NCBI GenBank assembly: GCA_016906335.1
Contig: JADEYG010000012.1
Coordinates: 1,240,501 to 1,304,500, forward strand
Direction: 5' to 3'
DNA: 64,000 bases
DNA from: Novakomyces olei
Lineage: Eukaryota; Ascomycota; Novakomycetes; Novakomycetales; Novakomycetaceae
Shown here: piece by piece, positions 1-64,000 of the stretch
Layout of the letters: the number at the start of each line of letters is the position of its first letter
Position numbering within the stretch: the first letter of the stretch is position 1
Notes under the pieces: generated by a model
The model's input: the letters and a program-made list of their open reading frames with translations, nothing else
The model's database searches: none
Told to the model about the DNA's origin: nothing
Position numbers and translations under genes: made by a program

Positions 1-749
1 TTGATGCTCTTCAGGATTGTATTTACCACCTTGAATCCTTTGATGTTACCACTATTCGGGCCAGTACGCCCATGTATCTACTGAGCCGAAAAATTAAAGC
101 TCAGGGCGTCAAGATGGTACTGTCCGGCGAGGGCAGTGACGAGATTTTTGGTGGCTACTTGTACTTTGCTGCAGCTCCAGACGCAGCAGCCTTCCATGCT
201 GAGTCTGTGCAACGTGTAAAGAACCTGCATTTGGCCGACAACTTGCGGGCAAACAAGTCTACAATGGCCTGGGGCTTGGAAGCACGCATCCCGTTCCTGG
301 ACAAGGCCTTTTTGGAGGTGGCCATGAACATTCATCCAGAGGAAAAAATGCATATCAATGGTCGCAAGGAAAAGTATATTTTGCGTCGGGCCTTTGATAC
401 CAGTGACGATCCCTCTGCCAAGCCTTATCTCCCCAAGGAAATCTTATGGCGTCAAAAGGAACAATTCTCCGATGGTGTCGGTTACAGCTGGATCGACTGT
501 TTAAAGGATACTGCAGAGGCAACAATCTCTGATGAGGAGTTTGCCACTCCGCGTCCGGGATGGGGCTCTGATCGGCCGCCGACAAAGGAGGCCTACTGGT
601 ATCGTAAAATGTTTGATAACGTGTTCAAGCCACAGTGCGTCGATACCGTTGCCCGCTGGATTCCCAAAGCCGAATGGGGCTGTGATGCTGATCCTTCGGG
701 ACGCAGCCAAAAGACGCATAATGCCTACAACGGGGAAAAGCCGCAGTAG
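1..749 (+). CDS. ASN1: Asparagine synthetase (glutamine-hydrolysing), C-terminal part
   Basis: Makes asparagine from aspartate, glutamine and ATP in the cytosol. The gene enters from the left edge: the frame is open from base 3 and runs 248 residues to TAG at 747-749, the C-terminal half of a protein usually near 570 residues. The visible part is in the ATP-dependent synthetase domain. Family blocks include [12 protein letters not shown] followed by the loop [12 protein letters not shown] that contacts ATP/pyrophosphate, then [14 protein letters not shown] and [19 protein letters not shown]. The N-terminal glutaminase domain with its catalytic Cys lies outside the window. No intron is needed in the visible part. 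The gene converges on the next one. Confidence 0.95.
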
Positions 750-1100
750 GTAGACGTGGGGGAAAAAAAAAGAAAAAGTAAAAAGTAAAGAAAAAGGAAC
801 GAGTAATCGGCCGTCAATGATTGTCTATTTCTATTTGTATCGAATAAAGTCGAATATAAAATGGAAAAATTAAAAGGAAAAAGAGCTGGAAATCGAATTG
901 TACGCGAATATCAAGTACATGCATGGAGTAATACAAAATGCCTTGCTTGGGATATAGACATATAAAACAGGTTTTATGTAAGCATACTATAATACACTGT
1001 AATTAGCAATTTTCGTCAAGTACCAGGTTCTCGTCCTCGCCGTATTCTCATTTTTCCAGCCTAGAAAGCCACGAAACCCACATTCTGACCATCTCAAACT
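750..1100. other. Intergenic, convergent 3' ends
   Basis: A-rich 3' flank shared by the ASN1 end and the downstream minus-strand gene. I see no coding signal or repeat in it. Confidence 0.6.
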
Positions 1101-1817
1101 CTACTCTGCCTTTAGAATTGCGAGAGCACTCTCCATTTTTTCCAGTGTACGTTCTGCTTCATGATCAGTGAGAGCTGTTGCCAAAAAGACTTGGCATTTT
1201 CCCGATGCTTCCACAATTTCTCGGTGGAGCAGGGCTCCAGTTGCATGGTACTGCTCTGGTAGCTCTGGCGCGGCCCTCGAATTCATCGGCGACTGCCTCT
1301 GGATAGAAGCAGAGTCCAACGAAATCCTTGACGGTCTAGTGCTCATTAATCTTGAGCCTCGCTGGCCTTGGAAGACTCCAGGCATTGAAGCCGATCTCCG
1401 TACTGGACCCACCTCTGCTCTAACTGTACTATAGTCCTCTGAGTAGTGGGAGAGACTGCTGGATTTTTGTACTCTGTCGCGGAGTGCTCTCAAGTCATCG
1501 CGTAGTCTAGACATACTTGTCCAAGTACTTTGTGACGAACTCGAGACCCTCAATGCGTAATCAGCAGATGCCTTTCCGTCAGCCTGCCCTATACTTGCCC
1601 GGGCAATTGCCAGTTGCCGGTCCATTTCATTCAGTCTTGCGCGCGCGTTTATGATTGCCTGCTCGGCCACCATCGACAATGAAAAGGGGGTCGATGACCG
1701 CATAAACGCCGCCTCTGCCTCGTTGGTTTTAAACTTTGATGGCCGCAATTCGCCATAACTGGCTTCTGATTGCTCATCGGCCTCGTAAATATTCCCGTCC
1801 TCCTCCAGCGAGCTCAT
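1101..1817 (-). CDS. Unrecognised protein with central coiled-coil stretch
   Basis: An intact 238-residue frame starting MSSLEEDGN. I do not recognise the family. The N-terminus is acidic (residues 1-30). A helical, Arg/Glu/Asp-rich heptad-like segment lies at about 48-115 (QAIINARARLNEMDRQLA, RLRDDLRALRDRV). A Ser/Arg-rich low-complexity linker follows at about 116-175, then a C-terminal helical part ending EKMESALAILKAE. No signal peptide or membrane segment is visible. The composition suggests a soluble assembly or cytoskeletal-type protein, but no function can be assigned. Single-exon structure and the length of the open frame support a real gene. Confidence 0.6.
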   Translation of the reverse strand: MSSLEEDGNIYEADEQSEASYGELRPSKFKTNEAEAAFMRSSTPFSLSMVAEQAIINARARLNEMDRQLAIARASIGQADGKASADYALRVSSSSQSTWTSMSRLRDDLRALRDRVQKSSSLSHYSEDYSTVRAEVGPVRRSASMPGVFQGQRGSRLMSTRPSRISLDSASIQRQSPMNSRAAPELPEQYHATGALLHREIVEASGKCQVFLATALTDHEAERTLEKMESALAILKAE

Positions 1818-1882
1818 TCACACTTTGCATGTTATGTCAAACTCGTTTCTATACATTGTTGCCATACTTTATTAATTAAATA

Positions 1883-1930
1883 TTTGTTGATTAATTTATT
1901 TGTTGATTAATTTATTTGTTGATTAATTTA
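1883..1930. repeat. Tandem repeat, 16 bp x 3
   Basis: Three exact copies of TTTGTTGATTAATTTA lie in the spacer upstream of the minus-strand coiled-coil gene and downstream of GPH1. Confidence 0.9.
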
Positions 1931-2081
1931 TTAGTCGGTAATGTATATTGGCAATGTATATCGAGCAGATATATTAGTATGGCTAATTACAGTATAGGCA
2001 CAATAAAATTCTAACAATTAATCTCCATTATTATTATTAAAATCGTATATTACTATCACACCAAAAAACACAGATACACAC

Positions 2082-5080
2082 CTAATCTTTGACGGTCAAG
2101 GGCTCAACGTTCCATATGCCGTCAGCGTACTCGTCTATACAGCGATCACTGGAAAAGTTGCCCATACGAGCAACGACCTGTATACACTTTTGAACCCACA
2201 AATCCTGGTCGGAATACTCCTTGTCAATCCGGTCTTGTGTAGCAAGATAAGACTCAAAGTCATCGGAAACCAGGTAATGGTCCCCGTATTCCACGATAGA
2301 ATTAATTAGACCAGTAAAGTTTTGTGGATCACCAAACGTGCCAGAGCGAATGGCATTGAACACTTTTGAAAGAGAGTCAGGGATGCGAAGGACACCATAC
2401 GTGTGCTGATGACGGATTTCCTCCACGTTCTCCGACAACACTCCAAAACTAAAGATGTTGTCGTCCCCTACATCTCGTCCAATCTCGATCTGATTGTTAG
2501 ACAAGACTACAAGCAATATTGAATGAAAGTGGGTAGCGAAGATAAACAAATAAAAATAAATAGTACTAGTTATTGACAGACAACTTACATTTGCTCCATC
2601 AAGGGTACCAATTATGATGGATCCGTTGATACAAAATTTCATACAGCTCGTTCCTGAGCCTTCAGTGCCAGCAGTGGAAATGTGCTCGCTTATATCAGCA
2701 GCAGGGCACAACAATTCGGCCTTGCTGACATTATAGTCCGGTATGAATACAACATTCAAGTATTTGTTTACTTCAGCATCGCCGTTGACGACGCGACTGA
2801 CTTCGCTGATAAGGTGGATGATAGTCTTGGCCATCCAGTAGCCAGGAGCCGCTTTGCCTCCGATAATACTGACACGGGGCACCAATTTTTCACGCTCAGC
2901 GGGAGAAAGTTGCTTCAGTTTCAGATAGCGGTGAATTACTCCAAAAATATTGAGCTGTTGACGTTTATACTCATGAATTCGTTTCACTTGAACATCAAAC
3001 AGGGCCTCTGTATTAAGCTTGATTCCCAGTGTGCTCTCCACGTACTCAGCAAGTCTGATTTTATTGTTGTGCTTTATATCCGCCCATGCTTTACGAAAAC
3101 CCTTGTCGGCCACAAACTTTTCCAGGCCACTGATTAACTGGAATTTTTTCAGATACTCATAGCCGCCCAATTTATCAGCAATAAGACTCGATAGTTGTGG
3201 ATTCGCCTGGTGCAGCCAGCGACGTGGAGTAACGCCATTAGTCACGTTTGTAAACTTGTCAATTCCGTAAATTTTAACAAAATCACGAAACAAAACAGTT
3301 TGCAGGAGATGCGAGTGCAGCTCTGCCACTCCGTTCACACGATGTGACCCAATAATGGCTAAATGAGCCATTCGTACCATCTTTGGCGAAGATTCTTCAA
3401 TGATGGAGACACGGCGCAGCAAATCTCTATCTTTGGGGAACTTTTTCTCTACTTGCTGCAAGAAATTGAGGTTCACGTCATAGATAATCTGTAAGTGACG
3501 GGGTAGCAAGTTTTGCACGAGCGGCACAGGCCATTTCTCCAATGCCTCTGTCATTACGGTATGGTTCGTATAGCCAAATGTACGGGTCACAATAGACCAG
3601 GCATCATCAAAGTCTAGCCCTTCAATATCGACAAGAATACGCTGCAGCTCTACTACGGCCAGAGTGGGATGCGTGTCGTTCAGCTGGATGGCAACTTGAT
3701 CCGGGAACTGAGACCAGGGCCTGTTGGTGGCCCTGTAGCGTCGAACAATATCAAAAAGAGAAGCAGAGCACCAAAAGTATTGCTGTTTTAACCGCAATTC
3801 TTTACCCCTTTCAAAGTTATCGTTAGGGTAAAGCACAGCAGAGATGGTTTCCGCCCTTTGCTGATCCGCTACTGCATTTTCATAATCGCCGGCATTAAAT
3901 TTCTGGAAATCAAATTCGCCAGAGGCAGCTTTGCTCGACCACAGTCTCAGATTATTTGTAGTAGGGGTTCCGTAGCCGGGAATGGGTACGTCATACGCCA
4001 CGGCACGCACAATCTCTCCGCCCTCCCATATATTACGCTCCCGGCCGTGAGCGTCCATGTACTGCCTAACATACCCATAAAACTGGATATCGACCGTGAT
4101 ATCATGGCGAGGGAACTCCCACGGGTTGAAGTCGAGCCAGTAGTCGGGGACTTCCACTTGGTAGCCATCATGGATTTCCTGCTTAAAGATCCCGTAACGG
4201 TACCGCAATCCATAGCCCCAGGCAGGTAGGTTCATAGTGGCCATACTGTCGAGAAAACAGGCAGCAAGCCGGCCAAGGCCGCCATTGCCAAGAGCCCCAT
4301 CATGCTCTTGCTCAATCACGTCCTCCATACGGAACCCGAGCCGATTGATACCAGAATTAGCAGCGGGTTTGGTGCCCGTGTTGAGCAGAGCATTGTCCAG
4401 TGCTCGGCCCATAAGAAACTCGAGAGAAAGGTAGTAAACGCGTTTCTGATCGGCAAAAGTCTGTCTCTGCTGCGTTTTGTTCCATTCGACCACAAGTCTG
4501 TCGCGAACTGCGAGCGCAGTGCCTCCATAGGCACCAGTATCGTCTACATTAAACAGCGATCTGGCCAGTGTCGTTTCGATGTGCCGCACCACCTCCGCCT
4601 TGACATTAGTAAAAATAAATAAGGAGAATAATTTAATAATTAAAATAGTTAGAAAACAATTCGACATGTATCGAGGGCCAATAGGGTTTGTTTAGTTGTG
4701 GAATAAAACAAGGAGAAAATAGGTGGAAAAAACAAAAATTTGAAAATAGATTAGCTGATCAATATTCCATTATAGCCAAGCTACTGGTAAAGGGTCAAGA
4801 GATACAGCAAACCCCAAAGTCTAACGATACGACAATGGCAAAACCGTACCTCGAACTCTTCACTCGTATTAAATCCTTCAGGAGAGTATTTCCTCCATTC
4901 TGCTCGCAGATTCTCCGGCAGACTGGCCACGACGGCTTTGATCTCCTCCGCACCGAAACCTGTAACTGTTCGCCTGTGCTTTGGCCGACTTATTCCAGGC
5001 GGACCAACAGGACCTTGTAATTCAGCAATTGGTGCACTACTTGAGTGCCTTCGCACGTGGCCCGACTCAAACACAGACAT
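2082..5080 (-). CDS. GPH1: Glycogen phosphorylase
   Basis: Releases glucose-1-phosphate from glycogen using phosphate and pyridoxal phosphate. I assemble three exons: 5080-4850, 4598-2589 and 2489-2082, giving 882 residues (yeast Gph1 is 902). Exon 1 starts MSVFESGHVRRHSS and ends EEFE; it joins AEVVRHIETTLARS in exon 2. The second intron (2588-2490, 99 nt, GTAAGT...CTAACAATCAG) splits DGAN from IEIGRDVGDDN. Family blocks include EFLMGRALDN, GNGGLGRLAACFLDS, VNGVAELHS, VKRIHEYKRQ and GSGTSCMKF with the PLP lysine. The N-terminal tail holds RRHS (residues 10-13, a PKA-type site) and HRRTVTGF, comparable to the phospho-regulated tail of yeast Gph1. Residues translated from 4667 down to 4599 belong to intron 1, not to the protein. 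Confidence 0.95.
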
Positions 5081-6658
<1,578 letters not shown>

Positions 6659-7357
6659 CTATAGCACGTACAAGTAGATCCCTGCCAGAGCAGCTGCGTA
6701 CACGACCGACCCAGCGGCAATTTTAGATGCTGAAGACACGGGTCCCAGGGTAGATGACGACGACGGCGCAGTGGGCCCAGACGGCATGGATGAGTTTGGT
6801 GCAAAAGTGCTAGACATCAATGTGCTGGAAGTAGCGAGACTGGTAGCATTTCCAGTTGTATTTGACGGTGCAGCGCTGGTATAAGCCGAGCTGCTAGTCG
6901 AGAGGGTCGATGAAGCACTCGTCGTCTCGGCAGCAGATGAGAAAAAGGTCGAAGAAGCCATTGACGAGGAAGTAGCTGGCGCCTGCGACGTACTGGCAGC
7001 AGCAGTAGAAGCAGGCGCACTGGTCGATGCGGCAGCTGCTTGAGCGGACGAAAGGACAGCATCCGCGTTTGAGAGGGTGACGCCCTGAGAGGCACAGAGC
7101 GACTCGGCGAAGCGTAAAACGCTCTGCTGTTCCGATGCGTCACATACGGTAACAATGCAGGAAGAAATACTACTGATAAAGGACGAGGCCGAGCAGATAC
7201 AAGCAATATCGGTCAGCTGGCATCCTGTGCTGCCGAGCGAGTTTTGCACGCAAGAAGACGCGCAAGGTGGGAGAGTGCCTTGTGCGTTTGTGCTGGTCAG
7301 CAGAGGAAGAATCAAAAGCGCCGCCCACAGCATGATTCTGGCTTGGACTAGTTTCAA
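6659..7357 (-). CDS. GPI-anchored CFEM-domain cell-surface protein
   Basis: A 232-residue secreted protein. A signal peptide covers about residues 1-25 (ends STNAQ). The CFEM domain spans about 30-90 with eight cysteines at 32, 36, 46, 53, 55, 67, 72 and 88, in the PCASSC...C...CIC...C...C...C order. Asp50 in LTDIACIC sits where CFEM haemophores place the axial haem ligand. A long Ser/Thr/Ala-rich stalk (about 95-210) leads to a C-terminal hydrophobic tail (KIAAGSVVYAAALAGIYLYVL minus its first residues), typical of a GPI-anchor signal. The family contributes to cell-wall structure, adhesion or haem-iron capture; which of these applies here is not shown by sequence. Anchoring would need the GWT1 pathway, also encoded in this window. 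Confidence 0.85.
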   Translation of the reverse strand: MKLVQARIMLWAALLILPLLTSTNAQGTLPPCASSCVQNSLGSTGCQLTDIACICSASSFISSISSCIVTVCDASEQQSVLRFAESLCASQGVTLSNADAVLSSAQAAAASTSAPASTAAASTSQAPATSSSMASSTFFSSAAETTSASSTLSTSSSAYTSAAPSNTTGNATSLATSSTLMSSTFAPNSSMPSGPTAPSSSSTLGPVSSASKIAAGSVVYAAALAGIYLYVL

Positions 7358-8210
7358 GGCAGAAATAAGTAGGACTAGGTTAAAGCGGCAGACTCGTTGT
7401 ACAGTAAATCAGGCAAATAGTTAAAGAGTGCTCTTTAACGTTTGTCCTTTCCTCTTGAACCCACAATCAAGCTCGAGTCCGGCCACGTATGGGGTAGAGG
7501 TCGGCAAGTGAGTGTGAGGAAAATTGTCCGGTATATTTATGCGCTATACGAAACTATTGCAGACTGCAATTTCGGCGTCTCCTGTCGCCTGTCGCCTGGC
7601 GCCTTTGCGCCAGGCGAGTCTCGAACATCCCACTTTGCTCGTACTTTATCAGGGCTGACAAATTCCGGCTTCCTATTGGCTGCAGATTCCCAATTAGGAA
7701 ATTTTCGCAACATGGAGCGCTTTTGGTAGGTTCAGGATCCGCCTCGAGATACGTGTGATTGGGTGCAGGGGCCGCGTGGCGGTGGGTACGAAAACGGCAA
7801 AGCAATTTAACGAGATAAGCGGAGAAGTTGGCGACGGTGGTATTCGACGATTACTGGTAAAATTGGTATTTTGCCGTCGAGGTTTATCCGTACATAGCTG
7901 TACGATTTTCGAGATTGTATAGTGCCGAGTGTCGGGGTTTATTTGTTGGCATTGGGAATATACTGTGATATATTGGGAGATCTCCAGGTTGTCAGACTGG
8001 AAAAAGCAGCAAAAGGTTGTTTGATACTGCCCTGCAGTCCGTTTGTTAAGAGAACAGATTGAGAGACAGGCTTCACCGTCTAGCTCAGCGCTTGTTACAA
8101 TCACTGATCGCGATTGAAGTTTGGCCGAGGTAACGCGACGGGCTTACGGGGTCACAGGAGGTCATCAAGCGAGGAAAGGCTGTTGAGCACGCGAAATTTT
8201 GAGCCAATTT
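7358..8210. other. Divergent promoter region between CFEM and MFS genes
   Basis: About 850 bp between divergent genes. It contains a perfect hairpin at 7592-7617 with direct CTGTCGC copies just before it. A minus-strand frame at 7694-8104 has no family resemblance and I treat it as chance. Confidence 0.5.
7592..7617. repeat. Perfect 11-bp inverted repeat with 4-nt loop
   Basis: TCGCCTGGCGC, loop CTTT, then GCGCCAGGCGA. It lies in a GC-rich island in the divergent promoter, preceded by two CCTGTCG copies (7581-7595). Confidence 0.9.
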
Positions 8211-9783
8211 ATGTCGAATCTGGATGAAGAAAAGGTATCAGCACGAGCAGAACCGACGGTAATTGCTACAGACGAGAAGGAATCGGTATGGCGCCGTGAT
8301 CTCGTGACAGCAGTACTGTGCTTTGGGTCCTGCCTGGCCGCAGTGTATGTGCTGAAAATGTTTGATTCGTTTACCTTGTTTACTCAATTTAACCCTAACT
8401 AAACCTAACCAACCCCAACCCTTTCATTTCATTTCAGTTTCTCTAGTCTGACCCTCTAGTCTCGGCTCTGCGCTGGCCACAAACTCGCTCGTCCTTCTGA
8501 CGAGTCTCCAAGTCCGCTTTACCGCTGTAGCGTTACTTACAGGATGGCACTTGGTAGCGGTAGCGTGCACGGCCATTGTTATTTCGCCGTTAGCCCGTGT
8601 CTATGGGTTCCGGCTGCCTTATATTTGTGGCATTATTATTATCTTTGCTGCTAGTGTCTGGGCTGCTTGTGCGCACTCTTACAATTCCCTGCTCGGGGCC
8701 CGGATTCTGCAGGGAGTCGGCGTGGCCCCTTTTGAAGCCCTCGTCCCAGTCTCTGTCGGCCACTTATACCCGGCCCGGCAGCGTGGCCGTCGAATGGCCG
8801 CCGTTGCTTTGGCCTTGTACGGCGTAACTTTCCTGACTCCTATGATTGTGGGCGTCATTACAGAAACCATAAATTGGAACTGGTCCTTTGGCGTTCTGGC
8901 AATTTTTGCCGGAATCGGAATCCCGATTTTCGTGTTTGCCTGCCCGGAACATTTGGTTCGCGAAGACTTGGATACTGCATCAGGCGAGTTTTGTAACCTC
9001 GACCGTACCATCCCGCGCACGTCGTGGCGGGATCTGTTCAGCCCGTTCCATGGCCGTTTGACTTCGCACAATGTAGTGCAATTATTCATACGGCCTTTTG
9101 CTTTACTGCCCACGCCTTTTGTCGTTTGGGCGATGTTCACTCAGGGCACCTTGATCTGCTGGACGGTTATGCTGTCTACCGTCATTGGCGCAATTTTTGG
9201 TGGGATTCCTCTGTTTCTGGGGCCCCGGCAGCTTGGGTATATATACACGGGGCCTCTAGTTGGTGCAGTCTTGGGGTTTTTTGCTGCTGGCCTTTTGACA
9301 GACACCCTTTCCCTTCGATTCGGCCGGGCCTTTAACCGGGGCACTCCTCTACCAGAGTACCGATTACCCATTATATTTCTTCAGTTTGTCACTTCAGTCT
9401 GTGGTCTTTTAGGGTTTGGAAAGTCGGTGGAGGTGGACCCGTACAACGTTAAAGTGCCTTCTTTTTGCTTTGGTCTGGTAACGTTTGGCATGGTGTGTGG
9501 CGTGACGGGGACCTCGACTTACATCACGGACGGGTACCATAATGTGGCCATTGAGGCTTTCATTTGCTTAATGCTGTTCAAGAATCTCGTTTCTTTTGGC
9601 CTGACTCGAATCGTTTACCCGTGGATTATGTCTGCCGGTGTTTTTCGTGTGTTTGTTATTATTGCATCTGTCCAGGCCGGCGTCGGTCTCACCACCATCA
9701 TTGTCTGGGTGTTTGGGACGCATATGCGGGACTGGTTTTATCGCGTTTATTTCCCTTTTCTTCAGCGATGGCATGTTTGGTAG
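8211..9783 (+). CDS. MFS transporter, DHA1 / Hol1-like
   Basis: Twelve-helix drug:H+ antiporter-type permease of about 485 residues. Exon 1 is 8211-8344 (MSNLDEEKV...WRRDLVTAVLCFGSCLAAV) and exon 2 is 8460-9783; the 115-nt intron has GTATGT and ends CCCTCTAG. The splice restores phase and gives LGSALATNSLVLLTSLQV, followed by GWHLVAVACTAIVISPLARV. Family motifs are the helix-5 block LGARILQGVGVAPFEALVP and the loop ARQRGRRMA. Fungal relatives with this exact helix-5 wording include Hol1-type carriers of polyamines and cations, but the substrate cannot be read from sequence. The intron contains a telomere-like C-rich tract (8391-8423). Splice positions are inferred from frame and family fit. 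Confidence 0.85.
8391..8423. repeat. Telomere-like C-strand tract inside the MFS intron
   Basis: AACCCTAACTAAACCTAACC and further degenerate units. It contains CTAACTAA, which can also serve as branch-site material for this intron. Confidence 0.7.
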
Positions 9784-10003
9784 GGAGCTGGTTGAGCACG
9801 GGCGCATTTTTTCTCGGCGATTTGTTTTCATTGCATAATAATACATAATTTGGAAGAAGGGGAGGCAATGTAAAGCTTGCGTATGCTATTGAATACAGTG
9901 CGAGTACAGCACGCTGTTATCAGTGTAGTGTGTAAAGTAGTTGGCACATATAAAGATGTACAGCCGTAAAGAGCCCCGATATATTTTCGTATAAGCATTG
10001 CAA

Positions 10004-10071
10004 ACTAACCCTGACTAACCCTAACCCTATATTCAACAGACACGCATTGTGCAGGCCAATCGTTAGGGTTA
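10004..10071. promoter_or_regulatory. Telomere-like tract with inverted partner
   Basis: CTAACCCTGACTAACCCTAA at 10004-10023 continues to CCCTAT, and GTTAGGGTTAT lies at 10062-10072 in inverse orientation. CCCTGACTAA is the complement of a TTAGTCAGGG unit. The position is about 410-480 bp upstream of CPS1. Confidence 0.5.
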
Positions 10072-10346
10072 TCTCCTCAAATTGGCGATTAGTCCAAACG
10101 TCTACTCGTGCACGATTAAAGGTGTTCTTTAAGTTGCAAGCAGAATAAGCCGCGTACGAAACGGCAATTGAATAGTGTTGAAATGCAGTAATAAGTCTCC
10201 ACCAGAAGTGAAAATGTCAATTAGTTAATAATTAACCAATCTGATTCTAGTTAATAATATATTGTCGACTGCCGCGAAATACCTGCTTTCTCAGCCGAGT
10301 TTGTCTCCGTCTTGCGTCCGCCTTATCAGATTATTATGTATACTCG

Positions 10347-10387
10347 TAATATTAATATTAATATTAATATTAATTTTAATATTAATA
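10347..10387. repeat. TAATAT/ATTAAT short tandem repeat
   Basis: About six hexamer units with one interruption (TTAATTTTAATA), about 100 bp upstream of the CPS1 start. Confidence 0.9.
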
Positions 10388-10482
10388 AATGACGACCTCC
10401 CGCAATTCGCAACGCCCACGCAGTAGCGCTGCCATAATACTAAGTAGCGGACCGCGGCAAGTTTGACGTTGAGCAGTGGATA

Positions 10483-12557
10483 ATGAGCGCATACGCTGAC
10501 GAAAAAAGCGGTCCGCCTCCGCGTAAGAGCGCAAACAGCTCTCTGAAAAAACGTGAAATTATTTCAAAGGGCTTTGTAGCCGCTGCTTTACTTTTGGCTC
10601 TCTGGTTCACCTCGCGTGTACTGCAGGACTCTGCAGAACCTGTTCATTGCAGATCTAAAGCCGCTTGTGTGCAGCCTGAGCCATTGGCGCCGGGCAGCAG
10701 TGAAAACTTGGATCGCGGATTCGAGTCCCTGGACTCGGAGGCGTACTTCAACCATACAGTGCAGCGGTTCTCCAAAGCTATTCAGATTCCGACCCAGAAT
10801 TATGACGACATGAAACGCGTCGATGAGGAACCGCGGTTCCATGTATTTAATGATTTTCATACGTTTTTGCACGACAATTTTCCACACAGGTAAGCGTTTA
10901 AAGGTCTAGATTTGCAAGGAAAACCGGCAATACTCAATGCCGTCTCTTCTTTTTTTCTTCTGCCTTTTCTTGACAATGTAAGAAACTGATTATAGTCACG
11001 CGGAGCTGAATCTTACAAAAGTCAATACCTATGGGCTTTTGTACGAATGGACTGGCTCTAATCCGGACAAGAAGCCTTTTATTCTTATGGGCCACCAGGA
11101 TGTCGTTCCCGTCCCGCACGAGACTGAGGCCCAATGGACCCATGATCCCTTCTCTGGTTACTTTGACGGAGAACGTGTATGGGGCCGCGGTGCTGGCGAC
11201 GATAAAGGTAAAGGCCAGTTTCGTGGGAAATAAAACTAATTACTTTGCAGGCTCGCTGATTGCCATATTTAGCGCGGTCGAAGAGCTCGTTAAGGCCGGG
11301 TTTACCCCTGAACGAACCTTGATTTTATCGTTTGGATTTGACGAGGAGACTTCGGGCTACCAGGGAGCAAAGTACTTGGCCTCTCATATTGTGGAAAAAT
11401 ACGGGGCCGATAGCGTGGAAGCCATACTGGATGAGGGTTCTTCGTTTTCCGATCTCTATGGTCAGCACGTTGCTCTTCCCGTGCTTAGGGAGAAGGGCTA
11501 TGTCGATGTTTCTATTGCAGTAAACACTAAAGGCGGACACAGCAGTGTGCCTCCTGACCATACTGTAAGTACCTCGACAAATAATTGATATTTTTATTCA
11601 TTATATGTATTGTTTTCTTGTTTATGTGCTCTCTTCCTCTTCTATTTCGTTCATGTCTTCTAGTTTTCTTTTACTCTTTTTTAATCAATTTTATTGTTTA
11701 ATTTTACTGAATGTTTTTTTCGTTCTGACATTTAATTTACTTTGATCGACCGCTGTTTTTATCTGTATATTTTCTCACACGATTACTAATCCATCAAGGG
11801 GATCGGAATAATCGCTCAGCTTATTCAGTGGCTAGAAGCCCACCATTATACTCCTGAACTGAGTGATGCTAATCCAATTTACGAGACTTTCAATTGCCTT
11901 GTTGCTCATGCTCCAAACACTCCGGCAAAACTAAGGAAGCATTTGCCCTCTAACGGAAAACCCACAAAGGCAGATATCGAAGCTATTCTGGAAATTGCAC
12001 CCAGAACGCGCTACGATTTCCAGACTTCTCTGGCCGTAGACATTATCCGGGGCGGAGTCAAGATAAATGCGCTACCTGAGCAAGTCACTGCTGTTGTGAA
12101 TCACAGAATTGATGTGCATTCTTCCAGCCAGGATGTGAAAAACGTACACGAACGAGCAGCCGAAAAAGTTGCGAAACAGTTTGGCCTTGGTCTAATTGCC
12201 TTTGACAAAGAGATTTTGCCGTTGACAAATGCAGGGTCGATTGTGCTCAATACTTCTCGTGTTCTAGAGCCTTCGCCTTACTCGCCTACAGATTCCCCTC
12301 AGTTCAAGGCTTTTGCTGGTACGATTCGGCACGTTTTCCCCGATGTGATTGTGGCTCCAAGTTTGATTCCGGGCAATACAGATACAAAGTATTATTGGGA
12401 GCTGACCCGTGATATTTGGCGTATGAACCCATACCCACATAATGCTGCCTCGAACATTCATACTGTGAATGAGAATATAAAGGCAAGTGGTTTCCTCGCG
12501 GCCATAAAGTTCTATTACCAATTGGTTCGAGTGATTGATGGCGAAACGTTTGATTGA
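10483..12557 (+). CDS. CPS1: Vacuolar carboxypeptidase S-like metallopeptidase (M20)
   Basis: Zinc carboxypeptidase that removes C-terminal residues from peptides in the vacuole. Four exons: 10483-10889, 10996-11207, 11251-11564 and 11799-12557; introns are 106, 43 and 234 nt. The product is 563 residues (yeast Cps1 is 576). A single membrane anchor lies at about residues 30-47 after a short cytosolic tail, as expected for sorting to the vacuole. M20 signatures are MGHQDVVPV (His/Asp ligands), GRGAGDDKGSL (bridging Asp, joined across the 43-nt intron), GFDEETSG (catalytic Glu pair) and KGGHSSVPPDHTG joined across intron 3. A C-terminal histidine lies in NIHTVNENI. All joins keep phase and restore family wording. 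Confidence 0.93.
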
Positions 12558-12956
12558 ATCAGGCAGAATATCATGCTATTTCAAGGTCAAGCCGAGCCAA
12601 GTCACAACTAGTGATATTGAATCGAAATTATGTAGTCGTGTATGTAAATGAAATTTCGCAATGTAAACCACATTTTTTTTTGGTTCTAGCTTCGGGTTTG
12701 GGTCCCATTGAAAGAGCCCGTTTTCATAAATGCAAAACTATTATTACTAATAAATCAAGTTCTGCTTTGAACCAAAACGCGCTGTACTGACAAGTGTGCA
12801 ATATACAAAGAATTCATATAATCAAATATACCATTATTCCTGTTTCTTCAAAAGCTAACTCATACACGTATTACCCTCATCAATCTGATATCCATACCAG
12901 AACCAACGATCTATTTGCTTTTACTTTATTTTGTTATCCCCTGAAATGCCATTGCC
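12558..12956. other. Intergenic, convergent 3' ends of CPS1 and NOB1
   Basis: AT-rich, no supported frame or repeat. Confidence 0.6.
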
Positions 12957-14384
12957 TTATTTTCTCCGTCGAGCCCGATTAGGATCACGTCCCATACCAA
13001 TTTGAATCCTGGTAGAATGTGAGCGCGCGCCTGTTAAAAGACCTGGCATCCAATCAGGATCATCGAAACTAGCCGAAGCCAATCGGGACTGCTTATTCTC
13101 CCAGTTAGCGTGTTTTTGAGCCCGCTGGTACTCGACCTGATCTTCTGAGAGAATAGGGTTTTTGCTACCCTTTTGATTACTTTGCCCCTGCCTGGGTTTC
13201 GGTAAAGAGTATACATTTCCTCGATTCCTCCACTGCATATTCCGTTTTAAATGAACGTTAAAAGTACCATCACGTTCGGTGGAGACTGAAGTGCGTAACA
13301 GCGTTGCGTTTCCGCAAGAAGGACAAAACCTTTTGCTCATATCCCGAGTAATCTTAAAGCACGCATGACAGCGCAGTACCCACGTCTTTACCCGTGCAAT
13401 TCTCTCCCCACCGTCAACAGAGACTAGATTTAGTCCGATTTGAAGTGCGATATTTTGCATAGCAAAGTCACTAGTAGCAATAGCAACTTTCATAGTAGAC
13501 ACTTGCTTTCCACTTATGGCTTCTCCAGAGCCAAGAGTATCACGCTGTTTATGCTTGCCTATATTAGACGGTGTAATCCATTCAGACCCAGAATTATCTT
13601 CGTCTGATGAAGAATCTGTCAAGGATGTAGAGCCGTCTTTGGGAGTATCACCGGTAGGTCTCGCACCACCGTCTTGTAACGTACCCATAGTATGATTTGA
13701 TTGTTTTATTGTGGTCTCCTGCTCTTTTAATAAAGGCGATCCAGTAGCATTTGTAGTTGGATCATACAGCTCTGAATTTGGGTTATCGCCTTCTTGATCT
13801 TTGTCGTTTTCTTTTCCCCTTAAATCGCCACTAAAAGATTTTGCCTGCGAGTCTTTGTCGATATCAGAATCCTCATTCTTGCCAGATAATTCTGTCGCTT
13901 CACCAAATTTTGACTCTTTGATACTGACTTTCTCCATATCCTCTTCAAGCCGGGCAGGTGGTTTGCCGTTCAATCGTTTCTGACCTGGCTCATTACGAAG
14001 TCGCCAATCGCCATGATTCAGACGGCATTCTTCCTGGTAACAAAGAGCTAATAGATCTAAATCAGTGCCAGATAGCACTTGCAAATCTCCAGTTTTGCGA
14101 GCAAAAGTTTTGACAAATTCAATACTCGCCGGGCTTGGTCTCTCCAGAGAAAATGAATCGGCGGCTGCAGCTATTTGCAGTTCAAAGGCCTTCTTAGTTT
14201 GAGCGTCTTTTATCTCTGCTACAACTTGAGGCGTCGTTACAATACGCCGTGACCGTGCCCTTAGAGTCTGTAACGAGTTTTTTATGACAGGGCCAGTATC
14301 GATTATTAAAGTATCGATCGGTACAGGCGGCCGATGGCCACCGTCTGTCGAAGTCATTTTAGGCTCTGTAAAAAAATACTTCAA
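12957..14384 (-). CDS. NOB1: 20S-pre-rRNA D-site endonuclease Nob1
   Basis: PIN-domain nuclease that cuts 20S pre-rRNA at site D to make 18S rRNA during late 40S maturation. The frame is 475 residues; the second Met (residue 10, MTSTDGGHR) at 14357 may be the true start. The PIN domain is about 22-130 with LIIDTGPVI (catalytic Asp), VVAEIKD (Glu/Asp) and LSGTDLDLLAL. A long acidic, low-complexity middle follows, then the zinc ribbon RCHACFK...FCPSCG at about 365-395 and a basic C-terminus (GRDPNRARRRK). Domain order and length match Nob1. It is a single exon, unusual among its intron-rich neighbours. Confidence 0.93.
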   Translation of the reverse strand: MKYFFTEPKMTSTDGGHRPPVPIDTLIIDTGPVIKNSLQTLRARSRRIVTTPQVVAEIKDAQTKKAFELQIAAAADSFSLERPSPASIEFVKTFARKTGDLQVLSGTDLDLLALCYQEECRLNHGDWRLRNEPGQKRLNGKPPARLEEDMEKVSIKESKFGEATELSGKNEDSDIDKDSQAKSFSGDLRGKENDKDQEGDNPNSELYDPTTNATGSPLLKEQETTIKQSNHTMGTLQDGGARPTGDTPKDGSTSLTDSSSDEDNSGSEWITPSNIGKHKQRDTLGSGEAISGKQVSTMKVAIATSDFAMQNIALQIGLNLVSVDGGERIARVKTWVLRCHACFKITRDMSKRFCPSCGNATLLRTSVSTERDGTFNVHLKRNMQWRNRGNVYSLPKPRQGQSNQKGSKNPILSEDQVEYQRAQKHANWENKQSRLASASFDDPDWMPGLLTGARSHSTRIQIGMGRDPNRARRRK

Positions 14385-14811
14385 GACTGCATTCTAATTT
14401 ATTTTCTTTTTTATTTTCCTGTTATTTTTAATTATCTATCTATCTATTTATTATCTTCTAATTTTTAATTTTTAAATTTTAATTATATATTTATTTATCT
14501 ATTCATTTATTCCTTATCTATTTTTCTCATTCTGTTCTTTTTTCCTTGTTACTCTTTCTCTTTCTCTTATTTAATGTATGTTTTTGACAATGAAGACAAG
14601 AATAAGGGATTGGGAATCTGCTGTACGAGAATCATATAGTATTATTGCAGCTATAATAACGCTATATAATAAAGCACGGAGACAAGATTGACATGTATGA
14701 AGTCAAACTTCCGGCAGTGCGTCTAGCGTAGCAATGACCACGCCCGGCCAGCAATAAAATGGAGCTAAAGAATGAAACTGCCTTTTACTGATTTGCAACG
14801 GATAGACGGTT
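14385..14811. other. Divergent promoter region NOB1 / fasciclin gene
   Basis: About 430 bp, strongly pyrimidine-biased on the plus strand near 14395-14575 (many CTAT, TTTAT and CTTTCT runs). No gene is seen. Confidence 0.5.
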
Positions 14812-17130
14812 ATGCATTTCTGCCTCAGTCTGATTCTCCTCTGGTTACAGGCAATAGCTGTTGCTGCCAACAGCAAGGTCACAGATCTGCTGTACTCGAA
14901 CAAATCATTTTCTCCGTTTATAAGGCAGTTGCAACGGCATCGGCTCCTGCCGTACATTAACACGCGTGAGGATATCACTGTTCTTGCCCCGCTCGATTAT
15001 GATACGGGCGATGTCTCTCGAGACCGAGTGCTCTACCATCTGGTCCCCTTTGCCTGGCGCCTTGGCGATACTACGAACTCGACCGGTTTTGCTGTAGAAT
15101 CGCTACTGGACCGTAATGCCACTGGTCAAAGTGAGCGTGGAGTCGGCGTTAGAACCGACGGTCAGCGGCTGAATAATAAGGCCATTATTCATCAAGATTG
15201 GAGTGCTTCAAACGGGTACGTTCAGGTCATTGAGTCTGCTCTCTCTGTGCCCACAAATTCTACGGAATTCTTACACGAATTGGGACCCGACTACTCGCTG
15301 TACCGATCCATGATGGCAAATGACGTCAGCATTGGGCAGAGTACGCTTTTCATTGTCAATAATACCGCCTTCAATTATAACGAGATTGAGGTAAATTTCC
15401 TGCTGCACAAGGATGCAGGCAGTAAAGCCCGGTCGGCTATTATAAACAGACACATTGTGCCCGGAGAAATACTCTGGCAAAGTGAAATCAAAAGCAGGCC
15501 TGCTCTCGCCTCCCGAGCAGGGAAACTACGTGTCCATAAGCAAACAGGCAACGGGGATGCGAAGGGCGATTTGTATATTGAAAATGCTCAGATTGTAGAG
15601 ACCGATCTCATTGCCCGTGACGCAGTTTTCCACGTACTCGCTGGCCCTTGCATTGCTTACAAGTTTGGTGTTTACGATTACTTGCACGGCATGAACGCGT
15701 CCGTTTTTGCTCGTGTTTTACATAAAAGCTCTGCACGTGATCGTGCGGGCGATCGCAGCATATCCAAGATCGTTGCTGCCCTTCATGATGGAGAGGCAGC
15801 ATCAAGCCAGATTAATACGGAACGAGCTTTACGGTATATACTAAATGTTCCAGAGCAGACCCCATCTGCCTTTGAAGGACTTGCTCGATCTTGGCGGGAG
15901 TCGCCTCGACTAGGTGGCGACTATGAGCGAGTTGGAATAGTCATCAAGGACGGTAAACTGCTACAAGTTGCAGGTCAACGCGTAACTGCCCAGTCTAGTG
16001 TGGGCGACACTACGATAGCCATAATCAGTGGTCAATTAGAGTCTCCTCCCTCACTGGCCGATGCGTTACGGGCGCGTTCTAATGTCCGTTTGACACGCGA
16101 TTTTCTACAGGGCGGGGATGTGTTGCACGATTTAGACGCGTGGCATAACGTGACACTGATCCTGCCGACGGACGAGTATTGGCATCGGCTGGGAATGATG
16201 AGGCAATATCTTTTTGCGCCAGAGAGACAGAGCCTTGCTCGTGATTTTGTGCTAGGCTTTGCCTTAAACAAAGCAATTTATATGAAGGAAATGGGTGTGA
16301 GTGGGTATAGCGACGAGGCAGTATTGCGGTTAAACGGGAGGGAAGCAAAGGTTTCAACAAGCAATTCTAATAGCCGCACCAATAGCCAACTGGCGCTAGA
16401 CAATCAGGCCTTTTCCTCTGTGGAGACAGACATTTTACTCGGCAATGGCGTCATGCACGTTGTCGAGGGTAACGAGTTCCCGACCAATATTTCCCAAATT
16501 TTGCCCTTTGACTTCAGGGTTAATAGGTCAGAATTGCTAAGGGCTTCTGATTGTGGGCTCTTTGTGGACGCTTGTCGATATTTCGGACTGGATGCTTTTA
16601 TCGATGGCCACCCAAGTACGGCTGCGATTGTCTTGGCGGTAAAAGATACACTGCTTTTGCCTTACTTGTCAGCCCTGACGGATTCGCAATTAGAATACTG
16701 GTTAAAATTGCATTTCTTAAAGCCTGTAAACGGCTCAAATGACTTTGTTACGATAAATGACAAGAGCGATATTAATGTAACAACAGGCACAGGCGACTCA
16801 AAATCAAACGGGGCCGTTTCTATAAGAGGAGCAGAGTGTTCATTAGTGCGCAAGATTATTGATCAAGGTACCGCGACCGATGGCGGGCAAGTTTACGTGC
16901 TGAACAAGCCGCTTGAAGGCACATGTGTGCCCGCTGTCGTATATCGCTGGAGCATATGGGAAATTATTGGCATTATTGTAGGCAGTTTTGCAGTTATACT
17001 CGCAATTGGATTGTTGGGGGTTAAATTAAATCCTCGCGTTCGGCGCTTGTACTTTTCGAAACTTCAGAGGCGCGTTGTTGAAACGGTACCTGACGAGCAG
17101 TCGCCTTTGTTGCAAAATGCATCATCTTGA
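14812..17130 (+). CDS. Fasciclin-domain membrane protein, Fsc1 / YLR001C-like
   Basis: A 772-residue single-pass membrane protein. A signal peptide covers about residues 1-19 (LSLILLWLQAIAVAANS). The lumenal part carries several FAS1-type units, seen as ITVLAPLDYD near residue 55, VFHVLAGPCIAYKFGVYDYL near 275, VTLILPTDEYWHRL near 450 and FVDACRYFGLDAFI near 585, with NxT/NxS sites. One transmembrane helix near residues 725-748 (IGIIVGSFAVILAIGLLGVKL minus its first residue) is followed by a short basic tail ending DEQSPLLQNASS. The tail contains EQSPLL, an acidic-dileucine (ExxxLL) motif used for AP-3 sorting to the vacuole. S. pombe Fsc1 is a vacuolar protein acting in autophagosome-vacuole fusion; this supports, but does not prove, the same role. 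Confidence 0.8.
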   Translation: MHFCLSLILLWLQAIAVAANSKVTDLLYSNKSFSPFIRQLQRHRLLPYINTREDITVLAPLDYDTGDVSRDRVLYHLVPFAWRLGDTTNSTGFAVESLLDRNATGQSERGVGVRTDGQRLNNKAIIHQDWSASNGYVQVIESALSVPTNSTEFLHELGPDYSLYRSMMANDVSIGQSTLFIVNNTAFNYNEIEVNFLLHKDAGSKARSAIINRHIVPGEILWQSEIKSRPALASRAGKLRVHKQTGNGDAKGDLYIENAQIVETDLIARDAVFHVLAGPCIAYKFGVYDYLHGMNASVFARVLHKSSARDRAGDRSISKIVAALHDGEAASSQINTERALRYILNVPEQTPSAFEGLARSWRESPRLGGDYERVGIVIKDGKLLQVAGQRVTAQSSVGDTTIAIISGQLESPPSLADALRARSNVRLTRDFLQGGDVLHDLDAWHNVTLILPTDEYWHRLGMMRQYLFAPERQSLARDFVLGFALNKAIYMKEMGVSGYSDEAVLRLNGREAKVSTSNSNSRTNSQLALDNQAFSSVETDILLGNGVMHVVEGNEFPTNISQILPFDFRVNRSELLRASDCGLFVDACRYFGLDAFIDGHPSTAAIVLAVKDTLLLPYLSALTDSQLEYWLKLHFLKPVNGSNDFVTINDKSDINVTTGTGDSKSNGAVSIRGAECSLVRKIIDQGTATDGGQVYVLNKPLEGTCVPAVVYRWSIWEIIGIIVGSFAVILAIGLLGVKLNPRVRRLYFSKLQRRVVETVPDEQSPLLQNASS

Positions 17131-17531
17131 GAGCGATTTGGTATTTGATTTACTTTAATCTTTTATTATCGCATCTAATTTCACGGTCTCTCGTCGTCAT
17201 TGTGTATTTTTATTAAAGTCATTTCCTTTATTATAATGTTTTTGTTCAACGGATAGCCATTGGAGTATTTAGATTCGAGCATAGTAATGCATAGCATTTG
17301 CATTTAAATGTTTAATACCTGTTTAAATGTGCTCTTCAACAAATCGTTCTCGTTTCCTCCTGTACGTGTATAAAAAGAAACTTGTCAGGGTTAGGGTTAA
17401 TATGGCGTAGACAAAGTTTAAATAAAAAGTATCCACACAAATCGTAAAAGAGGCACATTTAGCACATCGTTCGGCAACTAGACTAATACTATGCTCAATT
17501 AGCTGCTCTAATAATACACCAATTACCGTGT
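17131..17531. other. Intergenic upstream of MTQ2
   Basis: About 400 bp holding a telomere-like tract at 17383-17400. A minus-strand open frame across it (17323-17712) overlaps MTQ2 exons and is a shadow. Confidence 0.6.
17383..17400. promoter_or_regulatory. Telomere-like promoter tract upstream of MTQ2
   Basis: TGTCAGGGTTAGGGTTAA, ending 132 bp before the MTQ2 ATG. Similar tracts sit at matching distances before other genes in the window, so a Tbf1-type binding site is proposed; this is inference. Confidence 0.4.
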
Positions 17532-18463
17532 ATGCTTCCGACCCCAAACTATGATCATTTACGACAGCGGTGCTACAATACGGTTTATGAGCCAGCCGGT
17601 AATCTAATTTATTTTCCTGCGTAAAGCTGCTGACCCTTTGTAGAAGACACATTTGTGCTGTTAGACGCGCTCGAAGCTGATTGCCTTTTTTTACAGAATC
17701 GTTTCTCATCATTGCTGCCCCGAATTCCGTTGGTTGTTGAAATTGGGTACGGTAGAAATATATTAGATTTTAACATACAGATCAGGTTCAGGCGTCGTTG
17801 GTGCTTTTGTACAGGCAATTTTGAAGCCCACGAGTAAGTTGTTCGCAACTTTTGTTTCTCCAATTCTTGTACTAGATATTTCTTTTCGATGAATTTTTTG
17901 AACAAAAAAAGAATGAATAAATGAACGAACGAATATTTTTCGATTTATGATTTTTATAAACTAATGTTTTTGATTATGAATTTATTTTTAACGATTCTTT
18001 CTGTTGGACGAGCTGAACAATAGTCACTTTTTGCACGGACATAAATGGGCAAGCTTGCCAGGCAACGCGTGAAGCGTCTACTGTAAATTGTGTGAACGAG
18101 TATCTTTGCCCTATACAAACTTATTTGTTATCGGGGTTAAGGACCCCCGTGGGAATTGACCTTCTTATATTTAATCCCCCTTATTATCCTACAGAGGAGG
18201 CAGAAGTCGATCACGAGGGAGGCATTGCCGCCGCTTGGGCCGGAGGTTTAAGAGGAATTGCTGTATTGCAACAAGTTTTGGATAACGTGCAAGACATTTT
18301 GTCTGACAATGGAGTTTTCTACACTGTGGCCGTGGCACAAAATAAACCGTATCAGATTATTGAGTCTCTAAATCTGAAGCCGGGAATTTTTGCCACACTC
18401 TGCCTGGATCGGAAAGCAGGACGGGAGCATTTATACATTATCAAAATTTGTAAACAAGACTAG
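17532..18463 (+). CDS. MTQ2: eRF1 glutamine N5-methyltransferase catalytic subunit
   Basis: SAM-dependent enzyme that, with Trm112, methylates the GGQ glutamine of release factor eRF1. Four exons: 17532-17598, 17644-17746, 17781-17833 and 18024-18463; introns are 45, 34 and 190 nt. The product is 220 residues (yeast Mtq2 is 221). The start MLPTPNYDH and VYEPAEDTFVLLDALEAD match the family N-terminus across intron 1. SAM motif I VEIGSGSGVVGAF (about 54-66) appears only after removing the 34-nt intron. TDINGQACQAT begins after the long intron. The catalytic NPPY is at 125-128, and EHLYIIKICK ends the protein. Every join keeps phase. Neither exon 1 nor exon 3 is visible as a long open frame, so a simple ORF scan misses this gene's first half. 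Confidence 0.93.
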
Positions 18464-18819
18464 ACTTAAATGGAATAAATTGACGATATTGAAATAAAAA
18501 GGAATTAATGGTAGTAAAGTTTTAAAATACAGAAAACGTGTTTTGGAGTACAGGATTATCCCAATATTCTACAACATCTAGTAAAATCTCCAAAATATAA
18601 TTTTTATTTTTTTACGTCTGGCTTTAATTGCAACGCCGATTATTGGCCACATATCCAGAATGATCAAACACGTCTCAGTCTGTACTTAAACAGGTGACAA
18701 GCCCGGCCACCATTCAGAGAAATTTTTGTTTATACTTTTTTCACACGAACATTCTATATTACAGAATTGAAGGAATTCTATTAAATTATTTAAAATTATC
18801 GGATAATGTAATGACAGGC
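18464..18819. other. Intergenic, convergent 3' ends of MTQ2 and KRI1
   Basis: AT-rich with no supported gene or repeat. Confidence 0.6.
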
Positions 18820-20798
18820 TCATTGGGGCTGTCCGAATACCCTTTGTCTCCATTCCTTTAATCGCTTTTTCTTTCCGTATTTCTTCTTGTCATTCTCACG
18901 CAATTCCTTTGGCCGATAAGGATGCAGTTTCTTGAGACCAATAAGCTCGTTGAGATCAGCGTCGTCCGCGTTCAAAATATCTATAGCATCCAGGCCAAAA
19001 GAATCCGGATCGGATTTAGCATACTTGAACCTCGTTACCAAATCGCCACCGATAACGTCTTCATAATTTAATTGATACTTATCCGCGACAAATTCACGTA
19101 GCTTTCGTTTCTTCTCTCTCGACTCCTTCTTACTCTGCTTGCCAGCCTCTGAACGATTGCCCACCACAATGTTTGCTTCATCAGCTTGCGAATTGGAAGC
19201 AACTTCAGCCTGTGAGTTTGCTCCGCTAGGGTATGAGCCGCCTTCTTCTGCAACAATATCGGAAATATCGATATCATCGTCAAATTTTGGCTTCTTTCTC
19301 TCCTGAGAATGGTAATACGCATCATCAAATATAGCGTTCATTTTTTCGTCAAACTTATTGGGATCAAAATCCTCTTCCAGGTCCAACTTTTTCAAGGTAA
19401 TATCCATATCTTCTCCGGTAATTTTGCGAATTTGTTCCAACTTTTGTAGCAGCTGCTCCTGCTTCAAGTTTTTTAGTCTTTGAATTTCGGATAGTTTTTC
19501 GTCCTTTTCTCGCTTTTTACGCTCATTTCGAGCACGTCTCTCAGCCGAACGCTTGTCATCTTTCCGTCTCAGGGTATCGGGAATATCACGCGGATGAGAA
19601 ACGATCTGGTTCGCTTCAACATTATTTGCGTCCTGATTTTCAAATCGAAAATTATAAGCAGATTCAAACTCTTCGTTATGATCTTCAAAGGATTCATCAG
19701 AAGCAGCTTCATCAACTATTTCCTGGTAAGAGGGGATTCTGTCCTTTGCTGATGATCCGAGCCATTTGCGGTTAATCATAAAATCCATGAGAAACTTGTT
19801 TTCCGTCTCTTTATCGATTGGGTCTAATGCAGAGGGTACTGCTCCGTCCACCATCTGCTCACCAAGCCCTATCAACGGCGCGGTCGCGTCAACCGCTTCT
19901 GCATCAACAACTCCGTCCTTGATAATATCTTTCTCCTGTAAAATTTCCTTTAAATCGTCTTTGCCACTCAGCCATTGTTCCAACATTTGCCGTGATTGTT
20001 TGTCACGTAAACCGTCCAGCAAAAATCTTTTATATGAATTTTCTTCTTCTTGCTCCTCCGCCTCTGTTTTTTTCCGCACGGTTAAGAAATCGTCTCCGTC
20101 TTCCTCTTGTTGCGCCTGATTTCCGTCTGAAGCAGTATGAAAAGCATTACGAACTTCGTCTTTTAATTGCCTCTGTTCTTCGACATGTGTAGAAACCTCT
20201 CCTTCTCCATCTTCATCGTTGGAAACGCCAGATAAGAGATTGCGACGATGGAAGTCTTTAAGATGCATTGGCTTCTCGTCTTTGCCGGAACTGGTCTGCA
20301 CTGTGCCCAGTCTTTTCGCGGCCTCACGTGCCTTTTCCTCAAGCGACTTGAAGTAATCATTTTGAGCTCCATACACGGATGGATCCTTGTTACGAAGAGC
20401 CAGTATAGTATTGAGAATGGCAGCATCTACTGCTGGAGTCACCAAATCTGCGTCAGAGTCCTCGTCTGACTCGGACGAAGACGATTCATCAGAGCCTTCA
20501 CTTTCCGAGCCGTTTCCCAGCTTTTCTTGCACTTGTTTGTTAGCACGTTTCACGGTTTGATTTAAATATCATGGATGCTAAAAGACTTACAGCGATGGAG
20601 TTCTTCCCGTTTCTTGTTGTGCTCGAATCGGCGAGCATAATCCTCATTGACTTTCAATGCAACGCTGTCACCATCAGGCAGGTCGCCTTCATCAAACATA
20701 GAGCTCGCGCCATTTTTGACTACACCGTTCTCCGACTTTGCTGCCTGTCTGGCGGCAGCTTCTTGGGCCTTCTTTGTAGCCGACTTTTTGCGAGGCAT
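18820..20798 (-). CDS. KRI1: Ribosome biogenesis protein Kri1
   Basis: Nucleolar factor for 40S pre-ribosome assembly that interacts with Krr1. Exon 1 is 20798-20591 (MPRKKSATKKAQEAAARQ... ending FEHNKKREELHR) and exon 2 is 20531-18820. The 59-nt intron has GTAAGT and GCTAACAAACAAG. The join gives ELHRLQEKLGNGSESEGS, so the methionine at 20553 lies in the intron and is not a start. The product is 639 residues. The frame is very acidic and Lys-rich, with coiled-coil stretches, and ends with the Kri1 C-terminal block YQLNYEDVIGGDLVTRFKY followed by basic residues KKKYGKKKRLKEWRQ. It matches Kri1 in layout and slightly exceeds yeast Kri1 (591 residues). Confidence 0.93.
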
Positions 20799-21175
20799 GT
20801 GACGCCGACGATACCTCTCTTAGTTTTGCTATTTTTTTAATTTTTAATTTTGATTTTTGATTTTTGATTTTTTTTTTTGAATTTTTTTTAAATATCTACT
20901 AATAGATTTCCATCTAGTACGGTTATTATCTGCCCACTCTTATGACTTATGACACTTTGCGCCAGTCAATTTTATAAGTGATATAAATGATATAATTCAG
21001 AGTAGGCTAAATTATAGAAGAAAATCGGTCGGCAATAAAATGGCAAACAAATAATTTGCCAGTTGAGCGACAAAATTAGGCTCAACAAGCGCAGTAAGAT
21101 AATTTAACAAATAATTTAATAAATAGTACTATTTCCAATCCCTACGTTCTAGAGATTTGCAAGATAGATCTGACA
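20799..21175. other. Divergent promoter region KRI1 / LEU2
   Basis: About 380 bp with a T-rich block (20829-20891, repeated GATTTTT units). I looked for a Leu3-type CCGGNNCCGG element and did not find one. Confidence 0.5.
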
Positions 21176-22763
<1,588 letters not shown>

Positions 22764-23272
22764 ACTTAAAACTGTATTAAATTATATGTAAAAGCAGATA
22801 GTGATATCTAAAAAGTCGAGTTTGTTTAAAAAAACTGCTAATAATTTATGTTGTGAACTGTACATTAACAGATCAAAACAATACTTTAATTCTTATTGTC
22901 AAGGCATTTTGCGACGGACGATACGGCCTGCTCTACTCTGCAAGTATCTTCTCGTTTATCATAACCCAAAAATCCAACGGCTCGTTCTTTGAAAAACGTC
23001 TCAAACCGATTGGCAAACAAAAAAATAGCATCAAACTTTGAACAGCTTAAATGAGCAGTAAAAGGCGTACGACTATATATGTACGAATACCAAAACTTTA
23101 CCTTTGCGCTTTCATGCAAAGATTGCATCACAAAAAATAAACTTAAAATAAATAACCCTAACCCTAAGCATGATTTTAACAATATGATTCCCCGCGATCA
23201 GGAGCACGTGACCAACCGACCATACGGCATTTGATCGCAGTTGCTTTACGCACCCGACAAATCAAAGGCATC
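22764..23272. other. Intergenic LEU2 to PQ-loop gene
   Basis: About 510 bp, AT-rich, with a telomere-like tract at 23153-23167. No supported frame. Confidence 0.6.
23153..23167. promoter_or_regulatory. Telomere-like promoter tract upstream of PQ-loop gene
   Basis: AACCCTAACCCTAAG-type tract ending 106 bp before the ATG at 23273. Confidence 0.4.
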
Positions 23273-24400
23273 ATGACAATGGCGAGCTTGTTTCATGAGC
23301 CAGAAACAACATGCCGGTCATTGGAAGATGTGGACTACCTTAATTTTCGGCTGTCTCTTCTTATCGCTCTTGGTACGAAGGCCGTATTGCCAACCGAATT
23401 AACGTCTTTTTATTAGGCCTGATCGCTTCATACTTGCCACAGCATATTCGCATAATCAAAAGGGGAACGTCGGACGGTATCAATTCATTCTACCTTTTTC
23501 TGGGTGTAACGAGCTGTACCAATGCTTTTTTAAATGTGCTTGTTCTTCAGAATGATGTACTTGGCTGCTGCCGTGAACTGGTACGAGACATACTTGGCTC
23601 CTGATTATATATCGGCTCACCTTTCACATTTTCCCAATCTTAGAGCTTTTACCATTTTCAATACTCCTTTATTTTTAGAGCTTTTTTTTTTCAATGCTCT
23701 TTCCAATGCTAATACTCTAGTCACCGATTCCCTGTTTTGCAGCAACTTTGGGCGTAGTTCAGACCGCTCTTCAGCTCGTTATGTTTACGACAACGCAAGT
23801 ATTTGGACTTGATTTATACTAACCGTCTAAAGGTTCGTACTTTCTATGATTTACTTTGCACGGCCATACTACTTCCCCGTGAGCTCGGACTCGGAGGTCC
23901 CACCAACGCCTGTTTTTGTGCCACGGAGCAGCATGCGCGAATGGCGCCAGGCTATTGTCCTGACAGTCCTGGCCGGTTTTCATTTTACAGTGTTTTTCGC
24001 TGTTTCCTTGTGGTACATGCTGAGTGGACGAGCCCATACGGCTGGCCGCGTATGGGCTGACTGGCTAGGTGGCTCTGCCATGATACTGGCCGCTTGCCAG
24101 TATGTTCCGCAGCTGCATGAAACGTTAAAGCACAAGCACGCAGGCAGCTTGAGTATTTTGACCATGCTGATACAGACGCCGGGCAGCTTTGTTTTCGCTT
24201 ACAGTCTCTGGAGAAGGGAAGATACGAAATGGTCGAGCTGGATCATGTTTGTGGTTACGGGCTCATTGCAAATGATCTTATTGCTACTCTGTCTTTGGTA
24301 CACTTACCGCGAAAAGCATCGCAAACGAAGCCCTTCGCCTTCACGGGAGCGGGAGCAAGAACAAGTGGATCTCTTGGAATCGGAGACTGGACGGCAGTAG
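23273..24400 (+). CDS. PQ-loop repeat membrane protein
   Basis: Seven-helix protein of the PQ-loop (SWEET/cystinosin-related) superfamily. Four exons: 23273-23372, 23417-23580, 23721-23794 and 23833-24400, giving 301 residues. PQ repeat 1 reads LIASYLPQHIRIIKRGTSDG (joined across a 44-nt intron) and repeat 2 reads ILAACQYVPQLHETLK with QTPGSFVFA. Exon 3 gives SPIPCFAATLGVVQTALQLV. To keep phase into exon 4 (FVLSMIYFARPYYF), the 38-nt third intron must begin GCAAGT, a GC-AG intron, with ACTAACCGTCTAAAG at its end. The C-terminal tail is charged (Arg/Ser/Glu-rich, about 275-301). PQ-loop proteins export basic amino acids or other solutes from vacuoles, but this subgroup's substrate is not evident. 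Confidence 0.85.
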
Positions 24401-24656
24401 GCGTTTTGAGCAGCGTCGTCGTTTGTAAAGTAGGAAAAAGTATGTACAGTGTAAAAAGCAAGCTACTCAATTCAGTCTATCGCTTTTTATAATTAAAACA
24501 GAAAGCAGACTGTTCATTCCTGTGCAATGTAGTATGGTGTTGTCACACTTTTGCCTTTAGATCGATAGTATATTTTCCTAATGATAATTGATGGAATAAA
24601 ATGTATATTTGCTCATAGCTTATCAATATATTATTGCTATTTGTCATTATTACTAT

Positions 24657-26892
24657 ATGGCAGACAATATATGGCTCATAGATACCAGATCCTTGATTTA
24701 TGAGTTGCGTCCCCGCAAAAATGTCGGTGAAGGCAACGCTGGACGAATTATTATATCAGATCCGAGTGCAAAAATGCTCAATTATAGAGTAATGTCCGTC
24801 TATACGCTTGCGCTAATGAGACAAAGTGTAGAAAACGATTTGGCGTTTGTTCTTGCGGCATTGCAAAATACACAAAATGTGCAAATTTTACTGCAGCAAT
24901 TGTCGCAACAGAAAACTCTGACGCGTAACAATGCTGAGCTGTGCGTGAGACTATATGCGTGTGTTTACAGTGCAGTTCAAACTCGAAAAAACAATAGTTT
25001 ATTCGACTTTGGGTCGTTCCTTGAATGTGCTTCAAGTCTTGGCGACGGTAGGCGGATTGAACTTTTATCGTTGCCATTTTTGCTAATGGGAAAGGCTCAG
25101 ACGAATTGAGCTGCCAGACTTTTGCCATTTTGCTGGCTGTAGTGCCTTATGTATCCCGTAGAAAACAACTGCGGGCAATTGCGAAACGGCTGAATGGTTT
25201 CCTGTCAAAAGGTTTGCACGGTCTATAGCCAAACACTAATATGTATAGAGCCCTCCGCTGAAGCATTAATATGTACTCTAGCAGTGAGCCTCAATGAAAC
25301 AAGCAAAATGCTGCTCGCCTACTTGAACAGTGATGTATTACGGCACTTTGAGATGATTGCTAAGTCGATAGTATGTATTACGAGCTACCGATACTGTCCT
25401 ATTCTCAGAGACAGGGATTTTGTCGCTAGTGAAGAGTTTTCGCTACCAAGAAACTGAAAGTGTGAAAAGCACATCAATGTACAAATACTTGTCCCCACTT
25501 TCGCGACTCGTCAAAAGTGTCATTGAGTCTGCCTCAACGGCTGTAGTATTGACACACTTGGAGAAGTATGTTATTCTAATCGTCGACTCTCCTAACAGAC
25601 AGCTGGATTGTCCAATCTGAGACGTGTAAAGGGTCTTTCTATGCAAAGGAGGTTTCAGACGCAGAAACTAGGAAGCATTGTATTGACAGTGTTTTTGCAC
25701 CAATCATGTATACATATGCTGTTTGCCTTTCATCGTATATAAACAGCTTGAACAGGTCTTCCATCAGGCACGCCGAAGGTAAACAAACTATTCTTTTCTT
25801 GCGTATCAACCTATTGCATTGAAAGTAAAATGTGTTTTGTTCTGGTTTTTTGTAGCTTGCGATCTTATTTATTATGTGTTATTTAGTTTAGTCTTTATTT
25901 TTTTTTTCTACATTGACTCATTGGCAGTCGTCTGCTCAAAGGTAGTTGTTATAATTAACAATCTACTTTTTATTCCATTTGAGGGCAATATGGAAATTCT
26001 GGGAGACATACACATGTCGTACTTGGTTTGTTTTGATACTTTACAAGAAAGCAAAGCCGATTTAGCAGACGAGTTGGATAAGCATTATTTTCAGCATGGC
26101 CCACTTGGTACGGCTCTTTACGCCTGTCAGGCTTACGAGCGATTTGTTGTCTTTGAGATGCTGGAGCAAATACTCGCAGAACCAAAATCGCCATGGAAAG
26201 TGCAGGAACGGTGGCTTTTACTGGCCATGTCGGCGTTGGAGCATGCCTTGTCAGAGAATAAAACACAGTCGAGTCCTGTAAGCGATGAGAAATTGAACAG
26301 ACTCGCTGGATCCGCTCATACCGTGTTCAATCTGTGTTTTTCTCAGCCGCGGTATGCTCTCTTTACAAGGAAGTATTGTGAAAAATACTACAAAGTCTCA
26401 AAGACTGCGTTTCTGAGGGACCGTTTAAGTGCTGATCAGTTTACGTTACTGGTCATAAGCTGTTATCAAACTCAAGCAAAGCAGTTACAGGAAAGGAGGC
26501 ATTTAGATATTATCAGTGATTTACATAATGAAATTGAACAAAGGCAATTAGATTACAAGGCATTGGAAAAAATTGATACGAAAACCAAGAGAGACACGGA
26601 AACGGAGGTATCGCAAATGGAGAAAGTAGCAATACACATTCAAGGCTTGATGAATGCTGTTATTGCAGTTGTTCCTCATGTGCCTACTACAGATATGATT
26701 TCTCGATTAAGAGAGACGCAGGCTTTGTTTTCCCATCTGCCTTTGGGCTTGAAAGCAAACATTCGCAAACGGTTTTTACAGTGTATTACTTCTGAATTAG
26801 ATGTTGAGCGCGCGGCCACTGCAACTCTGTGGTGGGCTCGGAATGGAGAAGGGTTCAAGATTGATGAATTGCAGGCCGATCATAAGCTCTAG
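24657..26892 (+). CDS. PEX8: Probable peroxisomal import factor Pex8
   Basis: Candidate intraperoxisomal peroxin that links docking and RING complexes. I assemble six exons: 24657-25047, 25095-25211, 25249-25370, 25411-25565, 25603-25778 and 26048-26892. Introns are 47, 37, 40, 37 and 269 nt, and the product is 601 residues (yeast Pex8 is 589). The protein is helical throughout; SQPRYALFTRKYCEKYY and ELDVERAATATLWWARNGEG recall the conserved C-terminal part of fungal Pex8. The last three residues are HKL, a PTS1-type signal, as family members carry at this end. Phase is kept at all joins, but the 25371-25410 and 25212-25248 introns have weaker sites, and another exon could hide in the 269-nt intron. 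The family call rests on remembered motifs and the PTS1 end. Confidence 0.6.
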
Positions 26893-27005
26893 GTTTAGGG
26901 TTTGTTTTGTTTAATGTATTTTAAGACCGAATTTGCTCCTGTAAATTCATAACCCTCATGCAAAGTCATCCGCAGAGAATCGCCTGGGGATGGCTTTTTA
27001 ATAGC

Positions 27006-27042
27006 CCTCAAAAAGGCCTCAAAAGGCCTCAAAAAGGCCTAA
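27006..27042. repeat. CTCAAAAAGGC direct repeats
   Basis: Three near-identical copies of CTCAAAA(A)GGC just upstream of the TATA-like box of the next gene. Confidence 0.8.
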
Positions 27043-27050
27043 ATTTTGAC

Positions 27051-27057
27051 TATAAAA
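27051..27057 (+). promoter_or_regulatory. TATA-like box
   Basis: TATAAAA lies 72 bp before the ATG at 27123 and only 24 bp before the ATG at 27075, which favours the downstream start. Confidence 0.45.
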
Positions 27058-27074
27058 AGATCTACTGATGCATC

Positions 27075-27946
27075 ATGCTCAACAAACTTCACACTCAAAA
27101 ACCTTTACCCATCGACAGCAATATGGATGCCAATACTTGTATACTCTATCTTAGTGCCTTGGAAGGACACTTAGAGCATATGGTGACGCTTCTAGCTCAT
27201 ATGAACCAGAAGCAAGAGTATTACCAGTGCAATGAGCTCCTTGATCGGCTCAAACTGGCCCGCGTAATCATGGAGATTAATCACGAAGGCCCTAGTAAGC
27301 AGCGTGACGAGGACAATCATTCTGAGGAGGATAACAGTCCAGAAGAGAACCAAAACCCTCAGGAGCAAAAACCCCTTGAGACAGATAAATGTCTTGAGAA
27401 CAGCGAACGCTCTGAGGGCGTCAAAAGCTCTGTGAAGGACGAACAATTTGACAATGAGGACAATGGCCTTTATGAGAATTGTCGCTTTGGTGGTAACATG
27501 TCAATTGACGCCGCATCTAAGCAGATGGACGCTTTCAATAGTCGCATCGACGCTTTCAATAGTCGCACCGACGCTTTCAGCAGTCGCATCGACGCTTTCA
27601 ATAGGCGTGTTGATGCAATGGAGAAAAGAACGAACGAGGAAATTAACAACCTCAAAAAGATAATGAAGACAGTGTAAGCTTACATTAATATTTTTGCTAT
27701 ATTTGCCAACTAAATGATTTGAAGCAATCACAATTGCACTGCAATGGTGGCTAATAGCCACCTCAAGAATCCATCGGACTCTCTTATGCCTTTGCACTCC
27801 TTTGCTACCCACAAACCAATCAAAAACTTCCCTAAAACGGCAGAGGAGATCGAAAATATGGATGGTATGACTGTAAATTTGGCTATTGAGCTAATATTCT
27901 AGATTTCTCGCTCGATCGTGCGCTGCTGGAACTGTCAGTTTTGTGA
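27075..27946 (+). CDS. Coiled-coil protein with Mug135-like C-terminal module
   Basis: Three exons: 27075-27673, 27725-27864 and 27903-27946; introns are 51 and 38 nt. The product is 260 residues from the first ATG, or 244 from the ATG at 27123, which the TATA position favours. The N-terminal part is helical (LSALEGHLEHMVTLLAHM), then comes an acidic Glu/Gln/Asp-rich linker. A heptad coiled coil built from four near-identical 7-residue units (DAFNSRI, DAFNSRT, DAFSSRI, DAFNRRV) runs on into MEKRTNEEINNLKKIM. After splicing the end reads NHNCTAMVANSHLK, LMPLHSF, FPKTAEEIENMDDFSLDRAL and LELSVL. That order (N..A, LxPL, FPxTxxEI, LDxxLxE) resembles the tail of fungal Mug135-like proteins of unknown function. 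The family assignment is tentative. Confidence 0.6.
27528..27611 (+). repeat. 21-bp in-frame minisatellite, four units
   Basis: Consensus GACGCTTTCAATAGTCGCAT plus C; units at 27528, 27549, 27570 and 27591. It encodes one coiled-coil heptad per unit. Confidence 0.95.
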
Positions 27947-28463
27947 AAGGGCACGAATACTAGAGAAAGGCAAATTGCTCCAAGACTATGTCCTTTTACC
28001 GAAAGAAAACTGTTCATAGGTTTTATTTTAATATAATCGGCAATGGGCAGTTAACTGAGACGAAATTGCAAATTTCCATTGGTTTGTTTCTGGTCTTGTG
28101 TATTTGGCCTATATCCTCTTTAATGGCTCGTATATTCAGTTTGAGCCTAGATTTAGATTTCAATGACGACTTTACTGATGATCATTGCCACGAATGAGAC
28201 GAATGACAGTCGCATTAATGCGTCCCTAGACAAACGCTGTAATGAATCAAGTTTAATACTTTGGTGTAGGCGATAGTGTAAGCAGATGCGCAAAGTTCTT
28301 TGCTCTGCCAAACGGATAATCGACGATTAATTTCTGCGCTGCCTTTTCCAAAAGTGTGCGACTTGTTTGTCAAACCAAACAAAAACAAAATCTAGTCAAG
28401 TCTAGTCAAGACTAGTCAAAAAGAGTTACACGCAACTTTGTTCCAGCTTATATGTACACTGTG
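27947..28463. other. Intergenic, convergent 3' ends
   Basis: About 520 bp. A 69-residue plus-strand frame (27988-28197) has one hydrophobic stretch but no family match. A small TCTAGTCAAG direct repeat lies at 28390-28416. Confidence 0.5.
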
Positions 28464-28965
28464 CTATCCGTACAAATCGTCAAAAGGTTCAGGTTCGTCT
28501 GCTGCTGGCTTCTCTCGAGGCCGGATTACACTAGCGCGGCACATAGGACAGGTATCATGCATCTTGAGCCATCTAGTAAAATAAGCAACCGCTCTCGCAA
28601 TACAAACAACTTACGGCGCCAGGCACTCCTTATCGTACTTGTGTCCGCAGCGTAATACGACGACTAGCGGGTACGCGTCATCAATAAACCGTTCGGCGCA
28701 GATAGGGCAATCGTCTTGCTCTGTGAGTTTTGTCTTGGGAAACCGATCAAGGCTATCGATAAACTCGTCCGGCAGCCCTTTGCTATCGATGGTCAATGCT
28801 TCAGACTCCTGTAAGAGCTGCTCTACAATCCGCCGTACCAGGTCACTGCTGCCCATTCCCTGGTACAAGTCGGCAAGCTCGCGGTAGCGGCGACTCGCGT
28901 CTGAGCCCTCATCATAGACTGCGATTTAGTATGCGTAAACGGCTTTGTGACTTACCAAACTCCAT
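28464..28965 (-). CDS. Small RING-finger protein (probable E3 ligase)
   Basis: A 140-residue protein from three exons: 28965-28956 (10 nt), 28918-28615 and 28572-28464; introns are 37 and 42 nt. Spliced, it reads MEFVYDEGSDASRRYREL at the start. The RING is CPICAERF, RCGHKYDKECLAPWLKMHD and CPMC (about residues 77-120), with the last part restored by intron 2. The tail ends PEPFDDLYG. In the usual C-x-H-x2-H-x2-C core the fifth zinc ligand position holds Asp (HKYDKEC), as in Rbx1-type RINGs; whether it binds zinc here is inference. All joins keep phase, and the last exon is needed to complete the RING. Substrate unknown. Confidence 0.85.
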
Positions 28966-29293
28966 CAAGCGCAATTAGATCAACGGCAATTGGCATACTA
29001 CGTAACCCGGTGACGGTAAGTTAATGATATAATTGTTCGTTTTCTCGGTCTAGTGCAATTTTTATAAGGCTGGTGTATAAATAAATTATAAATAAATTAT
29101 AAATAAATTATAAATAGATTATAAATAAATTATAAATAAATTATAAATAAATTATAAATAAATTATAAATAAATTATAAATAAATTATAAATAAATTATA
29201 AATAAATTATAAATAAATTATAAATAAATTATAAATCAAATAATATTATTGGCCACGTTTATTACACATGTCATAAACGAACTGCACTGTGAA
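28966..29293. other. Divergent promoter region RING gene / GWT1
   Basis: About 330 bp, half of it taken up by the 11-bp tandem repeat at 29082-29236. Confidence 0.7.
29082..29236. repeat. Tandem repeat, 11 bp x about 14
   Basis: Unit AAATTATAAAT, nearly perfect with one variant copy (AGATTATAAAT). It lies 58 bp upstream of the GWT1 start. Confidence 0.95.
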
Positions 29294-31274
29294 ATGCGGT
29301 CAGCAAAAGCGGCCAAAGAACAATTTGTCACGGGCTTAACAGGATCATCGCCACAAGATGTAAACTTGGTGCTTGTTGCGGTTCTAGTGCGTAAATAAGT
29401 CTCTTTATTTGCTAACAGTAAAAGGAAGGCATTTTTGTCAGCGGATTCGTGTCTGGACGTGGAGTATGGCCTTTTCTATTAGAGGTGGCCTGTACTATCC
29501 TGCCATGCATACTGGCGACTACTTTTTATGCGACACATCTCGAGCTGTTATGCGGCTTACTGGCAATTCCGTGCATTACACTTGCTCTTATTTGGTCGCC
29601 AAAATCAAAAAAAGCGCTAAAGGAATCGAAGAATACGCGTAAACCCGCAACTTCTCGTCTTGCAGCCATTGATCTTTATCGCGGAGCTATGATGGTCATT
29701 ACTGTGCTATCTATATTGGGCGTGGATTTTCCGATTTTCCATAGAAAGTTTGGAAAAGTTGAAACCTGGGGTAGTTCATTGGTAAGTTTTTTAGTCCACA
29801 TTTCAATGCCTTTTTTAAACCAGAATTGTAAATGGATTAGTGACTTTTTTGGAGTTGGTTTTAATATTTTACCGCTTCTGTTCTCCGTGTGATTTTGAGG
29901 TCATTTCAAATCCGGAAGCATGTCATTAGTGGTCATTTGTTCATTTTTGATTGAATATTTTTTTGTTTAATTTCTTTAAACAATTTGATTATGTATTTCA
30001 TATGCTTATGGCGACAGATGGACATTGGCGTTGGATGTTTTGTGTTTTCGCTGGCTGTTGTTAACCAGAAATTTCATTTTGCGTCTTCTTTCAGGGCCAG
30101 TATTGGCAGGGCCGGGCGAAGTTGTTTACCCTTATTGGCACTAGGAGTTATTCGTACTGCTTCAGTAAAGGCGCTGGATTATCAGGTATGACCTAACGCA
30201 TTTACAATATTCGTTTAACAGAAAAAGGAACACGTCACAGAATACGGAGTACATTGGAATTTTTTCATCACTCTCGCCTTAGTACCGTTAATTTGCACAT
30301 GCTTTCAAGCTGCGTTTGCTATAAAATACCCTGCCATTATTGCGGTGTTGATCACTTTGTCTCAGCAAGTATTGCTTGATAGTGGCCTCCAAGAATGGTG
30401 CGTTAGAAGTCCGCGCGAGAGCTTTATCACACAAAACAAAGAGGGAATTACTTCTCTTTCAGGTACATACATTGGGAAAAAAAGGAAAATAAACACTTAT
30501 TAACTGAAAGGGTACCTTGCCATCTACGTGAACGGTGTCGTTTTCGGTCGGCTTATGATCAAAATTCACAATGAATCAAAAGATAAGCGGCAATGGGTTA
30601 CTGAATTGAAGAGCAGTGCAGCTGCGGCCATTGTGAGTCTTCTATACGAAGGAGTCTCACTACTTTTCTGGCATTTGGACTATAGAATTTCAAGACAAAT
30701 GGTATGCTTCTTAAAGTTATTTATGGCACAAACTGAAAGCTGGAACAATAAAACCGAAATGATCACGGAATAAAAGAAGAATAATAAATTTAAACGAAAT
30801 TTAAATAAGAAACTGAAAATTGAGAGGGGAAATAAAATAATAAAAGAATGGAGTTTAATCTTGTTATTTTATTAGTATATTTGTTAAACTAACTGGGTAC
30901 TAGGCCAATGCTCCCTATGTCGTATGGGTCGTGTGTGTAAACACATGGGTGATTGCCGTTTGTTTCGGAATTCAAGGATATTTTGAAAGAGTATCGAAAA
31001 GCACCGTCTCCCAATTGCTATCGTCTATCAATGAAAATGGACTATTGGTCTTTCTTGAGGTAACAGTATAGATTTTATTGTATGTGTTAACGTGTCAAAG
31101 GGCAATTTACTAACGGGATTTCTGAACTCCGTCGTCGATACCTTGAATGCATCTGCACCGCAAACCATAATGATACTAGTAGTATATGGCCTGACTATTT
31201 GTGCAACAGCGAATGGCTTGAGCTCGCGTGGAATAGAGGTCAAACTACGGCCAAAATCCAAAAATCATCAATAG
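29294..31274 (+). CDS. GWT1: GPI-anchor inositol acyltransferase Gwt1
   Basis: ER multi-pass enzyme that acylates inositol of GlcN-PI, an early GPI-anchor step, and the target of gepinacin/manogepix-class antifungals. Seven exons: 29294-29386, 29425-29781, 30018-30185, 30222-30462, 30511-30701, 30904-31059 and 31101-31274. Introns are 38, 236, 36, 48, 202 and 41 nt, and the product is 459 residues (yeast 490). Conserved blocks read KEQFVTGLTGSSPQDVNLVL, LYRGAMMVITVLSILGVDFP, GKVETWGSSLMDIGVG (joined), LPLLALGVIRTASVKALDYQ then KKEHVTEYGVHWNFF, TQNKEGITSLSGYLAIYVNG, and ENGLLVFLEGNLLTGFLNSV. Every join keeps phase and restores family text. The tail ends in basic residues (RPKSKNHQ). Many hydrophobic helices fit the multi-pass topology. 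Confidence 0.95.
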
Positions 31275-32048
31275 ATTATTGAAAATAAATCGACACATCA
31301 GGACCTTGCCAAGTCTTACAAGTACCTTCGAGTATCATATTTTGTATTGCCATTATATTACACTACTGTAAAGAAGCAAATAGCCAATTTTAGAGTAGCC
31401 AGTAACCTCTAGTCCGCTTTAACTAAACTGTTGCGATACGCAAATCAAAGGGACGTTGAAAGTCAAAAGAGCCAGTACCGTAATATTAGATGGGGGCTTC
31501 AGTATCTACGGCATTTTATTTATATTACTTGTTAATCAGCCATCTATTTATTCCATATTACTTACTCGTGTCCCCAAAGATGGGCTGCCCCTTTTTAAGC
31601 GATACGACAGCAATGCAGTACTCACCCAAAGAGGCAGAAAATGCCAACATTTCCAACACGACGTGACTCCAAGCAAAACGGCTGTTGTGAAAGCAACGCG
31701 TCTCTCATTACCGCTATAGACAATTTTCCCAGTACACGTGGCCACAGTAAATTCATTTTATATTGGCACGAGCAAACTTTCTAATTTGCCTAATCCCATA
31801 CAAATTGTGTTATACAAAGTAAGAATTTCTCTATAGAATTTCTCTATCGAATTTCTCAATTTCAGCGCGCATACGAGGCGAACCGTTTTCGCTATTTTTA
31901 GCATAAATCTGTACTATAATACAAATCGGGGCGTATATTCAATCAGAAAGAAGCGATAGCAGAAAATAATAGTTGACGTATAAATTAGGCCAAACCAAGG
32001 CAAGAAACCAGAGCAAGAAAAGGGCAAAGGCAAAGGCATTTGTCCACA
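31275..32048. other. Intergenic GWT1 to RTA1-like gene
   Basis: About 770 bp. Open frames at 31456-31745 on both strands show no family resemblance. An AATTTCTCTAT-type direct repeat lies at 31826-31860. I see no gene. Confidence 0.5.
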
Positions 32049-32906
32049 ATGGACAGCCTTTATCTTTATGATCCTTCAAGAGCGGCGGCTGGTGTTTTTA
32101 TAGCACTGTTCGCCATCACGACAATCGTGCAAGTATACTGGCGCGTTCGGTACAGGGCACAGTATTATAACCCAATGGTGGTTGGAAGCCTGTTTGAAGT
32201 AATGGGCATGATTATCCGCATTGCCTCTGCCAATGATCCTTCACGGGTCTCGCTTTACGCAGTACAGCTGCTCTTTGTCTTGCTGGCTCCTCTCCTTTTT
32301 GCAGCATCTATGTACATGACACTATCACAAATCTTACGCTACCTCGATATGACAAACGTTTCCTTTATCCCCGTCAAAGTATCAACGGGGCTTTTTGTGG
32401 CCGGCGATATTGCCTCTTTTTTTTTACAGGCCGCTGGTGGTGGAATGCAGGCGGTCAATGATAACGAGAGTGTTCGGCAAACTGGCAAGAACATTATCAT
32501 TGCCGGTCTCGTTATCCAGCTGGCGTTTTTCACTACTTTTATTATGTTGACCATAGTAAGCGAATCGCGATTGCACAAGTACGGGGTCAAAAGCGCCGAG
32601 GGCCGAATGAAATGGCAATGGGTTATATGGGCACTCTACCCTTGCTCGGCTTTTATTCTCGTGAGATCGATTTTCAGAGTTGTGGAGTTCGCGGAAGGAT
32701 GGACGGGCGAACTGCAGCAAAAGGAGTACTATTTCTACGTGCTCGATATACTCATGATGTTTTTGCTTTTGGTCGTGGTGAGCGTTATTCACCCGGGCAT
32801 GGCTGTTTACGAAAGACGGGGCGAGCCTCATGCTGAGCCTGTAGAGCTGATGGAGCATACGGAAATTGAAAAGGACGCGATGCCAGAGCGGAGAGTCGAG
32901 GTTTAG
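32049..32906 (+). CDS. RTA1-like seven-helix membrane protein
   Basis: A 285-residue member of the fungal RTA1/RSB1 lipid-translocating exporter family; relatives confer resistance to 7-aminocholesterol or move sphingoid bases. The first ATG is at 32049 (MDSLYLYDPSRAAAG). Seven hydrophobic helices are visible, with family blocks NPMVVGSLFEVMGMIIRIAS, FAASMYMTLSQILRYL, FVAGDIASFFLQAAGGGMQ, AGLVIQLAFFTTFIMLTI, SAFILVRSIFRVVEFAEGW and YVLDILMMFLLLVVVSVIHP. The C-terminal tail is acidic and cytosolic in type. Single exon. Substrate and localisation (plasma membrane in relatives) are not shown by sequence. Confidence 0.9.
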   Translation: MDSLYLYDPSRAAAGVFIALFAITTIVQVYWRVRYRAQYYNPMVVGSLFEVMGMIIRIASANDPSRVSLYAVQLLFVLLAPLLFAASMYMTLSQILRYLDMTNVSFIPVKVSTGLFVAGDIASFFLQAAGGGMQAVNDNESVRQTGKNIIIAGLVIQLAFFTTFIMLTIVSESRLHKYGVKSAEGRMKWQWVIWALYPCSAFILVRSIFRVVEFAEGWTGELQQKEYYFYVLDILMMFLLLVVVSVIHPGMAVYERRGEPHAEPVELMEHTEIEKDAMPERRVEV

Positions 32907-33233
32907 CCACACTGCCTGGATTCATTTGGCGCTTTACCAGTCTAGATTTTGCCCTGCCTTGTTATGACTGCATATTTTATTTGGTTCCTTGTAAAATGAT
33001 ACATTTTGCCTGTGCATTCTACCCGGTTGCGTGTTATATTAGTTGGGTATTCATTGGGTTTCATAGGCTCTGCAAACGAGTATTTCCGTACAATGGGTTG
33101 GTGGTTTGTGCTTGTACCGCTAATTATGAAGTAGTTTAGTAGAATGTATATAGAATTTTTTTTCTTACCCATAACAATCTAACACACTAGACAAATAGCT
33201 TTTCTCTTGCTAGCCTTATTTGATAATACCAAA
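32907..33233. other. Intergenic, convergent 3' ends
   Basis: AT-rich, no supported feature. Confidence 0.6.
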
Positions 33234-34357
33234 CTACTCGTTCACTCCTAGCACTTTCCCGCCGCCATTACAGAGACTTTCAATGACAGAAACGTCAATC
33301 AGCGCCTGCTCTGGAGCACCACGCTCATCAATCTTTGAGCTGCCTGTGTCTATAGCACTAAAAAACGCCTTCAACTCTTCATCCACGGCTTTTCCATCAA
33401 TTACTTCGTCCATAGTAACCCCGTCTTTGCCCTCTACAACCACGCGTGTGCGTCGAAACCCAGCATCCGTAAGGGTTAAAAGGCCTTTGGACCCAAGAAA
33501 CTCAAAGCGAGAAGTATTAAGAGCTGGAGTGGTGGCAAAAGAAATGCTTAACGTTCCCAGCACATTAGAAGGCGAAGCAAACCGAATAGCAGCCTGCACA
33601 GTATCAGCAGGTGGCAGGTAATCAAATCTCTGCTGAGTAAAAGCTGCCGTCTCTGCTATTTCAAGACCCGATACGCGGCGGAGAAGGGAAACAAAGTGCA
33701 CTCCCCCATCGAGCAAAAATCCTCCCTGGTACTGCGGATTTTTACGCCATTCTGTATTGAAATACTTGTTGTCAGGCTCAATTGTTTTCCAGACACGACA
33801 ATGAACTGCTGCTAATTGGCCAATCGCGTTCTCTTTCAAGATCAGGTTACGTGCTCGCTCGTTGGCCAGATCATAGCGAAATTGCTCCGCCACGGAAAGA
33901 ATCAATTGCGTTTGAGAGCCAGCTTTCCGCTTTTTATTTAAATCTGCGTAATCATGCACGAGTTTTAGCGATTCTTCCACGTCTTTGGCTATAGGCTTTT
34001 CCATCAAGACGTGCTTGCCCGCGATCAAGCACTGGCGTACTACATCTGGCTGAATTGTCGTGGGAAGCACTACAATAACAGATTTAACGTCTTCACGTTT
34101 AAGCAGATCAGAGAGCCCCTTGTCGCCGTGGTAAACGTCGACACTTGTGCCTGCTGCTTTGGCGCAGTCTAGTGCGGAAGCTTCAGATCGAGAATAAACC
34201 GCCAGTAAGTGTGCGCCCACGCGAGCGATTGCAGGAACATAGGCTAAATAATGTTAACAAAAGCACATTAGCAAAATGTTTAGACAAATTTAATTTGGAT
34301 TGAGATAGTACCGCTCTGAGCGTAAAGTCCGGCGCCGATAAGCGCGACGCCTGTCAT
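33234..34357 (-). CDS. Gfo/Idh/MocA-family NAD(P)-dependent oxidoreductase
   Basis: Probable sugar or sugar-alcohol dehydrogenase of 351 residues. Exon 1 is 34357-34312 (MTGVALIGAGLYAQS) and exon 2 is 34243-33234; the 68-nt intron has GTACTA and GTTAACATTATTTAG. The join gives SAYVPAIARVGAHLLAVYSR. The Rossmann glycine motif IGAG is at residues 7-10. The characteristic GKHVLMEKPIAKDVEESL (EKP lysine) lies near residue 105, and the C-terminal domain carries QGGFLLDGGVHFVSLLRRV, where GGVH supplies the catalytic His. The frame without exon 1 lacks the NAD-binding loop, which shows that exon 1 is needed. The exact substrate is not evident. Confidence 0.9.
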
Positions 34358-34635
34358 TCTGGTGGGGTCGTGTTTGTGTGTGGGATGGATTTTGCGCAAG
34401 ATCTGATAATTCGGAGATTAAAAGTCTGGCGAATAATAGCAAAGGCGACAAGATTACTACATATATACAACAAGCATTTATTCTTAAGAATATTTATTCT
34501 TAAGACTATTTCTTCTTTAGACTTATTCTTCAAGCGATGTATTTTATACTATTTATCTGACTCGATCCTTTAGAATATTGACTTTTTTCAATGTTGAAAA
34601 GTAGATAGAGGCATGGCATGAGGATGAGAATCCAC

Positions 34636-35384
34636 CTACCTACCAGTCGGCAATGGGCAAGCAGGCAATGGGAATTCTTTTGACAAACTACCAGACGCGA
34701 ATGGATACTATGGCAAACATCCTGTAATACCCCCAAAAGCCGCTGGCGACAACGCGGTCGATGGAGTACCTTAGGTTCCGAGAAACTCCTGGCCGGGCAG
34801 AATGCGATTGTGGCAATTCTATGTTACTCTGGATACAATCAGGAGGACTCTATGATTATGAATTAGAATAGTATCGACCGTGGCCTGTTCCGCAGCATGT
34901 TTTACCGTTCGTACATTCTCGGGTGAGGATATTATTATAGGCCGTATTGCCACGAGAATATGCCCGCCCTTTACTGCGGAGGGGACAGTGCCCGATCTTA
35001 TTATAATTCCTCACGCGATCCCGTCGCGCATGACGGTAGCGCATCTGATAGAGTGCCAGCTGAGCAAAGTATCGGCACTCAGTGGGTACGAGGGCGATGC
35101 TACTCCTCAGTGAGATGGAGCGGGACTGCCAAATCTCGCACGGGTGCAGTGCCGTTCTGCGGGAGCGATTACTCGACCGCTCAGATGATTACAGGGTCAT
35201 TGTATGCGATATCTGTGGGCTTATTGCTATCGCCAGCTACAAGAAGAACTCGTACGAGTGCCGAGCGTGTCAGAATCGGACCCGGTTCAGCCAGATAATG
35301 CTGCTGTACGCTGCGAAATTGCTGTTCCAAGAGCTGATGGCGATGAATATCGCCCCGAGAATTTATGCCTCAAAGTCTGTCTAG
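34636..35384 (+). pseudogene. RPB2: Decayed partial copy of RNA polymerase II subunit RPB2
   Basis: Successive frames match the C-terminal third of Rpb2. They are [20 protein letters not shown] and MEYLRFRE (about 34640-34780), AGQNAIVAI...[14 protein letters not shown] and [10 protein letters not shown] (about 34795-34910), [24 protein letters not shown] and [16 protein letters not shown] with [11 protein letters not shown] (about 34918-35110), and [28 protein letters not shown] and [17 protein letters not shown] (about 35110-35372). In-frame stops interrupt it (after TMANIL, after SMIMN), frames shift several times, and three conserved stretches of roughly 45, 85 and 80 residues are missing. 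It cannot make Rpb2, so the working gene must be elsewhere. Sequence identity is still easy to read, so the copy is not ancient. I see no intron sites or poly(A) tract that would settle how it arose. Confidence 0.85.
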
Positions 35385-35931
35385 CCGGAAGAGCGTTTAT
35401 TCACGCACGGGAACTTACGTACAGCCGCCATGCACACAAATAATGTATAAATCATTATACATAAAGTATACAGATTAGATGCAAAGAATAGTGTATAAAC
35501 AAAAATGTATAAATTATACACGTTTAATCGTGTGCGGTGGTATTATTACAATTTCGTAACGCCAAACAGTCTTTCTCACAGATCGCTTTTGTTTAGACAA
35601 AAATCTACTGGTTTATATATGAAGAAACGGTTTAAAAGTATCAATATATATTATATATCTATTGCGCTGGGTATCCCGCCCGATTCCCCAATAAAGTTTC
35701 TCAAATTATAATCCCATCATGACTGCTCGAGTACCCAAAGACTCGTCTCATTAACCCAACCAATGTATCAAACGGCACAATGAGTATTCGTGTCTATTGA
35801 ATCATCATTGCGAGAAAACGTACAAAAAACATTTGCAATTTTCTCTATTTTTGGTCTTTTTTTTTTCTTCTTCTCTTTGTTTCAGTTTTTTAAAATTAAT
35901 TCAAATTTATTCCACCTCTTATTCTTCCTTC
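35385..35931. other. Intergenic after RPB2 relic
   Basis: About 550 bp, rich in TGTATAAAT-type words (35440-35520), with no supported gene. Confidence 0.5.
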
Positions 35932-38337
35932 CTACCCGATGTACATCTGTCCGAGCTTTGTGAGCTTCCCGTCCAAGAGAAGAGAATTATTGACACCGAC
36001 TGGACTTTCCACCTCAAAAGCCGCAAACCAAGCGTACCGTTCAACTCCACTATTGCCGTCGAGGAAGGACAGAGCCTCCGTCATAAACTGTTCCACATCT
36101 TCCAATAACGGCTGATTTGAAGGATCCCAGGTTGTATAAGCGAATTCTGTAACCCACACGGGGCGGTTGTACGTAGTCTGCCAATACTGGATCCAGTTTC
36201 GGAAATCGGCAATGTCAGTCCCGTACCAGTGAATCGGGATAAAGTCGTAGTTACAGCCGCCGTATGTGTCGTCACATTCTTTGGTCCAGTCTGCGAACCA
36301 TTGCTTGCCCCGCCCGGAGTTTGTAACCGCCGGAGCTCCGACTCGGACTTTGAACTCCGTGCGCGCCGGTTCCATATATTGGCTCCATACATAAGCCGCC
36401 ATCGAGGGTTCTGTATTGGCCTGTTTGCTGTAATCGGGCTCGTTGAAGCCCAAAATAGTTCTGGATGATATGTCCTTCCCTGGGCTATATTTCTTTAGAC
36501 CGTCCAGCATTAGGCCGGCCATTCCGGTCTTCCCGACAGTGAGAACGTAGTCCAGCTTGTCAATATTTGGGTCCGATTCAATACCGCGTGGTCGTGGGTC
36601 CCAGAGCTCCCAGTTGTACACCCACGTAATCTTACCGGCACCTGCTGCTTCGCTGAACTGTGGCCATAAAGAGGTCGGGCCGTCCCACGCCCATGCTAGG
36701 CCACGTTTCTTGGAAGAGCCCGGCAGAGAATTGGGCGCTGTTCCAAGGATGGGTGTGTGGGTTGATGTGGGGGTAGTGCTGGTGGGGGTAGTGCTGGTGG
36801 GGGTTGTGCTGGTGGGGGTAGTGCTGGTGGGGGTAGTGCTGGTGGGGGTAGTGCTGGTGGGGGTAGTGCTGGTGGGGGTAGTGCTGGTGGGGGTAGTGCT
36901 GGTGGGGGTAGTGCTGGTGGGGGTTGATGTGGGGGTAGTGCTGGTGCTGGTGCTGGTGGGGGTCAATGCGGTGTTAGTGTTAGAGGTGGAACCTCCTGCC
37001 TCAGAGTTACTTGTTTCCACACTTGAGCTTGTCGACAGACTCGCACCATTAGCGTTCGGTATAACAGAAGAGGATGACGTAGTCGGGACAGGCGATTGCG
37101 AGCTTCCCCCGTTTGCTTGAATCAAGCTTGAAGGACTCCAACTTGCCCCTCCAAATAGAGAAGAGTTTGAACTCGTTGCTGAAGCAGCTGGCCTTGAAAC
37201 CGTAGAGACGTCTTGGCCATCGTTGCTTCCAGTTGACGCAGCCACCAAGTTTGCCATGGACGAAAATCCTGGCGTTGGGTTCGCAAGAGAGGACGTTGCA
37301 GAAGTGGTGGTCGATGACGATGCACTGATTTGATTATTAGGGCTCCTTGACTCACCGGAGCTATTTGATCCGTCTGAATCGCCTGATCTACTTGATTCAC
37401 TGCTCGACCTAGGGCTGCTTGATCCACTGGAGCTATTTGATCCGTCTGAATTGCTTGATCCACTTGATTCACCGCTCGACCTAGGGCTCCTTGATCCACC
37501 GGAGCTATTTGATCCGTCTGAATTGCTTGATCCACTTGATTCACTGCTCGACCCGCTGTTCGCTCCACTGTTCCATCCGCTGTCCGTTCCACTGTTCGTT
37601 CCACTGTTCCACCCGTTGTTCGAATCGCTGCTCGAATCGCTGTTCGTTCCACTGTTCCACCCGTTGTTCGAATCGCTGCTCGACCCGCTACTCGACTCAC
37701 TGTTCGTTCTACTGTTCGACCCGCTAATCGCAGTAGGAAGAGCTTGTCCGTTCGCAATAGCAGAAGCTTGATATGCGACCGCGGTATTTGAGCCAAGGAC
37801 ATAAGTTGGGCATGCCACAGAGGGCGGTAGTGCAGTGGCAGGTGCATCAGGCCCTACAGTGTACGAAACATATGAACCGTCATCCGTCAAGTATTGGCCA
37901 TTCCGATAAATCACGTAAACACGCCCAGGATGGCGTATAAGCATGGCAGCAGTTTCTCTCCAACTGTCCCTGAGAGAGACAATGTAAGCGAACGAATGCG
38001 AGACGTTCTGTTCGGCAACAAGCAAATCGTTGTCTATAGTGCGATCGAAAATGGAGCAGTGATTAATATCGTTTTTCTGCCAAACTTGGAAATATTCGCA
38101 GTCGGCTGCCAGTGCGCACATGTATGCGCAAGCTTCTGGTGAGTAACTCGACGTACGGAAACCCGCAATGAAAGCTTCGGTATCACGAACAGCGATCTTA
38201 TTGCCGAGGTCCAACGGTGGCTCAAAGCCATGAATGAAGACGGCTTCTGTCGCATCTGTCTCTTGCGCGATTGCTAGTTGCGCCACCGTAGCTATCACCG
38301 AGGCGATAGTGAAAAGACGCATAGTGAAAATAATCAA
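35932..38337 (-). CDS. Secreted GH128 (Asl1-like) glucan hydrolase with Ser/Thr-rich repeats
   Basis: An 801-residue secreted protein. A signal peptide lies at about 1-24 (start possibly the Met at residue 6: MRLFTIASVIATVAQLAIA). An N-terminal Cys-rich PAN/apple-like module covers about 35-115 (ACAYMCALAADCEYFQVWQ, NHCSIF). A long Ser/Asn/Gly-rich then Thr/Pro-rich linker follows, with three 24-residue units and about ten TTPTS units. The C-terminal catalytic domain (about 550-801) starts KKRGLAWAWDGP and holds GFNEPDYS and WVTEFAYTTW, the two acidic residues expected for acid/base and nucleophile in GH128. Relatives (S. pombe Asl1) act on cell-wall beta-1,3-glucan. The catalytic module at the C-terminus behind a mucin-like stalk suggests a wall-associated enzyme. 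Confidence 0.9.
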   Translation of the reverse strand: MIIFTMRLFTIASVIATVAQLAIAQETDATEAVFIHGFEPPLDLGNKIAVRDTEAFIAGFRTSSYSPEACAYMCALAADCEYFQVWQKNDINHCSIFDRTIDNDLLVAEQNVSHSFAYIVSLRDSWRETAAMLIRHPGRVYVIYRNGQYLTDDGSYVSYTVGPDAPATALPPSVACPTYVLGSNTAVAYQASAIANGQALPTAISGSNSRTNSESSSGSSSDSNNGWNSGTNSDSSSDSNNGWNSGTNSGTDSGWNSGANSGSSSESSGSSNSDGSNSSGGSRSPRSSGESSGSSNSDGSNSSSGSSSPRSSSESSRSGDSDGSNSSGESRSPNNQISASSSTTTSATSSLANPTPGFSSMANLVAASTGSNDGQDVSTVSRPAASATSSNSSLFGGASWSPSSLIQANGGSSQSPVPTTSSSSVIPNANGASLSTSSSVETSNSEAGGSTSNTNTALTPTSTSTSTTPTSTPTSTTPTSTTPTSTTPTSTTPTSTTPTSTTPTSTTPTSTTPTSTTPTSTTPTSTHTPILGTAPNSLPGSSKKRGLAWAWDGPTSLWPQFSEAAGAGKITWVYNWELWDPRPRGIESDPNIDKLDYVLTVGKTGMAGLMLDGLKKYSPGKDISSRTILGFNEPDYSKQANTEPSMAAYVWSQYMEPARTEFKVRVGAPAVTNSGRGKQWFADWTKECDDTYGGCNYDFIPIHWYGTDIADFRNWIQYWQTTYNRPVWVTEFAYTTWDPSNQPLLEDVEQFMTEALSFLDGNSGVERYAWFAAFEVESPVGVNNSLLLDGKLTKLGQMYIG
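36760..36960. repeat. 15-bp coding minisatellite (TTPTS units)
   Basis: About ten tandem copies of GTGCTGGTGGGGGTA on the plus strand plus imperfect edge copies, encoding TTPTS repeats of the GH128 protein on the minus strand. Confidence 0.95.
37331..37546. repeat. 72-bp coding minisatellite, three units
   Basis: Three diverged copies encode 24-residue Ser-rich units of the type GSSNSDGSNSSGGSRSPR in the GH128 linker. Shorter NNGWNSGTNS-type repeats continue to about 37680. Confidence 0.85.
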
Positions 38338-39629
38338 AACAAAAGAAAATGTTAAAGCAAAATGGATACAAAGAATAGACAGTCAAGACTTGCTTAAAAG
38401 TGTATACTGCCGCGACTTTGCACTCGGTAAATGTGCAATTTAATCAAGGCGAACTGGTTTGTTCTGCAAACCCGTTACTCTCAAAGCCCAGCAAGTTTGC
38501 ACTATAGGACGAGCTGAGACGGAGAGAAATTTAAAGAAGGACCAAAAGTAAAAAACACGCAGATTCCCCCTTGTGCGGGTAAACGAGCGACTGTAGCGAG
38601 CGACTTGTCGGCAGAGCCGAATAAAATGATGTGCTTAAATCAGTAGAAACTTCGAGTTAGCACCGCCTTGACCTTTCCAAGACAATAATCTTTTTCGTAC
38701 CTACAAAACAGACACTGTCTGCGGCAAAGAGAAAAGAGATCTTGGGACACCTTTTGCATGGTTAGCTCTGGCTTTATATATCTTATTCGCTTTCACCCTA
38801 TTGACAGACGCGCTAATCGCGAATAAATTAATTTGTGTTATTATCACCGTTTTGGGATGATAGAGACACGCACTGGCCCAATATGGTAATCATATCAAGC
38901 CATCTGGCTCTAAATGAGTTTTCGGTACACGTCAGAAATTCGGATATGCATTTTTGGGTTAGCGGGAATGTAAGATTGATTACTTGAAAAAATACTCGTC
39001 ATGAATATTCCGTAGTATAATCAAGTATTATTGGTGTCGGAGATAAATTGACTCATGTATCTGGAATCTTGAAGGCTGGAATGAATAAAATGTTAGGGCA
39101 AATTGGTAAACTTTTGGCCGAATCCACGCGCACAAGAGACATTTTCGACCAGGGAGAAAAGATTTTCTGAATTTTCGCAGCAATGTCGTGCGTTTCAGAG
39201 GCCCATCATGAATGCTATTCTATGAAATAATTTTGATTTGTTACAAGACGAGCCTGTGGCGAATGAGTAGATATTTTGTAATCTCCGCGTCGTGCCCATA
39301 GTTCTGTTGGGGTGCCAAAATATAGGCTATCATCGAGCTCAAGCTGGGTCTGGCCACGCATAGCATAGCAAGTTTCTAAACCCGCAAATGGAAGGTAAAT
39401 GATTTCGACAGGAATAGAGGATTGAATGGCAATAGGTTCATTATTGAGCACAGTAACAATAACCAATCACGGCTGCTAATATGCTACCTTGTATACGTCA
39501 AACAATGTGCGCATCATAACTTATTGCGCCTTAACGGCGGCTAATTAATGGCTCCAAAGGTATTTTTCTCCATGGCAGGTCAGGCTATAGCATGTCTTAT
39601 CTTTCTCATCTAGGGGAATCTTGTGCGTG
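38338..39629. other. Intergenic upstream of GH128 gene
   Basis: About 1.3 kb. A minus-strand frame at 39215-39466 (83 codons, LLPFAGLE-like text IIYLPFAGLETCYAMRG) might be a lone exon or relic, but I cannot assign it. The rest shows nothing. Confidence 0.45.
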
Positions 39630-40607
39630 TCAAAACACAAGGGTATAGTAGCTTGGCGCTACAAACTCCTGGTCAATAATCTGTCTAAACCGCTCAATCA
39701 AGAAGCTTTCGATGCGCCCGACATTTTTCAAAACTTGTTTGTCTCCAGCACCAATTTCGCTTTCAATTTTCATGTCCTGCAGGATATGGTTTTCCAAATC
39801 GCCTTGTCCAGACGCATCGTCAAACAAAGAAATATGAACGCGCTTGTTCGACATACAGGCAACAGCCGCGAGTGCCTCAATTTTAATTTTGCTCACAATA
39901 ATCTTCACCGGCAATGAAATGAAAGCCGGTGAAAGATCAATACTGAGCATCAGCTCCGCCTCCATTTCTAAAACCATATCGCCACTGTATTCAACACGTA
40001 CAATTGCCTGCAAGTCTTCCGTTGCACTGTCACTACTCGGCCTCTGCTCCTGCTCATTCTGGTGCCGAAATGCCAAGCCAGAGTCGCTTTGAACATGCGG
40101 CAAAGCCGGTGACGCCGGGTGACCTGGATCAGAAAAGGCATTGTTCCATCGCGGTGTCGCCAGACCCGATGTGCCAAGACTGTGCGCGAGCATTGGATGA
40201 AAGTAGGATAAAACGCCCGTATTATTGCTTCCGCGCAACGCATGTAGCGGTGGAGGGTACCGTTCATGTTCAATTTCTGAATAAGCCGGCAATGACGTAG
40301 TCTGGCTCTCTGCATCGCTTGAATCGTTGCGCGGAGGCAAATTTTGGTGAGACGGTGGTGAGACAGAGGGCGCTTGCTCGTCTGTCGGTGTACAGGATCC
40401 GTCACTCTCGTCGTAAAACATTGCAAAAGGATCCTCGATATTCTGGATTTCCACGAGCGGTGCCTCCGTACCAAAATCTAAGTTTGTAATATGTACATTT
40501 TGCAAAAACGAAGGGAAAGGTGCCTCTGTAAGTTTCTCGTTGAAAAAGTCGCGTACTGCTTCAGCGTGAGTACTGTTCAGCTTGCGCCAGTCGACTTGGA
40601 CCGACAT
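39630..40607 (-). CDS. MDM12: ERMES subunit Mdm12
   Basis: Cytosolic SMP-domain lipid-transfer subunit that bridges Mmm1 (ER) and Mdm34 (mitochondria). The product is 325 residues in a single exon. The N-terminal half of the SMP fold reads VDWRKLNSTHAEAVRDFFNE, PSFLQNVHITNLDFGTEAP and NIEDPFAMFYDE. A long Ser/Pro-rich insert follows with LSYFHPML, typical of Mdm12. The SMP fold resumes at IVRVEYSGDMVLEMEAELML and ends ESEIGAGDKQVLKNVGRIES followed by FVAPSYYTLVF. The split SMP with KQVLKNVG at the end separates it from Mdm34. Confidence 0.92.
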   Translation of the reverse strand: MSVQVDWRKLNSTHAEAVRDFFNEKLTEAPFPSFLQNVHITNLDFGTEAPLVEIQNIEDPFAMFYDESDGSCTPTDEQAPSVSPPSHQNLPPRNDSSDAESQTTSLPAYSEIEHERYPPPLHALRGSNNTGVLSYFHPMLAHSLGTSGLATPRWNNAFSDPGHPASPALPHVQSDSGLAFRHQNEQEQRPSSDSATEDLQAIVRVEYSGDMVLEMEAELMLSIDLSPAFISLPVKIIVSKIKIEALAAVACMSNKRVHISLFDDASGQGDLENHILQDMKIESEIGAGDKQVLKNVGRIESFLIERFRQIIDQEFVAPSYYTLVF

Positions 40608-40997
40608 TGTTCATCGTTCGCGCATTATTGCTTTGATCTGCGAAGCAACTTATTCAACTATTTATTAATTAAAAGCCCGATTTATGTTATGGCGAATTAT
40701 CAATAGATCAGATTTAATGTATGGGAAAGGTCATTTATATAATTGATGGTAGAATAGTGAAAGTGAGACTTGTAACCTCGATATTGTGAGCGAAAAATAG
40801 AATGTAATTATTCGTAAAAATAGAGAAACTAAAATCTACGAAAAAAATGGTATGAAATAAAAGGTTTAAAATAAAATATTAAATTAATCAACAATTAATT
40901 CGACAAATACCCAGATGAATTATATTATACGCGCAAATATTATTTATTCAAACTATATGAAGCTAAAATATTGATAAAGCAAGCTGTCAAACTTGCT
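40608..40997. other. Divergent promoter region MDM12 / URB1
   Basis: About 390 bp, very AT-rich. A short upstream exon of URB1 could hide near 40914-40960, but I cannot show one. Confidence 0.5.
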
Positions 40998-43900
40998 ATG
41001 GTGACGGCCGATCAGGATTTAAAAGATGAAATAATCAAAGGTAAGATTAGGTTTGCGTTGATTTACATACTAAGCAGTCTAGTTTCACGTGACTTGGCCA
41101 ATGTTTTACAGCAAAGCCCGTGGCGGCTTTGCCGAGTCATTCGACATGCGGACGGCGAGGACGCTGCTAAACTAGTTGAAGAAATTGTAAATTCACGGCA
41201 GGACGAATTTTTTAACATATTTAATGGCCGCACATGCTCGAGCAATCATATTTCGCTTTTACAACTTGTGGCTTCGTTTCGCGATGGGCAGTATGTACAG
41301 TTTGCGCACAAGTGTACAGACTTTTCTCACAAAAATCATATTAAATGGCTGCAGCAACGGCCTTCTCGCAAGTCAGAGAAGCCGAGTCTCTCCAATCGCT
41401 ATCAATCAGTGTTACTACTGCTCTCATTGCTAGAGTACCTTCCTTCTGTGCAGCGCGCTCAAATCATTTCCCGACGCGATGTCTGCCTGTCCCTTTTCAA
41501 GGGAATCTGGCTCGATCCGCCGGAGCTTGTTGTGGAGACACTGCGAGTAACGGAGCTTTTAATGAACGACAGCAATTTAAATCGCTCTGCTAAAATTGCG
41601 TTTACAAGTGCAGCCACTCTTGAACAGATTTCCCATCTTTACAGCGTGGCAACAGAGTACAAGGGCCAGTCCCTCCGTACTCTTGCCCACAAATTCCTAA
41701 TGAAAATGTGTAGTCGGGTGGGATACGGAGCCTGTTACATGAGCCCGGGGTGGGAGTCAATCGGAAAAGATGGTAGTGAAGGGTTTAAGAATAAAGTGTT
41801 GTCTGTTTTTATCCATACATTACGGCCAGCAAGGGACACGCTGCAAAGGGAACTCGTAGTGGCTATTGTCCAGGCCTGCCCTGAAGTTTACCCTCTTTAT
41901 TTGGCTGCTGGTGGCAAGAACGGTCTCGACTTTGAGCCAGCCAATACTCTTAATTTTGTGGGGTCAATGACGACACTGCAATTGTGTGTGCAAGTCCAGA
42001 GCTATGGCAATATTGCCCACAAAAGACCTGATCCTCAATCTGTAGCGGATTTGCTTTGCCCTCCTGCTGTGGGGCCCAGCCTGCTGACAAAATGCCTTGC
42101 CAGTGAGAACCGGTTAATTCGGCTATTCACTCTGCGGTACATTGAAGTTGTACTGCTGAAAGCCAATGAAATATATAGCTCTTTCCCCGACAGAGACAGA
42201 TGGACAAATATATCACCATTAGAGGGACGTAATACGGATTATTTGACAGCGTTTATGGCTCAAATTGAAAAGTGCCTACCCGAACAAAGTCTTGTCGTGC
42301 GGCGCAATAATACTGCAGACTCGATTGTTCTAAGTGAGCTTGAGATGCGAGTTTCCCTGCAATACTCCCGACTGGTTTTGAACGATGCTTCAGAATTTCC
42401 GATTGACAGAGATCGTTTTCTAGCTATTGCCGAGTCCAAAATTGAGCCGGGAGCGTCGACATTTGCCACGTTTTTGACGAATCTGTGTCGATTGCACGTA
42501 CTTTACGCGCTTTTACACGCGGTTGATCTAGGAACCTTTTCTTCAAAGGGTAAGAAGCTTTATGCCATTGCTGTTTTAAACTAATATCCAGGTTCAAATG
42601 TTCTCGATACTCTATTTAGCTTTTCTTCCGTCTCGGCAGATTCAAACTTTCAATCAGCGATTGTCGAAATCATTGAAAAATATCTGGCGTCTAAACACGC
42701 TTGTCCGGCGGGAAGAGTGGTTGGACTCGGTAAAATTCTTGTCGCTTCATTGCCACCCGCAGGATCCGATCGTGACGTGGTAACAAATTTTACAGCAAAT
42801 GCACTAGCTCATTTCGAGCGGTCACCGTTCCGAGAGTTTGATAATATGACAAAGGAACTTGTAGCGGCTAATCTGATGGTCGACTCGCTTGTTCATGGAA
42901 GACTTACGCTTTTCTTCTACAAACTATGGAGCCAAATGGCGCATGTGCAGCCAGACAGCCCCGGCTTTATTGTCGTGTCAACTTGGCTGGTGAGACTAAC
43001 GCAAAGTGTACTAACCTTTGGAGAGCCTCCTCTGGTTGTGCACGCTATTCTTTCACGCTTGAAGGAGGATAAATTTGGTAATAATGTAGTCTTATTATCG
43101 GCCTTAAACAAAGCTCTTCTGCTCTACAGTGTCCCAAGCGTAGACGGCTTTCATATGGAACTGGATAACACCAATACAAAGACGAATTTGCCAAGTTTTG
43201 CGGACTCATTGTTAAGCGTTAGAAACGACAATGATCTCTCAAAAGTTTTGCAAGCTTACGATTGGAATTCGGACCCGAGTTTGCTTTATTACCGCGTCGG
43301 TGCAATTTGCTTCTGGCTGTGGCGCCTTTGTCGAGTACTGGGCAAAATGGGCGCAAACACTATCTCTATTGACACTGTTTTTCATATACTAGGAGAGACA
43401 GTAACAACCGAGGAGCTGCCTCGCGGTACTCTGCAAAATATCAGTCTGTTAATCGTGGACAGTCAAGCCTTTCGGGATTTGTCGGATTTGGTGCAGACAA
43501 AACCGGACTTGCACCCCTTAATCTACAGCTGCTTTGGTGGCTTTTACCATTTTTTGGCCAGCGTACCAAGGCATATTCTTCTCAAAGTACCTCTGCCAAT
43601 CCATTTAAACGGACAGGAAACGTTTTATGAAAATTTGAAACGTGTACCTCATTCTTCGGAAGTTTTAGAGATTCTTTTGAAGGCAGACAGTGGACAGCTG
43701 GCTTCAATTTTCGAGCTGTTAGCCCTTGAGCAGGCCTATGCTTCTCGTGGTAGCACAATTCATGCAGCTAAAGTTCTGCTGGCCTTGGGGACGCGGCAGA
43801 AGCTACCAGCACCGGCGTTGCCAGTCATCTTAACCGCGGTCGCAGGTCAAGGCCTGGACCAATCAGACTTGGCGAAGGCTTTGGTCGTTGTTGATACAGC

Positions 43901-45980
43901 CGATGCCCAATACGTAAATAGCCAAAGCAGAGCAAGAGACGCTGCTTTTTCGATTTTAGATCTGGCCGATGAGGCACTGGATGATATAAAGATTGTTCTA
44001 CTACACAAAATCGACATTACCCTAGCCGAGCTTGTCTCGTGCCTGGAAAAATCCGGGAAACAGATTGGATTCGGCAGAGTCGTCGATGAAATTTGCTCAA
44101 TGTTAGCGGAAGATTGTGACAATATCGGTACAGGCGAGAGAAAAAGGATAGAAGCAGTCGCGGATAAGCTTGTTTCAATGATCGATGCTCGAAATAGTAT
44201 AGATAATAGCGACGGGGAAAAGGATGGTACGCATCATTCTTATACTTTTCCTCCGTCGCTTTTGAGTCTATGTTCGCATCGAGCACGTGCTAGCTTTGCC
44301 AAGGCCTTTCTTACGCGTTCAATAATACCATTTGATCTGACAACAGTGAAAGTCATTGATTGCTGCTGCGAAATGGATGAGACGGCTGCTCGGCAATTTA
44401 CAAACACGCTTTTCCAAGCGCTCACGAGACGGTGTGCAGAAGACCAAATTCTGTCACCGGATTTGTTGGATTTTGTGACGGAAATAAGCGCTCGTCCGCG
44501 GATTTTACAGAGCCTTTGCAAGCATGGTAGCGCCCAATCATTTTCAACGTTGATGGAATCTTGCTTACTGTACAAAATCAATGTTTTGCAAATCATCAAA
44601 TTTGCAGCCCTGCTTCACCATGAAACAATCCAATTGCCTCGTCAAGCTCCGATTAGAAAGGCCTTTACGAATAGTGCTCGGTTGATTTCATTGTTATTGA
44701 CCAGCAATGAGTCACCTCTGCTCTTTTTCGCACCCGAAACTGAGCAAGAGCGCATTTACTCGGCCGTTTTGCTCAGAGATTTAGTAGTGAACGAGTCTGC
44801 TAACGGCAACGGCACTAGTTCAGTGTCCGTTTCGACCGTTTACGCTTTACTAAATTGCATACACGGTTACTTGGAGGTATCAGAGACCTTACTGATGGCG
44901 ACTCTGAAATGGATCGAAGAGAAACTACACTTGTCCGCTCTGTCCCTTGTTGCGTCTAGCTCTATTCATATAAGTGACATGGTTATCCCGCAACACGGGT
45001 CGCAGTTGTCTCTTTGGGTCCGGCCTTTTGTGCTACAAAACTCTGTAAACTGTTTCACTGTTCGGCCTTTTATCCTCGGAAACCTATCGGGCTTGCCGGA
45101 AATCGATTCGAACGAGATATCGTCTACCGACAAAACTCTTTGCTACTCGCCGGATTATATTCTGCCTTTGCTGGCGCGTCTTGTGCTAAGCGATACGGGT
45201 ACACAGGACTCTGTTTTACAAGATTTGATTGCAACAAATCTACTTGCCTTTTCTACAATGTGCCTGTCACACGAAGCGAGGGCGACAAGACTACAAGCGC
45301 ACCAGATACTATGTGCTGTATTGCGCCGAGTGGGTGCGAGTTCTTTCCGGTACAAGGATCAGTTATGTTTGGCACTAACAGTTTTGCTCGCCTCTATTCC
45401 CGAACAGAGCCAAACTGAGGTGGATGAAGATGGGAGAGAAGACAAAAAAGAGGACAAATCAAGTGAAGCTCCACCGGCTGTTCTTGGTGTGATTTGCAGT
45501 TTCTTTTCAAAAGCCTTTAGCATCCTTTGTGACCCGGGACATTGGTGTTATGAGAATATTAATCGCTACTTGCTGCAGCGCTGCAGGTTACGAAGTACAG
45601 AGATCCCACTGTATCATCGACTCGTTTTCTCCGGGACAGAATACCGACGCGGTATCAGTTTTTTATTGGATTTTTTGGAAATAGGGCTGGTAACAGATGC
45701 CGATTTTGCAGTGTACCAAAGGTACCGAGTTTTCGAGATGGCAATGTCCCTTTTCGATGGAGTAGACGGGCAGGCCTTGCATCAAAATGGACGATTACGG
45801 TGCCTGCGACTGTTTTTTAGGGCTCAAAGTTTTGCGGAATGGGCCAACAGCCTCTCTCTTCGTCAGGGATTTGATGTTTGGTTGAACCTGCCACGGGAAA
45901 GTTTGTCTGACTCGCTTCAGCGGGGGATCCAGCAGCTGATTGGTCGCCAACAGTTTTGCCGTGGGACACAAGGCGTTTAA
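40998..45980 (+). CDS. URB1: 60S ribosome biogenesis protein Urb1/Npa1
   Basis: Very large nucleolar helical-repeat protein for early 60S assembly. Exon 1 is 40998-42549 and exon 2 is 42592-45980; the 42-nt intron has GTAAGA and ACTAATATCCAG. The product is about 1646 residues (yeast Urb1 is 1764). The join gives TFSSKGSNVLDTLFSFSS. Family-like blocks are ISLLQLVASFRDGQYVQF near the N-terminus, KNKVLSVFIHTLRPARDTLQ, TKCLASENRLIRLFTLRYIE in the first half, and an acidic DEDGREDKKEDKSSE loop before the C-terminal helical part (LSLRQGFDVWLNL). No catalytic motif is expected. The first ATG is at 40998; an upstream start exon cannot be excluded. Confidence 0.85.
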
Positions 45981-46319
45981 TAGTCTCAAGATACCCGAAT
46001 AATAGACATGGGGAACCGATGTGTATATTGAAAAAACAAAAGGAAAAAAAGAGGAGAAAATCAAAGAATAGCTAATAAACGGTGTACATTAAATTATCCA
46101 TATTTCTTGCGAGTGCTATAGGTTCGTTTACAGTTCATAATTACAAGCCCGGATTCATTTGCTCAAGCTCTTGGTGGAATGGCTTTGCACTCGCGTCGTC
46201 TTTTCAATTAGTAACAGGCCACTTGTGAGAGGAATAAACAATAGACAAGTTAAAAAAAAAGTAAAAAAAAATTATTCAAATGAACACAAAAACAGATAAA
46301 CAAATAAACAAATAAATAC
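45981..46319. other. Intergenic, convergent 3' ends of URB1 and UMP1
   Basis: A-rich, with AAATAAAC units at 46292-46325. No gene. Confidence 0.6.
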
Positions 46320-46709
46320 TCAAATAAAATTAGCCGTAAACATTGTCGTACCCGTGTAGATCTCGTCCCAAGTGCACGAAGCATCATTACCCGTGAGTAT
46401 ATCATAGTGCAAGCCAGACGGTCCGCCCAAAGAAGAGGGTTTAAAATCTACGCCAGTAATCTGCCGCTCCATTTCGCGCCGCATAGCTTCATGCAGCCCG
46501 AAAACTCGTCTTCTGTTCTCCTGCAGCAGCTGGAATTGCTGCTCGTCCCAGTTGCGCAGACGATTAGCCAGAGGGTGTGGTTCCCGTACATTCGACGCAG
46601 CCGTTTCCAGCCCCGATCTTAGCCTGTCACTGATGATTGGTGCAGACGGCGCAGCACTTGCCGTCTGTGCTTTCCTCGTAGATTCCTGAGGGACTATTCG
46701 CAGCGCCAT
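46320..46709 (-). CDS. UMP1: Proteasome maturation factor Ump1
   Basis: Short-lived chaperone inside the half-proteasome that times 20S assembly and is its first substrate. The product is 129 residues (typically about 140-150). Start MALRIVPQES matches the MSLRIVP beginning of fungal Ump1. HPLANRLRNWDEQQFQL is the conserved core, followed by RRVFGLHEAMRREMERQI and GLHYDILTGNDASCTWDEIY, the C-terminal Ump1 block. Much of the protein is expected to be unstructured. A telomere-like tract begins 122 bp upstream of its ATG. Confidence 0.9.
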   Translation of the reverse strand: MALRIVPQESTRKAQTASAAPSAPIISDRLRSGLETAASNVREPHPLANRLRNWDEQQFQLLQENRRRVFGLHEAMRREMERQITGVDFKPSSLGGPSGLHYDILTGNDASCTWDEIYTGTTMFTANFI

Positions 46710-47299
46710 ACTGTGATTGCGTGTACTGTAAGCAGCCGGTTCTGATCATTTATTTATTTGTCATATAATAATCATATATTAGGCAGACAGTACTCGGGTG
46801 AAATTATGTCAAAAGAATAATGCCAGAGAGAGTTAGTTAGGGTTAGTTAGGGTTAGTTATCAGCTAGATGATTGTGGTTTTGTATCCACAAGTAATTCAT
46901 AGAATACAATTCATAGTATACAATTACGTGTCATTATAGACGCACGCGAGACGGCAAGTAACAACTAGCGCGCAACTCTATTTCACAATACCGTACTATC
47001 TCATACTTTGAAGCCAGGGTTTTCCGCTCGTAATTTCCAGGGTAAACGAAGCGGAGACGAGACTGGCGAACGGTGAACGAGTGCTTACCTGCTTCAACTT
47101 GGACTTGAACCGTAAATTTTATTCGAAAAAGCAGTTTCGTCAAAGGCGTATATGCTAAAGGCTTCTCCGTTAAACAAAAGCACTTCACCGGGAGAGAGAT
47201 CGGCTACGCTGGAAGGCTTCGCGTTTGTAGAGTGCGATCCTTTTATCTCGTAAAGGTTACACGCGCAGACGCAAGACGACAGTCGTGTCAGCTTACGGG
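46710..47299. other. Divergent promoter region UMP1 / eIF4E-binding-like gene
   Basis: About 590 bp with the telomere-like tract at 46831-46860. Minus-strand frames at 46934-47507 lie across exon 1 of the next gene and have no family match. Confidence 0.55.
46831..46860. promoter_or_regulatory. Telomere-like promoter tract, three TTAGTTAGGG-type units
   Basis: Three near-repeats of the decamer GTTAGTTAGG. The tract begins 122 bp upstream of UMP1 (minus strand) and ends 440 bp before the plus-strand gene. Confidence 0.5.
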
Positions 47300-49843
47300 A
47301 TGAGCAGCGGCGACGGTGACGGCGGTACTGCTTATGCTCGCGGTGGACCGTCGGTTCGTCGCTATGCCGCCGATACAATGTTTGCGATACGCGATGGATC
47401 TCTGCTGATACCAACGCCTGAAATCCCGGACTGGTTCGGGTACGATATTGTTTTGCACTTTGCAGTAAACTCATAATCTCAAGGCCGGAATACGTGAAAG
47501 CTTTCAAGTTAAAAATGCAGGCAAATCTGCGCCCGCAGCCGGCAACTCAGCCGAGGACGCGGCGGTAGGATACTTGTTCCAACCGGTTTATTAACTTTTA
47601 GAACCGATGACGAAGCTGATGCTCCCGCACAAAGTACGTTTTTTACAATACCCCTGAAAAGAGTGAGAAGGGAAAAGAAGAAAAGAAAAAGAGAGAAGAG
47701 AAATTGGCTATACAAGTATCAATTTAATTTTCCGAGGCTGCTGTACCCAATTCTTGGGCTAGCCAGATACTTATCTTTGTTGACTTGTACATTTCCGTTA
47801 TTTTTTTTTTTTTTATCATTCCAGTTGGTCTTTACTAGCGCCTATTTTTTTTTTTTTTTTTTTTTTCCTTTTTTTTGCTTCTTTTAATCTGTTATTTATC
47901 ACATAGTGTTTCAATCATCTAGTTGTTTCGGCCTTCACTTTTGCTCTACAATTTTATTATAAATATCATACGATGCTAACGACAGAATTCGGTCAAGACA
48001 TAGTATTGGGACCTCCCAATTTCGCTTTTTCTTCTTCCACTCCTCTCCCCGCACGTAAACAGGACGGAAAGGACGGAAACCCACGGGCGATTGATGTTTT
48101 CAAAACACGGCCGTGGAACCACAAGTCTTCCGCAGTTGAAAGCGTAGACGAAGGCTGGACCAACGTATCCTCCCGCCGTAAAGCTTCAGACGATACGCGC
48201 CACCACGAGCACAGTATACGAGGAGGCACACGTGGCAGGGGTGGAGCAGCGGGGCGTCGTGCTAGTGGGACTGATCGTGAAGATGGTCATTTTCGATCTA
48301 ACCACAGTGCTGGAGGGAAAGTGTGGGAAAGAGGCAAAACTGTACTGGCTGATACTCCACCACGAAGGGAGCATTACCGTAAAGACGAAAAGCCCGATGA
48401 AATCCCAGAAGGGTTCAATGAGCAAAAGACTGTTGCTGATTTCGAAGCTTGGAAGGCTAGTATGCGTAAACCCAAGGCTTCTGATGCTCATGAACCTCAG
48501 CTGTTGCAGCAACAACAGCAATCAACGCAGCCAAAGACGGGACACAGAGAAGAAATTGGTCAAGGAAAGCCGACTGATGAAACGGACAAGGAACATGGAC
48601 TGGATGCTGCTTTGCACGATAATCCGTACACTCTGCTTGACGTTAACTCAGAGACCGATCTTGCTAAATTGTCCTCTAAAAAACTGGCAAATGACAAACA
48701 ACAAAATAATAATGTTTCAGGTAATATTTCAACTACAATCACGTCTTCTGCCGCCCCTGCATCAAAGCAATCTTCAAGGTTCAGAAAGTTTTTCACTGCT
48801 CCAAACGCGGAGACAAGCAATCCTCAGAGTCAAAGTCCTCCTTCGTCAGCTTTTCCTCGGCACGCGTCTCCTACACATGCCCAGTCTCCGTCACAGGCTC
48901 AACACGCTGAGCCTGCTTCTACTCTACCGAAAGAATCAACCATTCCTTCTTCGCTGGCTTCCAAAGGCGGTAATGATGCTGAAGGATTTTCAAAGATTAT
49001 GGCTATGCTTCAGTCAGGAAAGGTATGATAATTTATATAGTAGCAAGTTTGGGTTTTTTTTTATTTTTTTTTAATTACCTATATACTTCGTAATTTCAAC
49101 AATCGTGTCTGGTGCGCTTCTTTTAAGCATTTTGTTAATAATTCGCCTAATTAAAATACTAATTTCAGCCACGGCCACACACTACAGCTGAATCACATCA
49201 GCCGGCACAAGAGTCCGGTCTCCCGGCGTCCCGACCAGCTCTTACCACGGGTCAATTACCCTCAACTAAGGATCAGGACAAACAGTTTTTCCTTTCTCTT
49301 CTATCTCAGTCTAAAGGTGGCAATAGCGGAGCCGCTGAGGCTTCTAATCGCTCTTCGCCTTCTGATATTCCCGTACCTACGTCAGTATATCGTCATACCT
49401 CAGGCAGCAAATCACAACAAAGTCTGGAAGGCCATCGACCTCAGCATCAAGGAAGCACAGAGAAATATCCGAGAAACGCGAGTCCATTGGATCGACATAC
49501 ACCAAGTCCTTTTGCCAGCAATTCTCAAGGCCGAGAAAGGATAGTAATGGGTCCTCCGCCAGGATTCGAGCACACGCGTCCCCAAGCTGGTCTAGTGGGC
49601 GCGGGTAACGGGAACATTTCTTCTGCTAATCAAGCGGCCTTTGCCTCCATGCCGCCTTCATCTCCAAAGCAACCCCCGCCTCCACCGCCAGGGTATTCTG
49701 CAGATGCGTTGCCTGACAGGTTTGCTCGTATGGGTCCCTTATCTCCGGCAAATTTACCACAGTATCAGCCGATACCGCCTGGGTTTTCTGCCCAATCACC
49801 TCCAAAGAGAAGTGATACTCGGCCTCCGCCCGGGTTTAGCTAG
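47300..49843 (+). CDS. Proline-rich eIF4E-binding-like protein (4E-T/Cup type candidate)
   Basis: Five exons: 47300-47439, 47484-47564, 47602-47633, 47986-49022 and 49169-49843; introns are 44, 37, 352 and 146 nt. The product is 654 residues. The N-terminus contains YAADTMF at residues 22-28, fitting the YxxxxL/M-hydrophobic eIF4E-binding motif, followed by AIRDGSLLIPTPEIPDWFG as in fungal proteins with this arrangement. The middle is disordered and charged, with FKTRPWNHKS, DEGWTNVSSRR, an Arg/Gly stretch (GGTRGRGGAAGRR) and a poly-Gln run. The C-terminal third repeats PPPGF/PPPPPPGY motifs. The Met at 47973 that opens the long frame lies in intron 3 (ATGCTAACGACAG) and is not a start. Exons 1-3 are inferred from phase and motif. 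A translational repressor or mRNP role is likely but unproven. Confidence 0.65.
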
Positions 49844-50357
49844 CACGATCTTTAATATATAATAATATATATATTGGATCTATTTTCTGCTTATTGTATC
49901 TTGTAAAGTTTTGAATTTTGTCAGGGTTTTTACGTATTTCAACCGAGATTTGAGCATTCACGGTATCGAGAAGCCCGTATTCCTTGTACAACGGAGCATT
50001 GAAATTAGATAAGGGCGGGTTATATTAGGATATAGTATCCTCCAAGGGGCAATCGATTTGCTCTGGCCAGAAATGAGGCAAAATGATATTTTAATATAAT
50101 TATAGACTAATATTGTTAATTTTTCGTCCCGATTTGTTTATCTAACGGCCCAAATAGTTAGCGGCCGACTGGTTGAATAAACCCTAACCCCGACCCTATC
50201 TATATACATATATAAATATTTAAGATATTCATGTCGAATATTCCACTTCTATTCCAGACATTTCCTGGAGAAAACCCTGACTACACCAAATCATATATAC
50301 AGCGCTGACGTAGCACAGTATTCTACTAGCCTCACAGTTTCGAGTCCGTCTTTTTCC
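49844..50357. other. Intergenic upstream of TMBIM5-like gene
   Basis: About 510 bp, AT-rich, with a telomere-like tract at 50179-50200. No gene. Confidence 0.6.
50179..50200. promoter_or_regulatory. Telomere-like promoter tract
   Basis: AAACCCTAACCCCGACCCTA, ending 158 bp before the ATG at 50358. Confidence 0.4.
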
Positions 50358-51371
50358 ATGTTTGTTGTACCCAGACTCGCGGGCTGTGCGCGCTCTGGCG
50401 TGGCACGCCCGTTTTTCCAAGCACACGCTGCTCGACGAACCTTTGTCAGCGGCAATAACAATTTTTTTGCCCGCGCTGTTCGCGATTCCAAGTCTGCCTC
50501 TGGTCCCGCGTTTAGCCGGCTCGGCGCTACCTTTCGGCGCGCATTTAGTCTCTCCCCGAATGGCGCAGTCGTATCACGGCCCACGCAGGGCGAAGCCCTT
50601 CGTCGGCTTCTTACTGCGGGTGCTCTGATCGGCGGCACTGCGTGGGGGATCAACGCCTTTGCCAATCGCGATACGCGGGGGGCTTTGACAGCAGCAGAGC
50701 GCGAGTATCTGCATTCCACCTTCCGCTACGTGGGCGCTGGTCTAGCGATAACTGGCGTGGGCGCTTATCTATCCTTCACTCGTGGGTGGACGTTTCGGCT
50801 AATGAGCATGAATCCGTGGGCTGTACTCGGCATTACGCTAGTGGGATCTATTGCCACCATGATGGGCACAATATACACTGACCCGTCCCGTGTAGGGCAA
50901 AAGCATATATTCTGGGCCGGTTTTATGATGACACAGGCTATCGGCCTTGGATCGCTGTGCTTTGTTGCTCCCAGTATCTTGGCTAGAGCGGGTCTTTACA
51001 CCGCTGGAATTGTCGGTGCCCTGGCTTACGTGGGCGCCACTGCGCGGGAGGACCGTTATCTGTATATGGGAGGCCCACTGCTGTGTGGAATGACTGTTGT
51101 TGCGCTATCGGCACTGGCGCCGATGGTGCTCCCCTTGGGTTCACGATCTCTCATGGCCGCCGAGGCAATTTACATGTATGGCGGACTCGGTGTGTTTTCG
51201 CTGAGTGCTCTGTTCCACACACAATCTGTACTCGCACACGCCCGGATGGCACAGTCTGGCCGATTGCGACCTGATCCTTGTGCGGAATCTTTGGGCTTGT
51301 ACCTTGATTTCCTTAATATTTTTATCCGCATGGTTATGATTCTTTCCGGTAGCCAGCAGCGCCGCCGGTAA
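50358..51371 (+). CDS. Mitochondrial TMBIM5/GHITM-like (Bax-inhibitor-1 family) protein
   Basis: A 337-residue mitochondrial inner-membrane protein. An Arg/Ala-rich presequence covers about 1-60 (MFVVPRLAGCARSG, FFQAHAARRTFVS). The Bax-inhibitor-1 domain (about 110-325) has seven helices: YVGAGLAITGVGAYLSF, NPWAVLGITLVGSIATMMGT, WAGFMMTQAIGLGSLCFV, AGIVGALAYVGATA, MGGPLLCGMTVVALSALAPM, IYMYGGLGVFSLSALFHTQS, and the end block PCAESLGLYLDFLNIFIRMV followed by ILSGSQQRRR. Animal GHITM/TMBIM5 is an inner-membrane cation exchanger affecting cristae; the fungal role is inferred by family only. Single exon. Confidence 0.88.
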   Translation: MFVVPRLAGCARSGVARPFFQAHAARRTFVSGNNNFFARAVRDSKSASGPAFSRLGATFRRAFSLSPNGAVVSRPTQGEALRRLLTAGALIGGTAWGINAFANRDTRGALTAAEREYLHSTFRYVGAGLAITGVGAYLSFTRGWTFRLMSMNPWAVLGITLVGSIATMMGTIYTDPSRVGQKHIFWAGFMMTQAIGLGSLCFVAPSILARAGLYTAGIVGALAYVGATAREDRYLYMGGPLLCGMTVVALSALAPMVLPLGSRSLMAAEAIYMYGGLGVFSLSALFHTQSVLAHARMAQSGRLRPDPCAESLGLYLDFLNIFIRMVMILSGSQQRRR

Positions 51372-52786
51372 GAGATCGCTTGGTCCACGGTTGAGTTTAG
51401 GTCTGTACGCTTGGTTTTCATCTCTCTCGCATTAGTAATGAATAAACGATTAACAGGTCAGTATCCCTCTTTGCTCTTGCTCGTTTTTGATCGGTTTTGT
51501 CCGTATGAATATTTTATTTTCTCAAGGAGTATAGCGATCTACTTGCTTATAGAACGCGTTTTGGAATCAGGATAGGAATCTACTTGTAACAAAAGTCGAC
51601 CGTGAAATGATTAGTAAAACAGCGTTGCGTATCGGCTTTTCATTTGATCTCGCACATTTTTTAACACTCTCATTCTAAAAAGCCAGTCATACAACCATAC
51701 CGCGGATTTCGCCAACTGATTAATTGTAATTGTATTAATTGTATTAATTGTACTAATTGTATTAGTTGTATTAATTCTAATCAATCATAATCATATCCGT
51801 TACTTAACGTATGGAGTACGTAATATATTAATTTCAGCATGGACAGACTGCTTTATAGGTTATTGATGGTAGGGTTAATGTAATATATTGTCAATTCGCG
51901 GAGACTGAATATGGTCGGGTGAAATAAACTTTAACAAATCCATCTCATTTTTCAATTAAGCAGGGTTTAGTGTATTTTTTATATACTCTACGAATCAATA
52001 ACCGTGCAAACAACACCAAAAATAAGGGAAAAAAATTTGGTACAAAGACGCGCATTTCGGGAATAAGGCCCCGGTTGCGTATAGTGAGTGCTATTGTACT
52101 GCAGAGTTTCACGCTCTTTTTCTCTTTCACTCTTCAGTGGAGTGTCGGAGAGGCTTTTATCGTACATATTAGCGACTGATCCTTTGTCGCAGTACTCAAA
52201 AGGCGTTCGGCACCTGACGATCGCGCTTCGAAATCAACAAGTACAGAGGCTGTTGTTGCCAAGTAGTCTTGCACGAGCGTGTCTGAACAGAACTGGTTTT
52301 AAAAAGGATCAAGGCCATAAACTTGCGAGAAACGCTTAAAGCATTGAAAGGAACTTTTCTTTTCGACCTTCTCTTGTCTTTCGCGTCGTCTGTTTTGACA
52401 TTCTCCTAACAAGCATTACAGTTCATTATTTTTTTCTGGGCCTTGGACGGCAGATAGCTTGAAGATATCTGTTTGCTCCAATTTGAATTCCAGTTTCTAT
52501 TTCTATTTCCATTTCTATTTTTTAATTTTTATTTCATTTATTATTTAACTCAAATTTTTTGTCTTTATATTCAACACTTTTGCTTCAAGTCTAGAGGCTC
52601 GTTTGAAAGAAAAGCTTGAGTCGTAAAGATCGAATTTGTCAAAGTCTAAAGCGGCACAGTGCTATCAGCTTACGTTCGGACTATACATATCTGTGTCGTG
52701 AGTTTACAATTGTATTCACGAAACTTTTCAATCTAGGCCTCCCCAATTCTTTTGAGGATTATTTTGTCTGCTCGTAGCCAAGTGCA
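51372..52786. other. Long intergenic region upstream of the La-domain gene
   Basis: About 1.4 kb. It holds a degenerate ATTGTATTAA-type tandem repeat at 51722-51780 and T-rich stretches at 52430-52560 that could be 5' UTR of the next gene. Frames at 51945-52339 are unsupported. Confidence 0.5.
51722..51780. repeat. Degenerate 10-bp tandem repeat, about 5 units
   Basis: Units of the type TAATTGTATT with single-base differences. Confidence 0.8.
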
Positions 52787-54604
52787 ATGATGCCATCTGT
52801 TCAGGAGACAGAAACGCATTTGGCTTCGCGGCCGAACGGTACTGAACCTTTATCAAACGAAGTGATGGAAAAAATGGCTACTGCCTCTAAACCCGCTGAA
52901 GATCCAGCAGAAGAGGCTAAAGACTCTCAGAGTACAGAGAGTACGGACGTGTCTAGTAGCCGAAAACTTCGACCGGCACCTCCGCCCTCTGTTAATGTAT
53001 GGCAAATTCGAGATGCCTCTAAACCAGCTCAGACTGTGCCAGTAAACGGAATTGCGTCTGATCTTCCCAGCTTGAGCGATGCCGGAAACGCACAAAAACC
53101 TTCAAGTGCAAATTCCCGCAATAATCGTTCTCAGACGGAAAAGCCAGCAAATGCAGTTGCTGCCAGCGAAGAAGGTGCCAAAAAAGCCGTCGGGAAAAAA
53201 GATAAATGGATCCCATACAATCCAATAATCACGCATACTCCTGTCAATGAAAAGGGGCATCAGTCCCGTGCCGCAAAGGACCAGAAAGACTTTACTGGGA
53301 ACCGAGGAGGACGAAGTAACTCTTCTAGCCCTGCTTACAATTCGTCACGATCAAAACAAAATAAGTCTGGCTCTTCACGGAAGACATCAGCGTACTCTTC
53401 TTCCTCAGAATCTGTTACTCAAAACTCTTCGAACGCAGCAAACAATTCCGGATCAGACCGTCTTGGATCTGGACCTGGACCCGGATCAGCAGGGCCTTTT
53501 CCTCGGTCTTTTACGCAGAAAAAGAACCGATCTGAGCCAGCAGAGTCATATTCTGAACATGCTAGTGAGACTAAAAAACAGGATGGCAATACAGCCGACG
53601 GTAGACGGCAGGAGAGTAACTCAGGTTCTGGCAGCTGGTCAAAGTCGCCAGAGAGTCTACCAAAATCGACGAGAAATGGTTACGCAAAGCCTTCTGCTCG
53701 ACAAAAATCTACAGAGGGCCATACAGCTGGAAATTATATTAGTAATTATAGCAATAATTACAATAATTACAATAATTCCTATCCGAATGGGTCAGCACCG
53801 GGCAAGGATGGCACGGATCCGTCCCGATCCTTTCAAGATCGACGGCAATTCGGGGGTTCAGGCGGCCGGGCCCAAAGGTATACGGCCCCCGGCTATCAGT
53901 CAGCCCGGTTTAACCAGCAATACTCTGTGCCAGAACCCTTTTACCCTGCTAATTATACATCTTTTCCCTTGAACGGGGCCAATTCTGCCATCTATGCGCC
54001 CTCCACGGGCATTTATCCTCCTTATGACTTGTCCGCGATGGCGGCCAGTCTTCCTGTTCAGCAGTATATACCCGCAAGTGCCATGTACGACGCGTCATCT
54101 TACCCAAGGTCGCTACTTGTCAAACAGCTCGAGTACTATTTCAGTGTGGAGAATCTGTGCAAGGATATGTTTTTGCGCCGGCACATGTGCGCGAATGGAT
54201 ATGTTTCTCTCAGGCTCCTGGCCGAGTTCAACAGAGTCAGGACTATATCTCCGGATTTTAATCTTTTACGTGAGGCTTCAATGCTCACACAGTCGTGTGA
54301 GTTTGTTCCTGCTGCCGTAAACAGCCGTGGTGAGGACGTAGTGCGGCGGCGGACAGAGTGGGAGCAATGGGTTCTGCCGGAACAGTCACGGGACCCGTCT
54401 ACTCCGCGGTCAACGGACGTTTACTACCCGGCCGCTGTTCCACAGCAGAATGCTTCTTACCTTCCTGCCGGCTACGCTGCACCGGAAGCCGGATACTTGG
54501 GCCACGACTACTCGGCCTATAGTACCGCGGAAGCAAATGATCCGGCGACCAGTCCTGTGGGTAACGCGGGTAATGCACAGCCACTTTTGTCTGCGGAAAA
54601 GTAG
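52787..54604 (+). CDS. La-motif protein, LARP1 / Sro9-like
   Basis: Cytoplasmic RNA-binding protein of 605 residues in one exon. Residues 1-400 are low-complexity (Ser/Asn/Lys-rich, with KDKWIPYNPIITHTP, an RGGRS stretch and an Asn/Tyr repeat NYSNNYNNYNNSYPNG). The La motif lies at about 440-520: LLVKQLEYYFSVENLCKDMF, LRRHMCANGYVSLRLLAEFN and REASMLTQSCEFV. No RRM follows, as in yeast Sro9 and Slf1, which associate with translating ribosomes and mRNAs. The tail is Tyr/Pro/Ala-rich. The gene follows an unusually long upstream region that may contain a long leader. Confidence 0.88.
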   Translation: MMPSVQETETHLASRPNGTEPLSNEVMEKMATASKPAEDPAEEAKDSQSTESTDVSSSRKLRPAPPPSVNVWQIRDASKPAQTVPVNGIASDLPSLSDAGNAQKPSSANSRNNRSQTEKPANAVAASEEGAKKAVGKKDKWIPYNPIITHTPVNEKGHQSRAAKDQKDFTGNRGGRSNSSSPAYNSSRSKQNKSGSSRKTSAYSSSSESVTQNSSNAANNSGSDRLGSGPGPGSAGPFPRSFTQKKNRSEPAESYSEHASETKKQDGNTADGRRQESNSGSGSWSKSPESLPKSTRNGYAKPSARQKSTEGHTAGNYISNYSNNYNNYNNSYPNGSAPGKDGTDPSRSFQDRRQFGGSGGRAQRYTAPGYQSARFNQQYSVPEPFYPANYTSFPLNGANSAIYAPSTGIYPPYDLSAMAASLPVQQYIPASAMYDASSYPRSLLVKQLEYYFSVENLCKDMFLRRHMCANGYVSLRLLAEFNRVRTISPDFNLLREASMLTQSCEFVPAAVNSRGEDVVRRRTEWEQWVLPEQSRDPSTPRSTDVYYPAAVPQQNASYLPAGYAAPEAGYLGHDYSAYSTAEANDPATSPVGNAGNAQPLLSAEK

Positions 54605-55557
54605 GGGGCCGTGCGCTGTATTCTTCATACTTGGCATTGTTGTTTATCAATACAAAAATATTTCATTCGATTGCTTTAGAGTCTTATTTTATTTGTCACA
54701 TTGCTCGATTGCCATGATACTTTGCAATTGAGATCTCAAATTTCTCGTTTAATCTGGTTGGTTTTGTACTGAAAGTGTTTGTTTTCTTATTCTTGTTTTC
54801 GTTTTTCATAATTTTCGATAAATTTTGTGCTGATATTTCTTATGGCTCTAATTACGTTCTTTCCTAGATTCTGTACTCTAGAATGCTTAATCTTGATGAT
54901 AAGAGTCATTTCTCGCTCAGGAATAATGTTATTGAAATAAGACATTTTTTGTTTATTCAGTGGCATTAACTCCCAAAATTTCAAAATGGTTGAACAGTTT
55001 CAGGCTGTGACCAATAAACAGAAAGCCTTGATTTTAAGATTGAAAGCAATTTGTAGATCTCGAGTTTTTGCCCTTGTTCATCGCGATAGCATTGACACTC
55101 GATTTAAACTTTTTATTCTGGGGCTTTCGTGTTTTTTCTTTTTTTTTTCTTCTTTTTTTCCGTCACTTTGTGGCTGTATTTTCCACTTTTTCAAAATCTT
55201 TGGTTTCCTTTTAATGAATTTAAAAATAAGTTGAATCGGCCTAAATGATTTAAATAAAGTTATATACAATTTCAATAGAACAACGATATTTAAAAGGAAA
55301 ATAATCAAACTTTGGAGGAAATACGATGTACATTTCAATTCATGCACTGTAAATTTTAATATATTATATACATGTAGAACTGGTAGGAGATACGTACTAT
55401 TTTATTGGCTTCTTTTTTCATTTTCTCCTTCATTATTCATTTTCCACTATTTCCAACGTTTATTGTTCTTGCCTTGATACATTATTTGGTTCCGATTCAA
55501 GTTTCTGCCTACAATCATCAAAGACTACAGGCAAAATCTCCCTCTGATTTGCACCGA
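54605..55557. other. Intergenic, convergent 3' ends of La gene and FEN1
   Basis: About 950 bp, AT-rich with long T runs (55130-55165). No supported gene. Confidence 0.55.
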
Positions 55558-57133
55558 TTACTTTCCTTTCTTGCCCGGTTTCGTCTTTTTGCTCGGCCCA
55601 TTCGATCCGGCATTTTTACGTTTTTTATCGTCGCCACCTGACTTTGAAATAACGGTAAAAAATCCATCTAATCGGCCTTGTTGGGCAGTTTTAAGGTTTT
55701 TCTGTAGACGAGCAGCGCCTGATCGCACTCTGTCCTCACTGAACCCCTTTTCCTTCACTAAAAAATCAACAAGACCCTCCACATCAGGCTCCTGCCATTC
55801 TAACGTAATGTCTTCAGCATTGGAAACTTCGGCCTCGAGAAAAAGACGCTGAGCATCTCTCCAGGGCCAATCATCTGGAATTGGATGTTTACTCTTGTCA
55901 ATGTTTTCCACCACTTTTTCCAGAGACCCGTACTGCCGAATAAGCTTTAGAGCTGTATTTGGTCCGATCCCTTTGATTGGATCACAGTAGTCACAGCCAA
56001 GCAGGATACACAGATCGACAAACATGGGGAAAGACATTTCCAAGCCCCCCAAAGCCTTTTCAAGTGTAATTTCACTAATTGGCTCTTTTCGCTGTTCAGA
56101 GAAAGTGAGATGCCTCAATAAAATAGGAGCCCCAAAGCAAAGCGTGTCCATATCCTCAGAAGCAGCTGCAAAGACTTTACCTGCCTTCGCCAATGCAGCA
56201 CATTGAGCTTCTGCCTCACAGGGCGCAACGATATAAGGGATCCCCATAAGTTTCAACAGCCGCCGGCATTCTTCATTATGAACTGCAGTTACTTTAACAG
56301 TTCTTCGGGAAAATTTGTCAACCTCCTCCGCGGTTCCGGTTTCTTTTGCTTCCGTATGGGCTTTGTGAGCTTCCTGATTACGAGCAAACCGTTTGGCAAG
56401 CTATTATGTCAATTTGTAAAAATAAAACAGAATAAAATATATGTATATATATGACTTCGTCAAGAATAAAAACAACATACCTCTCCAGACTTGAGCTTTG
56501 GTGGCTTCCCGTCGAATACATAGCACGGTTTAATTCCACTGTCGACGATACGAAGCGTTCGATAAAACATGCCCATTAAATGACTTTAAGTTAGTATACA
56601 CGTAATACTCTGCCGCACCTCGTAGTTTCACCCGTATCCGACATCAACTGGGTCCCGTCTTGCTGTCGCACAGCTGAGGACAGGATTAGAACACTTGAAT
56701 ATACAAAAGATTTCATACCAACAAGAAACTGGTAAAGGCTCATTGATCTGCGTGAAAGGTGGTTTGTCAGATATAGTTGGCAAAATATAGCGCAAACAAA
56801 CGAAATAGTCATAAAACAATTCAGCGCCAATATTATTTCCCGCGAAAAGAATGCTCTCTTTTCCAGGTGAAACAATAAACCAAAACAAATCAAAACCAAA
56901 AACAATTAAAAAAAAATGGAAGTAGATATTACGCGTCCTTTTGATGTTAGCCAACCTTGAATAATCACAAAATTTGTTTACGTACAATAGCAACCTTGCG
57001 ACCAAAAAACGCCTTGATGTCATTGTTCTTGATGGCAAACCCAGCAGAGTCAGAAATGACATGCGTCAACCCTAGTTTACCGTTAAAAAATATCAAAATG
57101 TATGGTTAAAAGCAGCGTACCCTTGATGCCCAT
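55558..57133 (-). CDS. RAD27: Flap endonuclease 1
   Basis: Structure-specific 5' flap nuclease of Okazaki-fragment maturation and long-patch repair. Seven exons: 57133-57121, 57071-56986, 56937-56933 (5 nt), 56747-56719, 56673-56619, 56583-56481 and 56400-55558; introns are 49, 48, 185, 45, 35 and 80 nt. The product is 377 residues (yeast Rad27 is 382). Joins give [56 protein letters not shown] and [20 protein letters not shown]. Metal-binding acids are Asp34 (in the microexon), the FDG Asp, CEAEAQ, SEDMDT and GCDYCD. A PCNA-binding PIP box QGRLDGFF lies near the C-terminus, followed by a Lys-rich tail. All phases agree. Confidence 0.95.
56933..56937 (-). other. RAD27: 5-nt microexon of FEN1
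   Basis: GACGC is flanked by GCTAACATCAAAAG upstream and GTAATA downstream on the minus strand. It supplies codon GAC (Asp34) and the first two bases of Ala35; without it the frame and the invariant DAS sequence are lost. Confidence 0.85.
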
Positions 57134-58572
57134 AGCCGCAGGTCTCCAAGGCAAGCGGCAAAGAATTCGAGACGCGTTTAATTCAGATAGGTCGTCGTAA
57201 ATTAATCTGCACATAAGATTACGCAGTAGCTCCCCGTCGCGACTTTAGTCATTGATGCACGTAGATTCTGCCAGTAATCAGCATTATATGAAACTCGCGA
57301 GATGCAGAACCATTTTGGGACTGAAAGGCTCTTTAGTCAAATTAATCTTTTTGCTGTTGCAGCAAGGTTTGGGTCCGATTAACGTACGAAGGATGTGCGT
57401 ACGACTGATCGCAATTTCTATCAATTTTCAAGTATAGGTCTGTTTTTTATGGACTTGTATTCTACATAATTATTTCAAACACTAATTTGTTCTTAATATG
57501 CAGTAAAACGAAACGCAGTGCACGACGACAAGACTGGCCAGGACGGCCATTCACGAAAGGCACGGTCGCAATTCACTCATGTAGTATCCAAAACGAATTG
57601 AATATAATCGTGTTTTATTTAATTACCTCATAAATGCTTCCAATGGAATAACAGCAATATTTAGGCGTATATTTATGGCCGCAATTTAAAGGCACCATTT
57701 CGCTTTTAAAGGCCTCACGAAACATTGCACGCCTATTACTAACGCAAAGCAAGTATAGCTTATTTTTCAAAAGCTTACTCAAATGCCACTCTTGCCATTT
57801 ATACCGACAAGAGCGTCGATTTTGCGTGTGCCAGAACAAGCGCATCATTACAATAATGATTCATTGGCAAGAAATGAAGCATTGAAAACTTGCAGAACCT
57901 CTGACGAGTACTCAAACATCCTTGAGCAGGTTTACCGTCTCCGTGCTGAGAAGAGCGGCAAAGATTGCATTGGGATCCAAAAGCATGGTCAGGCACAGCC
58001 AAAGAATTCTCATAAACGAAGCGACACGTTTACTGGAACGCTTGCAAATAAACTGGGGCTCCTCAATTGCTTTCCGAGGAACAGGCTAAGGTACAAAGAG
58101 AGAGAGCCTTTTACTTCGATACATAAACTTTGAGGCAATTATACGAATTGAGAAAGGATGTTTGCCGTTGGAAGGATTTTAATCAGGCCTGACGAGATGC
58201 GATGAAATTAGATACGGCTTAATTATAATTCATCGAATTCCTATATTTGTCATATTAATATCTGTCATATTGCTTGCGCAGAATTTTATTAAATATTCTG
58301 TATGCATTATTTGATTAAATTTATTGGTTAGTCAAATTTATGGTTATTTTAATTAGTTGTGCCAATGAATTGTTTGAATTTTTTTTACAATAGTGTAATT
58401 ATTAAACGCAAAGCAAGCAGTTATTTCCATTATTTACAAGCACTCTCTCTGCCTTTGCCAGTCTGCGAGTAATATGCCAACTGATATCGTACTTCATCCA
58501 TTTCGTGGGGTCATCCATTCCCGTATGAGCCATAATTTCTGGGAATTGAGGCTGTAGTCCTACCACATTTGA
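57134..58572. other. Intergenic between FEN1 promoter and arylsulfatase relic
   Basis: About 1.4 kb. A 116-codon plus-strand frame (57783-58133) and its shadows have no family resemblance. The stretch 58200-58430 is strongly AT-rich. I see nothing firm. Confidence 0.5.
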
Positions 58573-60178
<1,606 letters not shown>

Positions 60179-61768
60179 TTAGAAAGATTGATCAAACAAA
60201 GCAGATGATGAAAGATCTAAAGAAGAAGCCGAGACCAAATTGAAGAACCCAAAGTATTTCTTTTAGGCCGTTTAAATCAATCGCCTAGTGTTCAAGATGG
60301 GTGGAGAGTTTGTTGGTGGGGTTTCTCGCGTGGGATTGATTGTTAATTATTGCGATTACGGATAGTGTGAACTGTATAATCTATTGTTCCACGCACTAGA
60401 CCAAGGCTGGCTTACAAGGTTCACAAGTTTGGCGTATAAGGATGCTTGGCAATTGAGGTGGCTATACCAATTGCTCAATTTGATACTGCACGCTTTAAAA
60501 GATTTATGTAGAAAATGGTGCGAGCAATACATGTCAGAGACGGGTTTTTAGCGAAAAGACACGAGTAGTTCAGTATGGAGGAGATATCTAGAGGTGAACA
60601 TCTGACAAAGCTTCAAAATATTTGAACTAAGAGCGCTTCTAATGCCTAATCAAGCTTCTGTTTTGTTCTGTCTACATAATAAAGGGGTTTCAATAAGACA
60701 AATCGTTATTAAAAGTGAAGAGGCTGAAAAAACAAAATCATAAAGACAAAATTTGTGAAAAGAACATTTACTAAATTAACAGACTAAACATCAATATATT
60801 GGGGGCTAGCTTCATGAAAACATGGCATAATTCATAGAACAGAAAGGTCATACCATTTTCTGCCTTCTGTAAAACTTTGAGGCCCAGAATATTTGCAACT
60901 TTTCTAGGGACTGCGCAATCAGAGTAGCACGGTACTCGATAAATTTGGAAAACTATTGATAAAGCGATGCTCTACGCCAATTTCTCAAAATTATGTCGTA
61001 CGAGAGGGGTTGGATTGTTTAAGCCAACTTCATCCTTGCATGTAATAAAAAATATTTCAAAACTGTCGGCCCTATTAATGTTTAGGCGTTTTATTTACAG
61101 TCAATTTGATTTAAGGGTTTCACAAAGGTGAAATAGCGTATATCTGTTTTTTACAAATGAGATTTTCGATTTTAATAGTGTTAAATTCTGCGAATTTTGC
61201 TTATCAATATTTGATAGCCTCCAAAGTTTTCTCGACTTTTTTTTGGCCCTCCATTGCCATTATTTATTAAATTTGCGGAGCCTATGTAGATTTTGACGTT
61301 ATAAAGTGTTGGCTGCCCACTTAACCAATCCCACGTAACGGCTTACAAGCATCAGTCAGGGTGTTTGAAATTTTGCGTTCTTGCGATATTATGAATTAGG
61401 GCAAATTTACCTGATTTGATTATCCCTAACAAAATGAATGAACTTGACGAATTTCTCGGTTGGGGTCCTCAAATTTGAGTGGACTTTAGAGGACGCCGGC
61501 ACTATAGCGAACTAATTTCTATTCTTTTAGGTGGGTACACCCGGCCATTTTGCTGGAAATAAATTTGTACTTATTCGAAAGAATTAAGAAAGCAAACTAA
61601 AATAATAGAGCGCGCCATAGATTTCAAGTAACCAAATTAGGTGACATTAGTATTGCCCCCTGTTTCCTCTTAATGGGATTATTACGTAAACTCTGTTCTA
61701 TGATTGGGCTATGACTGAATTCAGTAATACCAAGCGATAAGAATAGATAGTGATAAGGATTAATTTGT

Positions 61769-62131
61769 TTTTGGCCCCCACTTAGTCTTCTGAAGCATTC
61801 ATTAGTGAATAATTCACATTCTGCTTTCAAAACCTAAATGGCGTAAGATAAAGCATACAATACTAAATGCTTGATACATGAATTAGACATGAGTTCTTCA
61901 TTATTCGGGAACCATCGCTGGGATTAGCCTTTGTGAGCAAGGCGATTGTCATATGTATAAATTTTAATTATTTATAATTAAATTTTTAATTGATTTGAAG
62001 AGTTTGCCGACGTAGCGCTTTATTAAAGCCGATTGGCAAGGTGAAGCTAAATTTCAAAGCCACAAGAAAGTCTAGCAAAGGCGAATAAAAGTTGCGATAC
62101 AGTGTCGGCCGAGGTCAAGTGGGGGCCAAAA
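61769..62131. repeat. 15-bp inverted repeat pair spanning 363 bp
   Basis: TTTTGGCCCCCACTT at 61769-61783 and its exact complement AAGTGGGGGCCAAAA at 62117-62131. No clear target-site duplication flanks the pair. Confidence 0.75.
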
Positions 62132-62261
62132 TAAGAGACAGTAATTATATTGCTAATAAAGCATATCAAATCTTGAATTGATCCAATTAATATCCGAATT
62201 GAAATAAAACAGGTTTTTTATTATCTTAGTTCACTGATAAGATCTTGCAAAGTAATTCCTA

Positions 62262-62339
62262 TTAGGGTAAAGAAGTTGATCAATGGGTGGGGGGTGTTCG
62301 TACTCTAGTGCCCGAACCAGATGGCCATTATATATATAT
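62262..62339 (+). promoter_or_regulatory. Promoter elements of the UNC93-like gene
   Basis: A single TTAGGG unit (62262-62267) lies 115 bp before the chosen ATG, and a TATATATAT box (62330-62338) lies about 43 bp before it. Confidence 0.4.
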
Positions 62340-62381
62340 CAGGGCGTAGGTTGTATGGAAACGTATCGCGAACAACTAGTA

Positions 62382-63914
62382 ATGGCGGACGTCAAACACG
62401 AAAAGGTAGAAGAATCGCATTTAGGGTCAGGAGACGTTGAGAGCATCAATCTACCTGGCGAAAATGGCTTGTACGTGCCTCCGGCACCATACAAACTCGG
62501 CTTTCTCAAGATCCCTCATTATCGATCAACATACACGCAAGTATTTTTGGCTGGTCTAACAAACTTGCTCGCAGTTGGTATGTAGCCGTGCTGAAGATGT
62601 CCAGAAAGCTGGAGATACTCTATACGTCAAAAAAATATCAAATTTCCATTAATAAATGAAAACAACTTACTAATCTTATTAGGCATGTTTAATGTTCTTA
62701 CAGGTCTAGGAGGCGCTGGACAGCTGGATCCGACCATTGCTGATGATGCAAATATAATTCTATACGCCATATTTGCCTTTTTCTCTCTGCTTTCCGGGCC
62801 TTGTATAAACTATTTTGGACCTCGTTTAACGCTTTCCGTGGGGGCTATAGGGTATGCCCTTTATGGTGCTGCGTTTTGGTGTTATAATCATACACAAAAT
62901 CGAGGCTTTGTTCTGTTTGCTGGTGCTGCCTGCGGAGTAGGCGCTGGTCTTTTGTGGGTCGCTTGCGGAACAATTATGATGTCTTACCCCACCGAATCGC
63001 AAAAAGGACGATTTGTTTCGGCTTTTTTCTTCCTATCGTTTTTAGGTGCAGTTATCGGTGGGATAATTCCGGTTGTGCAAAACGACAGCAATAATGCGGC
63101 CGGTAGTGTGAATGACGGAACGTACACAGCCTTGACAATTCTCATGATAGTAGCCTCTGTTGTTGCTCTTCTAGTCTGCGATCCAAATCATATTATAAGA
63201 ACTGATGGCACCAAAGTTGTTATTGAAAAGCATAATACTATGCAGCAGGAAATTATGAATGTTGGCCGCAGTTTCCAACGTGAACCTCTTATTGTATGCT
63301 TTCTTCCCTTCTCGTTTGCTGCTTTGTTCTACAGCTCGTACCAGTCAAACGATTTTAATGCGTATTATTTCAATGTTGAAGCCAGGTCCGTTAATGGGCT
63401 TTTGTATGCAATCTCACAAATGCTGGGAGCTCTCATATTTGGCATTTTGCTCGACTTCAATCGAATTGGACGTCGCAGAAGAGCTATTTGCGGTTGGATT
63501 ACAATTATTGTCGTTGTTGTTGCCATCAACACTTGTGGCTATTTTCCCATGAAACGCTCCAACCGCGCTGTAGCGTGGGATCCGCCAATGAGCATACATG
63601 GGTCCACTTCCGCAAAATATATGACTTTGTATTTCTTTTACGGCTGGCAAGATGGCATGTTTCAGACTTTTGCTTTCTGGTTGATGGGATGCTTATCAAA
63701 TGATCCCCTTGTTTTGTCCATGTACTCAGGGTTTTTTAAAGTCTTTGGAGCAGTCGGAGCTTGTGTGGCGTTTGCCATGGACTCCAAACACATTGCATAC
63801 GATGCCATGTTTGGATCATATTATGCGGTTTTGTTGTTTGGTGCATTGCTCCTTGGGCCGCTTATTTTGTTGCGTGTCAAGGACACTTTAAAGACAGAAG
63901 GTCAGCGTTATTAG
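62382..63914 (+). CDS. UNC93-like MFS membrane protein
   Basis: A 475-residue member of the fungal UNC93-like branch of the MFS, with 11-12 helices. Exon 1 is 62382-62577 and exon 2 is 62683-63914; the 105-nt intron has GTATGT and TTACTAATCTTATTAG. The join gives LTNLLAVGMFNVLTGLGGAG. Family blocks are KIPHYRSTYTQVFLAGLTNL, SGPCINYFGPRLTLSVGAIG, GVGAGLLWVACGTIMMSYP, EPLIVCFLPFSFAALFYSSY and FYGWQDGMFQTFAFWLMGCL. I chose the ATG at 62382 because upstream in-frame ATGs sit on or before the TATA box. Relatives are plasma-membrane or organellar proteins of uncertain substrate, some linked to siderophore or ion handling. Confidence 0.9.
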
Positions 63915-64000
63915 TGAGAAAAATTTGCACGAGATATTGTTTTCAAAGCTTCTAGCTCGCTGCTCTAATGCGTTGAGCAATCTGTCTTTTTTCTTTCCAA

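Follow-up and report, generated by a model that had tools for sequence, protein, structure and literature searches.

A predicted exon of only five nucleotides, GACGC, supplies the catalytic residue Asp34 of the flap endonuclease FEN1 in the ascomycete Novakomyces olei. An earlier note, made from the letters of this DNA alone, had proposed the exon, and the observation holds: its anatomy is read directly from the DNA and the spliced frame runs through it in phase. Very probably, introns of 48 and 185 nt are removed on either side of GACGC in the sole FEN1 gene that we found in this genome, leaving the five bases in place to supply Asp34, and the arrangement is probably old and shared with the Pezizomycotina. 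A catalytic residue of a central nuclease of replication and repair would then be encoded by an exon below the size that many gene finders can handle. Apparently for this reason, some fungal FEN1 proteins in the databases seem to hold invented active-site residues, among them a protein of Aspergillus fumigatus (P0247, 15 member sequences).

The FEN1 Gene and Its Exons

The gene lies on the minus strand (57133-55558) of the window, the term used here for the whole stretch of 64,000 nucleotides that was analyzed. Its seven coding exons, separated by six GT..AG introns (Table 1), join into one open frame of 377 codons and a stop in which Asp is residue 34. Besides exon 3, exons 1 and 4 are also tiny.

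Table 1. Exons and introns of the FEN1 gene, in order of transcription; homologue counts refer to the best 120 homologues listed.
Feature	Position	Strand	Length (nt)	Description	Basis
Exon 1	57121..57133	-	13	ATGGGCATCAAGG; Met-Gly-Ile-Lys and one base	Spliced reading; alignment
Intron 1	57072..57120	-	49	GTACGC..CTAG	Spliced alignment, chosen by 113/120 listed homologues
Exon 2	56986..57071	-	86	Ends GTTGCTATT (Val-Ala-Ile33) at 56986, phase 0	Spliced reading
Intron 2	56938..56985	-	48	Donor ATT/GTACGT, strong; acceptor AAAAG	Reading, signal scoring
Exon 3 (predicted microexon)	56933..56937	-	5	GACGC: Asp34 and first two bases of Ala35; directly preceded by GGCTAACATCAAAAG, directly followed by GTAATA	Route enumeration, spliced alignment
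Intron 3	56748..56932	-	185	Donor CGC/GTAATA, weak; acceptor CGCAG	Reading, signal scoring
Exon 4	56719..56747	-	29	Starts ATCAATGAGC; last base of Ala35, Ser-Met-Ser-Leu-Tyr-Gln-Phe-Leu-Val, one base more	Spliced reading
Intron 4	56674..56718	-	45		Chosen by 120/120 listed homologues
Exon 5	56619..56673	-	55		Spliced reading
Intron 5	56584..56618	-	35	Branch-like CTAAC 7 nt 5' of the 3' splice site	120/120 listed homologues
Exon 6	56481..56583	-	103		Spliced reading
Intron 6	56401..56480	-	80		Chosen by 120/120 listed homologues
Exon 7	55558..56400	-	843 with stop	Remainder of the protein, including QGRLDGFF	Spliced reading; alignment

By full-length homology and by the presence of its metal ligands, the gene is identified as FEN1 (Rad2/RAD27). 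Residues 1-377 of the spliced product align with residues 1-375 of chain 8yjh_D, labeled 'Flap endonuclease 1' (E 2.4e-135), which we take to be human FEN1. The C-terminal QGRLDGFF, a PCNA-binding motif, resembles QGRLDDFF in that chain. The carboxylates that bind metal in human FEN1 are given as D34, D86, E158, E160, D179, D181 and D233 in the available text of PMC6009646, where residue 181 is printed as E in one place. All seven are present in the window FEN1 as D34, D87, E159, E161, D180, D182 and D234, the first of them only if the microexon is included.

A second FEN1 was not found in the genome, where the XPG N-terminal family PF00752 has six matches in all; the others look to us XPG-, EXO1-, MKT1- and GEN1-like rather than FEN1-like. 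A short way before the point where the EXO1-like gene probably starts, a long in-frame (KY)n repeat was noticed (L005/L006, contig C3, about 315,337-318,910). Rfam and tRNA scans of the window gave no matches.

Routes From Exon 2 to Exon 4

Exon 3, read as AG/GACGC/GT, is internal and 5 nt long, as befits a microexon (an internal exon of up to about 30 nt with AG before it and GT after it). The possible splices between exons 2 and 4 were enumerated. When single introns of at least 20 nt with GT-AG, GC-AG or AT-AC ends were counted, IDAS resulted from 0 of the 43 in-phase, stop-free routes, and even with arbitrary end dinucleotides no single intron between the two exons yields VAIDASMS, which bears out the earlier statement that direct joining cannot give Ile-Asp-Ala-Ser-Met. 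With two GT-AG introns of at least 30 nt each, the full conserved sequence is restored by one of 205 in-phase routes, namely the reported one through GACGC. One other two-intron route takes the same GACGC from a donor 9 nt earlier, but loses VAI. Nested removal, as in a stwintron, restored the conserved sequence in 0 of 3,212 routes. When the 238-nt interval was shuffled 20,000 times with its dinucleotides preserved, the motif itself, AG-GAYGC-GT, turned up in 14 of the shuffles.

The earlier note had suggested a comparison with the FEN1 of related species as a check. Proteins were aligned to the DNA with a spliced aligner that allows GT..AG introns of at least 25 nt at a fixed cost and has no further splice-site preference. 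With the best 120 of 6,605 FEN1 homologues as input, 118 of the 120 listed align through GACGC, choosing both of the introns around it.

Splice Signals of the Flanking Introns

A de novo search for intron signals in 264 kb (the window and 20 ten-kb stretches) gave no clear enrichment over controls, and reference introns were therefore taken from genes of ubiquitin-conjugating enzymes (UBC) in the same genome by spliced alignment with four human proteins. Of 20 UBC loci, three were dropped as repeats; among the 17 left, five were used (L030, L031, L034, L035 and L040) and the 12 others were dropped before scoring, mostly for implausible alignments. Two of the dropped loci have middling scores (L041 with one intron and L042 with five, some of them canonical-looking), and two of those used, L031 and L035, are moderate alignments with 50 and 45 identical residues. 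The five loci provided 17 introns, which together with the four other FEN1 introns make a reference set of 21.

The reference donors read GTANG in 17 of 21 cases and have G at the fifth position in 20, and a CTAAC-like branch site was recognized in 18 of the 21 introns, the nearest lying 6-12 nt before the 3' splice site. Intron 2 of FEN1 matches this picture: its donor scores 8.0, a value reached by 0.7% of the GTs in the window, and CTAAC stands at 9 nt. The donor of intron 3 has a score of -0.5, lower than any of the 21 reference donors (leave-one-out minimum -0.4) and equaled or exceeded by 44% of all GTs in the window; the nearest branch-like sequence of the intron, CTGAC, lies 19 nt before the 3' splice site as against the 6-12 nt of the reference introns.

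Tiny exons occur in this genome outside FEN1 too. The UBC13-like gene in L040 has an internal exon of 11 nt, AACACTGAAGA (contig C1, near 1359255-1359556), and the UBC9-like gene in L030 has one of 24 nt. The lowest-scoring reference donor, AGA/GTATTT, comes right after the 11-nt exon. Weak donors behind tiny exons may form a pattern here, with two cases as its basis.

Aberrant FEN1 Proteins of Other Fungi

The two homologues that do not conform among the 120, P0094 (Exophiala xenobiotica) and P0115 (Fonsecaea erecta, 'variant'), carry odd residues at the same spot, VAI-SGCVC-SMS and VAI-DAYAS-SMS. A second search with the odd stretch of P0094, which favors odd models, returned 392 matches, and the best 120 of these contained 75 new proteins. 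The pooled set of 195 FEN1-like proteins (120 and 75) is thus enriched for odd models. Between VAI and SMS, 161 of them read DA, 33 read otherwise (three among the original 120 and 30 among the 75 additions) and one, an insect protein reading DAYM, fell outside the search expression. It had been expected earlier that most gene finders would miss such a microexon, and gene finders do seem to go wrong at it, with 33 of 195 proteins in this enriched set suggesting errors.

In the 33 aberrant proteins DA is lost in 24 and kept with extra residues in nine, and the residues in its place repeatedly read as splice signals. Six start with V and then R, S or G, the residues that a GTANGT donor right after Ile33 would encode. 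Two end in KDA or QDA, which corresponds to an acceptor, AAG or CAG, that adjoins GACGC. In five the residues are DAYV or DACV, the translation of GACGC followed by GTRYGT. A final S or R, corresponding to AG before the last base of Ala35, is found in 17 of 28 (p 7e-7 against the inner residues, with related species counted that are not independent) and is missing in the other 11; the 28 leave out the two that end in DA and the single-residue changes HA, YA and DG. In five, GCV or GRV stands behind a residue whose codon can end in A, as the microexon would read out of frame, and none of 20,000 shuffles reached five such cases. The motif AG/GAYGC/GT can be spelled wholly inside the odd residues in six of the 33 (P0094, P0272, P0274, P0285, P0296 and P0310), compared with a mean of 0.36 and a maximum of 3 in 2,000 shuffling trials. 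Not counted in the six are P0266 and P0281, which can spell it only with the GT across Ala35 and Ser36.

Three of these proteins, P0272 and P0285 (both JGI) and P0310 (ENA), look as if unspliced DNA had simply been translated through. The residues of each are compatible with an initial GT, a final AG and AG/GAYGC/GT in between, and the implied pairs of introns would measure 46 and 47 nt in P0272, 49 and 50 nt (less likely 20 and 79 nt) in P0285 and 49 and 47 nt in P0310. The motif can be spelled somewhere in 112, 60 and 48 of 2,000 shuffles of P0272, P0285 and P0310, respectively. On the simplest reading, the fungi behind the aberrant models have the same 5-nt exon between two short introns, and gene finders either put spurious exons from the vicinity in its place or read on into the introns. 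The 161 proteins with plain DA do not tell whether the microexon is present or absent, and some of them, e.g., P0288 and P0002 (whose contigs have 10,853 and 7,944 bases), may stem from genes that lack these two introns. The three one-residue differences among the 33 (HA, YA and DG) could be real or could be sequencing changes.

In P0087 (Aspergillus avenaceus) and P0295 (Aspergillus phoenicis, 33 member sequences), His or Tyr stands where the catalytic Asp34 belongs. Possibly this reflects the wrong choice of microexon and not a real substitution. The list of aberrant models offers a starting point for the correction of annotations.

Order of Splicing and the Question of Control

In the mechanism that we propose, introns 2 and 3 would each be recognized as a unit (intron definition). 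Intron 2, with its strong signals, would likely be removed first, joining GACGC to exon 2, and intron 3 would then be removed from its weak donor. The microexon would be kept because skipping it, or retaining either intron, destroys the frame. As the earlier note had foreseen, skipping GACGC shifts the frame, and the product ends up with 57 residues; retention of intron 2 leads to a stop after VAIVRKQIL, and retention of intron 3 to a stop right after Asp-Ala. The note had also called the exon constitutive, which we infer from the need for D34.

Since the splicing errors tested destroy the frame, a dosage switch is possible, in which conditions alter the inclusion of the microexon and the amount of FEN1 is set by productive versus unproductive splicing. 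We regard such a switch as unlikely. Every dividing cell can be expected to require FEN1, which argues against it. The weak donor after the microexon, the only hint of a control point, finds no counterpart in the five DAYV or DACV models, where the donor reads GTRYGT. A switched microexon is on record in another ascomycete: that of Xlr2 in Trichoderma, which like the FEN1 exon was missed by the gene model, responds to glucose according to the available text of PMC11121469. However, the Xlr2 exon has 20 nt, whereas that of FEN1 has 5 nt and lies in a housekeeping gene.

Age of the Microexon

Four genera with aberrant models were looked up and fall into four classes of the Pezizomycotina: Fonsecaea (Eurotiomycetes), Trapelia (Lecanoromycetes), Epicoccum (Dothideomycetes) and Apiospora (Apiospora kogelbergensis, Sordariomycetes), the last class being represented by one model. 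A FEN1 tree was built from 25 rows, 24 of them picked from the 120 listed homologues and the remaining one being the window. In this tree the nine Pezizomycotina rows form a group (100/100) that does not include the window, whose only partner is P0002 (97/95); the deeper forks are weak. For NOB1 the nearest protein has 58% identity, and Saitoella coloradoensis comes next at 40%. These results place the fungus among the ascomycetes other than Pezizomycotina, perhaps in the Taphrinomycotina grade. If the exon in the window and that in the Pezizomycotina are homologous, it predates the split of these lineages. The garbled entries suggest that other fungi share the microexon and that gene-prediction programs often err there, a reading of conservation in which the DNA was obtained by back-translating gene models, many of them from related and so not independent species. 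It is probably an old ascomycete exon and not a quirk of this genome, and in the Pezizomycotina both flanking introns would lie at the same positions and in the same phases.

Alternatively, the microexon could be real but of separate origin, with two introns inserted five bases apart in the lineage of the window. The distance of the window from the Pezizomycotina in a tree with unresolved deep branches would allow for this, as would relatives (P0002 and P0288) that may be without these introns. However, in the read-through models the first donor comes right after Ile33 and the second acceptor right before the final base of Ala35, and both positions and both phases are those of the window. Two identical double gains are hard to expect, and we consider a separate origin quite improbable.

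Within the preferred reading of one inherited exon, it is also conceivable, although we think it very doubtful, that the exon arose early in the evolution of ascomycetes and persists as a splicing check, which, since errors in its splicing abolish FEN1, would tie the supply of this replication nuclease to the performance of the spliceosome, and that a weakening of the second donor in the lineage of the window has heightened the sensitivity of the check. That there is no microexon at all, the sequence being explained by non-canonical or nested splicing, RNA editing, an assembly error or a decayed gene copy, would suit the weak donor of intron 3 and a sequence taken from a single assembly, but is highly improbable given that single introns with any ends and nested routes alike fail to restore the conserved residues, that the rest of the 377-codon frame is intact with no second FEN1 found in the genome, and that the same exon is inferred in other fungi.

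Comparison With Known Tiny Exons

Exons this small are already known; the case in FEN1 is new, and it would be remarkably old if its conservation holds. No paper on a FEN1 microexon was found in the open-licence literature (CC0, CC BY and CC BY-SA), and the work on such small exons that we found comes mainly from animals and plants. Human MPC1 has a microexon of 4 nt which is reported to be constitutively included and which, like exon 3 of FEN1, is shorter than 6 nt and not a multiple of three (PMC9929638, available part). The introns that flank it are long and exon definition is reported there, whereas for the introns of 48 and 185 nt in FEN1 intron definition would be expected. A 5-nt exon of Drosophila Ubx is mentioned in the accessible portion of PMC8042270. 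In plants, exons of 1 nt (APC11 and VPS55) and of 5 nt (rice) are described in the available text of PMC8831610 as often misannotated. They resemble the exon of FEN1 in being tiny and missed by genome annotations, and they are conserved, as the exon of FEN1 probably is, but differ in that they were found with RNA-seq and are not fungal, and the one in FEN1 carries a metal-ligand residue.

For fungi, the characterization of microexons is called relatively limited in the part of PMC11121469 at hand, with earlier experimental tests in fission yeast only. The FEN1 gene provides an uncomplicated, perhaps ancient example on which to study how the spliceosome of an organism with short introns copes with an exon of five bases. 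The stwintrons described in the available text of PMC5639578 are similar to introns 2 and 3 of FEN1 in that two adjacent fungal introns occupy nearly one place. A stwintron leaves nothing between its parts, however, whereas FEN1 needs five coding bases to be retained.

Other Observations on FEN1 Entries

A search for relatives of FEN1 in viral contigs gave seven pattern matches, none of which was confirmed. Many fungal FEN1 proteins carry the name 'Elongation of fatty acids protein 2', an error that is spreading. Yeast ELO2 has the alias FEN1, which is apparently the reason for the name. The FEN1 protein of Heliothis virescens (P0001, 639 aa) repeats most of its FEN1 sequence, almost unaltered, at its end, likely an artefact of assembly or annotation.
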